DNA from: Anaeromyxobacter terrae
GTDB lineage: Bacteria; Myxococcota; Myxococcia; Myxococcales; Anaeromyxobacteraceae
NCBI RefSeq assembly: GCF_022690685.1
Contig: NZ_JALCYY010000026.1
Coordinates: forward strand, 1 to 64,000
Length of the DNA stretch: 64,000 bases
Direction: 5' to 3'
The position numbers and the translations under genes are program-made. This document shows, one piece after another, positions 1 to 64,000 of this stretch. Position 1 is the stretch's first letter, and each line of letters starts with the position of its first letter. The notes beneath the pieces are model-generated. The model saw only the letters and a program-made list of their open reading frames with translations. It made no database searches and had not been told where the DNA came from.

Positions 1-1
1 G

Positions 2-28
2 AACCCGCACGCAGGCCACGGACGGTAA
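2..28 (+). CDS. Possible 3' end of an upstream gene (partial)
   Basis: Only eight codons and a TAA stop are visible before the first pump gene. They encode a His/Gly-rich tail (NPHAGHGR). The CusB-type adaptor inside this window (7450-8859) ends in a similar His-rich tail, and CusA genes usually follow an adaptor, so this may be the end of a second adaptor. Nothing more can be seen, and the frame is chosen only because its stop sits just upstream of the next start. Confidence 0.3.
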   Translation, partial: NPHAGHGR

Positions 29-34
29 GGCACC

Positions 35-3000
35 ATGATCAAGGCCATCATCCGCTTCTCTGCGGAGAACAAGTACCTCGTCATCGCGGCGACAATCGTC
101 GCGCTCCTCGGGTCGGCCTGGGCGATGAAGAACATCGCGCTCGACGCCCTGCCCGACATGTCCGACACGCAGGTGATCGTCTACTCGCGCTGGGACCGCA
201 GCCCGGACATCATCGAGGACCAGGTCAGCTATCCCATCATCACGGCGCTCCTCGGCGCGCCGAAGGTGAAGGCGATCCGCGGCTTCTCGGACTTCGGGTT
301 CAGCTACGTCTACGTCATCTTCGAGGACGGGACGGACCTGTACTGGGCCCGGACTCGCGTCCTCGAGTACCTGTCGAAGATCACCTCCCAGCTCCCGCCG
401 GACGTGAAGGTGGAGCTCGGGCCCGACGCGTCGAGCGTCGGCTGGGTCTACCAGTACGCGCTGGTGGACAGGACCGGGCAGCACTCCTCCGACGAGCTGC
501 GCTCGTTCCAGGACTGGAACCTGCGCTACGCGGTCCAGAGCGTGCCCGGCGTCGCGGAGGTCGCGACCGTGGGCGGCCAGGTCCGCCAGTACCAGATCAC
601 GGTGAACCCGAACGCCCTCGCCGCCTACAAGCTGCCCCTCGACGCGGTGATCAACGCCGTCCGCAAGGGCAACAACGACGTGGGGGGACGCCTCGTCGAG
701 TTCAGCGGCCGCGAGTACATGGTCCGCGGCCGCGGCTACGTGAAGAGCATCGAGGATCTCGAGAAGCTCGTGCTGCGTTCCGAGGGAGGCACCCCGGTGC
801 TCGTGAAGGACGTCGCCACGGTCGCGCTCGGCCCGGAGATGCGGCGCGGCGTGGCCGACCTCGACGGCGAGGGTGACGTCGTGGGCGGGATCGTCGTGAT
901 GCGGGCGGGCGAGAACGCGCTCAACGTCATCCACCGAATCGAGGCGAAGCTCGAGGAGGTGAAGCCCTCTCTCCCGAAGGGCGTCGAGGTCGTCACGACC
1001 TACGACCGCGCGGAGCTCATCGACCACGCCATCGAGACGGTGAAGGGGAAGCTCGTCGAGGAGATCATCGTCGTCTCGATCATCATCCTCGTCTTCCTCT
1101 GGCACGTCCCCTCCGCGATCATCCCGATCGTCACGATCCCGGTGTCGGTCGCGCTCGCCTTCATCCCCATGTACGCCATGGGTCTGAACGCGAACCTCAT
1201 GTCGCTCTCCGGCATCGCCATCTCGATCGGCGTCCTCGTGGACGGGGCGATCGTCGAGGTGGAGAACGCCTACAACAAGATTCACCACTGGATAAAAGAC
1301 GGGAAGAAGGGGGACTTCCACCAGGTCCGCCTCGAGGCGCTCCTCGAGGTGGGTCCGGGCGTCTTCTTCTCGCTGCTCGTGATCGCCGTCGCGTTCATGC
1401 CGGTGTTCACGCTGGTGGACCAGGAGGGCAGGCTCTTCCGCCCGCTCGCCTACTCGAAGAACCTCGCCATGGCCATCGCGGCGTTCCTCGCGATCACGCT
1501 CGATCCGGCGATGCGCATGATGTTCGCGCGGATCGACGAGTTCAAGTTCAAGCCGCGATGGCTCGCGTGGGCGGCGAACCATGCGCTCGTCGGGAAGTAC
1601 TACTCGGAGGAGGCGCACCCGATCTCGAAGGCCCTCCACCGCATCTACGAGCCGCCCTGCCGGTTCGTGCTCCGCCATCCGAAGGCGACCATCGCGGCGG
1701 CCCTCGCGCTCGTCCTCACGACCATCCCCGTGTACCTCTCGCTCGGCTCCGAGTTCATGCCGCCGCTGCGCGAGGGCACGATCCTCTACATGCCCTCGGC
1801 GGTGGAGCCCGGCATGTCGGTCGCCGAGGCGCAGAAGGCGCTCCAGGTCCAGGACAAGCTCCTCAAGACCTTCCCCGAGGTGGAGCGCGTCTTCGGCAAG
1901 GCCGGCCGCGCCAACACCTCCACCGACCCGGCGCCTTTCACGATGATGGAGACCACGATCATCCTGAAACCCGAGTCGGAGTGGCGGGAGAAGCCGCGCT
2001 GGTACTCGTCGTGGGCGCCGGGGTGGGCGAAGTCCCTCCTCCGGCCCATCTGGCGCGATCGCATCAGCCAGGACGAGCTCGAGAACGAGATGAACGCGAA
2101 GCTCCAGCTTCCGGGCATCTCGAACGCCTGGACGATGCCGATCAAGGGACGCAACGACATGCTCTCGACCGGCATCCGCACGCCGGTCGGCATCAAGATC
2201 AGCGGCGCGGACCTCGCGACCATCGAGCGCGTGGCGAAGGAGACCGAGGCCATCATCCAGAAGGTCCCGGGCACGCGCAGCGCCTACGCCGAGCGGGTCG
2301 CCGGCGGCTTCTTCGTCGACTTCGTCCTGAAGCGCGAGCAGCTCGCACGCTACGGCCTCACCGTGGACGACGCGAACACGATGGTGATGACCGCCGTCGG
2401 CGGCGACAACCAGTCGACGACGGTGGAGGGCCGCGAGCGCTACGGCATCAACGTGCGCTACGCCCGCGACTACCGTGAGGACCTCTCCGCGCTCCGGCGC
2501 GTGCTCCTGCCGCTCCCGGGCGGCCAGGGCCAGATCCCGATGGAGGAGATCGCGGAGGTCGTGCTCGCGCAGGGTCCGTCCATGATCCGCGACGAGAACG
2601 GGCTCCTCGCAGGCTACGTCTACGTCGACTTCGACACCTCGGCGATCGACGTCGGGTCGTACGTCACCGAGGCGAAGAAGGCGGTCGCGTCGGAGCTCAA
2701 GCTCCCCACCGGTTACAACATGGCGTGGAGCGGCCAGTACGAGAACATGCTGCGCGTGAAGGAGCGGCTGAAGCTCATCATCCCGCTCACCCTCGTCCTC
2801 ATCTTCGCGCTGCTGTACATGAACACGAAGTCGTCATTCAAGGCCGCGCTCGTGATGTCCGCGGTGCCCTTCTCCGCCATCGGAGCGGTGTGGCTCCTCT
2901 GGGCGCTCGGCTACAACGTCTCGATCGCCGTCTGGGTCGGGATGATCGCCCTCATGGGCCTCGACGCGGAGACCGGCGTCTTCATGCTCCTCTTCCTCGA

Positions 3001-3313
3001 CCTGTCGCACGACGAGTTCAAGGCGAAGGGCCTGCTCCGGACGCGCCGGGACCTCGTCGAGGCGATCGTCCACGGCGCGGTGAAGCGCGTGCGGCCGAAG
3101 GCGATGACGGTCTTCGCCGCGATGATCGGCCTCTTGCCGATCATGTGGTCCGTAGGCACCGGCGCCGACCTCATGAAGCGCATCGCCGCGCCCATGATCG
3201 GCGGGCTCGTGACGTCGTTCCTGATGGAGCTGCTCGTCTACCCGGCCGTGTACTTCCTGTGGAAGAAGAAGGAAGTGAGCGACGAGGACACGATCACGGC
3301 GATGGCAGCCTGA
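35..3313 (+). CDS. cusA: CusA/SilA-type heavy-metal RND efflux pump (copy 1)
   Basis: Inner-membrane proton-driven RND transporter that exports Cu(I)/Ag(I) through a tripartite CusCBA-type complex. The 1092-residue product starts with a membrane helix, has two large periplasmic loops and 12 predicted membrane spans, as usual for the HME-RND family. Asp403 in the VDGAIVEVENA segment matches the proton-relay Asp of CusA (D405). The periplasmic motif MPPLREGTILYMPS has the YMP signature typical of CusA/SilA rather than CzcA, so monovalent Cu/Ag is the best guess. It is about 45 residues longer than copy 2, mainly from an insert after the first repeat half (around residues 505-545). An ATG start with GGTAAGG upstream is used. 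Its adaptor partner is probably just outside the window. Confidence 0.95.
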   Translation: MIKAIIRFSAENKYLVIAATIVALLGSAWAMKNIALDALPDMSDTQVIVYSRWDRSPDIIEDQVSYPIITALLGAPKVKAIRGFSDFGFSYVYVIFEDGTDLYWARTRVLEYLSKITSQLPPDVKVELGPDASSVGWVYQYALVDRTGQHSSDELRSFQDWNLRYAVQSVPGVAEVATVGGQVRQYQITVNPNALAAYKLPLDAVINAVRKGNNDVGGRLVEFSGREYMVRGRGYVKSIEDLEKLVLRSEGGTPVLVKDVATVALGPEMRRGVADLDGEGDVVGGIVVMRAGENALNVIHRIEAKLEEVKPSLPKGVEVVTTYDRAELIDHAIETVKGKLVEEIIVVSIIILVFLWHVPSAIIPIVTIPVSVALAFIPMYAMGLNANLMSLSGIAISIGVLVDGAIVEVENAYNKIHHWIKDGKKGDFHQVRLEALLEVGPGVFFSLLVIAVAFMPVFTLVDQEGRLFRPLAYSKNLAMAIAAFLAITLDPAMRMMFARIDEFKFKPRWLAWAANHALVGKYYSEEAHPISKALHRIYEPPCRFVLRHPKATIAAALALVLTTIPVYLSLGSEFMPPLREGTILYMPSAVEPGMSVAEAQKALQVQDKLLKTFPEVERVFGKAGRANTSTDPAPFTMMETTIILKPESEWREKPRWYSSWAPGWAKSLLRPIWRDRISQDELENEMNAKLQLPGISNAWTMPIKGRNDMLSTGIRTPVGIKISGADLATIERVAKETEAIIQKVPGTRSAYAERVAGGFFVDFVLKREQLARYGLTVDDANTMVMTAVGGDNQSTTVEGRERYGINVRYARDYREDLSALRRVLLPLPGGQGQIPMEEIAEVVLAQGPSMIRDENGLLAGYVYVDFDTSAIDVGSYVTEAKKAVASELKLPTGYNMAWSGQYENMLRVKERLKLIIPLTLVLIFALLYMNTKSSFKAALVMSAVPFSAIGAVWLLWALGYNVSIAVWVGMIALMGLDAETGVFMLLFLDLSHDEFKAKGLLRTRRDLVEAIVHGAVKRVRPKAMTVFAAMIGLLPIMWSVGTGADLMKRIAAPMIGGLVTSFLMELLVYPAVYFLWKKKEVSDEDTITAMAA

Positions 3314-3345
3314 GACCTCGCAGGACCGGGCGCGGGTGCCCGGGT

Positions 3346-3377
3346 GCCGCACTCGGCTCAGGTGAGCCGGGTGCGGC
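3346..3377. terminator. GC-rich hairpin between cusA copy 1 and the next gene
   Basis: Arms 3346-3360 and 3363-3377 pair over 15 positions with one G-T wobble and only GG between them, so the real loop must open a little wider. No T-run follows. It lies 33 bp after the pump stop and 26 bp before the next start, so it could be a terminator, a 3' mRNA-stabilising stem or an attenuator. Confidence 0.5.
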
Positions 3378-3402
3378 GTGGTTCTCGTGAGGAGGGACGA
3401 AC

Positions 3403-3885
3403 TTGAGCGAGCTGACATCGCCAGCCGGGAGCCTCGCGGTCGCGATCTCGGCCCTGCTCCTCGTCATCGGGTTCCGCCTCGCGCGCCCGGTTCGCACGCG
3501 CGAGTGGCTCGCCTTCGCAGCCTATGCGGGCGCGCTGGTGGTGCAGACGCTCGGGTCGCTCGGCCTCCTCGCAAGGCCCGCCAGCGCTCCCGACATGCGC
3601 CTGCGCATCGCCGGTGCGGGTTTCCTCGTCGCCGGGATCCTGCTCGCCGGGGCCCCGTCGCGTGCCCGGAGGCGCGCCGCGATGGGTGTTCCGCCCGCGC
3701 GAGCGCCCGGCGCGCGGCGCGTGGATCCGGTGTACGCGGGGCTCGCGGTCATCCTCGTCGGACAGCTCCTGCGCGGGCCCTCTCGCGCCGCGGCCGTCGC
3801 CGTCGGCCTCGCGGTGCTCTTGGCCGGCTGGGCCGCGCTGACGCCGGGGCGGGACGGGGGCCCGCGCGAGGCGAGCACTCGCTGA
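3403..3885 (+). CDS. Small hypothetical multi-pass membrane protein
   Basis: Product of 160 residues with about four hydrophobic segments (roughly residues 10-26, 38-56, 66-84 and 110-142) separated by Arg-rich loops. No family is recognised. A TTG start at 3403 is chosen because a strong GGAGGGA lies six bases upstream and no better start fits. It follows the pump in the same direction after an intergenic hairpin, so it may be a weakly coupled member of that transcript. Role unknown. It has no metal-binding motif. Confidence 0.7.
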   Translation: MSELTSPAGSLAVAISALLLVIGFRLARPVRTREWLAFAAYAGALVVQTLGSLGLLARPASAPDMRLRIAGAGFLVAGILLAGAPSRARRRAAMGVPPARAPGARRVDPVYAGLAVILVGQLLRGPSRAAAVAVGLAVLLAGWAALTPGRDGGPREASTR

Positions 3886-3918
3886 GCCCCGGGGCGACTC
3901 GTCGTCCTCTGCTTCCAT

Positions 3919-5742
3919 TCACAGGAGGTATGCGCTCGTCGCGTACTCGAGGACCATGCGCTGGGAGTTGAAGAACGAGGCATTGAGGGCGATCGTGGAT
4001 CTCATGATGGCGGCCCACCGTTCCGCCTGGTTCTGGAACACGTCCAGGACGATCGGCAGCTTCGCGTACAGGTCCGCTGCATCGTCCGCGTCCGAACCGA
4101 ACTCCGTGTCGCCGCGTCCAACGGACCACCCGGTGACGCCCTCGATGTGACCCTCGAGCCACCATCCGTCCAGCACGGAGAGGCTCGGCACGCCGTTGTG
4201 CGCCGCCTTCATCCCGGACGTCCCCGACGCCTCGAGCGGACGCTGCGGCGTGTTGAGCCAGACGTCAACGCCGGCCACGAGCAGCTTCGCCAGGTCGAGC
4301 CCGTAATCCGGAAGGTAGACGACCGGGATCTCGTCGCCGAGCTCGCGTGCGAAGCGCGAGACGCGGCGTATCAGCTCCTTCCCCCCGCTGTCCTTCGGGT
4401 GTGCCTTTCCGGCGAAGACGAGCTGAAGAGGCCCGAGCCGTCTGATCGACCGCAGCCGCGGCACGTCCGAGAAGATCAGATCCGCGCGCTTGTACGACGC
4501 CGCGCGGCGAGCGAACCCGATCGTCAGCGCTTCCGGCGCGAGCTCCCGACCCGTCAGCCGCTTCACCTCGTCGAGGAGCGCACGCTTGGCTTGCGCGTGT
4601 GCGCGCCGCAGCTCGTCCCCGGGGATGCGCATCGCCTGGCGCAGCAGCGCGGGGTCCTCCCGCCACCCGGGCACGTGTCGATCGAACAGCGCGCGCAATG
4701 GGACGCTCGTCCACGTGACCGAGTGCACGCCGTTCGTGACGCTGGAGATCGCGTACTCCGGGAACATGCCGCTCGACACCTCGCGGTGCTTGCGCGCGAC
4801 GCCATTCACGTACCCGGCCAGGCTCAGCGCGAGCTGGGTCGTGTTCAGCTCGTGCGTTCCCGAGAGCATCCGCAGGAGGTCCCTGGGAACGGGCTCACCG
4901 AGCACCCGCTGTACGAGCTCGTGATCGAACCGATCGTGTCCGGCAGGAACCGGGGTGTGGGTCGTGAAGACGATGCGTTCCCGGACGTCGTCGAACCCCA
5001 TCTTCGCGTCTCCCATCCTGAACAGTTCCAGCGCGGCGAGGCTGGCGTGTCCTTCGTTGAGATGGAACTTGCGGATCGAGTGATGGCCGAGGCTCTCGAG
5101 CATCCGCACTCCGCCGATGCCGAGCACGATCTCCTGCGCCAGGCGGTACCGCTCGTCCCCGCCATAGAGGCTGTCCGTCAGGCGTCGGTCGGGATCCGAG
5201 TTCTCCGCGACATCCGTATCGAGGAGCAGGAGCGGTACGAGGCCACGGGCGCCCGGGACGTCGTACTGCCAGGCGCGGATCTGGACTGTCCTGTCCTCGA
5301 TGGAGACGTGAGCGCGCGCGGAGAGCGGCCGAAGACAGCGTTCCGGGTCCCATGTCTCCTCGCGCTCCACCTGCCCGCCGTCCCCATCGAGCGCCTGCGA
5401 GAAGTAGCCTTTGCGATGCAGGAGCGTGATCCCGATCACGGGCAGGCCGAGATCGGCGCACGACCTCAGCGTGTCGCCGGCGAGCACGCCCAGTCCCCCG
5501 CTGTAGATCGGCATTCGTGGGTCGACTGCGACCTCCATCGAGAGATAGGCGATCCGAGGAGGCCGCGTGCCCTCGGCCGCGCGGGCCTGCGCAGCGGCGG
5601 CGTATGCGGATGGATTCCAGCGGAACGCGTCGAGGCAGTAGTCGGAGCAGAACGAGTACCGTGCTCCTTCGAACTCGAGGGCACGACTCGTCGCCGGATT
5701 CACCGACATCCCGCAGACGGGATCCCTGGCACGCGGGAGCAT
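3919..5742 (-). CDS. YHS-domain / alpha-glucan phosphorylase fusion
   Basis: The C-terminal part (about residues 60-607) is a GT35 alpha-glucan (glycogen) phosphorylase, which releases glucose-1-phosphate from alpha-1,4-glucans. The pyridoxal-phosphate lysine is K512 in EASGTSGMK. The N-terminal 50 residues are a YHS domain (DPVCGMSVNP, then a CSDYC pair), a small metal-binding module common in copper/heavy-metal P-type ATPases and metal-resistance proteins. The length of 607 suits the short, single-chain bacterial alpha-glucan phosphorylases plus this extra domain. The ATG has GGAGGTG upstream. It is transcribed opposite to the flanking pump gene and next to cytochrome c and adaptor genes. 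Metal-sensing control of glycogen breakdown is an inference. No PLP-site defect is visible. Confidence 0.9.
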   Translation of the reverse strand: MLPRARDPVCGMSVNPATSRALEFEGARYSFCSDYCLDAFRWNPSAYAAAAQARAAEGTRPPRIAYLSMEVAVDPRMPIYSGGLGVLAGDTLRSCADLGLPVIGITLLHRKGYFSQALDGDGGQVEREETWDPERCLRPLSARAHVSIEDRTVQIRAWQYDVPGARGLVPLLLLDTDVAENSDPDRRLTDSLYGGDERYRLAQEIVLGIGGVRMLESLGHHSIRKFHLNEGHASLAALELFRMGDAKMGFDDVRERIVFTTHTPVPAGHDRFDHELVQRVLGEPVPRDLLRMLSGTHELNTTQLALSLAGYVNGVARKHREVSSGMFPEYAISSVTNGVHSVTWTSVPLRALFDRHVPGWREDPALLRQAMRIPGDELRRAHAQAKRALLDEVKRLTGRELAPEALTIGFARRAASYKRADLIFSDVPRLRSIRRLGPLQLVFAGKAHPKDSGGKELIRRVSRFARELGDEIPVVYLPDYGLDLAKLLVAGVDVWLNTPQRPLEASGTSGMKAAHNGVPSLSVLDGWWLEGHIEGVTGWSVGRGDTEFGSDADDAADLYAKLPIVLDVFQNQAERWAAIMRSTIALNASFFNSQRMVLEYATSAYLL

Positions 5743-5827
5743 GTTCCACCTCCTCGTCCAGCTTAGCGCTGCAGAACAACGACGGACGAGACGTGCGCCA
5801 GGGAAGGGGCGAAGAAGAGGTCGCGCG

Positions 5828-6139
5828 CTACCTCGGAGCCTTCGCGGTCCCGAGCTTCACGGTGATCGCGCGGAGGCGCTCGCCATCGCGCGTTCCCTGG
5901 ACGACGGCGCGCTGCCCCGCCTGGACGTCCTCGCGCCGGGCAGGCTTCTCACCCTGGAAGAAGCGCGTCTCGGGCGTGACGGTGAACGCGACCGAGTGTC
6001 CGTCGGTCGTCTTCACCACGAGCTGTTCGGCCGTAACGCTCTGGACGACCCCCATCGCCCGACCGTGCTCCTCGTGGGCCGCGGCCGGAGAGGTGGCGAG
6101 CAGCGGCACCAGGGCCATCAGGGTTCTCACGAAGCTCAT
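5828..6139 (-). CDS. Small secreted protein with DUF5666-like beta-barrel fold
   Basis: Product of 103 residues: a signal peptide (cleavage near SPAAA-HEEHG, about residue 21) followed by one compact beta-rich domain of the kind found in DUF5666/OB-like proteins (VVQSVTAEQLVVKTTDG, then a strand-rich end). The ATG overlaps the stop of the upstream cytochrome c gene by four bases (ATGA), and AAGGAGCGAAG lies upstream, so the two genes are translationally coupled. A longer reading frame exists upstream but would remove the signal peptide. Probably periplasmic. The His-Glu-Glu-His start of the mature protein could bind metal. Function is otherwise unknown. Confidence 0.8.
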   Translation of the reverse strand: MSFVRTLMALVPLLATSPAAAHEEHGRAMGVVQSVTAEQLVVKTTDGHSVAFTVTPETRFFQGEKPARREDVQAGQRAVVQGTRDGERLRAITVKLGTAKAPR

Positions 6140-6765
6140 CTTCGCTCCTTCGGATGCGAGTGTGATCCGGCGCCGGGCGAGCGCTCCGCGGGGTCTTCGC
6201 CGCGCAGGAACGCGTCCTCCTCCCGCAGTGCGCGCCACTCCTCGGGTGACCTGGGGTTGAGCGCCTCCATCTGCGCTTTCTCCTCGGCGGTGAGCTTCGG
6301 GAGATGGCGGATGAAATGCACGAGGTGCCAGGTGCCCTCCGCGCTCCCGGCTGCGCTCCACGCCGGCATGCCCGTGAACCGCACCCCGTTCTCGATGACG
6401 TAGAAGAGCTCCCCGTCCGTGAGCCCCTGCGTCGCGCCGGCGCGCAAATCAGGTGCCCGCGGATAGAAGCTCTGGCCGATCCTGGTCTGGCCGCTGCCGT
6501 CGTTCGCATGACAGGTCGCGCAGTGGTCCGCGAAGTGCGCGAGGCCCGCCGCGAGCACGCGCGGGCTCGACGGGATCGGGTTCGTCGCCTCGCGGGCCTC
6601 CCTGGGGATCGCCCAGCGCCGGAGCGCGCGCGCGACGCGCGCCTCCACGGCGGAGGGCTCCCTGCGCGCCGAGATGCCTCCGCGCCGCACGAGGATCACG
6701 CCGAGCCCGACGAGGACCACGATCGCCAGCCCGAACCCTCCCGCGACCCAGCCCCCGCGTCTCAT
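6136..6765 (-). CDS. Membrane-anchored mono-heme cytochrome c
   Basis: Product of 209 residues. An N-terminal membrane anchor (residues 5-26) is followed by a class I cytochrome c domain with heme motif CATCH (C82, C85, H86) and probable axial ligand M133 in TGMPAW. The C-terminal tail is charged and ends in a short His-rich stretch. It resembles small periplasmic cytochromes that feed electrons to terminal oxidases or accompany copper-resistance genes. The start at 6765 has GGAGGG upstream and gives a proper anchor. The longer in-frame extension is not credible. It is first in a two-gene operon with the DUF5666-like gene and is divergent from the cusB-like gene. Confidence 0.9.
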   Translation of the reverse strand: MRRGGWVAGGFGLAIVVLVGLGVILVRRGGISARREPSAVEARVARALRRWAIPREAREATNPIPSSPRVLAAGLAHFADHCATCHANDGSGQTRIGQSFYPRAPDLRAGATQGLTDGELFYVIENGVRFTGMPAWSAAGSAEGTWHLVHFIRHLPKLTAEEKAQMEALNPRSPEEWRALREEDAFLRGEDPAERSPGAGSHSHPKERR

Positions 6766-7449
6766 CGACCCTCCTACGCAGCTCCGACGCCCGCTGACGG
6801 CGTCCTGAGCTTCTGCCTCTCGGCTCCGTGGATGTCGGCCACGCGCGGGCGGAGCCGGGCAAGCCTCTGCTAACGTCCGGTGGGTCGGCGCGCACGAAGA
6901 GTTCCTTTGCCGAGCACGAGCGGCCACGTACGAGGTGGAGCGGGCTCACCGGGCTAGGAGCTCGGGATGACCGCGATCCTGATCGGCGTCCGGGATGGTT
7001 CACGATCCGTCGCGCACCACCCCACAACCGCGGTCGCCTGACGTCGAAAGGCCGCGAGGGTATCGGATCCGCGGACCAGGCTCGATGCGCCGGGCTCCGG
7101 AGGTCGGGTCGTGCCCGGCGCGTGATCTCCCCCGGGCGATGACGAGCCGGGCAGACGAGCGGGCGTCGTGCGCTTCGTGCGCGTTAGGTCGTGTCACGCG
7201 CAGGGTCACGCTCGCTTCGTGACGCGGCGCGGCCGCTCACGACTCGCCGCTCCTGATTACCCACCAGACCAGCATCTCCCTCGGGAACACGGCGGTAGGG
7301 TTCGACTCAGGCCGAGCCAGCTCGCATCGAACATCCGTCGGAGTCCGTCCGGCACGATTGCCGGCCCGACGTCCAGCATCCGGCATGCATCATCAGCGGC
7401 CAGAGCGGGTCACCTCGCGCCTGCGGCCGCGGACCGAGCAGAGGCCCAC
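6766..7449. other. Divergent intergenic region between cytochrome c and cusB-like genes
   Basis: A 684-base stretch in which I see no convincing gene. It must carry the promoters of both divergent units. The only ordered feature noticed is a cluster of TCACGC half-sites with an inverted repeat, listed separately. Reading frames crossing it lack family similarity and plausible start sites. Confidence 0.5.
7194..7223. promoter_or_regulatory. Candidate operator: TCACG half-sites with inverted repeat
   Basis: GTCACG (7205-7210) and CGTGAC (7218-7223) form a perfect 6-bp inverted repeat with a 7-base spacer. A further TCACGC lies at 7194-7199. It sits in the divergent gap but 226 bp before the cusB start, so it would suit a long leader or a far promoter. 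It does not match the CueR or CsoR operators I know. Confidence 0.28.
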
Positions 7450-8859
7450 ATGAAGCGGAGCGCCTTTCTCTACGCCGTCGTCGCGGTCGTGAGCGCTGCC
7501 GCGGGGCTCGGCCTGGGCGCGCTCGTGCTTCGCCGCCCGGCTGGCGCGCCGATGACCTCGGCCTCGGGCGAGCGCAAGGCCCTCTACTACCGGGATCCGA
7601 TGAACCCATCCCGCACGTCGCCCGTCCCGCGGAAGGACGAGATGGGGATGGATTACGTGCCGGTCTACGAGGGCGGCGACGGTGCGGGAGCCGCGGCGCC
7701 GGGCGGCGTGTACGTCGATCCGCGCATGGCCCAGAACTCCGGCGTGCGCGTCGAGGAGGTGCGGGTCCGACGGATGAGCAAGGTGATCCGCACGGTCGGC
7801 CAGGTCACCTACGACGAACGGCGGCTCCAGAACGTCAACGCGAAGGTGATGGGTTGGATCGATCGGCTCTACGTCGACTTCACCGGCAAGCCGGTGCGCC
7901 GCGGCGACCCGCTCATGGCCATCTACAGCCCCACCCTGTTCTCGACGCAGCAGGACTATCTCCTCGCCATCCGCAACCGAAGCGCGCTCGCGCGCGACAC
8001 CCCGCTTCGCGCGGAGGCGGACGCGCTCGTCGATGCCGCCCGGCAGCGGCTGCTCTACTTCGACATCCCGGAGAGCGACATCGGGAAGCTCGAGCGCCGC
8101 GGTGCCCCCACGAAGACGCTCACGGTCCGCTCGCCCGTGGACGGGTACGTGGTGGAGAAGTCGGTCGTGCAGGGTGCGCAGGTCACGCCCGGCATGCCGC
8201 TCCTCAAGATCGCGGATCTCTCGAGCGTCTGGGTGCTCGCCGACATCTACGAGTACGAGCTGCCCTGGGTCGCCACGGGCCAGCAGGCGACGATGGAGCT
8301 CCCGTACGCGCCGGGCACGACACTCGAGGGGCGCGTCGCCTACGTGTACCCGTACCTCGCCGGCGAGACGCGCACCGTGAAGGTGCGGATCGAGGTGCGC
8401 AACCCTGGCGGTCGGATCCAGCTCAAGCCCGACATGTACGCGACGGTGACCATCCGATCGCCCATCGTGCGGGAAACCGTGGCGGTCCCGGAGCAGGCGG
8501 TCATCCGGACCGGCGAGCGCAGCGTCGGCATCGTCGCGCTCGGCGGCGGGTGGTTCGAGCCGCGCGACCTGAAGCTCGGCGTCACGGCGGACGGCTACGC
8601 CGAGGTGCTCGCTGGCCTCGAGGCAGGCGAGCAGCTCGTCACCTCCTCCCAGTTCCTCATCGACTCGGAGAGCAACCTCCGGAGTGCCGTGGCGGGGATG
8701 GGCGCGCACGAAGGGATGCAGGGCGCCGGCGGAAGCACGTCGCCACGAACCGACTCCGCTCCTGCGGCGGGGCGAGGCGGAGCTCACGCCGGCCACGAGG
8801 TCGAGGGGCGAAAGCCGCCCGATCGCTCGGCAGAGCACGACGCGCACGAGGGGAAGTAG
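7450..8859 (+). CDS. cusB: CusB-type RND periplasmic adaptor
   Basis: Membrane-fusion protein linking the inner-membrane CusA pump to an outer-membrane channel. The 469-residue product has an N-terminal anchor (residues 5-28), then a heavy-metal-binding domain (about residues 46-73, starting YYRDPMNP and containing MGMDYVPVY) found in CusB-type adaptors. Next come barrel-sandwich and beta-barrel domains (about 105-390) and a disordered His-rich tail ending HDAHEGK. The ATG at 7450 gives the anchor. Upstream extension to 7168 is rejected because it adds Arg-rich sequence before the signal. It is followed by its pump after 59 bp. The tail could ferry Cu/Ag. Confidence 0.92.
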   Translation: MKRSAFLYAVVAVVSAAAGLGLGALVLRRPAGAPMTSASGERKALYYRDPMNPSRTSPVPRKDEMGMDYVPVYEGGDGAGAAAPGGVYVDPRMAQNSGVRVEEVRVRRMSKVIRTVGQVTYDERRLQNVNAKVMGWIDRLYVDFTGKPVRRGDPLMAIYSPTLFSTQQDYLLAIRNRSALARDTPLRAEADALVDAARQRLLYFDIPESDIGKLERRGAPTKTLTVRSPVDGYVVEKSVVQGAQVTPGMPLLKIADLSSVWVLADIYEYELPWVATGQQATMELPYAPGTTLEGRVAYVYPYLAGETRTVKVRIEVRNPGGRIQLKPDMYATVTIRSPIVRETVAVPEQAVIRTGERSVGIVALGGGWFEPRDLKLGVTADGYAEVLAGLEAGEQLVTSSQFLIDSESNLRSAVAGMGAHEGMQGAGGSTSPRTDSAPAAGRGGAHAGHEVEGRKPPDRSAEHDAHEGK

Positions 8860-8918
8860 CCGCGAGCACCCTGCTCTGAGTTCTCAGCAGCGGCGGCACG
8901 CGAGACGAGGTGGCGGTC

Positions 8919-11900
8919 ATGCTGGAGAAGATCATCGAGGGATCCGTCCGGAACAGGTTCCTCGTCCTCCTCGTCACGGCGTTCCTCGCGGGCTGGGGAG
9001 CGTACTCTCTCGTCAACACGCCGGTGGACGCGCTGCCGGATCTCTCGGACGTGCAGGTGATCGTCTACACGGAGTATCCGGGGCAATCGCCGCGCATCGT
9101 CGAGGACCAGGTCACCTACCCGCTCACCACCGCGATGGTGTCGGTCCCGGGGTCGAAGGTGGTGCGAGGCTACTCGTTCTTCGGGTACTCGCTCGTCTAC
9201 GTCATCTTCGAGGACGGGACGGACCTGTACTGGGCGCGGAGCCGCGTCCTCGAGTACCTCAACTACGGGCAGAAGCGGCTGCCTGCCGGGATCGTACCCA
9301 CGCTCGGCCCCGATGCGACCGGCGTCGGCTGGGTCTTCGAGTACACCGTCACGTCGGACCGGCGCTCGCTCCAGGAGCTGCGTTCGTACCAGGACTGGTA
9401 TCTCCGGTACGGCCTCGCCTCGGTCCCCGGCGTCGCCGAGGTCGCGAGCATCGGCGGCTTCGTGAAGCAGTACCAGGTCACCGTCGATCCCACGAAGCTC
9501 CTCGCCTATCGCGTCCCGATCGACAGGGTCGAGGGCGCGATCCGCCGATCGAACAGCGACGTGGGCGGCGAGGTCGTCGAGCTCTCCGAGAAGGAGTTCA
9601 TGGTCCGCGGCCTCGGCTACATCAAGAGCGTCGAGGACGTGAAGGCGATCCCGGTGATGGTGAACCCGAAGACCGGCACGCCCGTCCACGTCCGCGACGT
9701 CGCCGACGTGGCGCTCGGGCCCGTCATGCGTCGCGGACTGACGGAGGCGAACGGTGAAGGAGAGGTCGTCACCGGCATCGTGGTGATGCGCTACGGCCAG
9801 AACGCGCTCCGGGTCATCGACGGGGTCAAGCGGAAGCTCGAGGAGCTGAGGCAGGGATTGCCGGCCGACGTGAAGATCACGCCGGCCTACGACCGCTCCG
9901 GCCTCATCGAGCGGTCCATCGAGACCCTGCGCAGCAAGCTCGTCGAGGAGTCCATCATCGTCGCGCTCGTGAGCATCGTGTTCCTGCTCCACCTGCGGAG
10001 CGCGCTCGTCGCCATCTTCACGCTGCCCACCGCCATCCTGATCGCCTTTGCGGTGATGCGCATGCAGGGCATCAACGCGAACGTCATGTCGCTCGGCGGG
10101 ATCGCCATCGCCATCGGCGCCATGGTGGACGCGGCGATCATCATGATCGAGAACGCCCACAAGCACCTCGAACACGAGGCGGCGAAGCCGCCCGGTGAGC
10201 GGCGCGATCACTGGCAGGTGATCCTGGACGCCTCGAAGGAGGTCGGGCCGTCGCTGTTCTACTCCCTGCTCGTCATCACGGTGTCCTTCATCCCGGTGTT
10301 CACGCTCGAGGCGCAGGAGGGGCGGCTCTTCGGCCCGCTCGCGTTCACCAAGACGTACTCGATGGCGGCCGCGGCCGTGCTGTCGTTGACGGTGGTGCCG
10401 ATCCTCATGGGCTACTGGATCCGCGGGCGGATCCTTCCCGAGGAGCGCAACCCCATCAATCGCTTCCTCATCCGCGCCTATCATCCGGTCGCCGCCTTCG
10501 TGCTCGCGCACAGCCGCGCCGTCATCGTGGTCGCGGTCGCGATCATCGCGGTGACGGTCATCCCGCTCTCGAGGCTCGGCTCCGAGTTCATGCCGCCCAT
10601 GTACGAGGGAGACCTGCTGTACATGCCCACGACGCTGCCGGGGATCTCGATCACGAAGGCGCGGGAGGTGCTCCAGCAGACGGACCGGATCATCCGGACC
10701 TTCCCCGAGGTCCAGAACGTGCTCGGCAAGATCGGCCGTGCCGAGACGGCGACCGATCCCGCAGGGCTCGACATGATCGAGACCACGATCCAGCTGAAGC
10801 CCGAGAGCGAGTGGCGCGCGGGGATGACGCCCGAGAAGCTCGTCCAGGAGATGGACCAGGCGATCCGGTTCCCTGGGCTCACGAACGCCTGGACCATGCC
10901 GATCAAGACGCGCACCGACATGCTGAGCACGGGCATCAAGACGCCCGTCGGGATCAAGATCGGAGGGCCCGATCTCACGGTGCTCGAGTCGATCGGGAAG
11001 GAGGTCGAGGCTGTCGTGCGCGAGGTGCCGGGCACGCTCAGCGCCTTCGCCGAGCGGGCGGCGGGGGGCAACTACCTCGACTTCGACATCGATCGCCTTT
11101 CGGTCGCGCGGTACGGCCTCACCGTGGGCGACGTCCAGGACGTCATTCAGACCGCGATGGGCGGCATGACGGTGACGACCACGGTCGAGGGGCTCGAGCG
11201 CTACCCTGTGAACCTCCGGTACAGCCGCGAGCTGCGCGACGATCCCGAGGCGCTGCGGCGCGTGCTCGTTCGCACGCCCTCGGGGCAGCAGATCCCCATC
11301 GCCCAGCTCGCGGACGTCCGGATCCGGAGCGGGCCGATGGTGGTCCGCAGCGAGGGGACGCGGCCGAACGCCTGGGTGTACGTGGACATCACCGGGATCG
11401 ACGTCGGCACCTACGTGAAGAGCGCGATGCGCGCCGTCGCCGACCGCGTGAAGCTCCCGCCGGGCTACACGCTCAGCTGGAGCGGGCAGTACGAGTACAT
11501 GCAGCGCGCCGAACGAAGGCTCCTGCTCGTCATCCCGCTGACCATCTTCATCATCTTCATCATCATCTACCTGAACACGAAGTCGCTCACGAAGACGGCG
11601 ATCGTGTTCCTCGCCGTACCGTTCTCGCTCGTGGGGGCCATCTGGCTCCTCTACCTCGCGGGCTACAACCTCAGCATCGCCGTCTGGGTGGGGATGATCG
11701 CGCTCGCCGGCCTCGACGCGGAGACGGGCGTGGTGATGCTCCTCTACCTCGACGTCGCCTACCAGGAGTGGCGCTCGAAGGGACGCATGCGCGGCCTCGA
11801 CGACCTCCGAGAGGCGATCGACCACGGCGCCGTCAAGCGCGTCCGCCCGAAGGTCATGACGGCTGCGACGATCATCGCGGGGCTCCTCCCGATCCTGTGG

Positions 11901-12059
11901 AGCAGCGGGGCGGGAGCTGACGTCATGAAGCGCATCGCCGCGCCGATGGTGGGCGGCGTGGTCACCTCCGTGCTGATGGAGCTGCTCGTCTACCCCGCCA
12001 TCTATTTCCGCTGGAAGGGATGGGAGCTGCGGAGGGAGGCTCGCGCGACCGTGCCCTGA
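8919..12059 (+). CDS. cusA: CusA/SilA-type heavy-metal RND efflux pump (copy 2)
   Basis: Second Cu(I)/Ag(I) RND pump, 1046 residues, with the usual HME-RND layout of 12 membrane spans and two periplasmic loops. Asp404 in MVDAAIIMIENA is the proton-relay acid. The motif MPPMYEGDLLYMPT again carries the CusA/SilA YMP signature. The ATG at 8919 is preferred over the GTG nine bases upstream because GAGG lies eight bases before it and the protein then begins MLEKIIEGSVRNRF, like other CusA proteins. It directly follows its adaptor. No outer-membrane channel gene (CusC) is present in the window, so the channel must come from elsewhere. It clearly differs from copy 1, so this is not a recent duplication. 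Confidence 0.95.
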   Translation: MLEKIIEGSVRNRFLVLLVTAFLAGWGAYSLVNTPVDALPDLSDVQVIVYTEYPGQSPRIVEDQVTYPLTTAMVSVPGSKVVRGYSFFGYSLVYVIFEDGTDLYWARSRVLEYLNYGQKRLPAGIVPTLGPDATGVGWVFEYTVTSDRRSLQELRSYQDWYLRYGLASVPGVAEVASIGGFVKQYQVTVDPTKLLAYRVPIDRVEGAIRRSNSDVGGEVVELSEKEFMVRGLGYIKSVEDVKAIPVMVNPKTGTPVHVRDVADVALGPVMRRGLTEANGEGEVVTGIVVMRYGQNALRVIDGVKRKLEELRQGLPADVKITPAYDRSGLIERSIETLRSKLVEESIIVALVSIVFLLHLRSALVAIFTLPTAILIAFAVMRMQGINANVMSLGGIAIAIGAMVDAAIIMIENAHKHLEHEAAKPPGERRDHWQVILDASKEVGPSLFYSLLVITVSFIPVFTLEAQEGRLFGPLAFTKTYSMAAAAVLSLTVVPILMGYWIRGRILPEERNPINRFLIRAYHPVAAFVLAHSRAVIVVAVAIIAVTVIPLSRLGSEFMPPMYEGDLLYMPTTLPGISITKAREVLQQTDRIIRTFPEVQNVLGKIGRAETATDPAGLDMIETTIQLKPESEWRAGMTPEKLVQEMDQAIRFPGLTNAWTMPIKTRTDMLSTGIKTPVGIKIGGPDLTVLESIGKEVEAVVREVPGTLSAFAERAAGGNYLDFDIDRLSVARYGLTVGDVQDVIQTAMGGMTVTTTVEGLERYPVNLRYSRELRDDPEALRRVLVRTPSGQQIPIAQLADVRIRSGPMVVRSEGTRPNAWVYVDITGIDVGTYVKSAMRAVADRVKLPPGYTLSWSGQYEYMQRAERRLLLVIPLTIFIIFIIIYLNTKSLTKTAIVFLAVPFSLVGAIWLLYLAGYNLSIAVWVGMIALAGLDAETGVVMLLYLDVAYQEWRSKGRMRGLDDLREAIDHGAVKRVRPKVMTAATIIAGLLPILWSSGAGADVMKRIAAPMVGGVVTSVLMELLVYPAIYFRWKGWELRREARATVP

Positions 12060-12292
12060 CGCGGAGTGTGACCGTCTGCAAGCTCCTTCGCTGACCGTGA
12101 CCGGACGGATCACAGAGTGACGAGCCGGGACGGGCCGGCAGGTGGCGGAGCCTGTCACTCCGGGCACTTCCGGCGCCGGAGCTCGGTCCGGCCGATGCAC
12201 GAACGGCAGGCGAGCGAAGGGCTGCCTCGGCGCGAAGAGCGTTCGAGGGAGCCCGCTCGGCCGCCGCCACCACCGGCGGGAAAGGGGTTCAC

Positions 12293-12532
12293 ATGAAGCA
12301 CCTCACCAGCGCCCTCGCCATCCTGTCGCTGTTCGCCGCCGCTCCGGCGCTCGCCAGCGACGTCTCGTCCGATCGCCACTTCGCCGAGACCAAGGCTGCT
12401 CAGTCCCGGAAGGGGACGACGGACGGTCATGTCGCGCCTTCGCAGGAGGTCAAGAAGGAGAGCTGTGCGCGCTGCAGCTGCGCGAAGAGCGGCGACCCAC
12501 GGGCGCCCCGCAACGACACAGGCGCTCGCTAG
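12293..12532 (+). CDS. Small secreted Cys-motif peptide
   Basis: Product of 79 residues with a clear signal peptide (residues 1-21, cleavage at ALA-SD). The mature part is about 58 residues, hydrophilic, and ends in a compact CxxCxC motif (C58, C61, C63) that could bind Cu or Zn or form a disulfide. No family recognised. GGAAAGGGG stands upstream of the ATG. It lies between the CusBA genes and the Met-rich lipoprotein, all in one direction, which favours a periplasmic metal-binding role. This is inference. Confidence 0.7.
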   Translation: MKHLTSALAILSLFAAAPALASDVSSDRHFAETKAAQSRKGTTDGHVAPSQEVKKESCARCSCAKSGDPRAPRNDTGAR

Positions 12533-12636
12533 GCCGTTACATGCGGTCGCCTGAAGCGTCGTACAGCGGCGGTCCAGGCGAGCTGAACCACTGGTACGCG
12601 CGTGGGCTCTGATCGGCATTCCCCTGAAGGAGACCC

Positions 12637-14421
12637 ATGGATTCGAAGCTGGAAAACCTGCCTTCCTTTGAACCCCGCGTCAGCGTGTCCGTGGCGAGGC
12701 GGCGCGGCCTGCGCCCACTCGCCATGCTCGCGATCGGAGCGGGGCTCGCCCTCGCCGCGTGCGGCGGAGGTGGAGGCGGAGGCGGAGGCGGGACGACCAC
12801 GCCCGCCTCGGGCGGCACCATCAGCGGAACGGTCGTGAAGGGACCGGTGAACGGCGCCTCGGTGGTCGCGTTCGCGGTGACGAACGGAACGAAGGCGGGC
12901 CAGATCGGAACCGCCACCACGGACTCGCAGGGACGGTTCACGATGACCCTCGGGGAGCACTCGGGCCCCGTGATGCTCCAGTCGACGGCGGGCGCTTACA
13001 CGGACGAGGCGACCGGCGCGACGATGACGATGCGGCAGGGGGACGTGATGACCGCCGTGCTCCCCGCCCTCGACGCGGGGTCCACTGCGACGGACGTCCA
13101 GGTGACGCCGCTCACCTCGATGGCCCAGGCGCACGCGCAGAACATGGCCGGGGGTATGACGCCCGCGAACGTCACGGCAGCGAACGACGCGATCGGCGGC
13201 TACTTCTCGGTCGGTGACATCCTGCACACGATGCCCATGGATCCGCTCGCGCCGGGCGCAGGCACCGGCGCGACGCAGGACATGAAGAACTACGGCATGT
13301 CCATCGCGGCCATGTCGCAGTACGCGGCGATGATCGGGATGACCGGCTCGTCCTCGGGCATGGTGACCGTCATGATGAACGACGCGTCCGACGGCGTGAT
13401 GAACGGCATGGCCGGCGCGACGCCCATCTCGATGGGAGGGATGGGCGGCATGATGGGCGGCAGCCTCGCGCCCACCGCAGGGACGGCCGGCCTCGCCGAT
13501 GCGATGACGCAGTTCGTGAGCTCGGGCATGAACAGGTCCGGCGTCGCGATGCCCGACATGCAGCCGCTCGTCGACAGGCTCCGCGCCGCGGGCGGCCAGC
13601 TCTCCGGGAGCGGTACGGGAAGCACGAGTGGGATGGTCGGCGGCACGGTGTTCATGGGGACCGTCACGGACGGGACGATGAGCGCGTTCGCGATCCAGGG
13701 CGGCCAGCTCGGTCCCATGCTCGCGAGCGGCGCGGTGGACGCCACCGGTCACTTCAGCCTCTCCGTCGGCTCGTACGCGGGTCCCATGATGCTGCGCGCG
13801 AGCGGGGCGTCGTACGTGGACGAGGCGACCGGCTCCAGGATGACGATGCTCCCTCGTGACGTGCTCACGGCGGCCATCCCGTCGGTGGCCGACGGCTCGA
13901 GCGGGATCCAGGTCACGCCGCTCACGTCCATGGCTCAGGTCCGCGCGCAGGACATGGCGGGCGGCATGAACCCCGAGAACATCGCGGCCGCCAACTCCGC
14001 GATGGGCGATTACTTCTCGGCGGGGGACATCCTGCACATGCAGCCGATGGACCCCAGCGTGGCCGGCGCCGGCGCCGCCGCGGACCCGAGCAGCAGGAAC
14101 TACGGGATGTCGATCGCGGCCATGTCGCAGTACGCGGAGACCATCGGGATGACGACGTCCTCCGGCATGGTGACCTTGATGATGGAGGACGCCTCGGACG
14201 GCGTCATGAACGGCATGCACGGGGGCACGCCCATCTCGATGAGCGGGATGGGCGGGATGATGATGGGCGGCAACATGCAGCCGTCGCTCGGGACGTCCGG
14301 CCTCGCGGCGGCGATGACCGCGTTCGTCGGCGACGCCGCCGTCAACAGGTCAGGCGTCACCATGGCCGACATGCAGCCGCTCATCGACAAGCTGGAGCGC
14401 TCGCAGGGCCTGATCCAGTGA
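12637..14421 (+). CDS. Methionine-rich lipoprotein made of two tandem domain copies
   Basis: Product of 594 residues. A lipoprotein signal ends at Cys42 (LALAAC), followed by a run of ten Gly. The rest is two copies of one domain of about 270 residues (roughly 55-325 and 330-594). Each copy carries the same landmarks in order: a transthyretin/Ig-like start (GTVxxG...), TPLTSMAQ, GDILHxxPMDP, NYGMSIAAMSQYA, VMNGM, a GGMGGMM cluster, and MADMQPL or MPDMQPL. Methionine is strikingly frequent, often as MxxM. Surface-anchored Cu(I)/Ag(I) binding is likely given the neighbours, but the family is not one I can name. AAGGAGA precedes the ATG. A strong terminator follows. Confidence 0.85.
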   Translation: MDSKLENLPSFEPRVSVSVARRRGLRPLAMLAIGAGLALAACGGGGGGGGGGTTTPASGGTISGTVVKGPVNGASVVAFAVTNGTKAGQIGTATTDSQGRFTMTLGEHSGPVMLQSTAGAYTDEATGATMTMRQGDVMTAVLPALDAGSTATDVQVTPLTSMAQAHAQNMAGGMTPANVTAANDAIGGYFSVGDILHTMPMDPLAPGAGTGATQDMKNYGMSIAAMSQYAAMIGMTGSSSGMVTVMMNDASDGVMNGMAGATPISMGGMGGMMGGSLAPTAGTAGLADAMTQFVSSGMNRSGVAMPDMQPLVDRLRAAGGQLSGSGTGSTSGMVGGTVFMGTVTDGTMSAFAIQGGQLGPMLASGAVDATGHFSLSVGSYAGPMMLRASGASYVDEATGSRMTMLPRDVLTAAIPSVADGSSGIQVTPLTSMAQVRAQDMAGGMNPENIAAANSAMGDYFSAGDILHMQPMDPSVAGAGAAADPSSRNYGMSIAAMSQYAETIGMTTSSGMVTLMMEDASDGVMNGMHGGTPISMSGMGGMMMGGNMQPSLGTSGLAAAMTAFVGDAAVNRSGVTMADMQPLIDKLERSQGLIQ

Positions 14422-14428
14422 ACCCCAC

Positions 14429-14463
14429 GCGGGCTGACCCGGATCTCCTCCGGGTCAGCCCGC
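14429..14463. terminator. Bidirectional terminator hairpin
   Basis: A perfect 15-bp stem (14429-14443 with 14449-14463) and 5-base loop sits eight bases after the Met-rich lipoprotein stop and fourteen before the stop of the convergent lipoprotein gene. No T-run, but its placement between convergent genes fits a terminator serving both. Confidence 0.78.
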
Positions 14464-14477
14464 TCGGCTTCGGCGGC

Positions 14478-15002
14478 TCACTCGTGCGCCGCGGGCCCCA
14501 TCTCGCAAGTCCCGCTCTCCTCCATCCGCTGGGCGTGCAGCCGAACGGTGGAGCGCAGCCGCTCGACGTCGGCGGGATCCACCGGGGTGAGGAGGATGCG
14601 AGCTCCGTAGTCGAGATCCTCGACCGTCGCGCGGGACGGCGGCGGCATCGCCTCGTGCGGCATCGCCCCATGCCGCATGCCGTGCATTCCTTCCATGCCG
14701 GGGGTCGCATGGTGGCGGTTGTGCGTCTCGGCCATGGCCCGGACGCGCGTGCGGAGCTCCGGCGCCGCGTCCGGCGTCGTGGTGAACGTGAGTGACTCGC
14801 CGTCTGCCGTGTCCGCCGCGACCACGCGTGTCCCTGCCACGGACATCGGGCAGGCCGGCATCGCCATGCTGGTCATCCCGCCGGGCGCCGTGTCGGCCGC
14901 CTGTGCGGAGGCCGCGGGCGGCTGCGTGTGAGCCGCGTGTCCAGCCATGCACCCCGTCACGACGGTCAAGGCGACGCCAAGGGTACCGAACGCTCGCGTC
15001 AT
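14478..15002 (-). CDS. Met/His-rich lipoprotein
   Basis: Product of 174 residues. The start at 15002 (GGAGGTGT upstream) gives a lipoprotein signal ending in VVTGC (about residue 18). The mature part has a Met-rich piece (MTSMAMPACPM), a middle alpha/beta region of about 60 residues and a His/Met cluster (HNRHH, GMEGMHGMRHG, MPHEAM), typical of periplasmic Cu(I)-binding proteins. It closes with a helix and CEMG. It is convergent with the large Met-rich lipoprotein. No named family recognised. A Cu/Ag-buffering role is inferred from composition and context. Confidence 0.8.
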   Translation of the reverse strand: MTRAFGTLGVALTVVTGCMAGHAAHTQPPAASAQAADTAPGGMTSMAMPACPMSVAGTRVVAADTADGESLTFTTTPDAAPELRTRVRAMAETHNRHHATPGMEGMHGMRHGAMPHEAMPPPSRATVEDLDYGARILLTPVDPADVERLRSTVRLHAQRMEESGTCEMGPAAHE

Positions 15003-15240
15003 GCCACACCTCCGTTCCGGCACGCGAACGTACGGCGGGGTTCACCGCTCGCATCCGAGGAAAGGTGGGGCGACGCCTTCGTGATGCGTCCGGAGGCGTG
15101 ACCTCCGACGCCTCGCCTGGCTGACTGCACGAGGTCCTGGCCGCTGCGATCAGGGGGGCATTGCCATCTGGCCAGGAGTCCGACGCGCCTCGCCGGGCAC
15201 CGTCCGTTTCCTCGGGGCCAGCTCGGATCGCGGCGCCCGC

Positions 15241-16329
15241 TCAGCCCTCCTGAAGCTCGCGCACCGGGTCGCGCGCGATCGTGGCGAGCGCCGTCGGGAT
15301 GGCCGCGGCGACCCCGACGGCAACCGCCGCGCCGACGGTCGCGACGCAGAGCGACCACGCCCGCGCGAGCGCGGCGGCGACGGCGGGATCCTGCGCCGCC
15401 GCGAGCGCCGCACCGCCGGCGGCACCGAGCGCTGAGCCGGCGGCGGCGAGGAGCGCCGAGCGAAAGAGGAGCGCGCCGAGCACTGTCCTTCGCGAGGCGC
15501 CGAGGGCGACCAGCGTCGCGAGCTCGACGCGACGCTCGGCCGCGTCGAGGTGGGCCGCGATGACGAGGCAGAGCGCCGCCACGGCCGCCATCACCGCGTA
15601 GGCGCTCCCGCGGTGGCGAGAGAGAGACTCCTGCGCCTCGCGGTCCGCGACGTCGCCCCGGTCGCTACGGATCACCGCGGCGCCGAGGGACGCGCGCGTG
15701 AGGCGCGCCTCGGCGCCGCGCGACGAGACGCCGGCGCGGAGGGACAGCCTGAGCTCGTTCACGCCCTCGACGCCGGCGAGCGCTTGCGCCGCGGCGAGCG
15801 GCAGGAAGAGCCCGAGGTCCTCGACGCCGCCGGTCGAGGGCAGGACGCCCTCCACCCGAAGCTCGCGCCCGTCGAGCGCGACACCCGCTTCGTTCCCGAG
15901 GCGGCGCGCGAGCTCGGAGCCGAGCGCCACCGAGTCCGGGCCGTGGAGCGGCATCGGCAGCGCGTCCGCCGCGACCCCCACCACCGGGACTCGGGTGCCC
16001 GCGAGCTCGCGGTGCACGACGAGGCGCCGCTCGATCGCCCGGAGATCGCGGCCGAGCGCGGCGCGCACCGCCGCCTCGGCGCTCGCCGGGAGCGCGGCCT
16101 CGCCGAGCTCGTACCGCGCGAGTTCGCCGGTCGAAGTACCACGCGGCACCACCGTGAGCGCGGGTCCCATCGCATCGATCTGCGCGGCGACGGCCTCCTC
16201 CCGCGCGCGGGCCACGAGCTCCGTCGCGGTGACGGTCGCAGCGATCGCGGCGATCACCGCGCACGCCAGCGCGGCGCGCCCGCGCCTCACGACGAGCTCC
16301 CGTACGGCGAGCCACGGCGCGGTCGTCAC
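15241..16329 (-). CDS. ABC transporter permease, FtsX/MacB-like (second permease)
   Basis: Product of 362 residues with one N-terminal membrane helix (about 20-42), a periplasmic MacB-type core domain (about 45-235) and three C-terminal helices (about 240-355), the FtsX-like topology of mechanotransmission-type ABC systems such as MacB and LolCDE. It ends with ARDPVRELQEG, like other family members. The GTG start overlaps the ATPase stop (GTGA). It forms a permease-ATPase-permease set with the two upstream genes. The substrate is unknown. Such systems move lipoproteins, peptides or envelope-stress ligands rather than metal ions directly. Confidence 0.85.
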   Translation of the reverse strand: MTTAPWLAVRELVVRRGRAALACAVIAAIAATVTATELVARAREEAVAAQIDAMGPALTVVPRGTSTGELARYELGEAALPASAEAAVRAALGRDLRAIERRLVVHRELAGTRVPVVGVAADALPMPLHGPDSVALGSELARRLGNEAGVALDGRELRVEGVLPSTGGVEDLGLFLPLAAAQALAGVEGVNELRLSLRAGVSSRGAEARLTRASLGAAVIRSDRGDVADREAQESLSRHRGSAYAVMAAVAALCLVIAAHLDAAERRVELATLVALGASRRTVLGALLFRSALLAAAGSALGAAGGAALAAAQDPAVAAALARAWSLCVATVGAAVAVGVAAAIPTALATIARDPVRELQEG

Positions 16330-17015
16330 GCGGTCACCCGCTCCGGAGGATCCGTGTCGAGCGCCCCCGACCGGAGCCGGACGATCCGGCCAGCCCGGGC
16401 CGCGAGCCGCAGGTCGTGGGTCACCATCACGATCGTCTGTCCCTCTCCGTTCAGCTCGCGGAGGAGGTCGACCACCTGGTCCGCCGTCGCGGGGTCGAGG
16501 TTACCGGTGGGCTCGTCCGCGAGGAGCACCCGCGGGCCGTTCACGAGCGCGCGGCCGATCCCCACGCGCTGGCGCTCGCCCACGGAGAGCTGCGCGGGAC
16601 GGTGGCGGCTTCGCGCCGACATCCCGAGCCGCTCGAGCACGCGAGCCGCCGCGTCGGTCGCCTCGCCGCGTGAGCTGCCCGCAAGCAGCGCCGGGAGCGC
16701 CACGTTCTCGAGGCAGGTGAGGTACGGGACGAGGTTGAACGTCTGGAAGACGAACCCGACCTCCGTCCGGCGCAGCGCCGCCCGCGCCTCGCGATCGAGA
16801 TCGTAGACGCGCGTCTCGCCGAGCTGGACGTGGCCGGCGGTGGGGGTCGCGAGCCCGCCCATCGCGAAGAGCAACGTCGATTTCCCGCTGCCGCTCCGGC
16901 CGACGACGGCGACGAACTCCCCGCGATCGATCCACAGCGACACGCCGGCGAGGGCGTGCACCTCCCCGCCGCCGGGGGCGGCGAACGTCTTCGTCAGGTT
17001 GTCGACGCGGATCAT
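16326..17015 (-). CDS. ABC transporter ATP-binding protein, MacB/LolD type
   Basis: Product of 229 residues, the ATPase of the neighbouring FtsX-like permeases. Walker A is GRSGSGKS (about residues 38-45), with Q-loop in VFQTFNLVPYLTC, signature LSVGERQR (variant of LSGGxxQR), Walker B LLADEPTGNLD and switch VTHD. These are hallmarks of the LolD/MacB branch. The ATG at 17015 has GAGGGAG upstream. A much longer upstream reading frame covers the first permease gene and is not used. It starts 3 bp after the first permease stop. Confidence 0.95.
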   Translation of the reverse strand: MIRVDNLTKTFAAPGGGEVHALAGVSLWIDRGEFVAVVGRSGSGKSTLLFAMGGLATPTAGHVQLGETRVYDLDREARAALRRTEVGFVFQTFNLVPYLTCLENVALPALLAGSSRGEATDAAARVLERLGMSARSRHRPAQLSVGERQRVGIGRALVNGPRVLLADEPTGNLDPATADQVVDLLRELNGEGQTIVMVTHDLRLAARAGRIVRLRSGALDTDPPERVTA

Positions 17016-17017
17016 GA

Positions 17018-18115
17018 TCAGGACTCCCTCAGGACGACGGTGGGATCGAGCGACGCCGCGCGGGCGGCGGGGACTAAGGCGGCACCCGCGCTCACGAGCG
17101 CGGCGAGCCCGGCGGCGGGGAGGAGCAGCCCCGCGGGCGGCGCGAGCGGGGAAGCGAGCAGGGACGCTCCGAGCTGCCTCGTGAGCGGCGCGGCGAGAGC
17201 CCATCCCACCACGCCGCCGACCGCGCCGGCGATCGCCGCCTGCAGCGCGAACATCCCGGCGAGCGCGCGCGGCGATGCGCCGACGGCCACGAGGAGCCCC
17301 AGCTCGCGCGCGCGGCGCCGCGCCTGCGACGCCGCAAGGGAGCCGATGACGAGCGCGACGACGGCGAAGCCCGTCAGGTGGAGCACGGTCGAGTAGCGCT
17401 GCATCGTCTCGACGCTCCCCTTCTGCGCCTTCACCATCCCCGCGACCGTGACGGCGCGGGCGCCCGGAACGAGCTTCTCCACCTCGCCCGCCAGCGTCGC
17501 GACGTCGATGCGGCACCAGCACCCGCCGAGCCTGAGCGCCGAGAGCTCGCCGGGCCGCCCGAGGACGCGCTGCGCCGCGGCGAGCGGCATGAACACCGCG
17601 CCGTCGAGGCCATCAGGCGGCGGGTCGGCGATCCGCAGCGCCAAGAACGCCCGCCCCCCGAGGCTGAAGGTCCCACCCGCGGCGACGCCGAGGGCGCGCG
17701 CTGCCTCCGCGCCGAGGATCGCCGGCTCCGCGTCGCCGAGCGATGGCCAGTCGAGGTCCTGCCCGACGACGACCACCTCGCCCGTGCCCGCGCGCACGTT
17801 CCCGTAGAGCCGCGCCTCGATCGACCGGACGTGCTCGGCGACGCGCGAGGAGCGGATCGTGTCGGGGTACGTGTCGGGCAGCGCCTCCGAGCCGAAGCGC
17901 CTGGCATGGAAGGCCGAGAGGTCGGTGGCGGCCGGGACGACGAGCATGTTCCGGCCCAGCCGATGCGCGAGCTCGTGCACCGACTCCTCGGCGGAGGCAG
18001 TGACGGCGCGGTGGGTGACGAGCGCGGCCACGACGAGCGCGACGGCCGCGGCGCCGAGGGCGTACTCGGCCCAGCGTCGTCGCAGGTCACCGATGAAGAT
18101 GAAGAGCATCCACAT
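17018..18115 (-). CDS. ABC transporter permease, FtsX/MacB-like (first permease)
   Basis: Product of 365 residues starting MWMLFIFIGDLRRRW, with one N-terminal helix, a MacB-like periplasmic core and three C-terminal helices. Compared with its partner it contains an odd Cys-Trp-Cys (GGCWCRID) in the periplasmic domain next to the core's end, which could bind metal or form a redox pair. GGAG lies upstream of the ATG at 18115. The 54-codon extension upstream is not credible. It is the first gene of the leftward permease-ATPase-permease operon and is divergent from the small Met-rich membrane protein. Confidence 0.86.
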   Translation of the reverse strand: MWMLFIFIGDLRRRWAEYALGAAAVALVVAALVTHRAVTASAEESVHELAHRLGRNMLVVPAATDLSAFHARRFGSEALPDTYPDTIRSSRVAEHVRSIEARLYGNVRAGTGEVVVVGQDLDWPSLGDAEPAILGAEAARALGVAAGGTFSLGGRAFLALRIADPPPDGLDGAVFMPLAAAQRVLGRPGELSALRLGGCWCRIDVATLAGEVEKLVPGARAVTVAGMVKAQKGSVETMQRYSTVLHLTGFAVVALVIGSLAASQARRRARELGLLVAVGASPRALAGMFALQAAIAGAVGGVVGWALAAPLTRQLGASLLASPLAPPAGLLLPAAGLAALVSAGAALVPAARAASLDPTVVLRES

Positions 18116-18351
18116 GCGTGGCTCCGGTCTCGGGAGAGGGGGGCGTGTGCCTGTCAGCAAGCCGCGCGCCACGATCCGAGCGCCGGGCCCGACGGGATCC
18201 GCCTGCATTCCTCGCGCGAGGCGGCTCGGCGCGGCCACACTGTGATGGGATCGGTTACGCAGGGCCCGCCGCCCCACGCGCGAGCTTGCCTGCTCCGTCG
18301 AGGGCGAGAATGATGGCCCGACGTTGAAGGGCTCCTCGCAGGAGGTGAACC

Positions 18352-18729
18352 ATGATGCTCGTTCTCACGTGCGCGCTCTGCGCGACCCAGCCGGCGCTCC
18401 CCGCCGAGCGCGAGGCCGGTCCGGATCGCCCGGCGCTGCTCGGTGAGCGCCTCTCGCCGCCGGAGCTCGGCTTCGCAGGACCCTCCGCACCGTCGCCGAT
18501 GGCGCTCGGTCGAGCCGAGGGCGCTGGCTCGGGCGAAGGCGACGGCCACTCGAGCTACATGGCGCCCATGTGGATCGCCATGGGAGTCATGATGGTCGCG
18601 ATGATGGTGGTGATGGGCGTCTACGTCGCCGGCCACGGCTCGGGCGCCCAGGCCCTGCATCCCGCGGCCTCGACCTCGCCCGCTCAGCTGGCGCTTCCCG
18701 TGGCCCCGATGCGCGGCGGCGGTGGCTGA
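18352..18729 (+). CDS. Small Met-rich single-span membrane protein
   Basis: Product of 125 residues preceded by a strong AGGAGGTGA site. It has a short N-terminal hydrophobic part, a Pro/Gly-rich stretch, then one membrane helix (about residues 70-94) unusually loaded with methionine (MAPMWIAMGVMMVAMMVVM), then a soluble tail with His. No family recognised. Methionines lining a helix beside a CopB-type ATPase and CusA genes suggest Cu(I) handling in the membrane. This is inference. Confidence 0.7.
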   Translation: MMLVLTCALCATQPALPAEREAGPDRPALLGERLSPPELGFAGPSAPSPMALGRAEGAGSGEGDGHSSYMAPMWIAMGVMMVAMMVVMGVYVAGHGSGAQALHPAASTSPAQLALPVAPMRGGGG

Positions 18730-18742
18730 GGAGGCGTGAGGC

Positions 18743-20845
18743 TCACAGCCGCGCGCGGCGGAGGAGCTGCGCGTTGATCGCGACGACGACGGTACTGACC
18801 GACATCAGCACCGCCCCGACCGCCGGCGCCAGCAGGACGCCCCACCGCGCGAGGACGCCGCCCGCGAGCGGGATCGCGACGACGTTGTAGCCCGCCGCCC
18901 ACCAGAGGTTCTGGATCATCTTCCGGTACGTCGCCCGGCTGAGCGCGACGATCCGCGGCACGTCGCGCGGGTCGCTCCGGACGAGCACGACGTCCCCGGC
19001 CTCGACCGCCACGTCGGTCCCGGCGCCCATCGCGATCCCGACGTTCGCGGTCACGAGGGCCGGCGCGTCGTTGACGCCGTCCCCGACCATCGCGACGCGC
19101 TTGCCGCTCCGCCGCAGCGTCTCGATGACCTCGGCCTTCCGCTCCGGGAGCACCTCCGCGTGCACGGTGTCGATCCCGAGCTCTCCTGCGACCGCCGTCG
19201 CCACCGCGCGGGAGTCGCCGGTGAGCATCGTGACCTCGAGCCCCATGTCGTGGAGGCGACGGACCGCCTCGTGCGACTCGGGCCGCACCGCGTCCGCGAC
19301 GGCGAACGCGGCGACCGCCCTCCCCTCCTCGGCGAGGAACACCACCGACTGCCCGCGCTCCGCGGCAGCGCGCGCGAACGCCTCGAGCTCGGCCGGGGGG
19401 GCGATCGACAGCCGCCGCAGCAGATTCGGTCCGCCCACGTGGCGCTCCCGCCCGTCCACCCGCGCGCGCACGCCGTACCCGGGGATGGCCTCGAACGCCT
19501 GCGCGTCCGGGATCGCGATCCCACGCTCGCGCGCGGTGCGCACCACTGCCTGCGCGACCGGGTGCTCCGAGTCGCGCTCCACGGCGGCGGCCACGCGCAG
19601 CGCCTCACCCTCGCTCATCCCGCCACCCGAACGCACGCCCACCACCCGGTGCTCGGCCAGGGTGAGGGTTCCCGTCTTGTCGAACACGACCGTGGTGAGG
19701 CGCCGGGCCTCCTCGAGGCCTCGACGGTCGCGGACCAGGAGACCCGAGCGCGCGCCGAGCGTCGTCGAGATCGCGATGACGAGCGGGATGGCGAGCCCGA
19801 GCGCGTGCGGGCAGGCGATGACGAGGACCGTCACGACGCGCTCCACGACGAACGCGCCCGGCGCGCCGGCGAGGCGCCACGCGAGCGCGGTGACGAGCGC
19901 CGCCCCGATGGCGGCGATGGTGAGCAGGAGCGCCGCGCGATCCGCCAGCGCCTGGGCGCGTGACCGCGAGGTCTGCGCGCTCTCGACGAGCCGCATGATC
20001 CCGGCGAGCGCGGTCCGTTCCCCCGTCCCGGTCACCTGTGCGCGCAGGGAGCCCGCGCCGTTCACCGTGCCGGCGATGACGCCGTCGCCGGGCCGCTTCT
20101 TCACCGGGCGAGACTCCCCCGTGATCATGGACTCGTCGACGGCGCTCTCGCCGGACTGGACGCGCCCGTCGGCGGGCACGCGCGCGCCGGGCCGGACGAG
20201 CACGACGTCGCCGTCCCGCAGGGCGGCGAGCGGCACCTCCTCCTCGCGCCCGTCCACGACTCGCACCGCCGACGAGGGCAGGAGCTTCGCGAGCTCCTTC
20301 ACCGCCCCCTGCGCCTGGGTGATGGACCGCATCTCGATCCAGTGACCGAGCAGCATCACCGTGACGAGGGTCGCGAGCTCCTCCCACAGCGGCATCCCGG
20401 GGTAGCCGAGCGTCACGGCGACGCTGAAGACGAAGGCGACGCCGATCGCGAGCGCGATGAGCGTCATCATGCCCGGGAGGCGATCCCGCAGCTCGCGGAC
20501 GGCGCCCTGGAGGAACGGCAGGCCCCCGTAGACGAACACGACGGTCCCGAGGATCGGCGGGACGAGCGTCGATCCAGGGAACGCGGGCGCGTGCCAGCCG
20601 GTGACCGAGGTGAGCATGTGTCCCCACAGGACGGTGGGGATCGTGAGGGCGAGCGCGATCCAGAACCGGTCGCGGAACATCGCCACGCTGTGGCCGGCGT
20701 GCCGGTCGTGCGCGGCGTGCTCGTGCTCCGCCGCGCCGCGCTCGTGCCCCGCGTGTCCGGGCTCGTGCGCGGCGCGTTCGGGCTCATGGGTGGGGTGCCC
20801 GCCGTGAGCGTGCCCCGCGTGCTCCGTGGGCTCCCCGTGCGCCAC
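18743..20845 (-). CDS. copB: CopB-type P1B copper-translocating ATPase
   Basis: Inner-membrane ATPase of 700 residues that exports copper (or silver). It has no HMA domain. Instead the first 52 residues are packed with His-Gly, typical of CopB. Transport motif CPH at C345-P346-H347 marks subgroup P1B-3. The phosphorylated aspartate is D389 in DKTGT. TGES (actuator) and GDGVNDAP (hinge) are intact, with eight membrane helices. A GTG start overlaps nothing but lies 3 bp after the stop of the DksA-like gene, so the two are one transcript. GAGG is upstream. The gene is convergent with the small Met-rich protein. Confidence 0.95.
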
Positions 20846-20848
20846 GCC

Positions 20849-21193
20849 TCAGTCCTCGTCCACGTCGACGCGCGCCCACGGCACCGAGCGGAGCCGCTCG
20901 AACGGGATGGGCGCGCCGCTCTTCTCGCTCAGCCCGTAGGTCCCCGCATCGAGCTTCGCGAGCGCCCGCGCGACCTCGGCCAGGAGCGCGCGCTCGCGCT
21001 CGACCACCTTCTGCTGGTCCTCGCCCTCCGCCGAGCGCTGCGCCACCTCCTCGAGCTCGGTGCGCTCGTCCTCGGACGGCGCGCTGGTCGCGGGCGTCGC
21101 GAGCACGCGGGCGATCCTCCTGCGCTCGTCCTCGAGCTTGCGGCGCAGGATCTCGAGCTGCTCCTTCGTGAGCACGGACGCGGAAGTCGCCAC
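20849..21193 (-). CDS. DksA/TraR-like protein without zinc finger
   Basis: Product of 114 residues with the two-helix coiled-coil N-terminus of DksA/TraR proteins (about residues 8-85, with the helix tip near 35-45) and a C-terminal segment (TYGLSEKSGAPIPFERL) that aligns with the zinc-finger region (YGxCxxCGxxIxxxRL) but lacks all four cysteines. Such Cys-free family members exist. They bind RNA polymerase or act as small regulators. GTG start with GAGGAGAG. It is just ahead of copB, so it may tune expression of this island or respond to metal or redox stress, since loss of Cys would make it insensitive to thiol-reactive copper. Confidence 0.8.
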   Translation of the reverse strand: MATSASVLTKEQLEILRRKLEDERRRIARVLATPATSAPSEDERTELEEVAQRSAEGEDQQKVVERERALLAEVARALAKLDAGTYGLSEKSGAPIPFERLRSVPWARVDVDED

Positions 21194-21235
21194 GGTCGCT
21201 CTCCTCTCTCCTCGAACCGCCCGGGCGCCTGAGGC

Positions 21236-22150
21236 TCAGCGCGTCCGGGTCTTGATGAACGTCCCCGCCTCCAGCTCCTCGAACGCGGTGCGCAGCTCCT
21301 CCTGCGTGTTCATGACGATGGGGCCGTACCAGGCGACGGGCTCGCCGATCGGCTTCCCCGAGACGAGCAAGCATCGAACCGGCGACTCCTCGGTCGTGAC
21401 GGTCACCGCATCCCCGTCGCCGAAGAGCACGAGGTGCCCGTCGTCGATGAGCGCGTCGCGCTCCATGTCGAAGTAGCCGGCCCCCTCGGCCTCGTAGGAG
21501 TAGGGATCCTTCTGCCTGCTGAACATGGCCTTGCCGCCGATGACGTAGGCGAAGACCGTGTGCCCGCGCGGCGTCTCGTGGGAGAAGGTGACGCCCTGCG
21601 GGACGGTGACGTCGAGGTACTCGGGCTGCGTGACCACGTCGGTCACCGGACCGGTCGTCCGGTTCACCACGCCGGCGATCACCTTGATCGTGGCGCCGCT
21701 CGCGTCCTTCACCTCCGGGATCTGCGCTGCCGAGATGCCGCGGTAGCGCGGGTCCATCATCTTGTTCGCGGCCGGCAGGTTGGCCCAGAGCTGGAACCCG
21801 TACATCGCGCCCGACGGATCGCCCTTCGGCATCTCCTGGTGGATGATCCCGCTGCCGGCGGTCATCCACTGCACGTCGCCGGGGGAGATCACGCCGCGGT
21901 TGCCGAGGCTGTCGCCGTGCTCGACGTCGCCGCGAAGGACGTAGGTGATGGTCTCCATGCCCCGGTGCGGGTGCCAGGGGAAGCCCTTCAGGTAGTGCTC
22001 CGGCACGTCCGAGCGGAAGTCGTCGAGCAGGAGGAAGGGATCGTAGAGCTCCGGGGGACCGAAGCCGATCGCGCGGCGAAGGTGGACGCCAGCGCCCTCG
22101 ACGGTGGCCCGACTCTTCACGACCTTGCGGATGCGTCGCTCCTCCGCCAC
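21236..22150 (-). CDS. Pirin family protein
   Basis: Bicupin of 304 residues. The N-terminal cupin holds the metal site with HPHRGMET and, further on, a HQEMP box, so the three His and one Glu ligands of pirins are present. Bacterial pirins are Fe/Cu-binding quercetinases or regulators. The activity here cannot be told from sequence. GTG start with AGGGAGG. It lies 42 bp upstream of the DksA-like and copB genes in the same direction, so the three may form one operon. Confidence 0.9.
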   Translation of the reverse strand: MAEERRIRKVVKSRATVEGAGVHLRRAIGFGPPELYDPFLLLDDFRSDVPEHYLKGFPWHPHRGMETITYVLRGDVEHGDSLGNRGVISPGDVQWMTAGSGIIHQEMPKGDPSGAMYGFQLWANLPAANKMMDPRYRGISAAQIPEVKDASGATIKVIAGVVNRTTGPVTDVVTQPEYLDVTVPQGVTFSHETPRGHTVFAYVIGGKAMFSRQKDPYSYEAEGAGYFDMERDALIDDGHLVLFGDGDAVTVTTEESPVRCLLVSGKPIGEPVAWYGPIVMNTQEELRTAFEELEAGTFIKTRTR

Positions 22151-22307
22151 GGGCTGCCTCCCTCTCCGCTGCGTCCGGCTCTGCCCGGCGCGCTGCCAGT
22201 GAGATGTTTTGGCGGCCTCGCGCTGTCAACCGAGCCGCGAGGCTGGCCACGAGGAGGGAGCCCCTCGCCCGGTGGCCGGGCCACCCTTCCTTGGCACCCG
22301 GTGCCCC

Positions 22308-22339
22308 GAAAAAGAAAGGCCCCCGGCGAACCGGGGGCC
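22308..22339 (-). terminator. Rho-independent terminator of the LivK-like gene
   Basis: On the minus strand, a 9-bp GC stem (22339-22331 with 22326-22318) and four-base loop is followed by TTTCTTTTT (22317-22308 region). It is placed about 34 bp after the LivK-like stop. This is a textbook intrinsic terminator. Confidence 0.92.
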
Positions 22340-22372
22340 TCGAGCTGTTTGCTGCCGCTCCGGACGACCGCG

Positions 22373-23551
22373 CTACGGCTCCACGGTCGCCACGTACTTC
22401 GGCGCGTTCTTCTCGATGCCGATGATGACCGCGGACTTCACCGGGTTGTGGTCGGCGTCGAGCCGGATCGTGCCGGTGACGCCCTGCAGCGAGGTCGTCT
22501 TCTCGATCGCGTCGCGGATCGCGGTCGGCGTGAGGTCGGTGGCGCGCTTCATCGCGTCGATCGCGAGGAGCGCAGCGTCGTAGCCGAGCGCGCCGAAGGC
22601 GTCGGGCTTCGCGTGGTACGCGGCCTCGTACTTCTTCGCGAACTCCTGGACCACCGGCGAGGGGTTCTCGACCGAGTAGTGGTTCGTGAAGAAGCCGCCG
22701 TCGAGCGCGCCCTGCGCGATCTCGTAGAGCTTCGCCGAGTCCCAGCCGTCGCCGCCGGCGAGCGGCGCCTTCACGCCGAGCTCGCGGCTCTGGCGGCCGA
22801 TGAGCGCGACGTCGGTGTAGTAGCCCGGGACGTAGACGATGTCGGGCTTCGCGAACTTCACCTTGGTGAGCTGCGCCTTGAAGTCCTGGTCGCCGGCCTT
22901 GTAGCTCACGTCGAGCACGATCTGGCCGCCGAGCTCCTTGAAGGTCTTCGTGAAGTAGTCGGCGAGGCCCATCGAGTAGTCGTTGCCCACGTCGCGGATG
23001 ATCGCGGCGCGCTTGGCCTTCAGGGTCTGGCTCGCGAACTTCGCCATCACCGTGCCCTGGAACGGGTCGATGAAGCACACGCGGAACATGTACGCGCGCG
23101 TCTTGTCGCCATCCTTCGTGACCTTCGGGTTCGTGGAGGCCGGGGAGATGGCGGGGATCTTGTTCGCCTCGGCGATGGGCGCGAGGGCGAGCGTGCTCGT
23201 CGAGCCCAGCTCGCCGATGAGCAGCGTCGCCTTCTTCTCGTTGATCGCCCGGGTCGAGGCGATGGCCGCCTCCTCCGGCTTGCCCTGCGTGTCGTAGACC
23301 TGGAGCGAGAGCTTGTGGCCCTTCACGCCACCTGCCGCGTTCGCCTCGTCGACCGCGAGCTTCACGCCGTTGTTGGCGCCTTCGCCGAACGTGGCGATGT
23401 CGCCGGAGAGGGGCATGACGTTCCCGATGACGATCGGGGCCGCCTCGGCCTGCGCGGCCGGGGCCGCGGCCTGCTGCTTCCCTTCGTCCTTCTTCGAACA
23501 CGCCACGCCGGCGACGAGCGTCGCGAGCGCCACCGCGCCCAGCTTCCGCAT
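22373..23551 (-). CDS. livK: Branched-chain amino-acid-type ABC substrate-binding lipoprotein
   Basis: Product of 392 residues, a type I periplasmic binding protein of the LivJ/LivK (Peripla_BP_6) family that captures branched-chain amino acids or related compounds. The start at 23551 has AAGGAGG upstream and gives a lipoprotein signal ending GVAC (about residue 18), followed by a Lys/Gln/Ala linker. Family landmarks include IVIGNVMPLSGDIATFG at the start and the DxFxALGYDAALLAIDA segment near the end. No permease or ATPase genes (livHMGF) are adjacent, so it stands as an orphan with its own terminator. Confidence 0.9.
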   Translation of the reverse strand: MRKLGAVALATLVAGVACSKKDEGKQQAAAPAAQAEAAPIVIGNVMPLSGDIATFGEGANNGVKLAVDEANAAGGVKGHKLSLQVYDTQGKPEEAAIASTRAINEKKATLLIGELGSTSTLALAPIAEANKIPAISPASTNPKVTKDGDKTRAYMFRVCFIDPFQGTVMAKFASQTLKAKRAAIIRDVGNDYSMGLADYFTKTFKELGGQIVLDVSYKAGDQDFKAQLTKVKFAKPDIVYVPGYYTDVALIGRQSRELGVKAPLAGGDGWDSAKLYEIAQGALDGGFFTNHYSVENPSPVVQEFAKKYEAAYHAKPDAFGALGYDAALLAIDAMKRATDLTPTAIRDAIEKTTSLQGVTGTIRLDADHNPVKSAVIIGIEKNAPKYVATVEP

Positions 23552-23698
23552 TGGTGATCCTCCTTGCGCCGCGTCGCGCATGCGCCTGCGGGCGCAGGGC
23601 GCGGCTCACGTCGTCCATATCACGCTGGACGGGAAAAGGAATTCGGACGGGCCGAAGGGGCTCGACTCGCTGCGGCAACCCACGACGATCAGGGCGGC

Positions 23699-24571
23699 TC
23701 ACGTCTTCTGCCAGATGCGGACCCAGTCCACGTCCATCCCGGTCGTGCTCGTCGCGCGCGCGCCGTAGCCGCCGGCCGGCACGAAGCCGGCCCAGCTCGC
23801 GTCGGCGACCTCGCAGGTGAGCTGCACGTACTCGCTCCGGTGCGAGATCGCCGCGTCGGTCGTCCAGGCCGGCAGCCCGTCGATGTAGAAGGTGTAGCCC
23901 ACGTCGGTCCAGAGCACGCCGAAGACGTGCCACTCGCCCTGGATCGGCGCGTTGCCGGGGAGTGACACGACCTTCTGGACGTTCTGCCGCGAGGACGCGG
24001 TGCGATCCCAGTTCAGGTTCATCGCCGACATGTCGCGCAGCGCGGTCCAGCCGTGGTCATCCGTCGCGCGGTGCTCGACGACGTCGATCTCCACGCCCGC
24101 CGTGCCCGGGTCACCCATCGGATTGCCGTTCGTCGGCGAGTCGATCCAGAACGCGCACCACTCGCCCGGCGAGTCGTGGAAGCGGATGCGCGCCTCGAAG
24201 TAACCGTAGGTCACCTCGACGACGCCCTGCGTGCCGAGGAACCCGGTGTGGTGCCGGCCGGACGCGTCGGTGTAGGTCGTGAGCGTGAGCAGGCCGTCGT
24301 GCACGGAGGCCGCGTCCGGCGTGGCGATCGCGTCGAGGCGCGGGGCGGAGAGCGCGCTCCACGCCGGGCCGAGCGCGCTGCCCTCGAACTCGTCCTGCCA
24401 GACGAGCTTGTAGCCTTGCGGAGGCAGCGCACCGGGGTTCGCGTTCGCCGGCACCTCCGTGGGAGGCGACGTCGGCTGCTGGCGCGGCGGCTCGGGGGGC
24501 GGCGTGAGCCCGCACGCGGCCGCGAGCGCGACCAGGGCGGCGAGGCTCGCTCCCTCCAGCATCGTTCGCAT
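23699..24571 (-). CDS. GH16 family glycoside hydrolase lipoprotein
   Basis: Product of 290 residues. Lipoprotein signal ends LAAAC (about residue 20), then a Pro/Thr linker and a GH16 beta-jelly-roll (about residues 50-290). The catalytic signature EIDVVE contains the nucleophile and acid/base of this family (beta-glucanases, agarases and similar enzymes that cut beta-1,3 or beta-1,4 links). Start at ATG 24571 with GGGAGGGGAAG upstream. Last gene of the leftward polysaccharide operon, 26 bp after the DUF3131/beta-barrel gene. Likely trims the polymer made by the upstream synthase, at the cell surface. Confidence 0.88.
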   Translation of the reverse strand: MRTMLEGASLAALVALAAACGLTPPPEPPRQQPTSPPTEVPANANPGALPPQGYKLVWQDEFEGSALGPAWSALSAPRLDAIATPDAASVHDGLLTLTTYTDASGRHHTGFLGTQGVVEVTYGYFEARIRFHDSPGEWCAFWIDSPTNGNPMGDPGTAGVEIDVVEHRATDDHGWTALRDMSAMNLNWDRTASSRQNVQKVVSLPGNAPIQGEWHVFGVLWTDVGYTFYIDGLPAWTTDAAISHRSEYVQLTCEVADASWAGFVPAGGYGARATSTTGMDVDWVRIWQKT

Positions 24572-24597
24572 CACGGTCTTCCCCTCCCAGCGTGCCG

Positions 24598-26826
24598 CTA
24601 GAACGCGAGGTTCACGCCCACCGCGAGCATGCCGTTGTGGGACCAGCTCGTCGGTCCCCAGTCGTAGTAGGTGACGTAGAACGTGCCCGGCCTCCAGTCC
24701 CACCGGCCGAACCCGTAGACGATCCGCCAGCGCGGCGTCCCGGAAGGCCCCTCGAACACGCGCGGCACGGTCCAGCCGATCCCACCCATGGCGAACCACT
24801 TCCCGGCGACGGTGAGCGTCGCCCGCGCGCTCACGTAGGGCCCGCCGGCGAAGGGGACCGTGCCCCCGACGAGCGGCGAGAGGCAGAACGCGCCGCCGCA
24901 GAGGTTCGGCCCACGGTAGCCGAGGTTGAGCTCGGCCCCGTGCATGGCGAGCCCGTCCCCGGGCCGGACCGGCCCCCAGTTGTCGAGGTGCAGGAAGAAC
25001 GTCCGGCCCCGCCAGTCGTCCCAGCCGATCCCCCACAGCATCCGCGCGTTGCCGGTGGGCGAGAACGGCGTGGCCTCCGCGCCGAACCGCAGGAACGAGG
25101 CGCGCCACGGCCAGAGCGTCGCGACCGCCCCGGCGCCGGCGCGATCGACGCCGCGGTAGTCGGTGAACAGGGAGAGCGTGAGCGGGTGCGCGTACAGCCG
25201 GGCGCGGCGCGGCGGCGCCGGGGGGGCGAGTGCCGGCGCCGCCGAGATCGCCTCTGCGCGCGCGGCCTCCGGCGTCCCGGGGTAGCAGGCACCGGCGGCG
25301 GCCGGGAAGGCGGCAGGGACGGTGACGCCGCGGCGAGCGGACCTTGCCTGTGGGCCGCTCGGCGCCCCGTGCGGCGGACGGTGCAGCGGTCCAGTGCGCT
25401 CGAACAGGATCGCCTCGAGGATGATCCCATTCGTGTTCGCGTTGAGGGATCTGTTCACCCCGCCCCGCTCGTAGATCCCGGCGTACCAGCCGCGCTCGGG
25501 ATCGCGCGCCTCGGCGACCGCGCGGCGGAGCACGCGGGAGTACGGATCCTCGGGGAAGAGCGTCGCGAGCGCGAACGCCGCCTTGGTGGAGAGCGCGCGG
25601 AACCGCGTGGCGTCGTCGCCGGTGGGCGTGACGGCCTGCCAGGGCCCGCCGTCCGCCCAGATCGCGCCGTACACGAACCACGGCGCCTCGTCGACGTGAT
25701 CCTCGCTCGCGGCCGTCGGGATCCCGGTCCGCTCCCACCGCCGCCGCTGCACCTCGAAGACTCGCCGCAGGAGCTCGCCCCGCTCGCCGTCGCGCCCGAG
25801 CTCGAACGCGCCGAGGACCCACGGATCGGTGACGAGCGCGTTCACTGCCCCGAACCGCCGCCGATCGCGCGTATCGTGGCGGACCGGCACGCCGAGGATC
25901 GGGGTGTCCGCGGCGAAGCGGTCGTAGGCGCGAGCGCGGGACATCGCGAACCCGAGCCGGGCGAAGCTCTCCGCGGCGTACTGCTCGTACCCGAGCCGCC
26001 CCTCCTGCACGACCTGCACCTTGCCGCGGTCGTCGACGATCGCGCCGTGGAGCTCGCCGTCGCCGAGGAGCCGGCAGTAGCGCCAGCGCCCGAGGACGCG
26101 TGCGACCGCCGCGCGGTGCTCCGGGGCGCGCTCGGCGAGGACCGTCAGGGCCGACGCCAGCCGGGCGAGATCGACGGCCGAGAAGCCGATGCCGGCGGCG
26201 GTCGGCTTGTTCGCGTAGTCCGCCATCCTGCCCGTCGCGGCGTCGTACGCCTTGTTCGGCAGCTCGTTCTGGAAGAGCGGCTGCATCGCGAGGGTCCAGA
26301 GCAGCGTGTCCATGCGCGTGTCGAAGGTGGCCCCGTCGACGAGGCCGAGGTCACGCGCGGCGAGCGTGGCGAAGACCGTCGAGCCGAGATCCCACATCGA
26401 GGTGTTCGAGTAGCCCTCGACCGAGTTCACCAGCCCCGTCGCGGGGTGGTAGTTCCGCTCGAAGTACCGCCAGGCGATCTGCGCCGCCTCGAGCTCGGGA
26501 TCCGCGGGGCGCGCGGGCTCCGCGCTCGGCGCGGCCGAGGCCGCGGGCGGTGGCGCAGGCTGCGCGCTCGGTGCCGCCGACTGCGCGGGCGGTGGCGCCT
26601 GCTCCGCGATCGGTGCCCCTTGCTCCGCGGGCGCCGTCGCCTCCGGCGCCGGCTCGTCGGCGAGCGCGCCCTGCTCGCCGGCCGGCTCCCGCTGCTCCGT
26701 CGCGGTGGAGTCCTCCACCGCCCCGGCCTCCACCGCGGGCGGGGCGGTCGCGTCGGCGCCTGCGGCGCCGCGTGGAGCGACCGCGAGCGCCGCGGCGAGG
26801 ACGGCGACGAGGGCGCGTGCGCTCAC
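24598..26826 (-). CDS. Secreted DUF3131 protein with C-terminal beta-barrel-like part
   Basis: Product of 742 residues. Signal peptide (about 1-24), a low-complexity Ala/Pro/Glu linker (about 25-110), a DUF3131 alpha-helical domain (about 115-490) that matches the upstream protein in order of motifs (AWRYFERNY, NKAYDAATG, GRLGYEQYAA, NANTNGIILEA), then about 230 residues rich in alternating aromatic strands ending in AVGVNLAF. A terminal Phe and such strands suggest an outer-membrane beta-barrel. The GTG start overlaps the upstream stop (GTGA). DUF3131 proteins resemble (alpha/alpha)-barrel carbohydrate enzymes. Here it may couple polymer processing to export. Function inferred. Confidence 0.8.
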   Translation of the reverse strand: MSARALVAVLAAALAVAPRGAAGADATAPPAVEAGAVEDSTATEQREPAGEQGALADEPAPEATAPAEQGAPIAEQAPPPAQSAAPSAQPAPPPAASAAPSAEPARPADPELEAAQIAWRYFERNYHPATGLVNSVEGYSNTSMWDLGSTVFATLAARDLGLVDGATFDTRMDTLLWTLAMQPLFQNELPNKAYDAATGRMADYANKPTAAGIGFSAVDLARLASALTVLAERAPEHRAAVARVLGRWRYCRLLGDGELHGAIVDDRGKVQVVQEGRLGYEQYAAESFARLGFAMSRARAYDRFAADTPILGVPVRHDTRDRRRFGAVNALVTDPWVLGAFELGRDGERGELLRRVFEVQRRRWERTGIPTAASEDHVDEAPWFVYGAIWADGGPWQAVTPTGDDATRFRALSTKAAFALATLFPEDPYSRVLRRAVAEARDPERGWYAGIYERGGVNRSLNANTNGIILEAILFERTGPLHRPPHGAPSGPQARSARRGVTVPAAFPAAAGACYPGTPEAARAEAISAAPALAPPAPPRRARLYAHPLTLSLFTDYRGVDRAGAGAVATLWPWRASFLRFGAEATPFSPTGNARMLWGIGWDDWRGRTFFLHLDNWGPVRPGDGLAMHGAELNLGYRGPNLCGGAFCLSPLVGGTVPFAGGPYVSARATLTVAGKWFAMGGIGWTVPRVFEGPSGTPRWRIVYGFGRWDWRPGTFYVTYYDWGPTSWSHNGMLAVGVNLAF

Positions 26827-28169
26827 CGCCGGGCCTCCGAGGCGTCGGGCTCCTCGGGCCGCAGCCAGGGGCCGTGCGCGCGGTAAGCGAGCGCCTCCAG
26901 CACGAGCGCGTTCGTGTTGAGCGACAGCGCCCGGTTCACCGCGCCGTCCCGGTCGTAGCGCCCGGCGAAGAGCCCGCGCGCGTCCACGAGCTCCCGCGCC
27001 GCCGTGAGGAGGCGCTCCGGATAGCTTCCATCGAACAGCACGCCCCACCCCACCGCCGCCTTCGTCGAGAACCCGAGGTCCTGCGGGACGGGCGTGCCGT
27101 CGGGCGCGAACGCCGTCCAGCGCTCGTCCCCGTTCAGCACCGCCGAGTACGCGAACCACGGCGCGCGATCGAGCGCGTCCTCGGAGATCGCGGTGAGCTT
27201 CCCCGTCGTCGCGAAGCGCCGCTCCTGGACGCGCAGGAGCGCGCGCGCGATCGGGAGCGTCGTCGCGTCGAACCCGTGCTCGAGGGCGTCGAGGATCCAG
27301 GGCTCCGACAGCACCGCGGCGTGCGTGCCGCCGTACCGGCGCGGGTGGCGATCGTCGTGCGGGATCCGCTGCCCGAGGACGTCCGAGAACGCGAGGTGGG
27401 CGCGGTAGTCGATGGCGCGCGAGACCGGCACGCCCCACGGCAGGAGCGCCTTCGCCGCGTACTGCTCGTAGCCGAAGCGGCCTTCCTGGTACCTCTCGAC
27501 GGCGCCGTCGGCCCGCCGCTGCGCGCCGACCAGCGCGGCCCCGTCGCTGAGCTCGCCGAGCCGCCAGCGCGACACCGCGCGCCGCACGAGCGGCGTCAGC
27601 TCGGGGTGGCGCCAGGTCACGATCCACAGCGGGACGAGGACGCGGGCGACGTCGAGGGCCGACCAGCCGATGCCGTTCGGCGCCAGCCGGTTGTCGTACC
27701 CGACCATCTCGAGCGTGCGCGTGTCATACGCCTTGTTCGGCAGCTTGCGGTCGAAGAGCGGGATCGCGCGGAGCGACTTCAGGGCGCGGCGCAGGCGAAG
27801 CCCCGCCGCGTCGCTCGAGATGACGCCGAGGTCCTCCGCGGCGAGGATCGCCATGAGCTGAGACCCGGTGTCCCACATCGTGGTCGAGGGGTAGCCCTCG
27901 ACCGAGCCGGCGAGGCCGGTCGCCGCGTCGGTGTTCCGCTCGAAGTAGCTCCAGGCGGCTCGCGCCATCCGCCGCTCGTCCGCGTCGAGCGGCGAGGGCC
28001 GCCGCAGCGACGGCTCGTCGCCGGTCGCGAGCGCGGCGAGCCCCGGAGCCGGCGACACCTCGGCCCGCGCGAGCTTCCCGGCGTAGTGCACCGTGAAGAT
28101 CGCGACCGCGAGCCCGACGAGGAACGCGAGGTGCGATCGCGCAGTTAGGAGTCCACCCCAGAAGCTCAC
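26823..28169 (-). CDS. Membrane-anchored DUF3131 protein
   Basis: Product of 448 residues with an N-terminal membrane anchor (about 10-28) and one DUF3131 domain (about 60-440) showing AWSYFERNT, NKAYDTRT, GRFGYEQYAA and LNTNALVLEA. It lacks the linker and barrel of its downstream paralogue. GTG start overlapping the synthase stop by four bases. The paired anchored and secreted DUF3131 proteins probably face the periplasm, on the path of the polymer made by the GT2 synthase. Whether they cut, modify or merely bind glycan is not known from sequence. Confidence 0.82.
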   Translation of the reverse strand: MSFWGGLLTARSHLAFLVGLAVAIFTVHYAGKLARAEVSPAPGLAALATGDEPSLRRPSPLDADERRMARAAWSYFERNTDAATGLAGSVEGYPSTTMWDTGSQLMAILAAEDLGVISSDAAGLRLRRALKSLRAIPLFDRKLPNKAYDTRTLEMVGYDNRLAPNGIGWSALDVARVLVPLWIVTWRHPELTPLVRRAVSRWRLGELSDGAALVGAQRRADGAVERYQEGRFGYEQYAAKALLPWGVPVSRAIDYRAHLAFSDVLGQRIPHDDRHPRRYGGTHAAVLSEPWILDALEHGFDATTLPIARALLRVQERRFATTGKLTAISEDALDRAPWFAYSAVLNGDERWTAFAPDGTPVPQDLGFSTKAAVGWGVLFDGSYPERLLTAARELVDARGLFAGRYDRDGAVNRALSLNTNALVLEALAYRAHGPWLRPEEPDASEARR

Positions 28170-29998
28170 GCCGTGACCTCCTTCGGCCGCCTCGGCATGA
28201 GCCCAGCCCCGATGAACGGGGCGAGGCAGGCGGCGTTGTGCAGGCTCCAGAACAGGTTCGCGAGGTACGCGGCCGCCTCCCCGGGCGTAGCCAGCGGCCG
28301 CGCGACGAGCGCGCCCCGGTAGACGAGCCCGACCGCGATCGCGCCGAGCAGCACGAGGTGCGGCACGACGAGCCCGACCGGGCGCCGCGACGAGGCGATC
28401 TTGGGCGTGACGGGGAACCGCAGCGGGCGCCGGGCGATCACGTGGGCGAGCGCGCGGAGGTTCAGCCAGAACGAGGCCAGGTGGTACTGCTCGCCGCGCC
28501 AGGTCGGTACGCCCCACGTGCCGACCATCAGGGCGAGGCGGCTGGCGAGGAGGAACGGCACGATGCGGACGGCGAACTCGCCGTCGTACGCCCGCACCGG
28601 CGTCACCCCCGCGAAGAAGAACGCGAGCGGCGCGAGCATGAGCGGCAGCACCCACAGCGGCGCGAGGTACGCGTACATCGTCGCGCCGTACATCACCTTC
28701 TGCCAGGCCGTGAGGCGGGGCAGGCGCAGCGGGTTGTCGTGCAGCGCGATGTCGAGCGTGCCGCTCGCGTACTTGAAGCGCTGGATGCTCCAGGCGAGCA
28801 GGTCCTGGGGCGAGAGCATGCGGGTGAGGACGCGCGGGTGGTACACGGAGCGCCAGCGCCGCGGCGCCGCGTGGAGCCGGATGCTCGTGTAGATGTCCTC
28901 CGACACGTGGAACTCGTACGGCGTGAGCTCGATGCGCCGTGCCGCCTGCGACGCGAGCGCGGTGGCGAGCGTCGCGCGGCGCGCGCGGTCGGGGACCCGC
29001 GCCGTGATCGGACGGATGGCCGCCGCCACCGCGGCGCCGAACTCCGTCAGGGCCCCCTCCATCACCGCCTCGCGCCGGTGCACGCTGCCCGCGCCGCAGC
29101 AGAACGCGGCGTTGCACCAGTTCCGGCACCGCTGGACCACGTGGTAGAAGGCGCGCGGATCCGACCCGAGCCGGTCTGCCCCGACGGCGACCGGCCCGAT
29201 CGCCGCCTCGACGGCGCGGCCGAGGAGGCGCCCCGCGCGCCCGAGCCGGGCCCGGCGCGCGAGCCAGTCCGGGAGCCGCACGCCGGCATCGAGGTCGTAG
29301 AAGGACTGGGGCGTCTGGACCCACGCGACGCGCGGATCGCGGAAGTACCCGAGCGTCTCCTCGAGCAGGGCGGGCAGCGGCCGCGTGTCCGCGTCGCAGA
29401 TGACGACGAGGTCGCCGTCGCTGTGCTCGAGCCCGTTGCGGAGGTTGCCCGCCTTGTACCCCTCGTTCGTCGCCCGGGAGAGGTACCCCACCCCCTCTTC
29501 CCCGGCCATCCGCCGCATCTCGGGGCGCCGACCGTCGTCGAGGACGTACACACGCACCGTCAACGGGTGCGGATAGGTGAGCTGCTTCGCGTCGCGCACT
29601 GAGAGGCGCACGAGCCCGACGGGCTCGTCGTAGGTCGTGATCATCACGTCGACCTTGATCGGCCGGTCGTGCGGGAGCGGATCGTCGCGGATCTCGTTCA
29701 CCGTTCGTGGAGCCGGCCGAGCGACGGGATCCTCGGCCCGCCAGATCGACAGGAAGAAGACGACCGCCCCCAGGTACGCGAGCGTCTCCGCCGCGGCGAT
29801 GACGACCGCGAACCCGAGCGCGTCCGGGTTGAGCGACGCGGTCCAGCGCCAGGCGAGGTACCAGCCGCCCAGCACGGTCGCGAGGACCGCGAGCACCTGG
29901 AAGGCGAAGTTGCGCACCCCGTCGCCGCGTGCCCGCACGCGCGGCGGGGCGGTCTCGGTCTCGATCCGCGGCACGTACGATGCGTCCAAGGCGATCAC
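28166..29998 (-). CDS. Cellulose-synthase-like GT2 membrane glycosyltransferase
   Basis: Product of 610 residues. Two N-terminal helices (about 30-50 and 58-82), a cytoplasmic GT2 domain with VDVMITTYDEP, CDADTR (metal-binding DxD), SEDIYT (acceptor ED) and QRFKYASG, a variant of the QxxRW motif, then several C-terminal helices forming a channel. This is the layout of processive synthases of the BcsA family, which make and extrude a beta-glycan. No PilZ (cyclic-di-GMP) domain is present, so control must differ from BcsA. GTG start overlaps the STAS gene stop. First enzyme of a five-gene translationally coupled operon. Confidence 0.88.
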   Translation of the reverse strand: MIALDASYVPRIETETAPPRVRARGDGVRNFAFQVLAVLATVLGGWYLAWRWTASLNPDALGFAVVIAAAETLAYLGAVVFFLSIWRAEDPVARPAPRTVNEIRDDPLPHDRPIKVDVMITTYDEPVGLVRLSVRDAKQLTYPHPLTVRVYVLDDGRRPEMRRMAGEEGVGYLSRATNEGYKAGNLRNGLEHSDGDLVVICDADTRPLPALLEETLGYFRDPRVAWVQTPQSFYDLDAGVRLPDWLARRARLGRAGRLLGRAVEAAIGPVAVGADRLGSDPRAFYHVVQRCRNWCNAAFCCGAGSVHRREAVMEGALTEFGAAVAAAIRPITARVPDRARRATLATALASQAARRIELTPYEFHVSEDIYTSIRLHAAPRRWRSVYHPRVLTRMLSPQDLLAWSIQRFKYASGTLDIALHDNPLRLPRLTAWQKVMYGATMYAYLAPLWVLPLMLAPLAFFFAGVTPVRAYDGEFAVRIVPFLLASRLALMVGTWGVPTWRGEQYHLASFWLNLRALAHVIARRPLRFPVTPKIASSRRPVGLVVPHLVLLGAIAVGLVYRGALVARPLATPGEAAAYLANLFWSLHNAACLAPFIGAGLMPRRPKEVTA

Positions 29999-30324
29999 TC
30001 CCCGACGGCGGCTGACATGTCGTCGAACTGAGGGAAGAGCTCGTCCAGCCGCGTCCGCGCGAGGAGCGCGCGGACGGACGGCGAGGCGTGGGCGAGGCGC
30101 AGCTCGGCGCCTGCGTCCATCGCCTTCAGGATCGAGATGAGCGCCGCGAGCGCCGAGCCGTCCATGGACGCGACGTGCTCGAGCGACACGACGACGCGCC
30201 GCCGCCCCCGCGCCTGCTCGGCGACGCGCGCCCGCAGCTCCACGGCGCACTCGGCGTCGAGCCGCGGGGCGAGCGGCGTGACGACGAGCGATCCGTTCCT
30301 GTGCGCGAAGCGGAGATGGAGCAT
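29995..30324 (-). CDS. STAS-domain anti-anti-sigma-like protein
   Basis: Product of 109 residues, a single STAS domain. The phosphorylatable serine region is ASMDGSALAALIS (about residues 60-72). This matches SpoIIAA/RsbV-type proteins that switch partners with an anti-sigma kinase, and MlaB-like proteins. Start at ATG 30324. It is the first gene of the polysaccharide operon and overlaps the synthase by four bases, so its product is made in step with the synthase. A control role over polymer synthesis through partner switching is inferred. No kinase or phosphatase is nearby. Confidence 0.85.
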   Translation of the reverse strand: MLHLRFAHRNGSLVVTPLAPRLDAECAVELRARVAEQARGRRRVVVSLEHVASMDGSALAALISILKAMDAGAELRLAHASPSVRALLARTRLDELFPQFDDMSAAVGE

Positions 30325-30694
30325 GGGCGAGGACCCGGCCGGCCACAGCCGCACCGCATCCGCTCTGCAAACTGGAACGTCGCCCGGACGACGCAAGGGT
30401 TGACCGTTTCATCCGACCCTTGCCGGGAAGGCGTGCCGGGAGGCGCAGGCAGGGGGCTCGCGGAGGCGTCGGATCGCCGCCTCGCCCGTGGAGCGAGCGC
30501 GACCGCAACCCCGCGTCTTCACGCCGCCAGGGCCTTCAGCAAAGGCCGCTCGCTCCCGTCATCGATGGGCCGCTCAGCGAGCGCGCGCCCGCCACGCCTG
30601 CCGGTTCGCGAGCGAGGCAGCTCGCGCCGATCCGCTCGGCTCGTGGAGGGGCGCCTGCCTGGGCGCCAGGGGGGGCAGGCGCTCGTTGCGGAAA
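30325..30694. other. Gap upstream of the polysaccharide operon
   Basis: 370 bases without a credible gene. They hold the promoter of the leftward STAS-led operon, the inverted repeat listed below, and the 3' flank of the small membrane protein gene to the right. Confidence 0.5.
30393..30423. promoter_or_regulatory. Candidate operator: 8-bp inverted repeat before the STAS-led operon
   Basis: GCAAGGGT (30393-30400) and ACCCTTGC (30416-30423) are perfect inverted copies with a 15-base spacer, about one extra DNA turn centre to centre. The repeat lies 69-99 bp upstream of the STAS start, the usual place for a regulator site. The region between is AT-richer than its surroundings. It is not linked to any known regulator. 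Confidence 0.38.
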
Positions 30695-30985
30695 TCAGCG
30701 CTTCGGCTTCCCGGCATCCCCCGAGTCGCGCCGGTCCGATTCCCGCCAGATCCGCCGCAGACGGATCACCGAGAGCGCGACCGCACCGAGCGCCGCGACG
30801 CTCGCCGCCGCGGCCGAGATCCACGGCGCGCCGAGCGCCGGGAACGACGCAGCGAGGATCCGCGGCACGAGCCCCACCGCGATCACCGCGAGGAGACCCA
30901 GACCGCCGATCTGGAGGAGCCCCAGCGTCGCCAGGGCCCTGCGTCGCTCGGTCTCCTCCTGCTGATGGTCGTCCGGTTCGCGCAT
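30695..30985 (-). CDS. Small two-span membrane protein
   Basis: Product of 96 residues: a charged N-terminus (MREPDDHQQEET), two hydrophobic segments (about 22-45 and 52-74) and an Arg/Lys-rich C-terminal tail. GAGCAGGAG is upstream of the ATG. No family recognised. It stands alone between the polysaccharide operon and the oxidoreductase gene, all on the same strand. Confidence 0.68.
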   Translation of the reverse strand: MREPDDHQQEETERRRALATLGLLQIGGLGLLAVIAVGLVPRILAASFPALGAPWISAAAASVAALGAVALSVIRLRRIWRESDRRDSGDAGKPKR

Positions 30986-31127
30986 GGTCTCCTGCTCGGC
31001 TCGACCCTACCGCACGTACCGGTAACCCTGCGCCGCACTGCCCCGAAAGTCACGTCGCTGACGCAGTGCGAAGCCGGGGTCCCGGTGCCGGCATCCACCG
31101 AGGCGCGACGCGTGCACGGCGTCCACG

Positions 31128-31790
31128 TCACCCGGCCTTGGCCGACACGACCTTGAAGTTGAAGGCACCGCTCCCGGAGACCCCGTAGATCCGGAGCCAG
31201 AGCGGCAGGATCGACTCGGTGCCACGGGCAGTGGACAGATCGCCGAGGTCAAGGATCTCCTCCTCCCTCCAGCCGAACGATCGCAAGAGGCCCTTCACGA
31301 CCTTCTTCGCCTCGGCATCGTTCCCGGAGAGGTAGGTGTGGTGCGAGTCCGGGAGCATCCGCGGGTTCACCATGACGCCGCACCACATGGTGTTCAGCGC
31401 CTTCACCACGCGTGCACCGGGGAAGGCCCGCTGAATGGCCTCGGCGAGCGAGTCGGTGTTGCCGATGGCCAGGATCGGCGGCCCCCCCTTCGAGGCGTCC
31501 AGCGCGTTCGCCACGTCCACCAGCACCTTGCCGGCGAGGTTCGCCTCCCCCGCTGCGCGCAGCGCATCGAGGCTCGCCACCCCGAGGGTGCAGTTGAGCA
31601 CCACCTCGCCGAACGCCGCTGCGTCGGCGAAGGTGCCGCTGCTCGCCCGCGCGCCGGCTTCCCTGGCCCAGGCCTGCCCCTTCTCGTTGGCCGCCGTGCG
31701 CGAGCCGAGCCTCACCTCGTGCCCCAGCTCCACCAGCTTGGTGCCGAGGGTCCTGCCCACATCGCCCGTTCCCAGGATGCCCATCCTCAT
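31128..31790 (-). CDS. NADP/F420-dependent oxidoreductase-like protein
   Basis: Product of 220 residues of the NADP-oxidoreductase/coenzyme-F420-dependent family (F420_oxidored). The Rossmann motif GILGTGDVG stands at residues 4-12, with LGSRTAANEK following the second strand, where basic residues favour NADP. The middle KALNTMWCGVM and DSHHTYLSGND segments are typical of the family. GGAGGGAGGAAGG precedes the ATG. Such proteins are often annotated NADPH-dependent F420 reductase, but the real substrate in organisms of this kind is uncertain. No partner gene is adjacent. Confidence 0.85.
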   Translation of the reverse strand: MRMGILGTGDVGRTLGTKLVELGHEVRLGSRTAANEKGQAWAREAGARASSGTFADAAAFGEVVLNCTLGVASLDALRAAGEANLAGKVLVDVANALDASKGGPPILAIGNTDSLAEAIQRAFPGARVVKALNTMWCGVMVNPRMLPDSHHTYLSGNDAEAKKVVKGLLRSFGWREEEILDLGDLSTARGTESILPLWLRIYGVSGSGAFNFKVVSAKAG

Positions 31791-32203
31791 CGCCCTTCCT
31801 CCCTCCGATCGCCGGCCGATGGGCCGGGGTCACCGGTGAACGTAGGGGCCGGGCACGGGCGCTTCTACGCGGAGGCGACCCCGGCTCCGAGATCACGACG
31901 AGATCGCAGCCGAATCGCGACGCGTCGGGCCAGACGGTGCGCCGGTTCCGCGAGGGCAACCTCGAGGCGCGCGCCCGGGTCGACGGCAAGGACGAGATCG
32001 CCGCGCTCGCACAGTCCTCTCGCGGAGCGACAGGCAGCACGAGTTCGGTCCGGTCGTGGGGATTTCCTACCTTTACTGGCGACGGCTCGCCGGCGTGCGC
32101 GGTATGAAGCGCTGATGAGGCCAGCGGCCGAGGACAGGATCTCTGCACCTGCCCGTCGCCGCCGCGGCGGACGCCGCTCGGAGCAGCACGCGAGGTCGAC
32201 CCC
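31791..32203. other. Gap with a degraded kinase relic
   Basis: 413 bases between the oxidoreductase and the ABC permease. It contains a HAMP-domain relic (listed separately) on the plus strand and presumably the promoters for both divergent units. No other gene seen. Confidence 0.5.
31937..32020 (+). pseudogene. HAMP-domain fragment of a lost sensor kinase
   Basis: One frame reads VRRFREGNLEARARV followed by DGKDEIAALAQS, an unmistakable second half of a HAMP linker as found between membrane helix and kinase in sensor histidine kinases or chemoreceptors. Sequence before and after it has no membrane helix or kinase box and no proper start. It is therefore the scar of a larger gene. The neighbouring genes look intact, so the deletion is confined to this gap. 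Confidence 0.52.
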
Positions 32204-33946
32204 GTGATCCGCCGCGTCACCCAGATCTTCGGCGAGGCCGTCGCGTTCCTCGACCGCTCGCGGAAGCTCGGATGGACCGATCTGGCGCTCGCGGCCGGGC
32301 TGGGCGGGACCATCTACGGGCTCATCCGCCTCGCCCAGGAATGGACCGGGGCGTTACGGCCCACGGTCAACATCGACCTCTCCATCGGCGCGCTCCCCGG
32401 CTACGCGCTCCTCTCGCTCTCGCGCGGGTTGGCCGCCTACGCGCTCTCGCTCCTCTTCACGCTCGCGTACGGCTACTGGGCGGCCCGGGATCGCGTCGCC
32501 GAGCGCGTGCTCATCCCCACGCTCGACATCCTCCAGAGCATCCCCGTGCTCGGGTTCATGCCCGGGCTCGTCCTCGGCCTCGTCGCGGCGTTCCCCCGCA
32601 GCAACGTGGGGCTCGAGCTCGCCTCGGTGATCATGATCTTCACCGGCCAGGCGTGGAACATGACCTTCAGCTTCTATCACTCGCTGAAGTCCATCCCGCG
32701 GGACCTCACCGAGGTGGCGACGCTCAACCGCTTCCACTGGTGGCAGCGCTTCCGCTGGGTCGAGCTGCCGTTCAGCGCCATCGGGCTCGTGTGGAACAGC
32801 ATGATGAGCATGGCGGGGGGATGGTTCTTCCTCATGGTGAGCGAGGCGTTCGTCCTCGGAGACAAGGACTTCCGCCTCCCGGGACTCGGCTCGTACATGA
32901 GCGTCGCCGTCGCCGCGGGCGACGGCCGCGCGACGCTCGCGGCGGTGGTCGCGATGGCGCTCATGATCGTCGCGCTCGATCAGCTCCTCTGGCGCCCGAT
33001 CGTGGTCTGGGCGCAGAAGTTCCGGGTCGAGGAGAGCGGCCAGACCGAGCCCATGGAGTCCTGGTTCCTCGATTTCCTGAAGCGCTCTCAGGTGCTGCCC
33101 TGGGTCGGGCGGCTGATGCGCCGTGCCGTGAGCGCCGTCGCCCCGGCGCGACCGGCGACGCGCCCGGAGCGGACCCCTGCCCGCCGGCCGCGCGCTTTCG
33201 CGGGGGCGCTCTCGCTCGCGCTCTTCACGCTCCTCCTGGCGCTCCTCGCGTGGGGCGCGTTCGGGCTCCTCGGCCTCCTGCGGCAGGTTCCTCTCGGCGC
33301 GTGGGGAAGCGTCGGACTGGCTGCGACGCTCACGCTATGCCGCGTGCTGCTCGCGACGGCGATCGGAACGCTCTGGACGCTCCCGGCCGGACTCGCCATC
33401 GGGCTCTCACCTCGCCTCTCGCGGGTCCTGCAGCCCGTCGTGCAGGTCGTCGCGTCGTTCCCGGCCCCGATGTTGTTTCCGGCCGTGGTCGCGATGCTCA
33501 CCGCCGCCGGGGTCGGGCTCGGCTTCGGCAGCATCCTCCTCATGCTGCTCGGCACGCAGTGGTACATCCTGTTCAACGTCATCGCGGGCGCGACGGCGAT
33601 CCCGGCAGACCTTCGTGAAGCCGCGCGCATCTACCGGGTCGGCACGCTCCAGCGCTTCCGCGAGCTCTACCTCCCTGCCGTCTTCCCGTACCTCGTCACC
33701 GGCTGGGTGACGGCCGCGGGCGGCGCCTGGAACGCCAGCATCGTCTCCGAGTACATGAGCTTTCGCGGCCAGGTGCTCTCCACGACCGGGCTCGGCGCCC
33801 GCATCAGCATGGCCGCGGCGGGCGGTGAGTTCACCGTGCTCGCGGCCGCGATCACCTTCATGGCGGCGATGGTCGCGCTCTTCAACCGCCTCGTCTGGCG
33901 GCGCCTGCACGGCATCGCTGAAGAGCGCTTCTCGCTGACCCGGTAG
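32204..33946 (+). CDS. Double-domain NitT/TauT-type ABC permease
   Basis: Product of 580 residues formed by two fused permease halves, each with about five or six helices (about residues 25-275 and 330-575). Each half carries the EAA-type coupling loop (IPRDLTEVATLNRFHWWQRF in the first, IPADLREAARIYRVGT in the second). This is the BPD_transp_1 fold of nitrate/sulfonate/taurine-type importers. GTG start with GAGGT upstream. The ATPase follows 12 bp later. No substrate-binding protein is near, so the ligand is unknown and the binding protein must be elsewhere or absent. Confidence 0.92.
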   Translation: MIRRVTQIFGEAVAFLDRSRKLGWTDLALAAGLGGTIYGLIRLAQEWTGALRPTVNIDLSIGALPGYALLSLSRGLAAYALSLLFTLAYGYWAARDRVAERVLIPTLDILQSIPVLGFMPGLVLGLVAAFPRSNVGLELASVIMIFTGQAWNMTFSFYHSLKSIPRDLTEVATLNRFHWWQRFRWVELPFSAIGLVWNSMMSMAGGWFFLMVSEAFVLGDKDFRLPGLGSYMSVAVAAGDGRATLAAVVAMALMIVALDQLLWRPIVVWAQKFRVEESGQTEPMESWFLDFLKRSQVLPWVGRLMRRAVSAVAPARPATRPERTPARRPRAFAGALSLALFTLLLALLAWGAFGLLGLLRQVPLGAWGSVGLAATLTLCRVLLATAIGTLWTLPAGLAIGLSPRLSRVLQPVVQVVASFPAPMLFPAVVAMLTAAGVGLGFGSILLMLLGTQWYILFNVIAGATAIPADLREAARIYRVGTLQRFRELYLPAVFPYLVTGWVTAAGGAWNASIVSEYMSFRGQVLSTTGLGARISMAAAGGEFTVLAAAITFMAAMVALFNRLVWRRLHGIAEERFSLTR

Positions 33947-33958
33947 CGAGGTCCCCCG

Positions 33959-35269
33959 ATGTCCCAGGCCACGGCGCTGGCGATGACCGAGCGCGAGTTC
34001 CTGTGCGAGCTCCGCCACGTCGACAAGGAGTTCCCCCAGGGGAAGGGCGCGCCCCTCCGCGTGCTCCAGGACATCTCGCTCGCCATCCGGCCGGACGAGG
34101 TGGTGGCGCTCCTCGGGCCCTCCGGATGCGGGAAGTCAACGATCCTGCGCATCCTCGCCGGGCTGACCGCTCCCACGCGGGGAGAGGTGCTGTACCACGC
34201 GGCGCCGCTCGCGGGGCTCAACCCCGGCCTCGGCTTCGTCTTCCAGAGCTTCGCGCTCTATCCGTGGATGACGGTCAGCCAGAACGTCGAGGCCGTCCTG
34301 CGGGCGAAGGGGCTCTCGCGCGAGGAGGCCTCATCCCGGGCGAGCGGGGCGATCCGCACCGTCGGCCTCGCGGGCTTCGAGGAGGCGTATCCACGGGAGC
34401 TCTCGGGCGGGATGAAGCAGCGGGTGGGCATGGCCCGGGCCTTCTCGCTCGATCCCGAGATGCTCTTCATGGACGAGCCCTTCAGCCAGGTGGACGCGCT
34501 CACGGCGGAGAGCCTACGGGCCGAGGTGCTCGACATCTGGGCCGCGAAGGACAAGAACCCCTCCTCGATCGTGATGGTCAGCCACGACATCAAGGAGGTC
34601 GTCTACATGGCCGACCGGATCGTGGTGCTCGACGCGAACCCGGGGCGGGTCCGCACCGTGGTCGAGAACGCGCTCCCGCGGCCACGCGACTATCGCTCGC
34701 CGGAGCTCCTGCAGCTCGTGGATCGCCTGCACGACATCATCACGGGAATGGAGATGCCGGACGTTCCGGCTGGCCGGGCGCCCTCCGCCGCGTTCGAGCC
34801 CATCCCCCAGGTCGGCGCAGGCGAGATCCTCGGCCTTCTCGAGTACCTGGACGCGCGCGGTGGTCAGGAGGACGTCTTCCGGATCACGTCCGACACCGAC
34901 CGCGAGTTCGGCAAGCTCATCGCGGTGGTCAACGCCGCCGAGGTGCTCGACCTCGTGGACACCCCGAAGCGCATGGTCGTGCTCTCTCCCGAAGGGGCGC
35001 AGCTCGTGAAGGCGAGCCCGGAGGATCGGAAGGCGCTCTGGCGAGAGCACATCCTCCGGCTTCGCCTCTTCCAGGTGGTCATGGACGCCCTCGCGCGCTC
35101 GGAGGAGCACCGGGTCGATCGCGACTTCGTCCTCGAGCTCATCGCGGTCCATATGCCGAACGAGGACTACGAGCGGACGTTCGAGACGATCCTGGACTGG
35201 TCGCGGTTCGCGGACCTCTGGACCTACGACGAGGAGTCCGAGACGATCGCGCTGCGACACGGCTCGTGA
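33959..35269 (+). CDS. NitT/TauT-type ABC ATPase with C-terminal AAA-associated domain
   Basis: Product of 436 residues. The N-terminal ABC domain (about 15-250) has Walker A GPSGCGKS, signature LSGGMKQR, Walker B LFMDEPFSQVD and switch SHD. The last about 150 residues form the AAA-associated C-terminal domain (DFVLELIAVHMPNEDYERTFET...), a winged-helix-like part found on some nitrate-type ATPases, thought to be regulatory. It works with the fused permease upstream. The extra tail makes it about 180 residues longer than a plain ATPase of this class. Confidence 0.93.
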   Translation: MSQATALAMTEREFLCELRHVDKEFPQGKGAPLRVLQDISLAIRPDEVVALLGPSGCGKSTILRILAGLTAPTRGEVLYHAAPLAGLNPGLGFVFQSFALYPWMTVSQNVEAVLRAKGLSREEASSRASGAIRTVGLAGFEEAYPRELSGGMKQRVGMARAFSLDPEMLFMDEPFSQVDALTAESLRAEVLDIWAAKDKNPSSIVMVSHDIKEVVYMADRIVVLDANPGRVRTVVENALPRPRDYRSPELLQLVDRLHDIITGMEMPDVPAGRAPSAAFEPIPQVGAGEILGLLEYLDARGGQEDVFRITSDTDREFGKLIAVVNAAEVLDLVDTPKRMVVLSPEGAQLVKASPEDRKALWREHILRLRLFQVVMDALARSEEHRVDRDFVLELIAVHMPNEDYERTFETILDWSRFADLWTYDEESETIALRHGS

Positions 35270-35294
35270 GGAGGACCTCCTTGCAGGCCGCGCC

Positions 35295-36056
35295 TCAGGG
35301 CCGCCGACGGATGACGAGGCCGACGAGGAACATCCCTGCCGCGATGGCGATGATCAACGGCCCGGTGGCTCGATGGAGGCGCGGGGCCAGGAGCTCGCCG
35401 GCCAGCGTGGCGGAGACGGCGACGCCGGCCGAGATCGCGAACATCCCGTCGAGGCTGCGCGCGAGGTGCTTCGCCGTCGCGGCGGGGATGATGACGAGGG
35501 AGCCCATGAGGAGGACGCCCAGATAACGGAGCCCGAGCGCCACGGTGAGCGCGAACGCGAGGAGGTACAGGAGCTCGAGGCGCGCGACGCGGATCCCCGA
35601 CGTTCGGGCGATGTCCCCCGAGACCAGCACGATGACGAGCCGGTGCCGCTGCGTCAGGACGAAGGCGACCACGGCGGCGGCGCCCGCGAGCCCGAGCGCC
35701 AGCTCCCAACGGCCGAGGGTGCCCGGCGCGCCGAGGAGCGCGTCGACCAGCTCGTCCCCGGTGGCGAGCATGCTCCCCACCGCGAGCGCCAGCGAGAAGA
35801 CCACGCCGATCACGGTCTCGGTCGAGATGCGGGTCTGTCGCTCGAGCCACCAGATCAGGAGCGTGCCGGCGAGCAGCGCCGCCAGCCCGCCCAGCACCGG
35901 GTGGAAGTGAAACACCAGGGCGAGCCCGATGCCGGGGAGCGCGACGTGGGACATCGCATCCGACGCGAGCGTCATCCGGCGCATGACCGCGAAGCAGCCG
36001 ACGAGCCCCGCGGCCACCGCCATGCCGATCGACAGCGTGAGGCCGGTCCAGTCCAT
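35295..36056 (-). CDS. znuB: Zinc/manganese-type ABC permease (ZnuB-like)
   Basis: Product of 253 residues, ABC-3 family permease for Zn(II)/Mn(II)-type import, with about eight helices. It begins with helices containing CFAVMRRMTLASDAMSHVALPG, the conserved coupling segment. It ends in VIRRRP. Its ATG overlaps the ATPase stop by four bases (ATGA). Together with the ATPase it forms a two-gene unit without a substrate-binding protein in the window. Specificity for zinc rather than manganese or iron cannot be told from these two proteins alone. Confidence 0.88.
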   Translation of the reverse strand: MDWTGLTLSIGMAVAAGLVGCFAVMRRMTLASDAMSHVALPGIGLALVFHFHPVLGGLAALLAGTLLIWWLERQTRISTETVIGVVFSLALAVGSMLATGDELVDALLGAPGTLGRWELALGLAGAAAVVAFVLTQRHRLVIVLVSGDIARTSGIRVARLELLYLLAFALTVALGLRYLGVLLMGSLVIIPAATAKHLARSLDGMFAISAGVAVSATLAGELLAPRLHRATGPLIIAIAAGMFLVGLVIRRRP

Positions 36057-36745
36057 CAGTGGTGATGGTACTTGAGCGGCGTGCCGTACACCTGCTCGAT
36101 GCGCTCGGGGGTCAGGATCTCCTCCGGGGGCCCGAAGCACGGCTCCTCGCGCGAGAGGCACAGCACGTTCGTCGCGTACCGGTAGACGACGCTCAGCTCG
36201 TGGGAGATGAGGAGCAGCGTGAGCCGCTCGGCGTCCTGGACCCGGTGGATCATCTCGTACAGCCGCTCCTCCCCGGGCTCGTCCACCCCGGCCGTCGGCT
36301 CGTCGAAGAGGAGGACGTTCGGCTTGCCCATGAGCGCGGACGCGAGGAGGAGTCGCTGGAACTGACCGCCGGAGAACGCACCGATGGCCTGATCCGCGGC
36401 GCCTGGCGGCAGGTTCACGAGCTCTAGGGCACGGCCGAGGTCGGTGCCATGGACGCCCGACACCTCTGCCTTGGCGCGGAGGAAATCCCGACCCGTGACG
36501 GGCAGGTCCCGTTCGATGTCGAGCTTCTGGGGCACGTACCCGATGCGGGTCCCCGGGGCCCAGCGGACCACCCCACCGTGAGGCAACGCCCCGATGAGCG
36601 CCCGGAAGAGGACCGTCTTCCCTGCGCCGTTCGGTCCGATCACCGCGAGCGCGCTGCCCTGCTGGACCCTGAAGCTGAGATGTCGCAGGACCTCGGTCCC
36701 GCCGAGGCGAACCGAGAGCCTCTCGACCTCGAGCGCGTTCTCCAT
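36056..36745 (-). CDS. znuC: Zinc/manganese-type ABC ATPase (ZnuC-like)
   Basis: Product of 229 residues starting MENALEVERLSVRLGG. Walker A GPNGAGKT, signature FSGGQFQR, Walker B LLFDEPTAGVD, switch SHE. The C-terminus ends in KYHHH, a natural metal-binding tail seen on some zinc ATPases. The true start is ATG 36745. The longer upstream frame is not credible. First gene of the two-gene unit with the ZnuB-like permease. A zinc-uptake regulator site could lie in the 200-base gap upstream, but I found no clear palindrome there. Confidence 0.9.
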   Translation of the reverse strand: MENALEVERLSVRLGGTEVLRHLSFRVQQGSALAVIGPNGAGKTVLFRALIGALPHGGVVRWAPGTRIGYVPQKLDIERDLPVTGRDFLRAKAEVSGVHGTDLGRALELVNLPPGAADQAIGAFSGGQFQRLLLASALMGKPNVLLFDEPTAGVDEPGEERLYEMIHRVQDAERLTLLLISHELSVVYRYATNVLCLSREEPCFGPPEEILTPERIEQVYGTPLKYHHH

Positions 36746-36945
36746 GTGCCCTAAGCCTCTCCCCAGAGGTCGCTCATCCCGGTTTCCGCTCGTCCGGCGC
36801 GTCGCGCACCTCGCCACGGTCGGCGCCGTGGCGCACAGTGTGCCCCACGCCGCGCCGGCGAGCACGTCCGGCGCGCGGGGCCGGGCCCGGAGGTCCCGGT
36901 CCGGGTGCCACCCGCCGGTGCGGCGTGAGCGGGACGGGAAGCGCG

Positions 36946-39900
36946 CTAGCGAGTCGCCGGGGGAGGACGAACCATGCCCGGCAGCGGGACGTGCCTTCGG
37001 TACCCCTCGAGCGCGGCGCGGGCGCCGCTCATCGCCGGGCTGCCCGAAGCTCCGAGGACCGCGACGGCCTTCTCTTCCTCCTCGACCGCGTCGTCGAAGT
37101 CGCCCGTCGCCGCATAGGCGGCGGCGAGCGTCTCGAGCGACCCGGGATCGCTCTCACCCGTCTCCTTCACCGCCGAGCGTGCGAGGCGCACCGCCTCGGG
37201 CGGATCGCGATAGGTCGGGTCGGTCGCCAGCAGGAGCGCGAGGTGCTGCTTCGGCGCGGCGAGGTCCGGGTCGATCTCCACGGCGCTCCGGAGCTGCGCG
37301 ACGGCGTCGCCGGTTCGACCCAGCATCGCGAGCGACACCGCGAACCGATCGCGCAGCCCCGCGTCCTTGGGCGAGAGCTGGAGCGCGCGCTCGTAGTGCC
37401 CGGACGCCTCCCCCGGCATCCCCTCCGCCTGCAGGATGTCACCGAGGATCGCGTGAGCGGCGCCGAAGCTGGGATCCTCGGCGAGCGCCTCGCGCAGCGC
37501 GGCCGTGGCGTCGTCGGTGCGCCCTCGGAGGGCGAGGACGCGGCCGAGGTTGACGGTCGCCTCGACGAGCATCGGGGAGGCCTCGAGCGCCGCCCGGTAG
37601 AGGACGATGGCGTTCTCGAAGTCCTTCCTCACGTCGAGTCCCAGCGCGTGCGCGAAGATCGCCTGGCCGACGATCTGGTGCACCACGCCGAAGTCGGGCG
37701 CCTCGGCGAGCGCGCGCCAGAGCAAGCCCTGCGCACCGGGCGTCCCGCGCGCATCGCCGACGAGGCCGTCGACGAGGTCGCCGACCGCCCGCGAGCTCGC
37801 GTCGAGCTCCGCAGCGTCCGCGCCGACCAGGGCGACCTCCCTGACACCGCTCCGGCGAAGCCGCGCAATCTCGGACAGGTTCGCGGCGACCCGCTCGCCG
37901 TCCGGGCCGGTGAGCGCTCCCGGCGGGTAGAACTCGAGGATCGGGCGCTCCAGCGAGTTCGTCGTGCTCCCGTCGGATACCCAGGCGCGCAGCGACCCCG
38001 TGTCCGCGACGAGCAGGCTCGCCACGTCGGTGGCGCGGCGCCAGCCATAGCGGCGGAGGTCCTCGGTCTCCGGCGCGTCGAGGACGCGCTGGACGTGGGC
38101 CATGTCGAGGGTCAGGGCTTGCTTCGTGCCGACGAGGAAGCTCGAGCCCTCGCCCAGCCACATGTACGCGTGAGGGAAGACGCTCGTGAACGTGCGGACG
38201 ATGGTCTTGAGATCGTCCGGCTCGACGTCGAGCGGCACCCACTGGATCATCGTGCCGTCCGCGGCGAGGTGGTCGAGCGCGCTCCGGTAGTAGTCGCTCG
38301 AGTAGAAGAGCGCGTTCCCGGCGTGGCCCGAGCGCGACTTTCCGTCCGAGATGATCGCGTCGTAGCGGGCGGCGCTGCGCTTGAGGTAGTTGACCCCGTC
38401 GTCGTTCACGACGCGGATGGACTGCCTCTCGAGGGCGCCGCCGTTCCAGGGCGCGAACTCACGCGCCGCCTCGATCACCGAGGGGGAGAGCTCGACGCAC
38501 TCGACGTTCGCGACCCCCGGATGGCGCGCGACCTCGCCGACGAGGATCCCGGTCCCGAGCCCGATCGACAGCACGTGCTCCGGGGTCTTCCGCGAGAGCA
38601 TGAACGGCAGGTGGGCGAGGACCTGCTGCTTCTTGTCCACGCCCGCGCTGCTCTGCCCGATCGTGATCCCATCCACGGCCATGACGAGCTGCCGCCCGTC
38701 CCGCGCGCGTCGGAAGACCTTCACCGTCGAGACCGGGCCCTCCTGGTAGAAGAGCACCGGATCGAGGGCGTCGCCGCCGCTGGCGGGGAGGGGCTCTGGA
38801 TGCCACGCCCACAGGAGGACGACGCTGCTGCAGAGGCAGGCCGCCACGGGCGCCACCCTCAGCAGCCTCGTGCGCCAGGGACTCCGCTTCACCTCGTGGG
38901 CGAGCCCCCACCCCGCGCCGAAGAGGTTGAACGTGGCGACGAGCGCGATCCCCTTCTGCATCCCGAGCAGCGGCAGGACGACGAACCCGCCGATCGCGGC
39001 GCCGGCGACGTTCCCCAGGGTGTTCGCGCCGTAGAGCTGGCCGAGGCGCCGGCCGAGCGTGTCGACCGAGCGTGCCCAGATCACCGCCGCGATCGGCAGC
39101 GTCGTCCCGATGAGCGTCGTCGGGACGATCATGATGAGGAAGCTGAGGAGGAACCTGCCCGAGAGCGCGGTGGTCCAGCCCGGCTCGCCGTCGGCGAACC
39201 AGCGCTTCCCGTACTCGAGCACCCACCGGGTCAGCGGAATGGTGGCGAGGGTGGACGCGGCGATGGCGACCTGGATCCAGCCCAGTGTCCGCCTCGGGTT
39301 CCGGAGGCGATCGACGAACCCTCGCGCGATGAGGCTCCCGAGCGCGATGCCGACGAGGAACGTCGAGAGCATCGTCACGAAGGCGTACGTCGAGGTGCCG
39401 ACGAGGACGGAGAGCATCCGCGTCCAGATCACCTCGAGGCACAGGGACGCGATGCCCGAGAGCATCATGACGACGAGCAGCCCTCGGTCGGTACCGGCGG
39501 GCGCTGCGACCGGGGGGGCCGCGGCCTGCGGAGCGGCTGCGCCCGAGGGTTCGGTGCCCGCCCCCCTGCGGCGAACGGCGGCCACGGCGAGCGCGGCGAC
39601 GCCGGCGGCGCAGTTCACCGCGACCGCGATCCACAGCGTGCCGTGGACCCCCAGCGCGCGGATGAGCATGAAGCCCGCGGCGACGCTGCCCACGACCGCG
39701 CCGGCGGTGTTCAGCCCGTACAGGAGGCTCAACCCGCGCCCGAGGTTCCCGATGCGCTGCACGAGCGCGCGGGTGATCGCTGGTAGCGTCGCACCCATGA
39801 GCAGCGTGGGCGGGAGGACCACCACCGCCGCGAGGAGGATCCGGAGAAGCAGCAGGGTCGGCGAGGCCGGCGCGAGCCGGGCAGCGGCCCACGCATGGAC

Positions 39901-40194
39901 GGGGTCGAGCAGGCGGATCGCCCCGTTGCCCGCGAGCGCCGCGGCGGCGATCCCGAGCTCGAGCCATCCGTAGACCCGGAGCGCGTCGCGATTCCGGTCC
40001 GCGACCGGGCCGAGCGCCCACCCGCCGAGCGCGAGGCCGCCCAGGTAGGTGGCGAGGACGGCGGTGATCGCATGGATGCTGACGCCGAAGACGTCGCTCA
40101 GCATGCGCGACCAGACGACCTGGTAGATCAGCCCGGCCGCGCCGGAGACGAAGAAGATCGCGGAGACGACCCAGAGATCGCGGCGTCGTTGCAT
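36946..40194 (-). CDS. Membrane-embedded spermidine-synthase-like protein with TPR tail
   Basis: Product of 1082 residues in three parts. The first about 460 residues hold around 12 to 14 helices in two blocks, split by a Pro/Ala linker. The next about 220 (about 480-690) are a spermidine-synthase-like methyltransferase/aminopropyltransferase fold, with SIGLGTGILVGEV and VECVELSPSV as the nucleotide-binding motifs. The last about 240 (about 835-1070) are tetratricopeptide repeats. Such fused MFS/spermidine-synthase proteins are found across Deltaproteobacteria-like lineages and have no proven activity. A real aminopropyl transfer role is doubtful. The ATG at 40194 is natural. Confidence 0.88.
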   Translation of the reverse strand: MQRRRDLWVVSAIFFVSGAAGLIYQVVWSRMLSDVFGVSIHAITAVLATYLGGLALGGWALGPVADRNRDALRVYGWLELGIAAAALAGNGAIRLLDPVHAWAAARLAPASPTLLLLRILLAAVVVLPPTLLMGATLPAITRALVQRIGNLGRGLSLLYGLNTAGAVVGSVAAGFMLIRALGVHGTLWIAVAVNCAAGVAALAVAAVRRRGAGTEPSGAAAPQAAAPPVAAPAGTDRGLLVVMMLSGIASLCLEVIWTRMLSVLVGTSTYAFVTMLSTFLVGIALGSLIARGFVDRLRNPRRTLGWIQVAIAASTLATIPLTRWVLEYGKRWFADGEPGWTTALSGRFLLSFLIMIVPTTLIGTTLPIAAVIWARSVDTLGRRLGQLYGANTLGNVAGAAIGGFVVLPLLGMQKGIALVATFNLFGAGWGLAHEVKRSPWRTRLLRVAPVAACLCSSVVLLWAWHPEPLPASGGDALDPVLFYQEGPVSTVKVFRRARDGRQLVMAVDGITIGQSSAGVDKKQQVLAHLPFMLSRKTPEHVLSIGLGTGILVGEVARHPGVANVECVELSPSVIEAAREFAPWNGGALERQSIRVVNDDGVNYLKRSAARYDAIISDGKSRSGHAGNALFYSSDYYRSALDHLAADGTMIQWVPLDVEPDDLKTIVRTFTSVFPHAYMWLGEGSSFLVGTKQALTLDMAHVQRVLDAPETEDLRRYGWRRATDVASLLVADTGSLRAWVSDGSTTNSLERPILEFYPPGALTGPDGERVAANLSEIARLRRSGVREVALVGADAAELDASSRAVGDLVDGLVGDARGTPGAQGLLWRALAEAPDFGVVHQIVGQAIFAHALGLDVRKDFENAIVLYRAALEASPMLVEATVNLGRVLALRGRTDDATAALREALAEDPSFGAAHAILGDILQAEGMPGEASGHYERALQLSPKDAGLRDRFAVSLAMLGRTGDAVAQLRSAVEIDPDLAAPKQHLALLLATDPTYRDPPEAVRLARSAVKETGESDPGSLETLAAAYAATGDFDDAVEEEEKAVAVLGASGSPAMSGARAALEGYRRHVPLPGMVRPPPATR

Positions 40195-40513
40195 GGCCGC
40201 GGAATGTACCCGCTTGGCCCGTCCGACCCAAGCCGCGTCGCGCCGTCGCCAGGCGAGCGTCGGCTACCGCATGCCGGGCCCCACCATCTACTGGAAGGCG
40301 GGCGGGCGCCGGCTCGCGTCGCGCACACCGGCGCCGCGGAGAACGGGGCCCCGATCGGAGAACGATCCGCTCCACGGGGGCGCTTATCTGCGACGACACG
40401 AGCGCCGCGCCCACGGCATCGGCGTGCAGTCGGAGCGCTGGGGCCTCAGCCGCGACGGCACGCCCAGGCTTTCCCGGGTGCCGTGGGCTGGAGCGCCCGC
40501 TCGAGGACGCGCC
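40195..40513. other. Divergent gap before the cNMP-patatin gene
   Basis: 319 bases between the divergent spermidine-synthase-like gene and the patatin gene. A reading frame runs through it in phase with the patatin gene but is Arg-rich without features, so I treat it as non-coding promoter DNA. Confidence 0.45.
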
Positions 40514-42412
40514 GTGGACTCGCTCGACATCGGAACCTCCGCGACCGGGCCTCCCGATCGACGAGGCGACGTCCTGGGCGCTCTGCGACGGGAGCGCCTC
40601 GCGGCCCACCTCGTCGCACTCTTCGGGTCCGCCGACACGGAGATCGCCGACGATCTGCTCCGGCTGGGAGAATGGGTGAAGGTCTCGGGCGGAGACCGCC
40701 TCTTCGGTCAGGGTGAGCCCGGCGACAGCATGTACATCGTGGTCGCCGGCCGGCTCGTCGCGCTCTGCGCGGACGCCTCGGGGCGCGAGCGCGTCGTGGG
40801 CCAGGTCCGTCCCGGCGAGAGCGTCGGGGAGATGGGCTTGCTCGCGTCACAGCCGAGGACCGCCACGGTTCAGGCAGTGCGCGACAGCGTGGTGGTCCGG
40901 ATCTCCGAGCAGGCGTTCCGGCAGGTCATCGCCAAGCACCCCCAGCTCCTCGCCGGCGCGGCGCGCCTCATCATCCGCCGGACGACCGAGATGATCCGCG
41001 GCCGCACGTCCATCGAGCGGGTGAAGAACATCGTGATCGTGCCGCTCCGGCGGAGCGTCGCCGGCTCGGAGTTCGTGGAGCGCCTCCGGCGCGCGCTGGA
41101 GCGCCGCGGGAGGACGCTCGTCATCGACCGCGCGCGCGCCGACGCGGTGCTCTCGGCGAACGGCATCTCCCCGGCCAGCGGCGACGACGCGCGCGACCTC
41201 GTCTTCTCGGCCTGGCTCGACGAGGAGGAGCTTCGCCACGAGTCGATCCTCTACGAGACGGAGCGTTTGAGCGATGCCTGGACGGAGCGCTGCCTCCGCC
41301 AGGCGGACGTCGTGCTGATGCTGGCGCCGTCCGGAGAGCCGCCGGAGCTTCACGCCGACGAGCATCGCCTCGCCCGCGGCGACGGCCACGGCGAGCGCCG
41401 TGAGCTCGTCCTGATCCACCCGCCCGGCGCGGGTCCGCCGGCGGAGACCGACCGCTGGCTCGCCCCACGCGACGTCGCTCGCCACCACCACCTCCGCTGG
41501 GACCGCGAGGACGACTTCGGGCGGCTGGCGCGGTTCCTCACCGGCGAGGCCGTCGGCCTGGTGCTCGGAGGCGGGGGGGCTCGCGGGTTCGTCCACCTGG
41601 GCGTGATCAGGGCCCTGCGGGAGGCGGGGATCCCCATCGACGCCGTCGGGGGCACGAGCCAGGGCGCCATCGCCGCGGCCGCGGTCGCGATGGACTGGGA
41701 CGACGCCACCATCGAGCGCCTGCACCGGGTCTTCACGCAGCGCAACCCCATCGGCGACTACTCGCTCTTTCCGCACCTCGCGCTCGTGAAGGGCAAGCGC
41801 CTCGAGGACGCGCTCCAGCGCTCCTTCGGGGCGCGCGGCGCCGAGGACACCTGGCGATCGTTCTTCTGCATGTCGGCCAACCTGACGCTGGCGCGTCCCG
41901 AGGCGCACCGGCGCGGTCCGCTCTGGAAGGTGCTCCGGGCGAGCGCGGCGATCCCCGGCATCCTCCCGCCGGTGGTGTTGGGAGAGCACCTCCACGTGGA
42001 CGGCGCCCTCCTCGACAACATGCCGGTCGAGGCGATGCGCGGCAGCGGCGTGGGCCGGATCGTCGCGGTCGACCTCGAGGTGAAGCGCGAGATGAGGGTG
42101 CTCCGCGGGGAGCTGCCGTCGGTCGTCGACTTCCTCAGGGAACGGCTCCGCTCCGGCGTGGACGGTCCGGCGTCGCCCGGGCTCGGCTCGATCCTCTTCA
42201 AGTCGGTGATGATGTCGAGCACCCAGCGCTCGCAGGAGCTCCGGGACGAGGTGGACCTCCTCCTCTCGCCGGAGCCCGCCGAGATCGGCTTCCTCGAGTG
42301 GAAGGCCCTCGATCGCGCCATCGAGCTCGGGTACCGCTACGCCAGGCGGGAGCTCGCGCGTCGCGACGTCCGCGGGTGGGTCGAGGCCGCGGCCGCCCTC
42401 CCCGGCTCGTGA
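40514..42412 (+). CDS. Cyclic-nucleotide-binding patatin-like phospholipase (NTE type)
   Basis: Product of 632 residues. An N-terminal cNMP-binding domain (about 30-150) with GEMGLLASQPRTATV keeps the Glu and Arg that hold the cyclic phosphate. A linker follows, then a patatin domain (about 345-530) with oxyanion loop GGGGARG, nucleophile elbow GTSQG (about 379) and catalytic Asp in VDGALLDN (about 494). This is the neuropathy-target-esterase layout: a serine hydrolase of lysophospholipids controlled by a cyclic nucleotide. GTG at 40514 with GAGG seven bases upstream is chosen. Convergent with, and 33 bp from, a class III cyclase gene. Confidence 0.88.
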   Translation: MDSLDIGTSATGPPDRRGDVLGALRRERLAAHLVALFGSADTEIADDLLRLGEWVKVSGGDRLFGQGEPGDSMYIVVAGRLVALCADASGRERVVGQVRPGESVGEMGLLASQPRTATVQAVRDSVVVRISEQAFRQVIAKHPQLLAGAARLIIRRTTEMIRGRTSIERVKNIVIVPLRRSVAGSEFVERLRRALERRGRTLVIDRARADAVLSANGISPASGDDARDLVFSAWLDEEELRHESILYETERLSDAWTERCLRQADVVLMLAPSGEPPELHADEHRLARGDGHGERRELVLIHPPGAGPPAETDRWLAPRDVARHHHLRWDREDDFGRLARFLTGEAVGLVLGGGGARGFVHLGVIRALREAGIPIDAVGGTSQGAIAAAAVAMDWDDATIERLHRVFTQRNPIGDYSLFPHLALVKGKRLEDALQRSFGARGAEDTWRSFFCMSANLTLARPEAHRRGPLWKVLRASAAIPGILPPVVLGEHLHVDGALLDNMPVEAMRGSGVGRIVAVDLEVKREMRVLRGELPSVVDFLRERLRSGVDGPASPGLGSILFKSVMMSSTQRSQELRDEVDLLLSPEPAEIGFLEWKALDRAIELGYRYARRELARRDVRGWVEAAAALPGS

Positions 42413-42445
42413 AGCGCGCGATCGCCACGCGGGGGCCCGCGGCGG

Positions 42446-43324
42446 CTATTCGCACTGGAACTCCAGGACCGTCGCGTTCGCGTCGGTGGTGGGGCGGCCG
42501 AGCGCGATCCGCCCCCGCGCCCGCAGGACCAGCTCCTCCCGGCGCAGGCACCGCTCCGTCTCGTCCGCCATCGCGACGTAGGTCCCGTTCGCGCTGTGGT
42601 CCACGAGGACGAACGCATCGCGGCGCCTCTCGACGTGCGCGTGCCGGCGCGAGGCCTCGCGATCGCCGACGACGAAGTCCGACGCCGCGTCTCGTCCCAG
42701 GGTGAAGGGGCCGGCGCCGTCGAGCCACCGCTCCCGTCCGGCGGACAGGATCCTCAGCCGCGTGACGCGCTCGCCGGGGACGCTCTGCCGTATGAGCGTC
42801 AGCTCGTCGGCGCGCCCCGCCTCCCAGACGTACTCGAGGAGCTCGACCGGCTCGTGGCGGCCTTTCACGGTGGCATGGCCCAGCCTTCGAACGCTCTGTC
42901 GCAGCGTCTCGCCGAGCCGGTCGACCACCTCGCGCGTGACGACCACCTGCCCGGTCTTCGCCAGGCCGGCGATCCGCGCCGCGACGTTGACGCAGTCGCC
43001 GTACAGGTCGCCGGCGCGCTCGAGCACGGGGCCGTAGTGGCAACCGACGTGGATCCCGATCGCGCTCCCGCGGATCTGCTTCAGGCCCGTCGCCTGCATC
43101 GCGTGCGCCGCGCGCACCGCCGCGTCGGCCTCCGCGAAGGCGCACATGAGGCCGTCGCCCAGGCGCTTCACGATCCGGCCGCCATACACGCCGGCCGCGA
43201 GCTCGATCCGACCGAGCCGCTGCGCGATCCGCGCATGCGCCTGCTCGTCGCCGAGCTCCTCGTAGAGGCGCGTGCTGCCCGTGACGTCCACGAACAGCAC
43301 GGCACAGGTGCGCGGGAGGTTCAT
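42446..43324 (-). CDS. Class III nucleotidyl cyclase with FHA domain
   Basis: Product of 292 residues. The class III adenylate/guanylate cyclase domain (about 5-170) has the first metal Asp in FVDVTGSTRL and the second in RLGDGLMCAF, plus DCVNVAARI in the transition-state region. A FHA domain (about 195-285, with LGRDAASDF and SRRHAHVE then SANGTYV) reads phosphothreonine, so a Ser/Thr kinase may control it. The product, cAMP or another cyclic nucleotide, could act on the cNMP-binding patatin next door. Start at ATG 43324 is natural for this family although the ribosome site is weak. Confidence 0.88.
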   Translation of the reverse strand: MNLPRTCAVLFVDVTGSTRLYEELGDEQAHARIAQRLGRIELAAGVYGGRIVKRLGDGLMCAFAEADAAVRAAHAMQATGLKQIRGSAIGIHVGCHYGPVLERAGDLYGDCVNVAARIAGLAKTGQVVVTREVVDRLGETLRQSVRRLGHATVKGRHEPVELLEYVWEAGRADELTLIRQSVPGERVTRLRILSAGRERWLDGAGPFTLGRDAASDFVVGDREASRRHAHVERRRDAFVLVDHSANGTYVAMADETERCLRREELVLRARGRIALGRPTTDANATVLEFQCE

Positions 43325-43919
43325 CGGCGTGGGCGAGGCTCGGCGGCGGCGCGCTCCGGCCCGTCCACTGGATCTCGTCGCGCGCTCCGGGGGCGCACCT
43401 CCCAGAGGGGCCCGCCGGCGCCGGCGGCAGCTACCGCACCGGCGTGCGCCAGCCCACCTCGCCGGGAGCCGTGGCCTCCCCGTCCCCTGGGCGAGTCACG
43501 GCGAGCGGCGCGCCGGCCTTTCGCCGCCGAGCGCGCCGAGCTCGCGCCCGAAGCGGACCGAGAGCCTGGACCGGATCGGCGTCGCGCGCGCCGCGTGCAC
43601 CCGACGAGGACCGCGGCGCGCCGTAATTCGACGATGGCGCTCGGAAATCCGAGGTGTGAGCTGAGGGCGGTCGGAGCACATCCGCGGAACGGCGCGCACT
43701 CGACCCTCGCCCGCGGCGGGTACAGGGTCTGCGTAAACCCCTGGGTTAGTTTGACGTCATACATTCATGGTCCCTACCGGTCGGCATTCGCGTCCCCCGC
43801 GCCGTGTGCGCGGCGCCCCGCGTGCAGCAGGGGCCACCCGCTGCACGCGGGATGGACCCGCACCGGGCGGCCTCCGGGCCGCGTCATCGCCGGGCGATTC
43901 GCCCGGAGAAGGGAACACG
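43325..43919. other. Large gap before the secreted heme protein
   Basis: 595 bases without a credible gene. Reading frames here lack family features. It presumably holds divergent promoters for the FHA-cyclase and the heme protein. The last 180 bases are locally less GC-rich around 43730-43770. Confidence 0.5.
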
Positions 43920-44924
43920 ATGCACCGGATCAAGAACCTCGCCGTCGTCGCCGTACTCGCCGCGGTCGCCGCGCCGCTCTCCGCGAGCGCGCTCTCCACG
44001 TACCTCTCGACGTTCAACTCCAAGTACGGGACCTCCGGCACGGCCCTGGACAGCTGCACCACCTGCCATGGCAGCGGCGGCACGAGCACGTTCAACCCGT
44101 ATGGCACCGACGTGCGCGCCAACATCGCGTCGGGGATCGCCTCTGCGCTCACGCTCGCCGAGCCCAAGGACTCCGACGGCGACAAGGTCACGAACCTCGA
44201 CGAGATCACTGCGCGCACGCTGCCGGGAGACGCGACGAGCTTCCCGGTCGCGCCCGCGCCGAAGATCGCGGTCGCCCCGACGTCGCTCTCGTTCGGTACC
44301 GTGGCCGTCGGCAGCTCCGCCACCCAGACGGCGACCGTGTCGAACACGGGGACCGCGGACCTCACGGTGACCTCGGTGTCGAGCTGCAACGGCACCTCCA
44401 CCGAGTTCACCGCCTCCCCCGCCGCCGCCTTCACGGTCGCGCCCGGCGGCACCCAGACGCTCACCGTCAAGTACGCCCCCGCCGACGCGACGACGGACAG
44501 CGGGTGCATCCAGCTCGCGAACAACGACTCGACGGACGGGACGGTCCAGATCGCCGTCAGCGGCACGGGCCAGAGCCAGCCGACCGCGGTGGTCGACGTG
44601 GACATCACCCGGTTCTCCGTGCCGAAGCGTCTCGACCTCTCGCGCGGCGGCACCGCCGCGCCGAAGGTGTCGGTCGTGAACGCCGGGACCGTGGCCGGGA
44701 CCGTCACGGTGCACGTGGAGGGATCCGTCACCGACGCCCAGGGCGTGGCGGCGATCGTGTACACCGCCAGCCAGGACGTGACGCTCGCGCCTGCCGCCAC
44801 CGCGAAGGTGTCCTTCCCGGCGTATGCGCCGGCGGGGCCAGAGGTCGTCACCTGGACGGCCACCGTCGCCGACCAGGACCCGGACGTCGACGCCTCGAGC
44901 GCGACCACCAAGGTCGTGCCGTAG
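43920..44924 (+). CDS. Secreted mono-heme protein with Ig-like HYDIN-type domain
   Basis: Product of 334 residues. Signal peptide ends near SASA (about residue 24). A single c-heme motif CTTCH (C46, C49, H50) is followed by a calcium-binding thrombospondin-like loop (DSDGDKVTNLDEI), then one HYDIN/ASPM-type Ig domain (about 120-215) and a second beta-rich domain to the end. The heme has no obvious class I cytochrome fold, so it may be an electron-transfer or structural site on a secreted protein. GGAGAAGGG upstream of the ATG. A strong terminator follows directly. Confidence 0.88.
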   Translation: MHRIKNLAVVAVLAAVAAPLSASALSTYLSTFNSKYGTSGTALDSCTTCHGSGGTSTFNPYGTDVRANIASGIASALTLAEPKDSDGDKVTNLDEITARTLPGDATSFPVAPAPKIAVAPTSLSFGTVAVGSSATQTATVSNTGTADLTVTSVSSCNGTSTEFTASPAAAFTVAPGGTQTLTVKYAPADATTDSGCIQLANNDSTDGTVQIAVSGTGQSQPTAVVDVDITRFSVPKRLDLSRGGTAAPKVSVVNAGTVAGTVTVHVEGSVTDAQGVAAIVYTASQDVTLAPAATAKVSFPAYAPAGPEVVTWTATVADQDPDVDASSATTKVVP

Positions 44925-45278
44925 CGAGCCTTCAACAACTGTGGTGAACGAGGGGGAGGGCCACGTGGCCCTCCCCCTCTTCGTTCTGCAAATCATCACC
45001 CACTTCTTCCACGAGGACGACGGGGACCGAGTGGAGTCGGGTCGCCTCGGGGGATCGCTTCCTTCCGGGCTCTCGCGGTGTCCGGCATTCGCGCTGGCGC
45101 AGGAGCGTGCTCAGGGAATGAGCGATCTGCGCGACGCGCTCGAGAGCCGCCGACCGAGCGCCCCTCCGCGAATTCCGCATTTCGGTGCTGCCGCAGCGAA
45201 GGGCGGCGTGGCCCGCCCGCTGCAAAGCTCGGGTCTGGGTGCCCCGCCGAGGACGGCTGGGCGAGAGGATGGCACACG
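44925..45278. other. Gap after the secreted heme protein
   Basis: 354 bases holding the terminator listed next and the promoter for the DUF2917-type gene. I see no gene. Confidence 0.5.
44950..44979 (+). terminator. Intrinsic terminator of the secreted heme protein gene
   Basis: A perfect 30-base palindrome (15-bp arms, real loop about four bases inside CCACGTGG) starts 25 bp after the stop and is followed by TTCGTTCTG. Strong stem with a short T-containing tail. Confidence 0.87.
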
Positions 45279-45605
45279 ATGGCTACCACGAAGATGACCG
45301 CACTCCCGCGCACCGGCGTAGCGCGGAAGCTCGACGAGGACGCGGCGATGAGGCTCTGGCGCGGCGGGGCTGCGACCGTCGTGCGCGTCGAGCGCGGGAC
45401 GGTGCTCGTCACGCAGGAAGGCGATCTCGACGACCACGTCCTCGAGCCGGGCGATGAGCTCGTGCTCGACGGCGAGGGCCTCGCGGTGGCGTGGGCGTTC
45501 ACGGAGGCCGTGATCTCGGTGCGCGAGGCAGCCCAGCGCGGCTCGACGACTCGGACCGCCTCCTCGCTGGACGGTGACCTCTCGCCCGCACCCCGCGCGA
45601 CCTGA
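45279..45605 (+). CDS. DUF2917-like small protein
   Basis: Product of 108 residues with a compact beta-strand core (about 20-70: TVVRVERGTVLVTQEGDLDD, then VLEPGDELVLDG), matching the small cupin-like DUF2917 family. The N-terminus at ATG 45279 follows GAGAGGA. The last 30 residues are Ser/Thr/Ala-rich and disordered. Function unknown. It has no close partner. An ATG five codons later is another possible start. Confidence 0.76.
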   Translation: MATTKMTALPRTGVARKLDEDAAMRLWRGGAATVVRVERGTVLVTQEGDLDDHVLEPGDELVLDGEGLAVAWAFTEAVISVREAAQRGSTTRTASSLDGDLSPAPRAT

Positions 45606-45721
45606 TGCGGCGGGCGGCGTGACGAGCGGGATCGATCGCGTCACGTGCGCGCATGCGCGCTTCGAGGCGCCCTCACCGGCGGCAGTGCCGAGCCCGGGCC
45701 TCTGTGCGCACACTCACGGGC

Positions 45722-46456
45722 GTGAAGACTCTCCTGAAGCTCGGCGCGGGCATCGGCTTGGCAGCGGGCGCGTACGCGCTGTGGGGTCGCCCACGCATGC
45801 TCCGCTGGGGTGCGACACCGGATGAAGTCAGGGCGCGATCTCCAGGCGCGGACATCATCCCGGGCGGCAAGCGCGGCTCGACGATGGCCGCCACCCTCGA
45901 TGCCCCACCCTCCGCGGTGTGGCCGTGGCTCGTGCAGATGGGGTACGGCCGAGCGGGCTGGTACAGCTGGGACCGCCTCGACCACTTCGGCAAGCCAAGC
46001 GCTCGCCGGATTCATCCGGAGTGGCAGTCGCTCTCCGTCGGACAGCGCCTGCCGGCCACCCCGGATGGCCGGTACTGGTTCGACGTGGCGGCGGTCGAGC
46101 GCGAGCGGTTCCTCGCGCTGCGCGTCTTCACGTCGGGCGGTCGCCAGTACGACTCCGCGGATCCGCGCCCACGGGCCTTCAGCGACTTCACCGACTCGCT
46201 GTGGGCGTTCGAGCTCGAGGGGCTGCCTGGCGGGCGGACGAGGCTCGTCGTGACCGTCCATTCCGCCGGTCGACCGCGGCTCATCGACAGCGTGCTCGGC
46301 TACCTCTTCTGGGAGCCGGCCCACTTCGTCATGCAGCTCCGCCAGTTCGGAAACCTCCGCCGCCGCGCCGAAGGCGCGCCCCGCGGAGCGCGACGGGAGC
46401 GGGCGATGCGGTCGCCGGCCGAAATGCCGATGGCGCCGCAGCCCCCGCAAGCCTGA
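45722..46456 (+). CDS. Membrane-anchored SRPBCC-like protein
   Basis: Product of 244 residues: one N-terminal hydrophobic segment (about 4-22), then an SRPBCC/START-like lipid-binding fold (about 50-215) with WPWLVQMGYGRAGWYSWD and FDVAAVERERFLALRV. The tail is Arg/Pro-rich. GTG start at 45722 chosen to give the anchor without extra Arg-rich residues. Such proteins bind hydrophobic ligands, and no specific role can be given. It stands alone and is convergent with the large subtilase. Confidence 0.8.
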   Translation: MKTLLKLGAGIGLAAGAYALWGRPRMLRWGATPDEVRARSPGADIIPGGKRGSTMAATLDAPPSAVWPWLVQMGYGRAGWYSWDRLDHFGKPSARRIHPEWQSLSVGQRLPATPDGRYWFDVAAVERERFLALRVFTSGGRQYDSADPRPRAFSDFTDSLWAFELEGLPGGRTRLVVTVHSAGRPRLIDSVLGYLFWEPAHFVMQLRQFGNLRRRAEGAPRGARRERAMRSPAEMPMAPQPPQA

Positions 46457-46565
46457 CGAGGGCTGGCCCCCGGTGTCGAGGGCCGGCGATCCCCATGAGC
46501 TCGCCCGCTCGAGACCGGCCGTCTCCGGCCGGGGGCGGCGGGCCGCCGTCCCCGGCGCGGTCCCC

Positions 46566-49500
46566 TCAGCGCGCCGCCGCGGACAGGGGACAGGATGCGG
46601 CGGCGAACGTCGCCGTGACGGACTTCGCCGCCGACATCGTGACGGTGCACGGGCTCGCGGTGCCGTAGCACCCGCCGCTCCACGAGGTGAACGTGGCGCA
46701 AGCGCCCGGGGTCGCCGTCAGGGTGACGGCCGAGCCGGCGCTCTCGTCCGCCGCGCAGCCTTCGATGCTCCCCGACGTGCAGGCGATGCCGGGGCCCGTC
46801 ACGGTGCCCGTGCCCGCTCCCGCCGTAGTGACGGTGAGCCGGAACGTGGTCGGCTGGAACGTGGCCGTCACCGTCTTGGCGGACGATATCGTCACGGTGC
46901 AGGTGCTGCCGCTCGTGGTCGTGCAGCCGGACCAGCTCTTCAGCATGGAGCCCGTGGCGGGGTTCGCCGTGAGGGTCACCGTGCTGCCGTTGGCGACGGC
47001 GGTCGTGCAGCCCGCCGGGTCGGTGCAGTCGGGCCCCGCCCCCGTGATCGTGCCCGTCCCGCCGTAGTAGGAGGCGGGCTTCACCGTGAGCGGGTACGTG
47101 CTCGGCTGGAACGTCGCCGTGGCCGTCTTCGTGGCGGTCATCGTCACCGTGCACGTCGCGCCGCTCACGGAGGTGCAGCCGGTCCAGCTCTTCAGGATCG
47201 AGCCCGCGTCGGCGGTGGCGGTGAGGGTCACGGTCTCGCCGTTCGCGATGCTCGCGGTGCACCCCGCGGTCGACCCGGTCGTGCAGGCGATGCCCGGTCC
47301 GGTGACCGTGCCGGTCCCGCCCGAGGCCATCGGGTTCACGGTGAGCACGAACATGCTCGGCTGGAAGTTGGCCGTGACCGTCTTCGCGGCCGTTATCGTC
47401 ACCGTGCACGTGTTGCCGCTCACCGAGGTGCAGCCGGTCCAGCTCTTCAGGATCGAGCTCGCGTCCGGGGTGGCGGTCAGGGTCACGGTCGTGTCGTACG
47501 CGATGCTCGTGGTGCAACCGGCGGTGGACCCGGCCGTGCAGGAGATGCCCGGCCCCGTCACCGTCCCCGACCCACCCGAGGCGGTCGCGTTCACGGTCAG
47601 CGCGTAGGTGCTGGGCATGAACGTCGCCGTGACCGTCTTCGCCGAGCTCATCGACACGGTGCAGATCGCGCCGTTCGTGGACGTGCATCCCGTCCAGCTC
47701 TTGAACAGCGACGTCGCGTCCGGCACCGCCGTCAGCGTGAGGGTGGCCCCGTTCGCCTCCACGTACGTGCAGCCCGTGGTCGAGCTGCAGTCGACCCCAT
47801 CGCCCTGGACCGCTCCCGCGGCGCCCGCCCCGGCGGTCTTCACCGTGAGCGCGTACGTGCTCGGCTGGAACGTCGCCGTGACCGTCTTCGCCGAGCTCAT
47901 CGACACGGTGCAGGTCACGCCGATCGTGGACGTGCAGCCGGTCCAGCTCTTGAACAGCGACGCCGCGTCCGGCACCGCCGTCAGCGTGATCGTCGCCCCG
48001 TTCGGCTCGACGTACGCGCAGCCCGTCGTCGAGCTGCAGTCGATCCCGTCACCCTGGACGGTGCCGGCGGCGCCCACCCCGGCGGTCTTCACCGTGAGCG
48101 CGTACGTGCTCGGCATGAACGTCGCCGTGACCGTCTTCGCCGAGGTCATCGTCACCGTGCAGGTCGCGCCGTCGACGCTCGTGCACCCCGTCCAGCTCTT
48201 GAAGAGGGAGCTCGCGTCCGGGGCCGCCGTGAGGGTCACCGTCGCGCCGTTCGCCACGAGCGTCGTGCACCCCGCGGGATCGCTGCACGCGACGGCGCCG
48301 CCGATCGTGCCGGTCGCGGTCGTCCCCGACAGCGAGATGGGCTTGACGGTCAGGGCGTACTGGCTCGGCTGGAACGTCGCCGTCACCGACTTCGCCGAGG
48401 TCATCGACACCGTGCAGACGTTGCCGGCGACGCTCGTGCAGCCGCTCCAGCTCGCGAAGATCGACTCCGCCTCGGGGGTCGCCGTCAGCGTCACCGAAGT
48501 CGCCGGCGACGTGTTGGGCACCGACACCGTGCACCCCGCCGTCGAGCCGGTGGTGCAGGAGATGCCCTCGCCCGTCACCGTCCCGCGCCCGATCCCGGAC
48601 GTCCTCGCCGTGAGCGTCACGGTGGCCGGCTGGAACGTCGCCGTCACCGTCTTCGCCGCATCCATCGAGACCGTGCAGACGTTGCCGGACATCGTCGTGC
48701 AGCCGCTCCAGCTATACAGCGTCCACCCCGCCTCCGGCGCCGCCGTCAGCGTCACGGACGTCGCCGGCGTCGTGTTGGGCACCGACGCCGTGCACCCCTC
48801 CGTCGAGCCGGTGGTGCAGGAGATGCCCTCGCCCGTCACCGTCCCGCGCCCCGTCCCCGCCGTCTTCACGGTGAGGACCCGGGGGGGCGGCAGGAACGTG
48901 GCCGTCACCGACTTCGCCCCGGTCATCGAGACCGTGCAGACGTTCCCGGCGACGCTCGTGCAGCCGCTCCAGCTCGAGAAGACGTATCCCGTGGCCGGCG
49001 TGGCGGTGAGCGTCACGGCCGGTGAAGGCGACGCGTTCGGCACCGAGACCGTGCACCCCGCCGTCGAGCCGGTCGTGCAGGAGATCCCGTCGCCGGTCAC
49101 GGTTCCACGCCCCGACCCGGCGGTCGCGACGGTGAGCGGGTAGCTCGCGAGCGAGAAGGTCGCCCCCACGGTCCGGGCGGCGTCCATCGTGACGGTGCAG
49201 GTCGAGGCCGCGCCCACGCACGCGCCGGTCCAGCCGAAGAAGATCGACCCGGACGCCGCCTGGGCGGTGAGCGTCACCGACCACCCGGCCGGAAACTCGG
49301 CCGAGCACGACGCGCCGCAGACGATCCCGGCCGGGCTCGAGGTGACCGTCCCGGCGCCGTCCCCACCGGACGCGACGGTGAGCGAGAAGCCCGGCGTCCC
49401 GCCGAAGTCGACCACCTTTCCGAGAAGGTCGACCGAGGTGCCGCCACAGTAGCCCGACGCGCAGTTGCTCCAGTCGTCCCAGGTGACGAGGAACCTGCCC

Positions 49501-52500
49501 TTCGCGAGCGGTACGACGTAGGGGTATAACTGATTGCCCGGCTTCCCCTCCACCCACACGCCGTTCGACGCCGCCAAGGGAACGCCCGTCGGCCCGAGGC
49601 GCTGCACGAACACATCGTAGTGTCCGGGCCGCTTGTCGGACCATGCGTAGAACGCGCCGTCTTCACCGTCGGCGACGACGAGCGGGGAGATCTGGTCGCC
49701 GTACGCCGCCGTGACCGGGACGCCGTTCGTGCCCCACAGCATGCTCCCCAGCGGATCGACCCGCTGGGTGTACACGTCCCAGCTCGCGTTCCGCCAATCG
49801 TGCCAGACCACGAACGCGCCGCCCCGTCCGTCCGACGTCATCGTGACCTGATCGGGAGCGTAGCCCGGTACGAAGGTGCTCGGAGCGACGGTCAGGCCCG
49901 ACACGACGGGGACCGCGCCGGCCGGCCAGACGCTCTCGCCGAGAGCGTTCAGGCGCACCGCATAGATGTCGCTGCGCGACAGGTACGTCACGCCGCCGGG
50001 GTTGAGGGGCAAGTTCCGGAAGTCGTGCCACGCGATGATCGCGCCGCCGGCGCCGTCGGAGACGATGTTCGGCCCGAGGGCGATCTCCGGCGCGACGAGC
50101 AGGCCGTCCTGCACCCAGCCCGGCTGGCCGAAAGCGTTCAGGCGCTGCGCATAGATGGCGTAGGAGCCGGAACGCCGGTCGACCCACGTGGCGAGCATGC
50201 CACCGGACGGGGCCCGCACGATGGCCACGTTGAACTGCTCTCCGGTCGCCTGCGTCACGGGCAACCCGCCGGCCTGCCACAGCATCGCTCCATTGGCGTC
50301 GATCTTCTGAGCGTAGATGTCCGACGCGCCGCTGCGGTACTCCTGCCACGCGACGAACGCGCCCCCAACGCCGTTGGCGAGGACCGTGGGGTTCGTCTGG
50401 CCTGGGTTTGCCTGAGACGACACCCAGACGCCGTCGACACCCCAGAGCTTCTGCCCGGAGCCGTTCACCCGCTGGGCCCGGATGTGCTTGTCCTGGGCGC
50501 TCGAGTTGCTCCCCTCCATCCACGCGATGATCGCGCCTCCCGCTCCGTCGGAGACGATGGTGGGATTGAGCTCGGCCCCAGCGGCGGAGGTCAGCGGCAC
50601 GCCGTCCGCGGTCCAGGACACGTTCCCGAAGCCGTCCACGTGCTGCATGAAGAGATCGGGATTGCCGTTCCTCGTGTCGACCCACACGTAGAACGCACCG
50701 CCGGATCCGTCCGGGACCGCGGGAGGTCTCGGGCTATGGAGCGGATCCCATCTCTGGTCGGCGTTCGCCTTGGAGAGCACGGTGTTGCAGTTGCTGATCT
50801 TCACGCCCGAGGAGACGCGCTGCACGACCGAAAGCTGCGCGGGGCCGTTCGCGGCGTTCGAGGTGAGGGTCAGCGTGCCCGTCCCGGTGGTGACTCCATC
50901 GACCGAGACGAGCGGGAACGAGGGCATCGTCCCCGACCCGGGCTGGATCGAGAGCCAGTCGGGGCCGGAGGCCGACCATGCGAGCACGTCGCCGCCGATG
51001 TTGTAGAGGTCGACCGGCAACGCCCACTGCTGCCCGGCGCACATCGTCGCCGGGACGTCGAACTCGAGCGGACCCCCGACGACCTCGAGGATGGGAGGAT
51101 CCGCGGGAGGGTCGAAGGCCCTCGCCACCGCGGCGGAGGCGTCGAGCCGCCCCCAGCCGTAATACGGGTCGTATCCTGGAGCGTCGAGCGAGGGGGAGCC
51201 GACCTCGTCGCGCGCCGTGTGCCGGATGAGCGACTCGACCTGCGCCACGGTCAGCTGCGGGTTCGCGGACAGCAGCAGCGCGGCGACCCCGGAGACGTGA
51301 GGCGCCGCCATCGACGTGCCGGCCTGCCGGAGGTAGTTGCCGCCGACGGCGAGGGACGCGTCGCCGGTGTTCGCGGCCCGGAGCGAGAGGATGTTGCGCT
51401 GCCCTTCGTAGAGCGACGCGCCGTCAGGGCCGCCGCCGGGGGCGGCGACGTCGACGAGGTAACCCCAGTTCGAGAACGACGACCTCGAGTCATCGGCGCC
51501 GGACGAGGCGACCGTGATCACGTCCTGGACGTTCGCAGGGAAGGCGGTCCGGACGTCGGCGTTGGAGTTGCCCGCGGCGAACGTGACGACGCTGCCGAGG
51601 CTCCGCGCCAGCGCGATCGAGTCGGCGATGGCCACGTCCGTGCTGCAGCCGGAGCAGCCCCAGCTGTTGTTGATGACGTCGGCGCCGTTCCTCGCCGCGT
51701 ACGTGATCGCGGCCGCGAGGTTCGAGAACCCGCCGTAACCGGTGTCACCGAGCCCCTTCACCGGCATGATCCGGGCCTGGTACGCGACCCCGATCACGCC
51801 GAGGTTGTTGTTCCCCACCGCCGCGATGGTCCCCGCGACGTGCGTCCCGTGCCCGAACCTGTCCATCGGGTCGGCGTCGCCGTAGGCGAAGTCCCAGCCG
51901 CGCACGTCGTCGACGTAGCCGTTGCCGTCGTCGTCGACGCCCGGGACGCCGTTCAGCTCGGCCGCGTTGGCCCACACGTTCTCGACGATGTCGGGGTGGT
52001 TGTAGTCGAGCCCCGAGTCGACGACGGCGACCACGGCGCCGAGCCCCGTCGCGACGTCCCAGGCCGCCGGAGCGCCGATCGTCGCAAGCGGCCAGAGGTC
52101 GCCGTAAGCTTGCCCCCACGACCCGACGGACCCGAGATATGGGTCGTTGGGAACCACCTCGACGCTCGCGACGTAGTCGGGGGTGGCGGACTCGACGCTC
52201 GGGTTGGCCGCGAAGGCATGCGCCATCTTCTGGATGTCCGTGTCCGCGGGCACCTCGAGCACGTAGACGTGGACCAGGTCCGGGAGCTCGGCGCGCGGCG
52301 CACGCGCAGCCCTCGCGGCGAACTCGGCCCGGGACGCCTTCACCGTCTCGAGGAACCTCCGCCGCCGGTCCGCGAGCGCGCCCTTGCCCGGTACGTCGAT
52401 GGCGCCCGCGAACAGGGACGAGAACACCGGCGTGATCGCGCTCACGCGGTACTCGGCGACGAGCCTGTCCAGGTCCGCGCCGCCGGAGCGCGCGCTCGCC

Positions 52501-52769
52501 GCGAACCTGAGGCCGTGTCGACGGATGACGTCCGCAGGCTCGCCCAGCGTGTCGCGGAACTTCACGACGAGGCGGCCGGGCACCCAGTGCGGCGACTTAT
52601 CGGCGTCCTCGTCGCTCTGACGGGCGGGAACTGCACCGTGATCCCGAGCCGATGCCGAGCTGCGGCTGCTCACGGTCGAGGAGTCGTCTCGATCCGGAGC
52701 GTTCGAGCTGCAGCTCAGGCACACAGCTAGACAGCAGACCGCGAGCGGCGCGGCGAGTAGGTGGCGCAT
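46566..52769 (-). CDS. Giant secreted subtilase with 11 C-terminal repeats
   Basis: Product of 2067 residues, one of the largest in the window. A signal peptide (about 1-22, possibly lipidated at a nearby Cys), a prodomain (about 60-190), and an S8 subtilase domain (about 235-530) with catalytic D251, H310 (GHGTH) and S486 (GTSMAAP). Then an Ig/WD-like beta region (about 560-1120) with repeated VSDGAGGAIIAW-type blades, and 11 tandem repeats of about 85 residues to the end, each with a WTGC or WSGC and a CTV(T/S)M core. Extracellular. Start ATG 52769 with GGGGGAAAT upstream. A predatory or nutritional protease is plausible. Confidence 0.9.
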   Translation of the reverse strand: MRHLLAAPLAVCCLAVCLSCSSNAPDRDDSSTVSSRSSASARDHGAVPARQSDEDADKSPHWVPGRLVVKFRDTLGEPADVIRRHGLRFAASARSGGADLDRLVAEYRVSAITPVFSSLFAGAIDVPGKGALADRRRRFLETVKASRAEFAARAARAPRAELPDLVHVYVLEVPADTDIQKMAHAFAANPSVESATPDYVASVEVVPNDPYLGSVGSWGQAYGDLWPLATIGAPAAWDVATGLGAVVAVVDSGLDYNHPDIVENVWANAAELNGVPGVDDDGNGYVDDVRGWDFAYGDADPMDRFGHGTHVAGTIAAVGNNNLGVIGVAYQARIMPVKGLGDTGYGGFSNLAAAITYAARNGADVINNSWGCSGCSTDVAIADSIALARSLGSVVTFAAGNSNADVRTAFPANVQDVITVASSGADDSRSSFSNWGYLVDVAAPGGGPDGASLYEGQRNILSLRAANTGDASLAVGGNYLRQAGTSMAAPHVSGVAALLLSANPQLTVAQVESLIRHTARDEVGSPSLDAPGYDPYYGWGRLDASAAVARAFDPPADPPILEVVGGPLEFDVPATMCAGQQWALPVDLYNIGGDVLAWSASGPDWLSIQPGSGTMPSFPLVSVDGVTTGTGTLTLTSNAANGPAQLSVVQRVSSGVKISNCNTVLSKANADQRWDPLHSPRPPAVPDGSGGAFYVWVDTRNGNPDLFMQHVDGFGNVSWTADGVPLTSAAGAELNPTIVSDGAGGAIIAWMEGSNSSAQDKHIRAQRVNGSGQKLWGVDGVWVSSQANPGQTNPTVLANGVGGAFVAWQEYRSGASDIYAQKIDANGAMLWQAGGLPVTQATGEQFNVAIVRAPSGGMLATWVDRRSGSYAIYAQRLNAFGQPGWVQDGLLVAPEIALGPNIVSDGAGGAIIAWHDFRNLPLNPGGVTYLSRSDIYAVRLNALGESVWPAGAVPVVSGLTVAPSTFVPGYAPDQVTMTSDGRGGAFVVWHDWRNASWDVYTQRVDPLGSMLWGTNGVPVTAAYGDQISPLVVADGEDGAFYAWSDKRPGHYDVFVQRLGPTGVPLAASNGVWVEGKPGNQLYPYVVPLAKGRFLVTWDDWSNCASGYCGGTSVDLLGKVVDFGGTPGFSLTVASGGDGAGTVTSSPAGIVCGASCSAEFPAGWSVTLTAQAASGSIFFGWTGACVGAASTCTVTMDAARTVGATFSLASYPLTVATAGSGRGTVTGDGISCTTGSTAGCTVSVPNASPSPAVTLTATPATGYVFSSWSGCTSVAGNVCTVSMTGAKSVTATFLPPPRVLTVKTAGTGRGTVTGEGISCTTGSTEGCTASVPNTTPATSVTLTAAPEAGWTLYSWSGCTTMSGNVCTVSMDAAKTVTATFQPATVTLTARTSGIGRGTVTGEGISCTTGSTAGCTVSVPNTSPATSVTLTATPEAESIFASWSGCTSVAGNVCTVSMTSAKSVTATFQPSQYALTVKPISLSGTTATGTIGGAVACSDPAGCTTLVANGATVTLTAAPDASSLFKSWTGCTSVDGATCTVTMTSAKTVTATFMPSTYALTVKTAGVGAAGTVQGDGIDCSSTTGCAYVEPNGATITLTAVPDAASLFKSWTGCTSTIGVTCTVSMSSAKTVTATFQPSTYALTVKTAGAGAAGAVQGDGVDCSSTTGCTYVEANGATLTLTAVPDATSLFKSWTGCTSTNGAICTVSMSSAKTVTATFMPSTYALTVNATASGGSGTVTGPGISCTAGSTAGCTTSIAYDTTVTLTATPDASSILKSWTGCTSVSGNTCTVTITAAKTVTANFQPSMFVLTVNPMASGGTGTVTGPGIACTTGSTAGCTASIANGETVTLTATADAGSILKSWTGCTSVSGATCTVTMTATKTATATFQPSTYPLTVKPASYYGGTGTITGAGPDCTDPAGCTTAVANGSTVTLTANPATGSMLKSWSGCTTTSGSTCTVTISSAKTVTATFQPTTFRLTVTTAGAGTGTVTGPGIACTSGSIEGCAADESAGSAVTLTATPGACATFTSWSGGCYGTASPCTVTMSAAKSVTATFAAASCPLSAAAR
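46600..49390 (-). repeat. 11 tandem protein repeats coded in the subtilase
   Basis: Each unit is about 250 bases and encodes a bacterial InlB/Flg_new-type repeat: LTVxxxGxGxGTVTG, a Cys pair, TVTLTAxPxxxSxxxSWTGC, CTVTMxxAKTVTATF. Units 6 and 7 are nearly identical, and 8-10 are close, so recent copying has occurred within the gene. Conserved Cys in each unit could form disulfides. The array also creates long reading frames on the opposite strand, which I regard as false. Confidence 0.86.
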
Positions 52770-53009
52770 GGATTTCCCCCGGTAAGACCCAGACGGTACC
52801 GGGGAGACTACGGGTTTAAATCGCCCGGAGCGGTGCGACATGCGGTCGCACACGCACCGTCATCCGAGAGTGAAGCGACCGACCGTCATTGACTCGCGGG
52901 TCAGGATCGTCCCGCGCTCACGTCGCGGATCCGCGGCCCGGCGGCGATGCCCTTCGAGAACGCGAATGCACAGGTGCCGGGACGTGCCGTGCCGCCCTGC
53001 CGACCGGAA

Positions 53010-53396
53010 TCAACGCGCGCCGAGCTGCCCGAGGAGGGCGAGGCCGTCCCACTCGCCCCAACGCTCGACGATCCATCCTCCCTCGAAGCGCAGGATCTCG
53101 ATCCCCTTGAACGCGATGCGCCGGCCGGTCGGCGGCACGCCGAGGTACGCGCCCCGGTGCGTGCCGGTCGCGGTCCATCGCACGACCGCCTCGCTCCGGG
53201 ACGCGTCGACGAGCATGTCCTCGATGCGCGCCTCGAAGTCGGGGAACGCAGCGTACAGCTCGCGGATGCCGCTCTTGAACCCCTCGCGATCGGGAGGGCG
53301 GCCCGAGGCGTCGTGGTCCACGAACTCGGGTGCGTGGAGCTCGTCGACGACCGCGTCGCGCCCCTTCTGCCAACCGTCCTCGATCCAGCGGTTCAC
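53010..53396 (-). CDS. SnoaL-like / ester-cyclase-like small protein
   Basis: Product of 128 residues of the NTF2/SnoaL fold: NRWIEDGWQKG at the start, AFPDFEARIEDML, and GIEILRFEGGWIVERWGEWD at the end. The family includes polyketide cyclases and isomerases, but the substrate here is unknown. The GTG start overlaps the TGA of a tiny upstream frame (MRTMSADEIGDS) that has a good AAGGAG, making a GTGA junction. This could be a coupled leader or the mark of a one-base frameshift that split the N-terminus of a single gene. Confidence 0.76.
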   Translation of the reverse strand: MNRWIEDGWQKGRDAVVDELHAPEFVDHDASGRPPDREGFKSGIRELYAAFPDFEARIEDMLVDASRSEAVVRWTATGTHRGAYLGVPPTGRRIAFKGIEILRFEGGWIVERWGEWDGLALLGQLGAR

Positions 53397-53484
53397 GAGT
53401 CGCCGATCTCGTCTGCGGACATCGTTCGCACGGCATCTCCTTCACTGCCCTGCGCCACGACTGCGCCGGGAACTGGAGTGTTAT

Positions 53485-53661
53485 CTACAGTTCTCCTGCT
53501 GCATCAAGTTCGGCTGCTGTGACGCCTGGGCAACCTCTTGCTCGAGCGGTCATGGTGGAGGAGGCTGCGGCTCTGTCGCTCACACTGGAGCAGGCGCCAG
53601 CGCACTCGCCGCGAGTGAACTTCGCGCAGATATCGCGCTCGGAGAGCTTCTTCTTGTTCAT
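53485..53661 (-). pseudogene. hsdR: N-terminal scar of a type I restriction hsdR gene
   Basis: The first fifteen residues read MNKKKLSERDICAKF, the well-known opening of type I restriction endonuclease R subunits (EcoEI-type HsdR). After that the frame runs into unrelated sequence and stops at 58 residues, so nearly the whole gene is gone. It lies on the same strand directly after the HEPN-motif gene, which suggests that a type I restriction operon once stood here and was deleted. Confidence 0.58.
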
Positions 53662-53701
53662 CGCGGGGGCCAGGGCCCCAGTTCGGAGCGCGTGCACCGA
53701 C

Positions 53702-54610
53702 TCACCCCGCGCGCGCCTGCGTCCGACGGACGGCTTCCCCAATGAACCGGAAGATGCTGGTCGCCACGGTTAGTGCCAACTCTGCATCCTCGCGCTCGAT
53801 CTGCGCGCGAAGGTCTCGGACGTGAGCAGACTCGTTCCGCAGGTCGCGAAGGGCCTCCATGAGATCGGACAGCACTCTGCGCTTCGCCTCGTTCTCCTCG
53901 CCCGGTAGAAGCCAGTCCACCAGCGCATCGAACCGCTTCTTGCCGTCCTCGCCGGTCGTGGCCGCGGCGGCCTCAAGCGCCCGTCGCGCGTCGGTGACGA
54001 CAGTGGACCATTGGCCCTGCCGGAAGGCCGCTTGAGCCTCCCCAAGGACTTGCAGCGCCTTCTGGAATCGTTCGTGGCGCTTCATGGACGTGACGGCAAC
54101 CTCAAATGTCTCAACGGCATCGAAACCAAGCAGTGGGAGCAGCGCGACCCACTCGTCCCTGCCGATGGTCAGTCCGAAATGACAGGAGTCTGTCTCGGTC
54201 TTCGCGTGGAGCGAGAGAACCTGCGGCGTAGCGGTTCCTCCGACGTTGACCGACACTGTCGTGGTTCGGATCGGACGCCACACGGGCCGCAGCCAGACAT
54301 CAAGGCGGATCTCGACCGTCCGGCCCTGCCGCCAGTCCTCTACCCTGCGGATGAATGCTGCGCTGACGGGGAAGCAGAGTTCCACACGGACCAGCCCGTG
54401 TCCGTTCACCGTCTGCGGATGGATAGGGGAAAGCGCATCGCTCCAGTTCCCGGCCGCTAGGCCTTCGCTGTTGCAGGAGGCTGAATACTGAACCGCGAGA
54501 AGGTCGATGTCGTTATCGCCCTTCCACTGCAGTTCGACCGTTCGCCTCAACTCCATGAACGGCAAGAGGCGCGCCGAGAAGCGGCCTTCTGTAACGACAC
54601 CCCATCCCAT
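53702..54610 (-). CDS. Hypothetical protein with C-terminal HEPN-like motif
   Basis: Product of 302 residues in two parts. The first about 180 residues are beta-rich with an unknown fold. The last about 110 are helical and hold LRNESAH, an R-x4-H motif of HEPN RNases, in the usual helix-loop place. HEPN proteins are frequent in toxin-antitoxin and anti-phage systems. The ATG follows GGAGGA, slightly far. The gene sits between the hsdR scar and other defence genes, on the same strand as the scar. RNase activity is inferred from one motif only, and no antitoxin-like partner is obvious. Confidence 0.76.
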   Translation of the reverse strand: MGWGVVTEGRFSARLLPFMELRRTVELQWKGDNDIDLLAVQYSASCNSEGLAAGNWSDALSPIHPQTVNGHGLVRVELCFPVSAAFIRRVEDWRQGRTVEIRLDVWLRPVWRPIRTTTVSVNVGGTATPQVLSLHAKTETDSCHFGLTIGRDEWVALLPLLGFDAVETFEVAVTSMKRHERFQKALQVLGEAQAAFRQGQWSTVVTDARRALEAAAATTGEDGKKRFDALVDWLLPGEENEAKRRVLSDLMEALRDLRNESAHVRDLRAQIEREDAELALTVATSIFRFIGEAVRRTQARAG

Positions 54611-54776
54611 GGCGAGTTGACATCCTCCGTCGCCGCCAAATCCACGCGGCCGGTGAGACTTTACCGACCGTCTCTGACGTCAGCAGCGCTTGCTTGAAGT
54701 ACCCGGGTCTCTCGCTGCGCCGGCGAGTTGGGTGTCGCGGAGGCGCTCGGGCGCCACGCGGCCTAGATCGCCAGTT

Positions 54777-55169
54777 TCATCGCCCGCGACCAGGCGAGTT
54801 CATGAGCGTGGCGGCCCCTGCCATTCCGTCCACAAACTTCTTCATCGCCTGCTCGACCTGCTTCCACTCCGCCTGGTAGGTCGGGTGGAGGCGGTCCACT
54901 GGCGTGTCCGCGACGACGGTCTTGAAGTCGCCGACCGAGAGTCTGCCGACGTACTGGCCGGAACGAACCCTTCGCAGTCGTCTGGCATGCCGCGCCGCTC
55001 CGACACGGGCACGGGCCTTGGTGATGAACCCGGCGACACCGGACCTGACACCCTGGACCGCGTGCGTGACCGCCCACTTGATAGTCGGCACCAAGACGGC
55101 GGCGATCACGGCCCCTGTCAGCAGCGGGATCCAGTTCGTCGCCCAGTAGGTCAGGACCTGATCGAACAC
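54777..55169 (-). CDS. Small basic membrane protein
   Basis: Product of 130 residues with one hydrophobic segment (about 10-33), then an Arg/Lys-rich soluble tail (ARVGAARHARRLRRVRSG). GTG at 55169 with AGAGGA seven bases upstream is preferred over a TTG upstream. No family recognised. It stands in the defence island between the HEPN gene and a small Cys protein, all leftward, and could be a membrane partner of one of them. Coding status is moderately supported. Confidence 0.55.
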   Translation of the reverse strand: MFDQVLTYWATNWIPLLTGAVIAAVLVPTIKWAVTHAVQGVRSGVAGFITKARARVGAARHARRLRRVRSGQYVGRLSVGDFKTVVADTPVDRLHPTYQAEWKQVEQAMKKFVDGMAGAATLMNSPGRGR

Positions 55170-55191
55170 GCGACGTCCTCTTCCGACCAAT

Positions 55192-55401
55192 CTACTGCCT
55201 GGACTTCAGATCCCGAAGCTCCGCCTCCAACTTCCGCACCCGCTCGCGGAGGCGCTCTTCCGCCGCTGTCGCCTCGCTGCGCCCGAGGTCGTACGCGCAG
55301 GCTGCGCACTTATGGCGACCGACGCCGCCCTGGGACTCCGGTAGCGCGTTGAACGTCGCGGGCATCTTCCCGGAGTGGTCTGTGGCGCAGATCCTCGGCA
55401 T
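55192..55401 (-). CDS. Small CxxC coiled-coil protein
   Basis: Product of 69 residues: N-terminal MPRICATDHSGKMPATFN, a CAACAYDLGR piece with a CxxC, and a C-terminal heptad helix (about 45-69). GGGGGA before the ATG at 55401 is strong, and the longer upstream frame is rejected. Such short proteins with a KCAAC motif occur near mobile and defence genes, but I know of no assigned role. The Cys pairs could bind Zn and the helix could dimerise. It lies 22 bp ahead of the basic membrane protein gene. Confidence 0.6.
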   Translation of the reverse strand: MPRICATDHSGKMPATFNALPESQGGVGRHKCAACAYDLGRSEATAAEERLRERVRKLEAELRDLKSRQ

Positions 55402-55611
55402 GGCTCCCCCTTCCGCTCGAAGACGACACCGACACCGGCAGTGTGCCCCGACAAGCGCGGAAGGTGAAGTTCGAGTTCGCTGCGCCGGCCGGCCCCCTTC
55501 GTCGCTCTGGTTGGAGTTGGAATTCTCCGCTCGCATCCCCGGCCTGCGGGACGGCGCATGTCCACCCACCGTGGTACTTGGTTCGGAACTCTGCTCGAGG
55601 GGGGAAACGAA

Positions 55612-56181
55612 ATGAAGACGATGCTTGTGGCAGTGGCCGCCCTATCCACTGTCGGCTGCGTGCCGACGGTCCTGACGACGACATCCGAGTCGTTCCACAC
55701 GCTCGCGCAGGGATCGTACCAAACGGCGGCGAAACGGCAGGTATGGGGCCGCGCCCTGGAGCAGTTCCAGCGGCACAACGCGATCGTGACGGTCGCGGAC
55801 TATGAGGCGGGAATTCTCGCGTCGGGTGGGCAGCCGGCGGGGGTGATCCCATGCAACGCCTACCGTAGGCGCTGCGGGCTGACGGTCGGATGGCAGTTCA
55901 CGATGTCCGATGACGGGACGTCGCTGCTGTCCGTTCGGCGTGCAATCACCGGAGACGTCGAATATCTCGCCGGCTCTCTGCTCCAAGATGACCGCCGAGA
56001 AATGCTCGATTACGAGGCCGACACAATCCTAGCGGCTATCGTGGGCGAGCGCGGATCAGTTGCCCAGCGAAAGCCGCGGACGGCACCGCCGCCGCCGTCC
56101 CTGCTGCCCGTTGGGGCCAGGTGCTACGTCGGCTCCGAGTGCGCTTCGGGGCAGTGCGTGCTGGCGAAGTGCTCTAAGTAG
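55612..56181 (+). CDS. Hypothetical lipoprotein
   Basis: Product of 189 residues. ATG at 55612 with GGGGGAAA upstream. Lipoprotein signal ending LSTVGC (about residue 16). The body is an unknown alpha/beta domain, and the C-terminal 30 residues are Pro-rich followed by a Cys-rich finish (CYVGSECASGQCVLAKCSK), like small dickkopf-type Cys motifs in secreted bacterial proteins. Divergent from the leftward defence genes by 210 bp. No family recognised. Confidence 0.74.
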   Translation: MKTMLVAVAALSTVGCVPTVLTTTSESFHTLAQGSYQTAAKRQVWGRALEQFQRHNAIVTVADYEAGILASGGQPAGVIPCNAYRRRCGLTVGWQFTMSDDGTSLLSVRRAITGDVEYLAGSLLQDDRREMLDYEADTILAAIVGERGSVAQRKPRTAPPPPSLLPVGARCYVGSECASGQCVLAKCSK

Positions 56182-56619
56182 CGGCGTCCGCCCGCTGTCC
56201 TCGCAGCCCTCTCGCCGCCGAGCTTGAGGCTAGCCGCGACTCAAGGTGTGGATTGCCCGGTGGTCCGCGCACGAGGACCGGCATGCGAGCCTCTCGATCG
56301 GCACCGCGCACTACGGGCGCGTTCTCTTACACGACTTCGCGGGCTGCGAACTGGAGGAGTTCCTCGCCGCGACCGGGCTCGCGCCGCGCGATCTCCTCGC
56401 CAACCTCGATCACGCCCAGGTCAACGGGGTCACGGTACCGCTTCCCATGCGTGCCGGAGGCAGCCGCCTCGCGATCCGTCGGCCGCAGCTTGATCACCTT
56501 GCACCGCGAGCGGGTCGCACCTAGGCGGGATGCCGACTGTTCGTCACCTGCATACCTCCCCCCTGACCTCTGACTCCGGGTGATTCCGCCCTGCACGCGT
56601 GGACAGGACAGGCTACAGC
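56182..56619. other. Gap with primase relic
   Basis: 438 bases between the lipoprotein stop and the SIR2 stop. They hold the primase zinc-finger relic listed next. Otherwise nothing recognisable. Confidence 0.45.
56246..56524 (+). pseudogene. Relic of a CHC2-type primase zinc finger
   Basis: A 92-codon frame starting at GTG reads AHEDRHASLSIG, then GRVLLHDFAGCELEEFLAATGL. This matches the start of phage/plasmid primases (xxCPAHxDRxPSLSI... GRxLLHCHAGC). The usual first Cys is Trp and the inner Cys-His pair is lost (DF replaces CH), so the zinc site is broken, and the primase body does not follow. It is thus a dead scrap of a mobile element within the island. Confidence 0.52.
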
Positions 56620-57729
56620 CTATGCTCCCTGAACAGACTCAAGTTCCAAGAGATCCTCTAAGTCACCCAGTGAATGCCCGAAACCACCTTGCAGATGAAC
56701 GACGCGCTTCCGCATGACCGGGCTCAGCTGCGTTTGGAGTCGATCATGCGCCACCGAATCTGGGTTTATGACCACAATTCTGCGGATGCGGGTGTCTCCG
56801 GCGAGCCCGAGTCCCAAGAGGTACTGGAAGTAAAGGTCCGTCTCGGGGAAGGAATAGCCGATGAAGACGAGGTAGCGGGCCTCCGAGAGCGCATGCGCTG
56901 CTAGGCGCCACACGTTTCGAAGCAGTCTGTTGTCCGACTTGTTCCACGTTGGCGGCACGACGAGAGGCTCGTTGGGGAAGGTGGTGCGGCACTCTTCGTG
57001 GCGCAAATCCTGAAGCCGATCTCCGAGATCTAGCTCTACTTCAATCGGTCGGTCATCGAACCCCGGGCGGAAAGTGTAATTCTTGAAGTACGCCCCCAAG
57101 TCATATGAAGCGACGTAGGATTCACACTTTGGGCAGCTTCCCCAGTTCAACGAACCATGGAGTTTCAGAAGTGGGATCGCCCGCGCGTTGGGAGCACCTT
57201 CAGACAGGCCGTATGAGTACGCTACCTGGTGCCAGTGGAGCGCAAAGTCCAGAGCGAGATCGTAATTGAGAGTGATGATCGCCGGTCTTATTGGACGCTT
57301 GACCTCTGCGGGATTCCTCGCTTTCACCAACAGCTCTACGAACCTCGAGTATGACGGTGCCGGCGCAAGTTGGTTGTTGGAGAACCGGAGTCTGACGGTT
57401 GCCTGAAGCGTCCGTGCGATCACCCGCGTCATCGCACGTCGGGTCTCCATGATCCTCGCCGGCTCGTTGATGGAGCCAAGGCGTCCAATCATCGCGCCCA
57501 TTTCGAACGCACTGAAGACCTTCTCAAGATCATAGGTGTCCAGAGCCATCTGCGCCTGGACGCTCTTCAACGCGGCGATGGACTCGAAGACTCGTTCGAA
57601 GTGTTCGACATCCGTTCCGGCCTTCCCTCGAAGCCTCAGCTCGTCAGCGACATCCAGGAAGTCCGCCATGAGCGGAGCGCCGCACTCCTTGGACGCCCCT
57701 GCGCCGAGAATGAAGACAGCATCAGCCAT
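56620..57729 (-). CDS. SIR2-family NADase-like defence protein
   Basis: Product of 369 residues, almost all one SIR2 domain. NAD-binding GAGAS at residues 9-13, TLNYD (about 168) with the catalytic Asn, KLHGS (about 200), SCPKC, and FIGYSFPETD near the end. SIR2 proteins of this kind deplete NAD+ to abort phage infection. No additional TPR, SLOG or Argonaute part is present. ATG at 57729 with GAGGCG upstream. The 50-codon upstream extension is not credible. The gene has visibly lower GC than the island's neighbours, a sign of transfer. Function as defence is inferred from family. Confidence 0.9.
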   Translation of the reverse strand: MADAVFILGAGASKECGAPLMADFLDVADELRLRGKAGTDVEHFERVFESIAALKSVQAQMALDTYDLEKVFSAFEMGAMIGRLGSINEPARIMETRRAMTRVIARTLQATVRLRFSNNQLAPAPSYSRFVELLVKARNPAEVKRPIRPAIITLNYDLALDFALHWHQVAYSYGLSEGAPNARAIPLLKLHGSLNWGSCPKCESYVASYDLGAYFKNYTFRPGFDDRPIEVELDLGDRLQDLRHEECRTTFPNEPLVVPPTWNKSDNRLLRNVWRLAAHALSEARYLVFIGYSFPETDLYFQYLLGLGLAGDTRIRRIVVINPDSVAHDRLQTQLSPVMRKRVVHLQGGFGHSLGDLEDLLELESVQGA

Positions 57730-57908
57730 GATCGCCTCGCAGACCGAATCGTAGCGCGGGTTGTATCTAGCTACCCTACTTGCGCAGTACGACATGGTCG
57801 GATGCGGGCGCGGGATACCTCCCGGCCGCGTCCCCCGCCGGTGCACCATCACGACCACGGCAGTACGGCCGTTCCGCACGTCCGCCGGTCCCAGGAACTC
57901 CTCGAATG

Positions 57909-58643
57909 CCTATCAAGAAGTCCGCGCCCTACACCGTCACGGATCCTCAAGGACGCCTTCCGGCGTTCATGCAGTACCTCGACTCCCTCGTTGCTCGCGC
58001 GGTGAACGCCTCGCTCGGCCGCTTCAAGGGCTTCTGGGCGACCGACGGGAGCTACAGCGCGGTCGAACCCCTCGACGCCGCGGATGTCCTCGCGAAGACG
58101 GCGTACGTGCTCGCGAACCCCGTCGCCGCCGGGGCTCGTCCGGCGCGGCGCGCAGTGGCCGGGCCTCTGGACCGCTCCCGAGCAGATCGGGAACACCAAG
58201 CTCACGGCTCCCTGGCCGAAGATCTTCTTCGATCCCAAAGGCTACCTTCCAGACAAGCTGGAGCTCGAGCTGAGTTGCCCTGCAGGCTTCGCCTCCGTCG
58301 CAGAGTTCCGGGCGCTGCTCTCGGCCGCGCTGCAGGATCTCGAGCAGAGGCACCAGCAGGAGCTCGCCGCCCAGGGCCGGCGGTTCCTCGGCGTCCCTCG
58401 GGTGCTGGCGCAGAACCCCTTCGCGCGTCCGCCCGCCGGCGAGCCCCGCTTCGAGAGCTCAAGCCGGATTGCGGCGCGCGACAAATGGAGGAGGATCGAA
58501 GGCCTCCTCCGCCTGAAGTCCTTCGTACACGAGTACCGGCTGGCCTTGGCCAGGTGGAGCTCGGGCGCACGGAGCGTGGTCTTCCCCGCCGCACCTACCT
58601 CCTGCGCGTCCTCCACGGCGTCCAGTGCCCTGGCGCAGCGTAG
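57909..58643 (+). pseudogene. REP-associated tyrosine transposase, truncated and frameshifted
   Basis: Sequence of a Y1 (IS200-like) transposase of the REP-associated (RAYT) kind. Residues like VTDPQGRLPAFMQYLDSLV and VLAKTAYVLANPVAAG are in one frame, then after the GGGG at 58131-58134 the match continues one frame further (LVRRGAQWPGLWTAPEQIG ... ARDKWRRIEGL), and around 58590 it returns to the first frame (TYLLRVLHGVQC). A +1 and a -1 slip thus disable the middle part. The N-terminus with the HUH (His-hydrophobic-His) motif is missing. It is a dead transposase. Confidence 0.82.
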
Positions 58644-58806
58644 AACCCTCCCGCTCCCCCTTCATCCCCTCAGCTCTGTCCGTTCCATGTGCGCTTCGCT
58701 TGGCGGCGGTGTGCGCGAAACCGGCAGTTCCCGCTTACGCGACGCGCCCACAGCGCGTCGAATGCCCCTCGCAGGGACGTGGTTCTCCAGTTACTCGCGG
58801 TCCTCT

Positions 58807-58889
58807 ACGCCCGACTCGCGAATCGAACGCCTCTCCCGCCCTGCTCCGCCCTGTCTGTCGCGGCTCGGTTACTCCCGGTCGGGGCCCCG
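58807..58889. repeat. Direct repeat copy A (left of Hachiman cassette)
   Basis: The first 57 bases match copy B (63194-63250) with only two differences. Then there is a four-base insert, and the last 22 match with two differences. Same orientation as copy B. It lies in the gap between the transposase relic and hamB. The two copies enclose about 4.3 kb containing hamB, hamA and the hamA promoter. Confidence 0.87.
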
Positions 58890-58927
58890 GCATGCACGTG
58901 AACCGCCCTTACCCACGGGCGGGTGCA

Positions 58928-61900
58928 CTAAAGACCGCGCAGGACCTCTCGTTCCAGGATCTGGCTGAAGTAAAGGGGATACGACCTCACTGTCGCCTCG
59001 GCGTCGCGGGCTTTCGACCGAAGCGCCGCCATGGACTCTGCCGGGTCGCCCTCTTCTCCGATCAGGGCCGCCAACTCCGTCGCCAGAACCCGATCCGCGA
59101 AGCCTGCTTCGTAGATGGTCACAGCCGTTGGGGATCCCAAGCCGTACCTCATCCGCTTTTGAAGCTCCTGGAGGATTGCGACCGTCTCCTCCACGTCCTC
59201 GTACGCGGTCCCTACGATCTCGGCGATCCCTCCGACGAGAAGCGCCCCGTCGAAGCCCAAGACGTTCTCGCCCATGTCAACGACGAGATCGATGTTCGGC
59301 CTACGTGCGCGGGGTCCTGTCCCGATACGAACACCCGCGCGTCCGGCACCATCCAGCAGGTCGGAAAATGCTCTCCCGTTCACCCATCCCCGCGCGAACT
59401 CCTCCACTGCTGTTCCCGGAGTCCATTTCCTGAACCCCTCATCCCGCACCCGAGTGGCCAGAAGCGGCCAGCAGACCGCCAAGGCCTCATCGGCGCTTTC
59501 GCAGGCCCGCAGTCCGTCTATGTTGCTCGCAACCCAAGCCTCGATGGCCATCGCGTCGGCTAGACCATACAGCATCCGGCCGAATGCACTTCGCTTAGGA
59601 ACATCAGTCGCGCGCGCGGCAACGTTGGCAGCCAGCTTCCCGAATAGCTTCTTCAACTGAGAGCGCTGCTCGGCCGACGCGAGGTGGTAGGCGAGGGTCC
59701 TCTCGGACAGCGCCGTTGCCTCCTCTACTGCCTTCGCCTCCTCAGCGGTCGGCCAGTGAGCCAACAGGAAACTCTCGACAGAAGCGAGGATCTCCCGTCG
59801 CCGCGACAACTGACGCCGAAGGCCCTCTCGGCTGAACCACTTCCTCTCAAGTGCTTTCGCCGCCTCTTCGATCCATGCTCCGTCACCCTGCGCGTCCGCC
59901 ACGTAGGCATCAACGATCATGAGCGGATCCACCTTTAGCGATACTCGCGCACCATCGCTCTGAAATGGCCCCAACGCGGACAGCAGCGTGCTTGCACAGG
60001 GCTCCGCATTGCTTACTTGAAGCAGTGCCTTGAACTCCTGCCAATCACTATCTTTCGCCGCGCGCTCGTCATAGATCGACGGGTCCGCAAAGAGGATGCT
60101 GCCCTCGGTGTGCATCCCCGACCGCCCCGCCCGGCCGATAAGGTTGTGAAAATCGCGCACCTTGATCTTCTCGCCACCCTGCCGAGTAGTCGTTACTACC
60201 AGATACCTGATCGGGAGGTTCACGCCTTGGGCGAGCGTCGAGGTACACACAACGAAGCGCGCCAATCCTTCCTTCATCGCATACTCTACGGCTAGGCGCA
60301 CACCGTGCGGAGTGTTGCCGTAATGAGTCAATACTCCGATCTTGGCAGCTCGCGTCGCGGGGGCTTGGCCCCCAAGATGCCGCTCATAAAGGCGTGCGAT
60401 ACGCGCGACCTCGTCCGCGTTGGACGCTGCGAGAGGCGGCTCCATCGCGACCTGCCGATCGAACGCATCCAAGACTACGTCTGACATGGTTGCGACGGAG
60501 TCTTTCCTGCCGCAGAAGACCGCGACGGCTCCGTTTCGCACCAGCTTCAGCGCCAGGTATAGCCCTACCGACCGCCCGTCCCCCTTCGTGGGGAACGTTC
60601 GCTGCTTCGTCTCCTTTCCCCTCAGTTGAAGCGGAAGGGAGCGGATAACTCGCGGGACGAAATATTCCTCGTTATCGGGGTTATCCGCTTCGACGAACTG
60701 CAGCTGCCCCATTGCCGGCTGCCAGCTCGCAAACGCCACCGACCGCTCTGTAGGAAGCAGGTGGCTGCCAGACACAACTACACCGCCATCCCCGTTGAGC
60801 CACCGCCCTATCTCGCCGCCGTTGCTGATCACGGCAGAGATCAAGACCTTCTGAGCACCTGCTGGCACCAGTTGCTTCAGGGACGTAAGAAGCAATTCGT
60901 ACGTCACACCCCGCACACCGGCGTCGAATTGGTGTCCCTCGTCGAGCACAAGAACGCCGATGCGCGCCGCCAGCTCGGGGTCGTGCCTAAGAACGTAGAC
61001 AAGCTTCTCAGGTGTCACAACGATGACGCCTCGTTCGCTCACCAGGTCCGCGACGGCAAAGTCGGCCTGGAAGACATCCGACAACTCGTTGATGCGAACG
61101 TCCTCTGCAGCGAAAGCGCGACTCAGGTTGTCACGGATCTCGTGACACAGTGCTCGGAACGGTGCCACCACGACTGCGAGCTGCGCGCGACCACTCAAGA
61201 ACGCGCTGCGGATGACAAGCTCCGTCGCACGGCTCTTGCCCGCGCTTGTTGGCATCTGCACAACCGCCGACTTGCCCGAGAAGATCCCCTCCTTCCCGAG
61301 CAAACGCTGGGCGGGCCACAGTTCTCGAACGAAAGACCTCTTTGCCAGGGCTACGTTCCAGGCGTCCCTGGGTAGTTGCGAGAAGACGGGCAGGCATTTG
61401 ATCGCCGACGTGTCTACCCTTTTCATAGCTACAGCCCGAATCGTGTCCGCCACCAGCAATTCGCGAGGCGTCCCCCCCTCATACGCCATCTGCCTCAGTG
61501 ACTTCGCAGCAGCCGCTACCTCATCTTCGCCGGACTGAGCGGCGAAGAAGCGAGAGACTGTTCTCGCCACCGCTTGAGCGGGAATCGTGTACGGCCCCTC
61601 TGGCACATCCATGGCTTCACCGAAGTTCCCGCGTAGCAGCCACGTCAACAGGACCTCTAGCCCAGAACCGCCGATCGCGATCCCAGGATAGGGGATTTCC
61701 GACACCAAGACGCTCGATGTTCCCGGCAGGTCACTCAGGTAGTAGGCCGAGGCAGCCAAGAGCCCCAGATGTACATCCGGCACGCCCGCCAGATGCGAAC
61801 GACGGTAGGCGTCGAAGTACCGCGCAGAAAATCGAGCCGACGCCGCCAGGTTTGCAGTGTGTGACGAGTCGATTTCTCCTGGCCCCACATTCGCAGCCAG

Positions 61901-62050
61901 ATCTCCAAGCATGCCTACGGCAAGGCGGAGGAGCCGCGATGGATCCCGGTGGATCGCGATATGTTCTGCCTCTGGAAGCCCGTACTCGTACATCTTGGAT
62001 TTTGACTGAGTCACTGCGAGCAGCGTCCGCGAGCGCTGGTCAGGCTTCAT
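58928..62050 (-). CDS. hamB: HamB-type defence helicase (Hachiman)
   Basis: Product of 1040 residues, a superfamily 2 helicase. A long N-terminal helical part (1-240), Walker A TSAGKS (268-273), DEGH (370-373), and GRAGRSG in the second RecA domain (about 660), with a C-terminal helical region after about 720. Paired with a DUF1837 nuclease gene (hamA), it fits HamB of the Hachiman system, which clears phage DNA. ATG overlaps hamA by 11 bases, with AGGAGG inside hamA, so the two are coupled. Lower GC than the region to the left points to transfer. The alternative name AbpB covers the same pair type. Confidence 0.86.
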   Translation of the reverse strand: MKPDQRSRTLLAVTQSKSKMYEYGLPEAEHIAIHRDPSRLLRLAVGMLGDLAANVGPGEIDSSHTANLAASARFSARYFDAYRRSHLAGVPDVHLGLLAASAYYLSDLPGTSSVLVSEIPYPGIAIGGSGLEVLLTWLLRGNFGEAMDVPEGPYTIPAQAVARTVSRFFAAQSGEDEVAAAAKSLRQMAYEGGTPRELLVADTIRAVAMKRVDTSAIKCLPVFSQLPRDAWNVALAKRSFVRELWPAQRLLGKEGIFSGKSAVVQMPTSAGKSRATELVIRSAFLSGRAQLAVVVAPFRALCHEIRDNLSRAFAAEDVRINELSDVFQADFAVADLVSERGVIVVTPEKLVYVLRHDPELAARIGVLVLDEGHQFDAGVRGVTYELLLTSLKQLVPAGAQKVLISAVISNGGEIGRWLNGDGGVVVSGSHLLPTERSVAFASWQPAMGQLQFVEADNPDNEEYFVPRVIRSLPLQLRGKETKQRTFPTKGDGRSVGLYLALKLVRNGAVAVFCGRKDSVATMSDVVLDAFDRQVAMEPPLAASNADEVARIARLYERHLGGQAPATRAAKIGVLTHYGNTPHGVRLAVEYAMKEGLARFVVCTSTLAQGVNLPIRYLVVTTTRQGGEKIKVRDFHNLIGRAGRSGMHTEGSILFADPSIYDERAAKDSDWQEFKALLQVSNAEPCASTLLSALGPFQSDGARVSLKVDPLMIVDAYVADAQGDGAWIEEAAKALERKWFSREGLRRQLSRRREILASVESFLLAHWPTAEEAKAVEEATALSERTLAYHLASAEQRSQLKKLFGKLAANVAARATDVPKRSAFGRMLYGLADAMAIEAWVASNIDGLRACESADEALAVCWPLLATRVRDEGFRKWTPGTAVEEFARGWVNGRAFSDLLDGAGRAGVRIGTGPRARRPNIDLVVDMGENVLGFDGALLVGGIAEIVGTAYEDVEETVAILQELQKRMRYGLGSPTAVTIYEAGFADRVLATELAALIGEEGDPAESMAALRSKARDAEATVRSYPLYFSQILEREVLRGL

Positions 62051-62852
62051 CGGCAGCCCTCCTGTAAAGCTCGTGAACGAGGTCCATCAGATCAATCCCG
62101 TTAATGACCATCAGGACGAGATTGGCGGTTTTGGGATGCGCTGAAGCGTTCACCTCCGCAACCTCAGCTGCCGGGACGGCGGCACAAGAGACAACCGCAG
62201 CGGCTCCGTACACCTCGCGGTAGGGGCGATCTTCTAGGTTCTGAAAGCGTTCAACCCGCTTGGCGTCTGCCTTTCGCAGCCCGTCAAGAAGACGCTGCTT
62301 GATCGCGTTGAGGCTCTCGGCCTTCCTCATCTCGTCCTTCGCCGAGTCTTCGATCGCGTCCTTGAGCCGCACAACTGCCTTCGATCCCAGACTGGCCTTC
62401 GACTCGAAGACCGCCAGCGTGTCCTTCGCGTCGTCTCCTTCCTTTCCGACGCACAAGAAGCCGATGATGTCGCTTCCCTTGGTCGATTCATTCCGAACCG
62501 TCTTGTTGTTGTAGCGCGTCCTCGGGACCCAGAACCCGAGCGCAAATTCGACATAATCGGCAACAAGAACCTCGGCGAAGTCACCTGACCGGATACTTGG
62601 CCCAGGAGGATCGAACTGGTCTGGGAACTTTATCTTGCGCAGGTACTCCGCCCGGCTGAGTCCCGTGCCATCCCGAAGTGCATCAATTTGCCCATCGTCG
62701 CAGTACTGACTCCTGAAGTGTTTCGCCCACGCGCGAAGAACGACTTCGTCCTTCTGGTGGCGAAGCTCAAGCACCTGCACGTTCCTTCCGTCGGCCGTCT
62801 TGAGCGGCGTACTGGGATCGACGAGCCACGCCAAGTGGGGCGGCGAAGGCAT
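62040..62852 (-). CDS. hamA: HamA-type DUF1837 nuclease (Hachiman)
   Basis: Product of 270 residues, DUF1837 family. PD-(D/E)xK nuclease residues are E94 (GDFAE), D128 (KGSDIIGF), E150 and K152 (FESK). An adjacent helical part ends with NLVLMVINGIDLMDLVHELY. HamA is the DNA-cutting or effector partner of HamB. ATG at 62852 has GGGGGGAG five bases ahead. A start 25 codons upstream (62927) lacks a site and is rejected. First gene of the two-gene operon. Confidence 0.86.
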   Translation of the reverse strand: MPSPPHLAWLVDPSTPLKTADGRNVQVLELRHQKDEVVLRAWAKHFRSQYCDDGQIDALRDGTGLSRAEYLRKIKFPDQFDPPGPSIRSGDFAEVLVADYVEFALGFWVPRTRYNNKTVRNESTKGSDIIGFLCVGKEGDDAKDTLAVFESKASLGSKAVVRLKDAIEDSAKDEMRKAESLNAIKQRLLDGLRKADAKRVERFQNLEDRPYREVYGAAAVVSCAAVPAAEVAEVNASAHPKTANLVLMVINGIDLMDLVHELYRRAADEA

Positions 62853-63251
62853 CACGGCTCCCCCCACACCAGCGAACTGCACGCCTCCGAAATCGCGAGG
62901 GCAGCTATTTCCCAGGGGCGGACACACGACCTGACGGCGAAAGGTGCCATGAGGTCTTCATCCTAGCTTTGTTGTGGGCCCGTATGGCGCGGATCCTTGC
63001 TCGGCCACCCTGAGCCGGGAGTGACCTTGTTCACCGAGACGAATGCCCGGTCTAGCGAACGCCCCGGGAGCGGATGCGACGACACGGAGGCGCCCCCGAC
63101 CGAGAATACCGCGCCACGGACAGTCCGCCCACGGTGCGGCCGTTCTCTTCGGACGGCGAAACCCGTTGACCGTGCGTAAGAGCGAGTTTCTGCACGCCCG
63201 ACTCGCGAATCGACCGCCTCTCCCGCCCTGCTCCGCACTGTCTGTCGCGGG
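62853..63251. other. Gap upstream of hamA, with repeat copy B
   Basis: 399 bases. They hold the hamA promoter region and repeat copy B (63194-63272). No gene seen. The first 80 bases are less GC-rich. Confidence 0.45.
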
Positions 63252-63272
63252 TTACTCCAGGTCGGGGTCCCG
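63194..63272. repeat. Direct repeat copy B (right of Hachiman cassette)
   Basis: 79 bases matching copy A (58807-58889) as described there. It overlaps the last codons and TAA stop of the small gene at 63252-63593, so that gene's C-terminus (ARDPDLE) is repeat-derived. Confidence 0.87.
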
Positions 63273-63593
63273 TGCGGGGAGAAGAAACCCCAACGCGGGG
63301 CGCGCACGTTCAAAGGCCTCTCTCACCTTCGAGAGATGGGGTGTCGGCGTCGCCGGCGCGGCCTTAGAGCCGATCCAGAATCGGCTGTTGTCGTTCCACG
63401 GTTCCCAAGCAACGAACTTCGTACCGTCGAGCTCGAACTCGCAGAACTCCTCGGCCCGCTCCCTGAAGCTCAGGATCCTTGCGTTCGGGATCCGGAGCAC
63501 GACGCGGCGAACGCCTCGCCGGCCAAGCATGACGTTGCTGACCTCGAACGCGAATACGCGTCCTTCTGAATCATGGAGGTCGTGCACTCTCAT
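63252..63593 (-). CDS. Small hypothetical protein
   Basis: Product of 113 residues, soluble, alpha/beta, with no family recognised. It has MRVHDLHDSEGRVFAFEVSN at the start and FVAWEPWNDNSRFWIG in the middle. The ATG lacks a clear ribosome site. Its last seven codons and stop lie in repeat copy B, which implies that the natural 3' end may have been replaced when the repeat arrived. It lies in the mobile flank of the defence island. Immunity or defence roles cannot be shown. Confidence 0.58.
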   Translation of the reverse strand: MRVHDLHDSEGRVFAFEVSNVMLGRRGVRRVVLRIPNARILSFRERAEEFCEFELDGTKFVAWEPWNDNSRFWIGSKAAPATPTPHLSKVREAFERARPALGFLLPARDPDLE

Positions 63594-63674
63594 GGCGCGA
63601 TTTCACCAGAACGGCGGATAGCCGTCACGCTAGCAGGGGAGGAGACACTTGGTGTCGGCGCCATCGAGGACGGG

Positions 63675-63932
63675 CGCGCGCACTGCGCCGACTTCTTCGG
63701 CTGGTACAACACCGAGCACCGCCACGGGGGGCTCGGGCTGGTGACCCCGCACGACGTCCACCACGGCCTCGCTGCCGCCCGCCTCCGGGCGCGCAACGTG
63801 GTCCTCGCGGCCGCCTTCGCCGCCCGGCCCGAGCGGTTCCCCGCCGGCGCGCCGTCGGCCGGCGCGGTGCCGAGCGAGGTCTGGATCAACGAGCCGCAGC
63901 AGGCTTCACCGACAGAGGAGGCGCGTCAGTAG
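63675..63932 (+). pseudogene. C-terminal fragment of an IS3-type transposase
   Basis: The frame CADFFGWYNTEHRHGGLGL, TPHDVHHGLA and PERFPAGAPS is the end of a DDE integrase-core transposase (IS3-like orfB), with the final catalytic Glu region and everything upstream missing. The reading frame starts before the homology with unrelated residues. It marks the right edge of the island and is followed by a probable terminal repeat of the element. Confidence 0.77.
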
Positions 63933-63946
63933 ACTTACCTGCACGC

Positions 63947-63972
63947 TGTCTCATTCACGTTGACAGGCTCCG
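63947..63972. repeat. Probable right terminal inverted repeat of the IS3-type element
   Basis: TGTCTCATTCACGTTGACAG and the six bases after it resemble the TGTCTC...GTTGACAGG ends of IS3-type elements, and it lies 15 bp after the transposase fragment. No left end is visible in the window. Confidence 0.42.
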
Positions 63973-64000
63973 CTGCTCGGAAAGCCGGCGCTGGCCCTCT

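Follow-up and report, generated by a model that had tools for sequence, protein, structure and literature searches.

Cyclic glucan synthases (CGS) combine a GT2, a GH189 and a GH94 domain in one chain (PMC10834661, PMC11842490), and the SGL clan includes the beta-1,2-glucanases of the families GH144, GH162 and GH192-194 (PMC12102758). In Vibrio fischeri, the Syp polysaccharide is controlled by the single-domain STAS protein SypA together with the serine kinase/phosphatase SypE, and the paper on this system gives the target level of SypA as unknown (PMC11112999). The locus type described here has been listed earlier, without a function, for Klebsiella pneumoniae, where block 3b of the ecocline paper gives a similar-looking locus as a gene list (PMC12974863). 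Unlike block 3b, the Anaeromyxobacter version is shorter and possesses a GH16 gene and a fused beta domain, and the two can be likened by gene list only.

The operon was found in a stretch of 64,000 nucleotides from Anaeromyxobacter terrae (contig NZ_JALCYY010000026.1, positions 1 to 64,000), hereafter referred to as the window. It consists of five genes on the minus strand (30324-23699), which encode, in this order, a STAS-domain protein (29995..30324, 109 aa; Pfam STAS 1.9e-13), a processive GT2 synthase with a BcsA-like core (28166..29998, 610 aa, GTG start; Pfam GT2 2.3e-13), DUF3131-A (26823..28169, 448 aa) with an N-terminal ARSH signal-anchor and a Pfam DUF3131 domain, DUF3131-B (24598..26826, 742 aa) with a signal peptide, a DUF3131 domain and a C-terminal beta domain, and a putative GH16 lipoprotein with the catalytic motif EIDVVE (23699..24571, 290 aa; Pfam GH16 2.3e-13). 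The Pfam DUF3131 scores of the two DUF3131 proteins were 2.7e-129 and 2.3e-138. GTGA overlaps occur at the STAS/GT2, GT2/DUF3131-A and DUF3131-A/DUF3131-B junctions, and a gap of 26 bp separates DUF3131-B from GH16, so that the STAS-led layout given in an earlier note proved to be exact in the open frames and in the Pfam scan. In the same note the machine looked complete, which was not established: in the five operon proteins, Pfam gave no match to BcsB, PilZ or a TPR-type export protein, and a linked STAS kinase or phosphatase is missing.

The product of the gene set is probably a glucan of the cell surface or of the periplasm, and we see an even chance that the operon represents a glucan synthase machine with a GT2, two DUF3131 processors, a STAS switch and an accessory GH16. 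In such a machine, the GT2 of the inner membrane would polymerise a beta-glucan and extrude the chain into the periplasm. The emerging chain would be acted upon by DUF3131-A, which would be anchored in the inner membrane, and by DUF3131-B, a copy in the periplasm that is linked to a probable outer-membrane barrel. The STAS protein would be the output of a partner switch, in which a kinase phosphorylates the serine residue and a SpoIIE phosphatase removes the phosphate, and this switch would act on the synthase or its complex and replace c-di-GMP and PilZ. GH16 might serve as a lineage-specific accessory hydrolase. The product, its linkage, the catalytic role of DUF3131, the membrane location of the beta domain and the target of STAS are those parts of the model that we infer. 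By analogy, the locus may work like a CGS or osmoregulated-glucan system joined to a STAS control of the SypA type; by the tests made, it falls outside BcsA, CGS and the established GH families.

The DUF3131 domain of DUF3131-B (residues 106-486; 25369..26511) is a predicted (alpha/alpha)6 barrel related to GH189 and GH144. In the AlphaFold2 model of DUF3131-B, most of residues 110-480 showed a pLDDT >90, and the best PDB fold for the domain was 8wy1 (Z 36.1, rmsd 2.6, 342 residues). Further top folds were 8rf9, 5z06, 5gzh (Z 33.3) and 8xul, as well as 6imu (Z 26.2). After these folds of beta-1,2-glucan enzymes, the Z score fell from 26 to 21.7, and other (alpha/alpha)6 families reached 21.7 or less. 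Homology to SGL clan and GH189-related enzymes was also detectable in the sequences: a DUF3131 profile search yielded 8wy1 at 2e-7 and CGS at 2.4e-4, the Pfam DUF3131 model scored CGS proteins above its own cut-off, and hhalign aligned DUF3131 with CGS domains of Myxococcota (97.1%, E 7e-11) over the N-terminal half only, the C-terminal half giving no alignment with CGS. Judged by the predicted structure, DUF3131 has a beta-1,2-glucanase/GH189 fold, which it shares with the (alpha/alpha)6 enzymes related to the SGL clan and GH189.

Like a CGS, the operon combines a processive GT2 with a glucan-processing domain of the same (alpha/alpha)6 fold and detectable homology. Unlike in a CGS, these are separate proteins, GH94 is absent, the GT2 is BcsA-like, DUF3131 is present in two copies, and a beta domain and a STAS switch are added. 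A true CGS is encoded on another contig of the same genome. The SGL clan glucanases resemble DUF3131 in fold (Z 26-33), but the identity is only about 9-16%, and the alignment suggests a retaining Glu of the GH189 type in DUF3131-B. The name DUF3131 was not found by a text search of PMC12102758, and the literature provided no functional paper under DUF3131 and no paper under PF11329. The position beside GH189 and the beta-1,2-glucanases gives DUF3131, to which no function had been assigned, and its locus a testable enzyme hypothesis. In another locus (L065:7896-9422, G040:C119), a stand-alone protein of 509 aa matches both the DUF3131 and the Glycoamylase families, and it is possible that this protein is an intermediate between DUF3131 and GH189.

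A candidate nucleophile of DUF3131-B is Glu375 (25702..25704). A script alignment based on the sequences alone placed it on the GH189 nucleophile E1442 in six of seven gap settings, which comprised all six full-length alignments; the seventh setting gave no usable alignment. Residue numbers of TiCGS were taken from PMC10834661 and checked against the printed chain. The simple diagonal score of the Q-x14-E block was modest (z 4.2). For E239, F286 and Y367 of XcSGL, the residues that define the SGL clan, the C-terminal half was left unaligned by the profile, and Glu275, Glu281 or Glu342 of DUF3131-B are possible candidates for the Glu. Neither profile nor script alignment placed the acid/base residue of DUF3131-B. 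The two copies may differ in activity, because Gly replaces Glu281 in the anchored copies of Pacificibacter and Celeribacter, hinting that these are inactive or altered. The anchored DUF3131 proteins of the alphaproteobacterial loci L010, L011, L012 and L013 show this Gly within the GYEQY motif.

The nearest solved relatives of the GT2 synthase are BcsA proteins (4e-30). Like BcsA, it possesses the GT2 core, with the motifs LDDG, DAD and SED, and a gating-loop-like FxVTxK motif (RFPVTPK, residues 527-533; 28400..28420). Unlike in BcsA/BcsB systems, QRFKY (residues 406-410; 28769..28783) stands in place of the canonical acceptor motif QxxRW, the GT2 has no Pfam match to PilZ, and BcsB is missing; DUF3131-A stands where an anchored periplasmic partner of the BcsB type would be expected. 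The NCBIfam CelA model gave 197.9 bits, below its cut-off of 699.1. The synthase ends 77 residues past FxVTPK and its clade relatives 69-89 residues past it. PilZ was also looked for in the long tails of Gemmatimonadota synthases, and none was reported by Pfam. The BcsA-like core without PilZ, which had been recognised before, was supported by its nearest solved relatives and by the Pfam scan. The DUF3131-linked synthases of cyanobacteria and Gemmatimonadota retain QRLRW. In BcsA, the R and W residues of QxxRW contact UDP and the acceptor sugar. The QRFKY motif may mark a clade of synthases with an acceptor site, and perhaps a linkage, unlike that of cellulose synthase.

OpgC-type acyltransferases occur in the loci of relatives, and because of these enzymes, the fold and the homology, we infer a beta-1,2-type glucan machine, similar to a cyclic glucan synthase whose parts are encoded individually. 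The fold similarity of DUF3131 does not fix the glucan linkage, and the neighbours GH16 and GH2 are not typical beta-1,2-glucan enzymes. That the locus represents a new class of glucan synthases, in which a PilZ-less QxxKY GT2 makes a beta-1,2 chain, GH189-like DUF3131 proteins process it and STAS and its kinase gate the synthase directly, is a tentative and rather doubtful proposal; in this class, the DUF3131 proteins would transglycosylate or cyclise the chain at the inner membrane and on the outer-membrane barrel. It is likewise rather unlikely that the operon is a cellulose-like machine, whose GT2 forms a glucan with beta-1,4 or mixed linkages and whose DUF3131 proteins have structural roles like BcsB or trim the chain like BcsZ, with no beta-1,2 chemistry involved. 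The closeness to BcsA, the CelA bit score and the kept FxVTPK would fit such a machine, as would GH16, since GH16 enzymes mostly have beta-1,3/1,4 glucans and galactans as substrates. However, QxxRW is replaced across the clade, the CelA score lies far under its cut-off, BcsB and PilZ are unmatched, and DUF3131 resembles beta-1,2-glucan enzymes with Z scores of 26-36, compared to at most 21.7 for the other (alpha/alpha)6 families.

Of the features of an RsbU/V/W system, the STAS protein possesses the phosphorylatable serine residue: Ser57 (MDGSAL) is conserved and occupies the place of the Ser that is phosphorylated in the DSSG motif. A linked kinase and phosphatase are absent from the window and from the Anaeromyxobacteraceae but present in most other loci, in which a SpoIIE phosphatase, in many cases carrying a receiver domain, and an RsbW-type HATPase are encoded next to STAS. 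Adjacent genes for SpoIIE, STAS and HATPase occur in Paracoccus, Pantoea and Salmonella, and one locus (L056) encodes an RR-SpoIIE-HATPase fusion. In a Thermosynechococcus MAG (L014:9720-12119), an RsbW-type HATPase_c_2 domain (2.9e-15) is inserted in the GT2 domain of the synthase, between LDDG and DxD, and its nearest relatives are encoded in the same locus of Calothrix and Nostoc by genes of their own. This insertion speaks for an action of the kinase on the synthase complex; the fusion was seen in one metagenome-assembled genome, in a synthase of the QRLRW and not of the QRFKY branch. The linked kinase and phosphatase genes of relatives and the inserted kinase domain make it plausible that, as proposed in the earlier note, STAS takes the place of c-di-GMP control. 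A kinase inside a synthase also provides a testable answer to the question of the target of polysaccharide-controlling single-domain STAS proteins.

The distances of STAS and GT2 correlate (r 0.89; 0/5000 permutations), to which species relatedness contributes, and the operon STAS proteins are, across phyla, closer to each other than to any other STAS of the A. terrae genome. It is unlikely that STAS controls gene expression as an anti-anti-sigma factor instead of the synthase, its position as the first gene reflecting mere co-transcription. Its STAS domain is canonical, with the Ser residue kept, and sigma factors are the targets of classic STAS proteins of the RsbV type; yet the inspected loci showed no sigma factor next to the operon, and both the co-evolution with GT2 and the kinase domain inside the L014 synthase speak against this explanation. 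In V. fischeri, SypA controls a polysaccharide, and a role as anti-sigma antagonist is unlikely (PMC11112999). The SypA/SypE system differs from the present one in its polysaccharide machinery and from one relative in that the latter has its kinase domain inside the synthase. Three other SpoIIE/HATPase modules are encoded in the same genome (C86, C67 and C94), each with its own STAS, and none stands out as an unlinked partner of the switch. Those on C86 and C67 (L074:7153-9959 and L076 5000-8540) are SpoIIE-HATPase-STAS modules, one of which lies beside multihaem cytochrome genes.

The C-terminal beta domain of DUF3131-B (residues 543-742; 24598..25200) is a putative outer-membrane barrel that ends in Phe. 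With a profile from residues 536-742, homologues were collected whose fusion to DUF3131 is restricted to Anaeromyxobacteraceae. Enterobacteria, Vibrio, Alphaproteobacteria and Saprospiraceae encode them as individual proteins within the same locus, and in other Myxococcota the domain is located behind an apparently degenerate DUF3131 segment. Repeated hairpins, an amphipathic strand periodicity and a mostly aromatic last residue characterize these homologues. Thus, the barrel postulated earlier is backed by the sequence signs, namely the aromatic C-terminus and the amphipathic strands, but not by structure prediction, as two predictions gave no usable model and the domain alone reached a pLDDT of 30.8 with several alignments tried. 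Going by these sequence features, the domain is likely located in the outer membrane, and its participation in export is speculation. A soluble or carbohydrate-binding domain would agree with the size of only ~200 residues, the twofold failure of structure prediction and the lack of a Pfam match. This explanation is nevertheless quite improbable in view of the amphipathic beta pattern, the aromatic residue that closes almost every homologue with a visible end, and the free-standing homologues with a signal peptide in other lineages.

For comparison, 28 related DUF3131/GT2 loci were read in addition to the window. A QR[FY]KY synthase occurs in 20 cases including the window, with a DUF3131 gene directly downstream in 20/20 and, according to the script, a STAS gene in the locus in 19/20 (in the twentieth, L064, STAS lies in the neighbouring piece L063); several loci stem from one species (three from Pacificibacter), so that these counts are not independent. 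These synthases originate from Myxococcota, Alphaproteobacteria, Gammaproteobacteria (including Pantoea and Salmonella plasmids) and Desulfobacterota. The complete order STAS-GT2-A-B-GH16 is specific for Anaeromyxobacteraceae among the loci compared and was also present in four other loci of this family (L004, L053, L054 and L055). The five-gene arrangement is therefore not due to chance, because it recurs in this family and GT2-DUF3131 with STAS recurs across phyla; the expected conservation of gene order was thus observed for GT2 followed by DUF3131, with STAS in the locus, across phyla and for the full order within the family. GH16 is confined to the Anaeromyxobacteraceae version. Among named genomes, that of Anaeromyxobacter soli is the closest (90% identity over DUF3131-B), and full-length DUF3131 pairs were detected in 3/9 genus members searched. 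In the loci compared, DUF3131-A is always encoded adjacent to the synthase, and its conserved N-terminal ARSH signal anchor suggests a possible contact with the synthase.

DNA searches of plasmids with the operon, of phages with DUF3131-A and of E. coli genomes with the Salmonella locus gave no match. Altogether, the locus occurs in five or more phyla and also on plasmids of enterobacteria. The plasmid-borne loci are L050 (Salmonella) and L049 (Pantoea); one of the plasmids was typed as conjugative, and OpgC, a hybrid kinase and GH2 are encoded in the neighbourhood of these loci.
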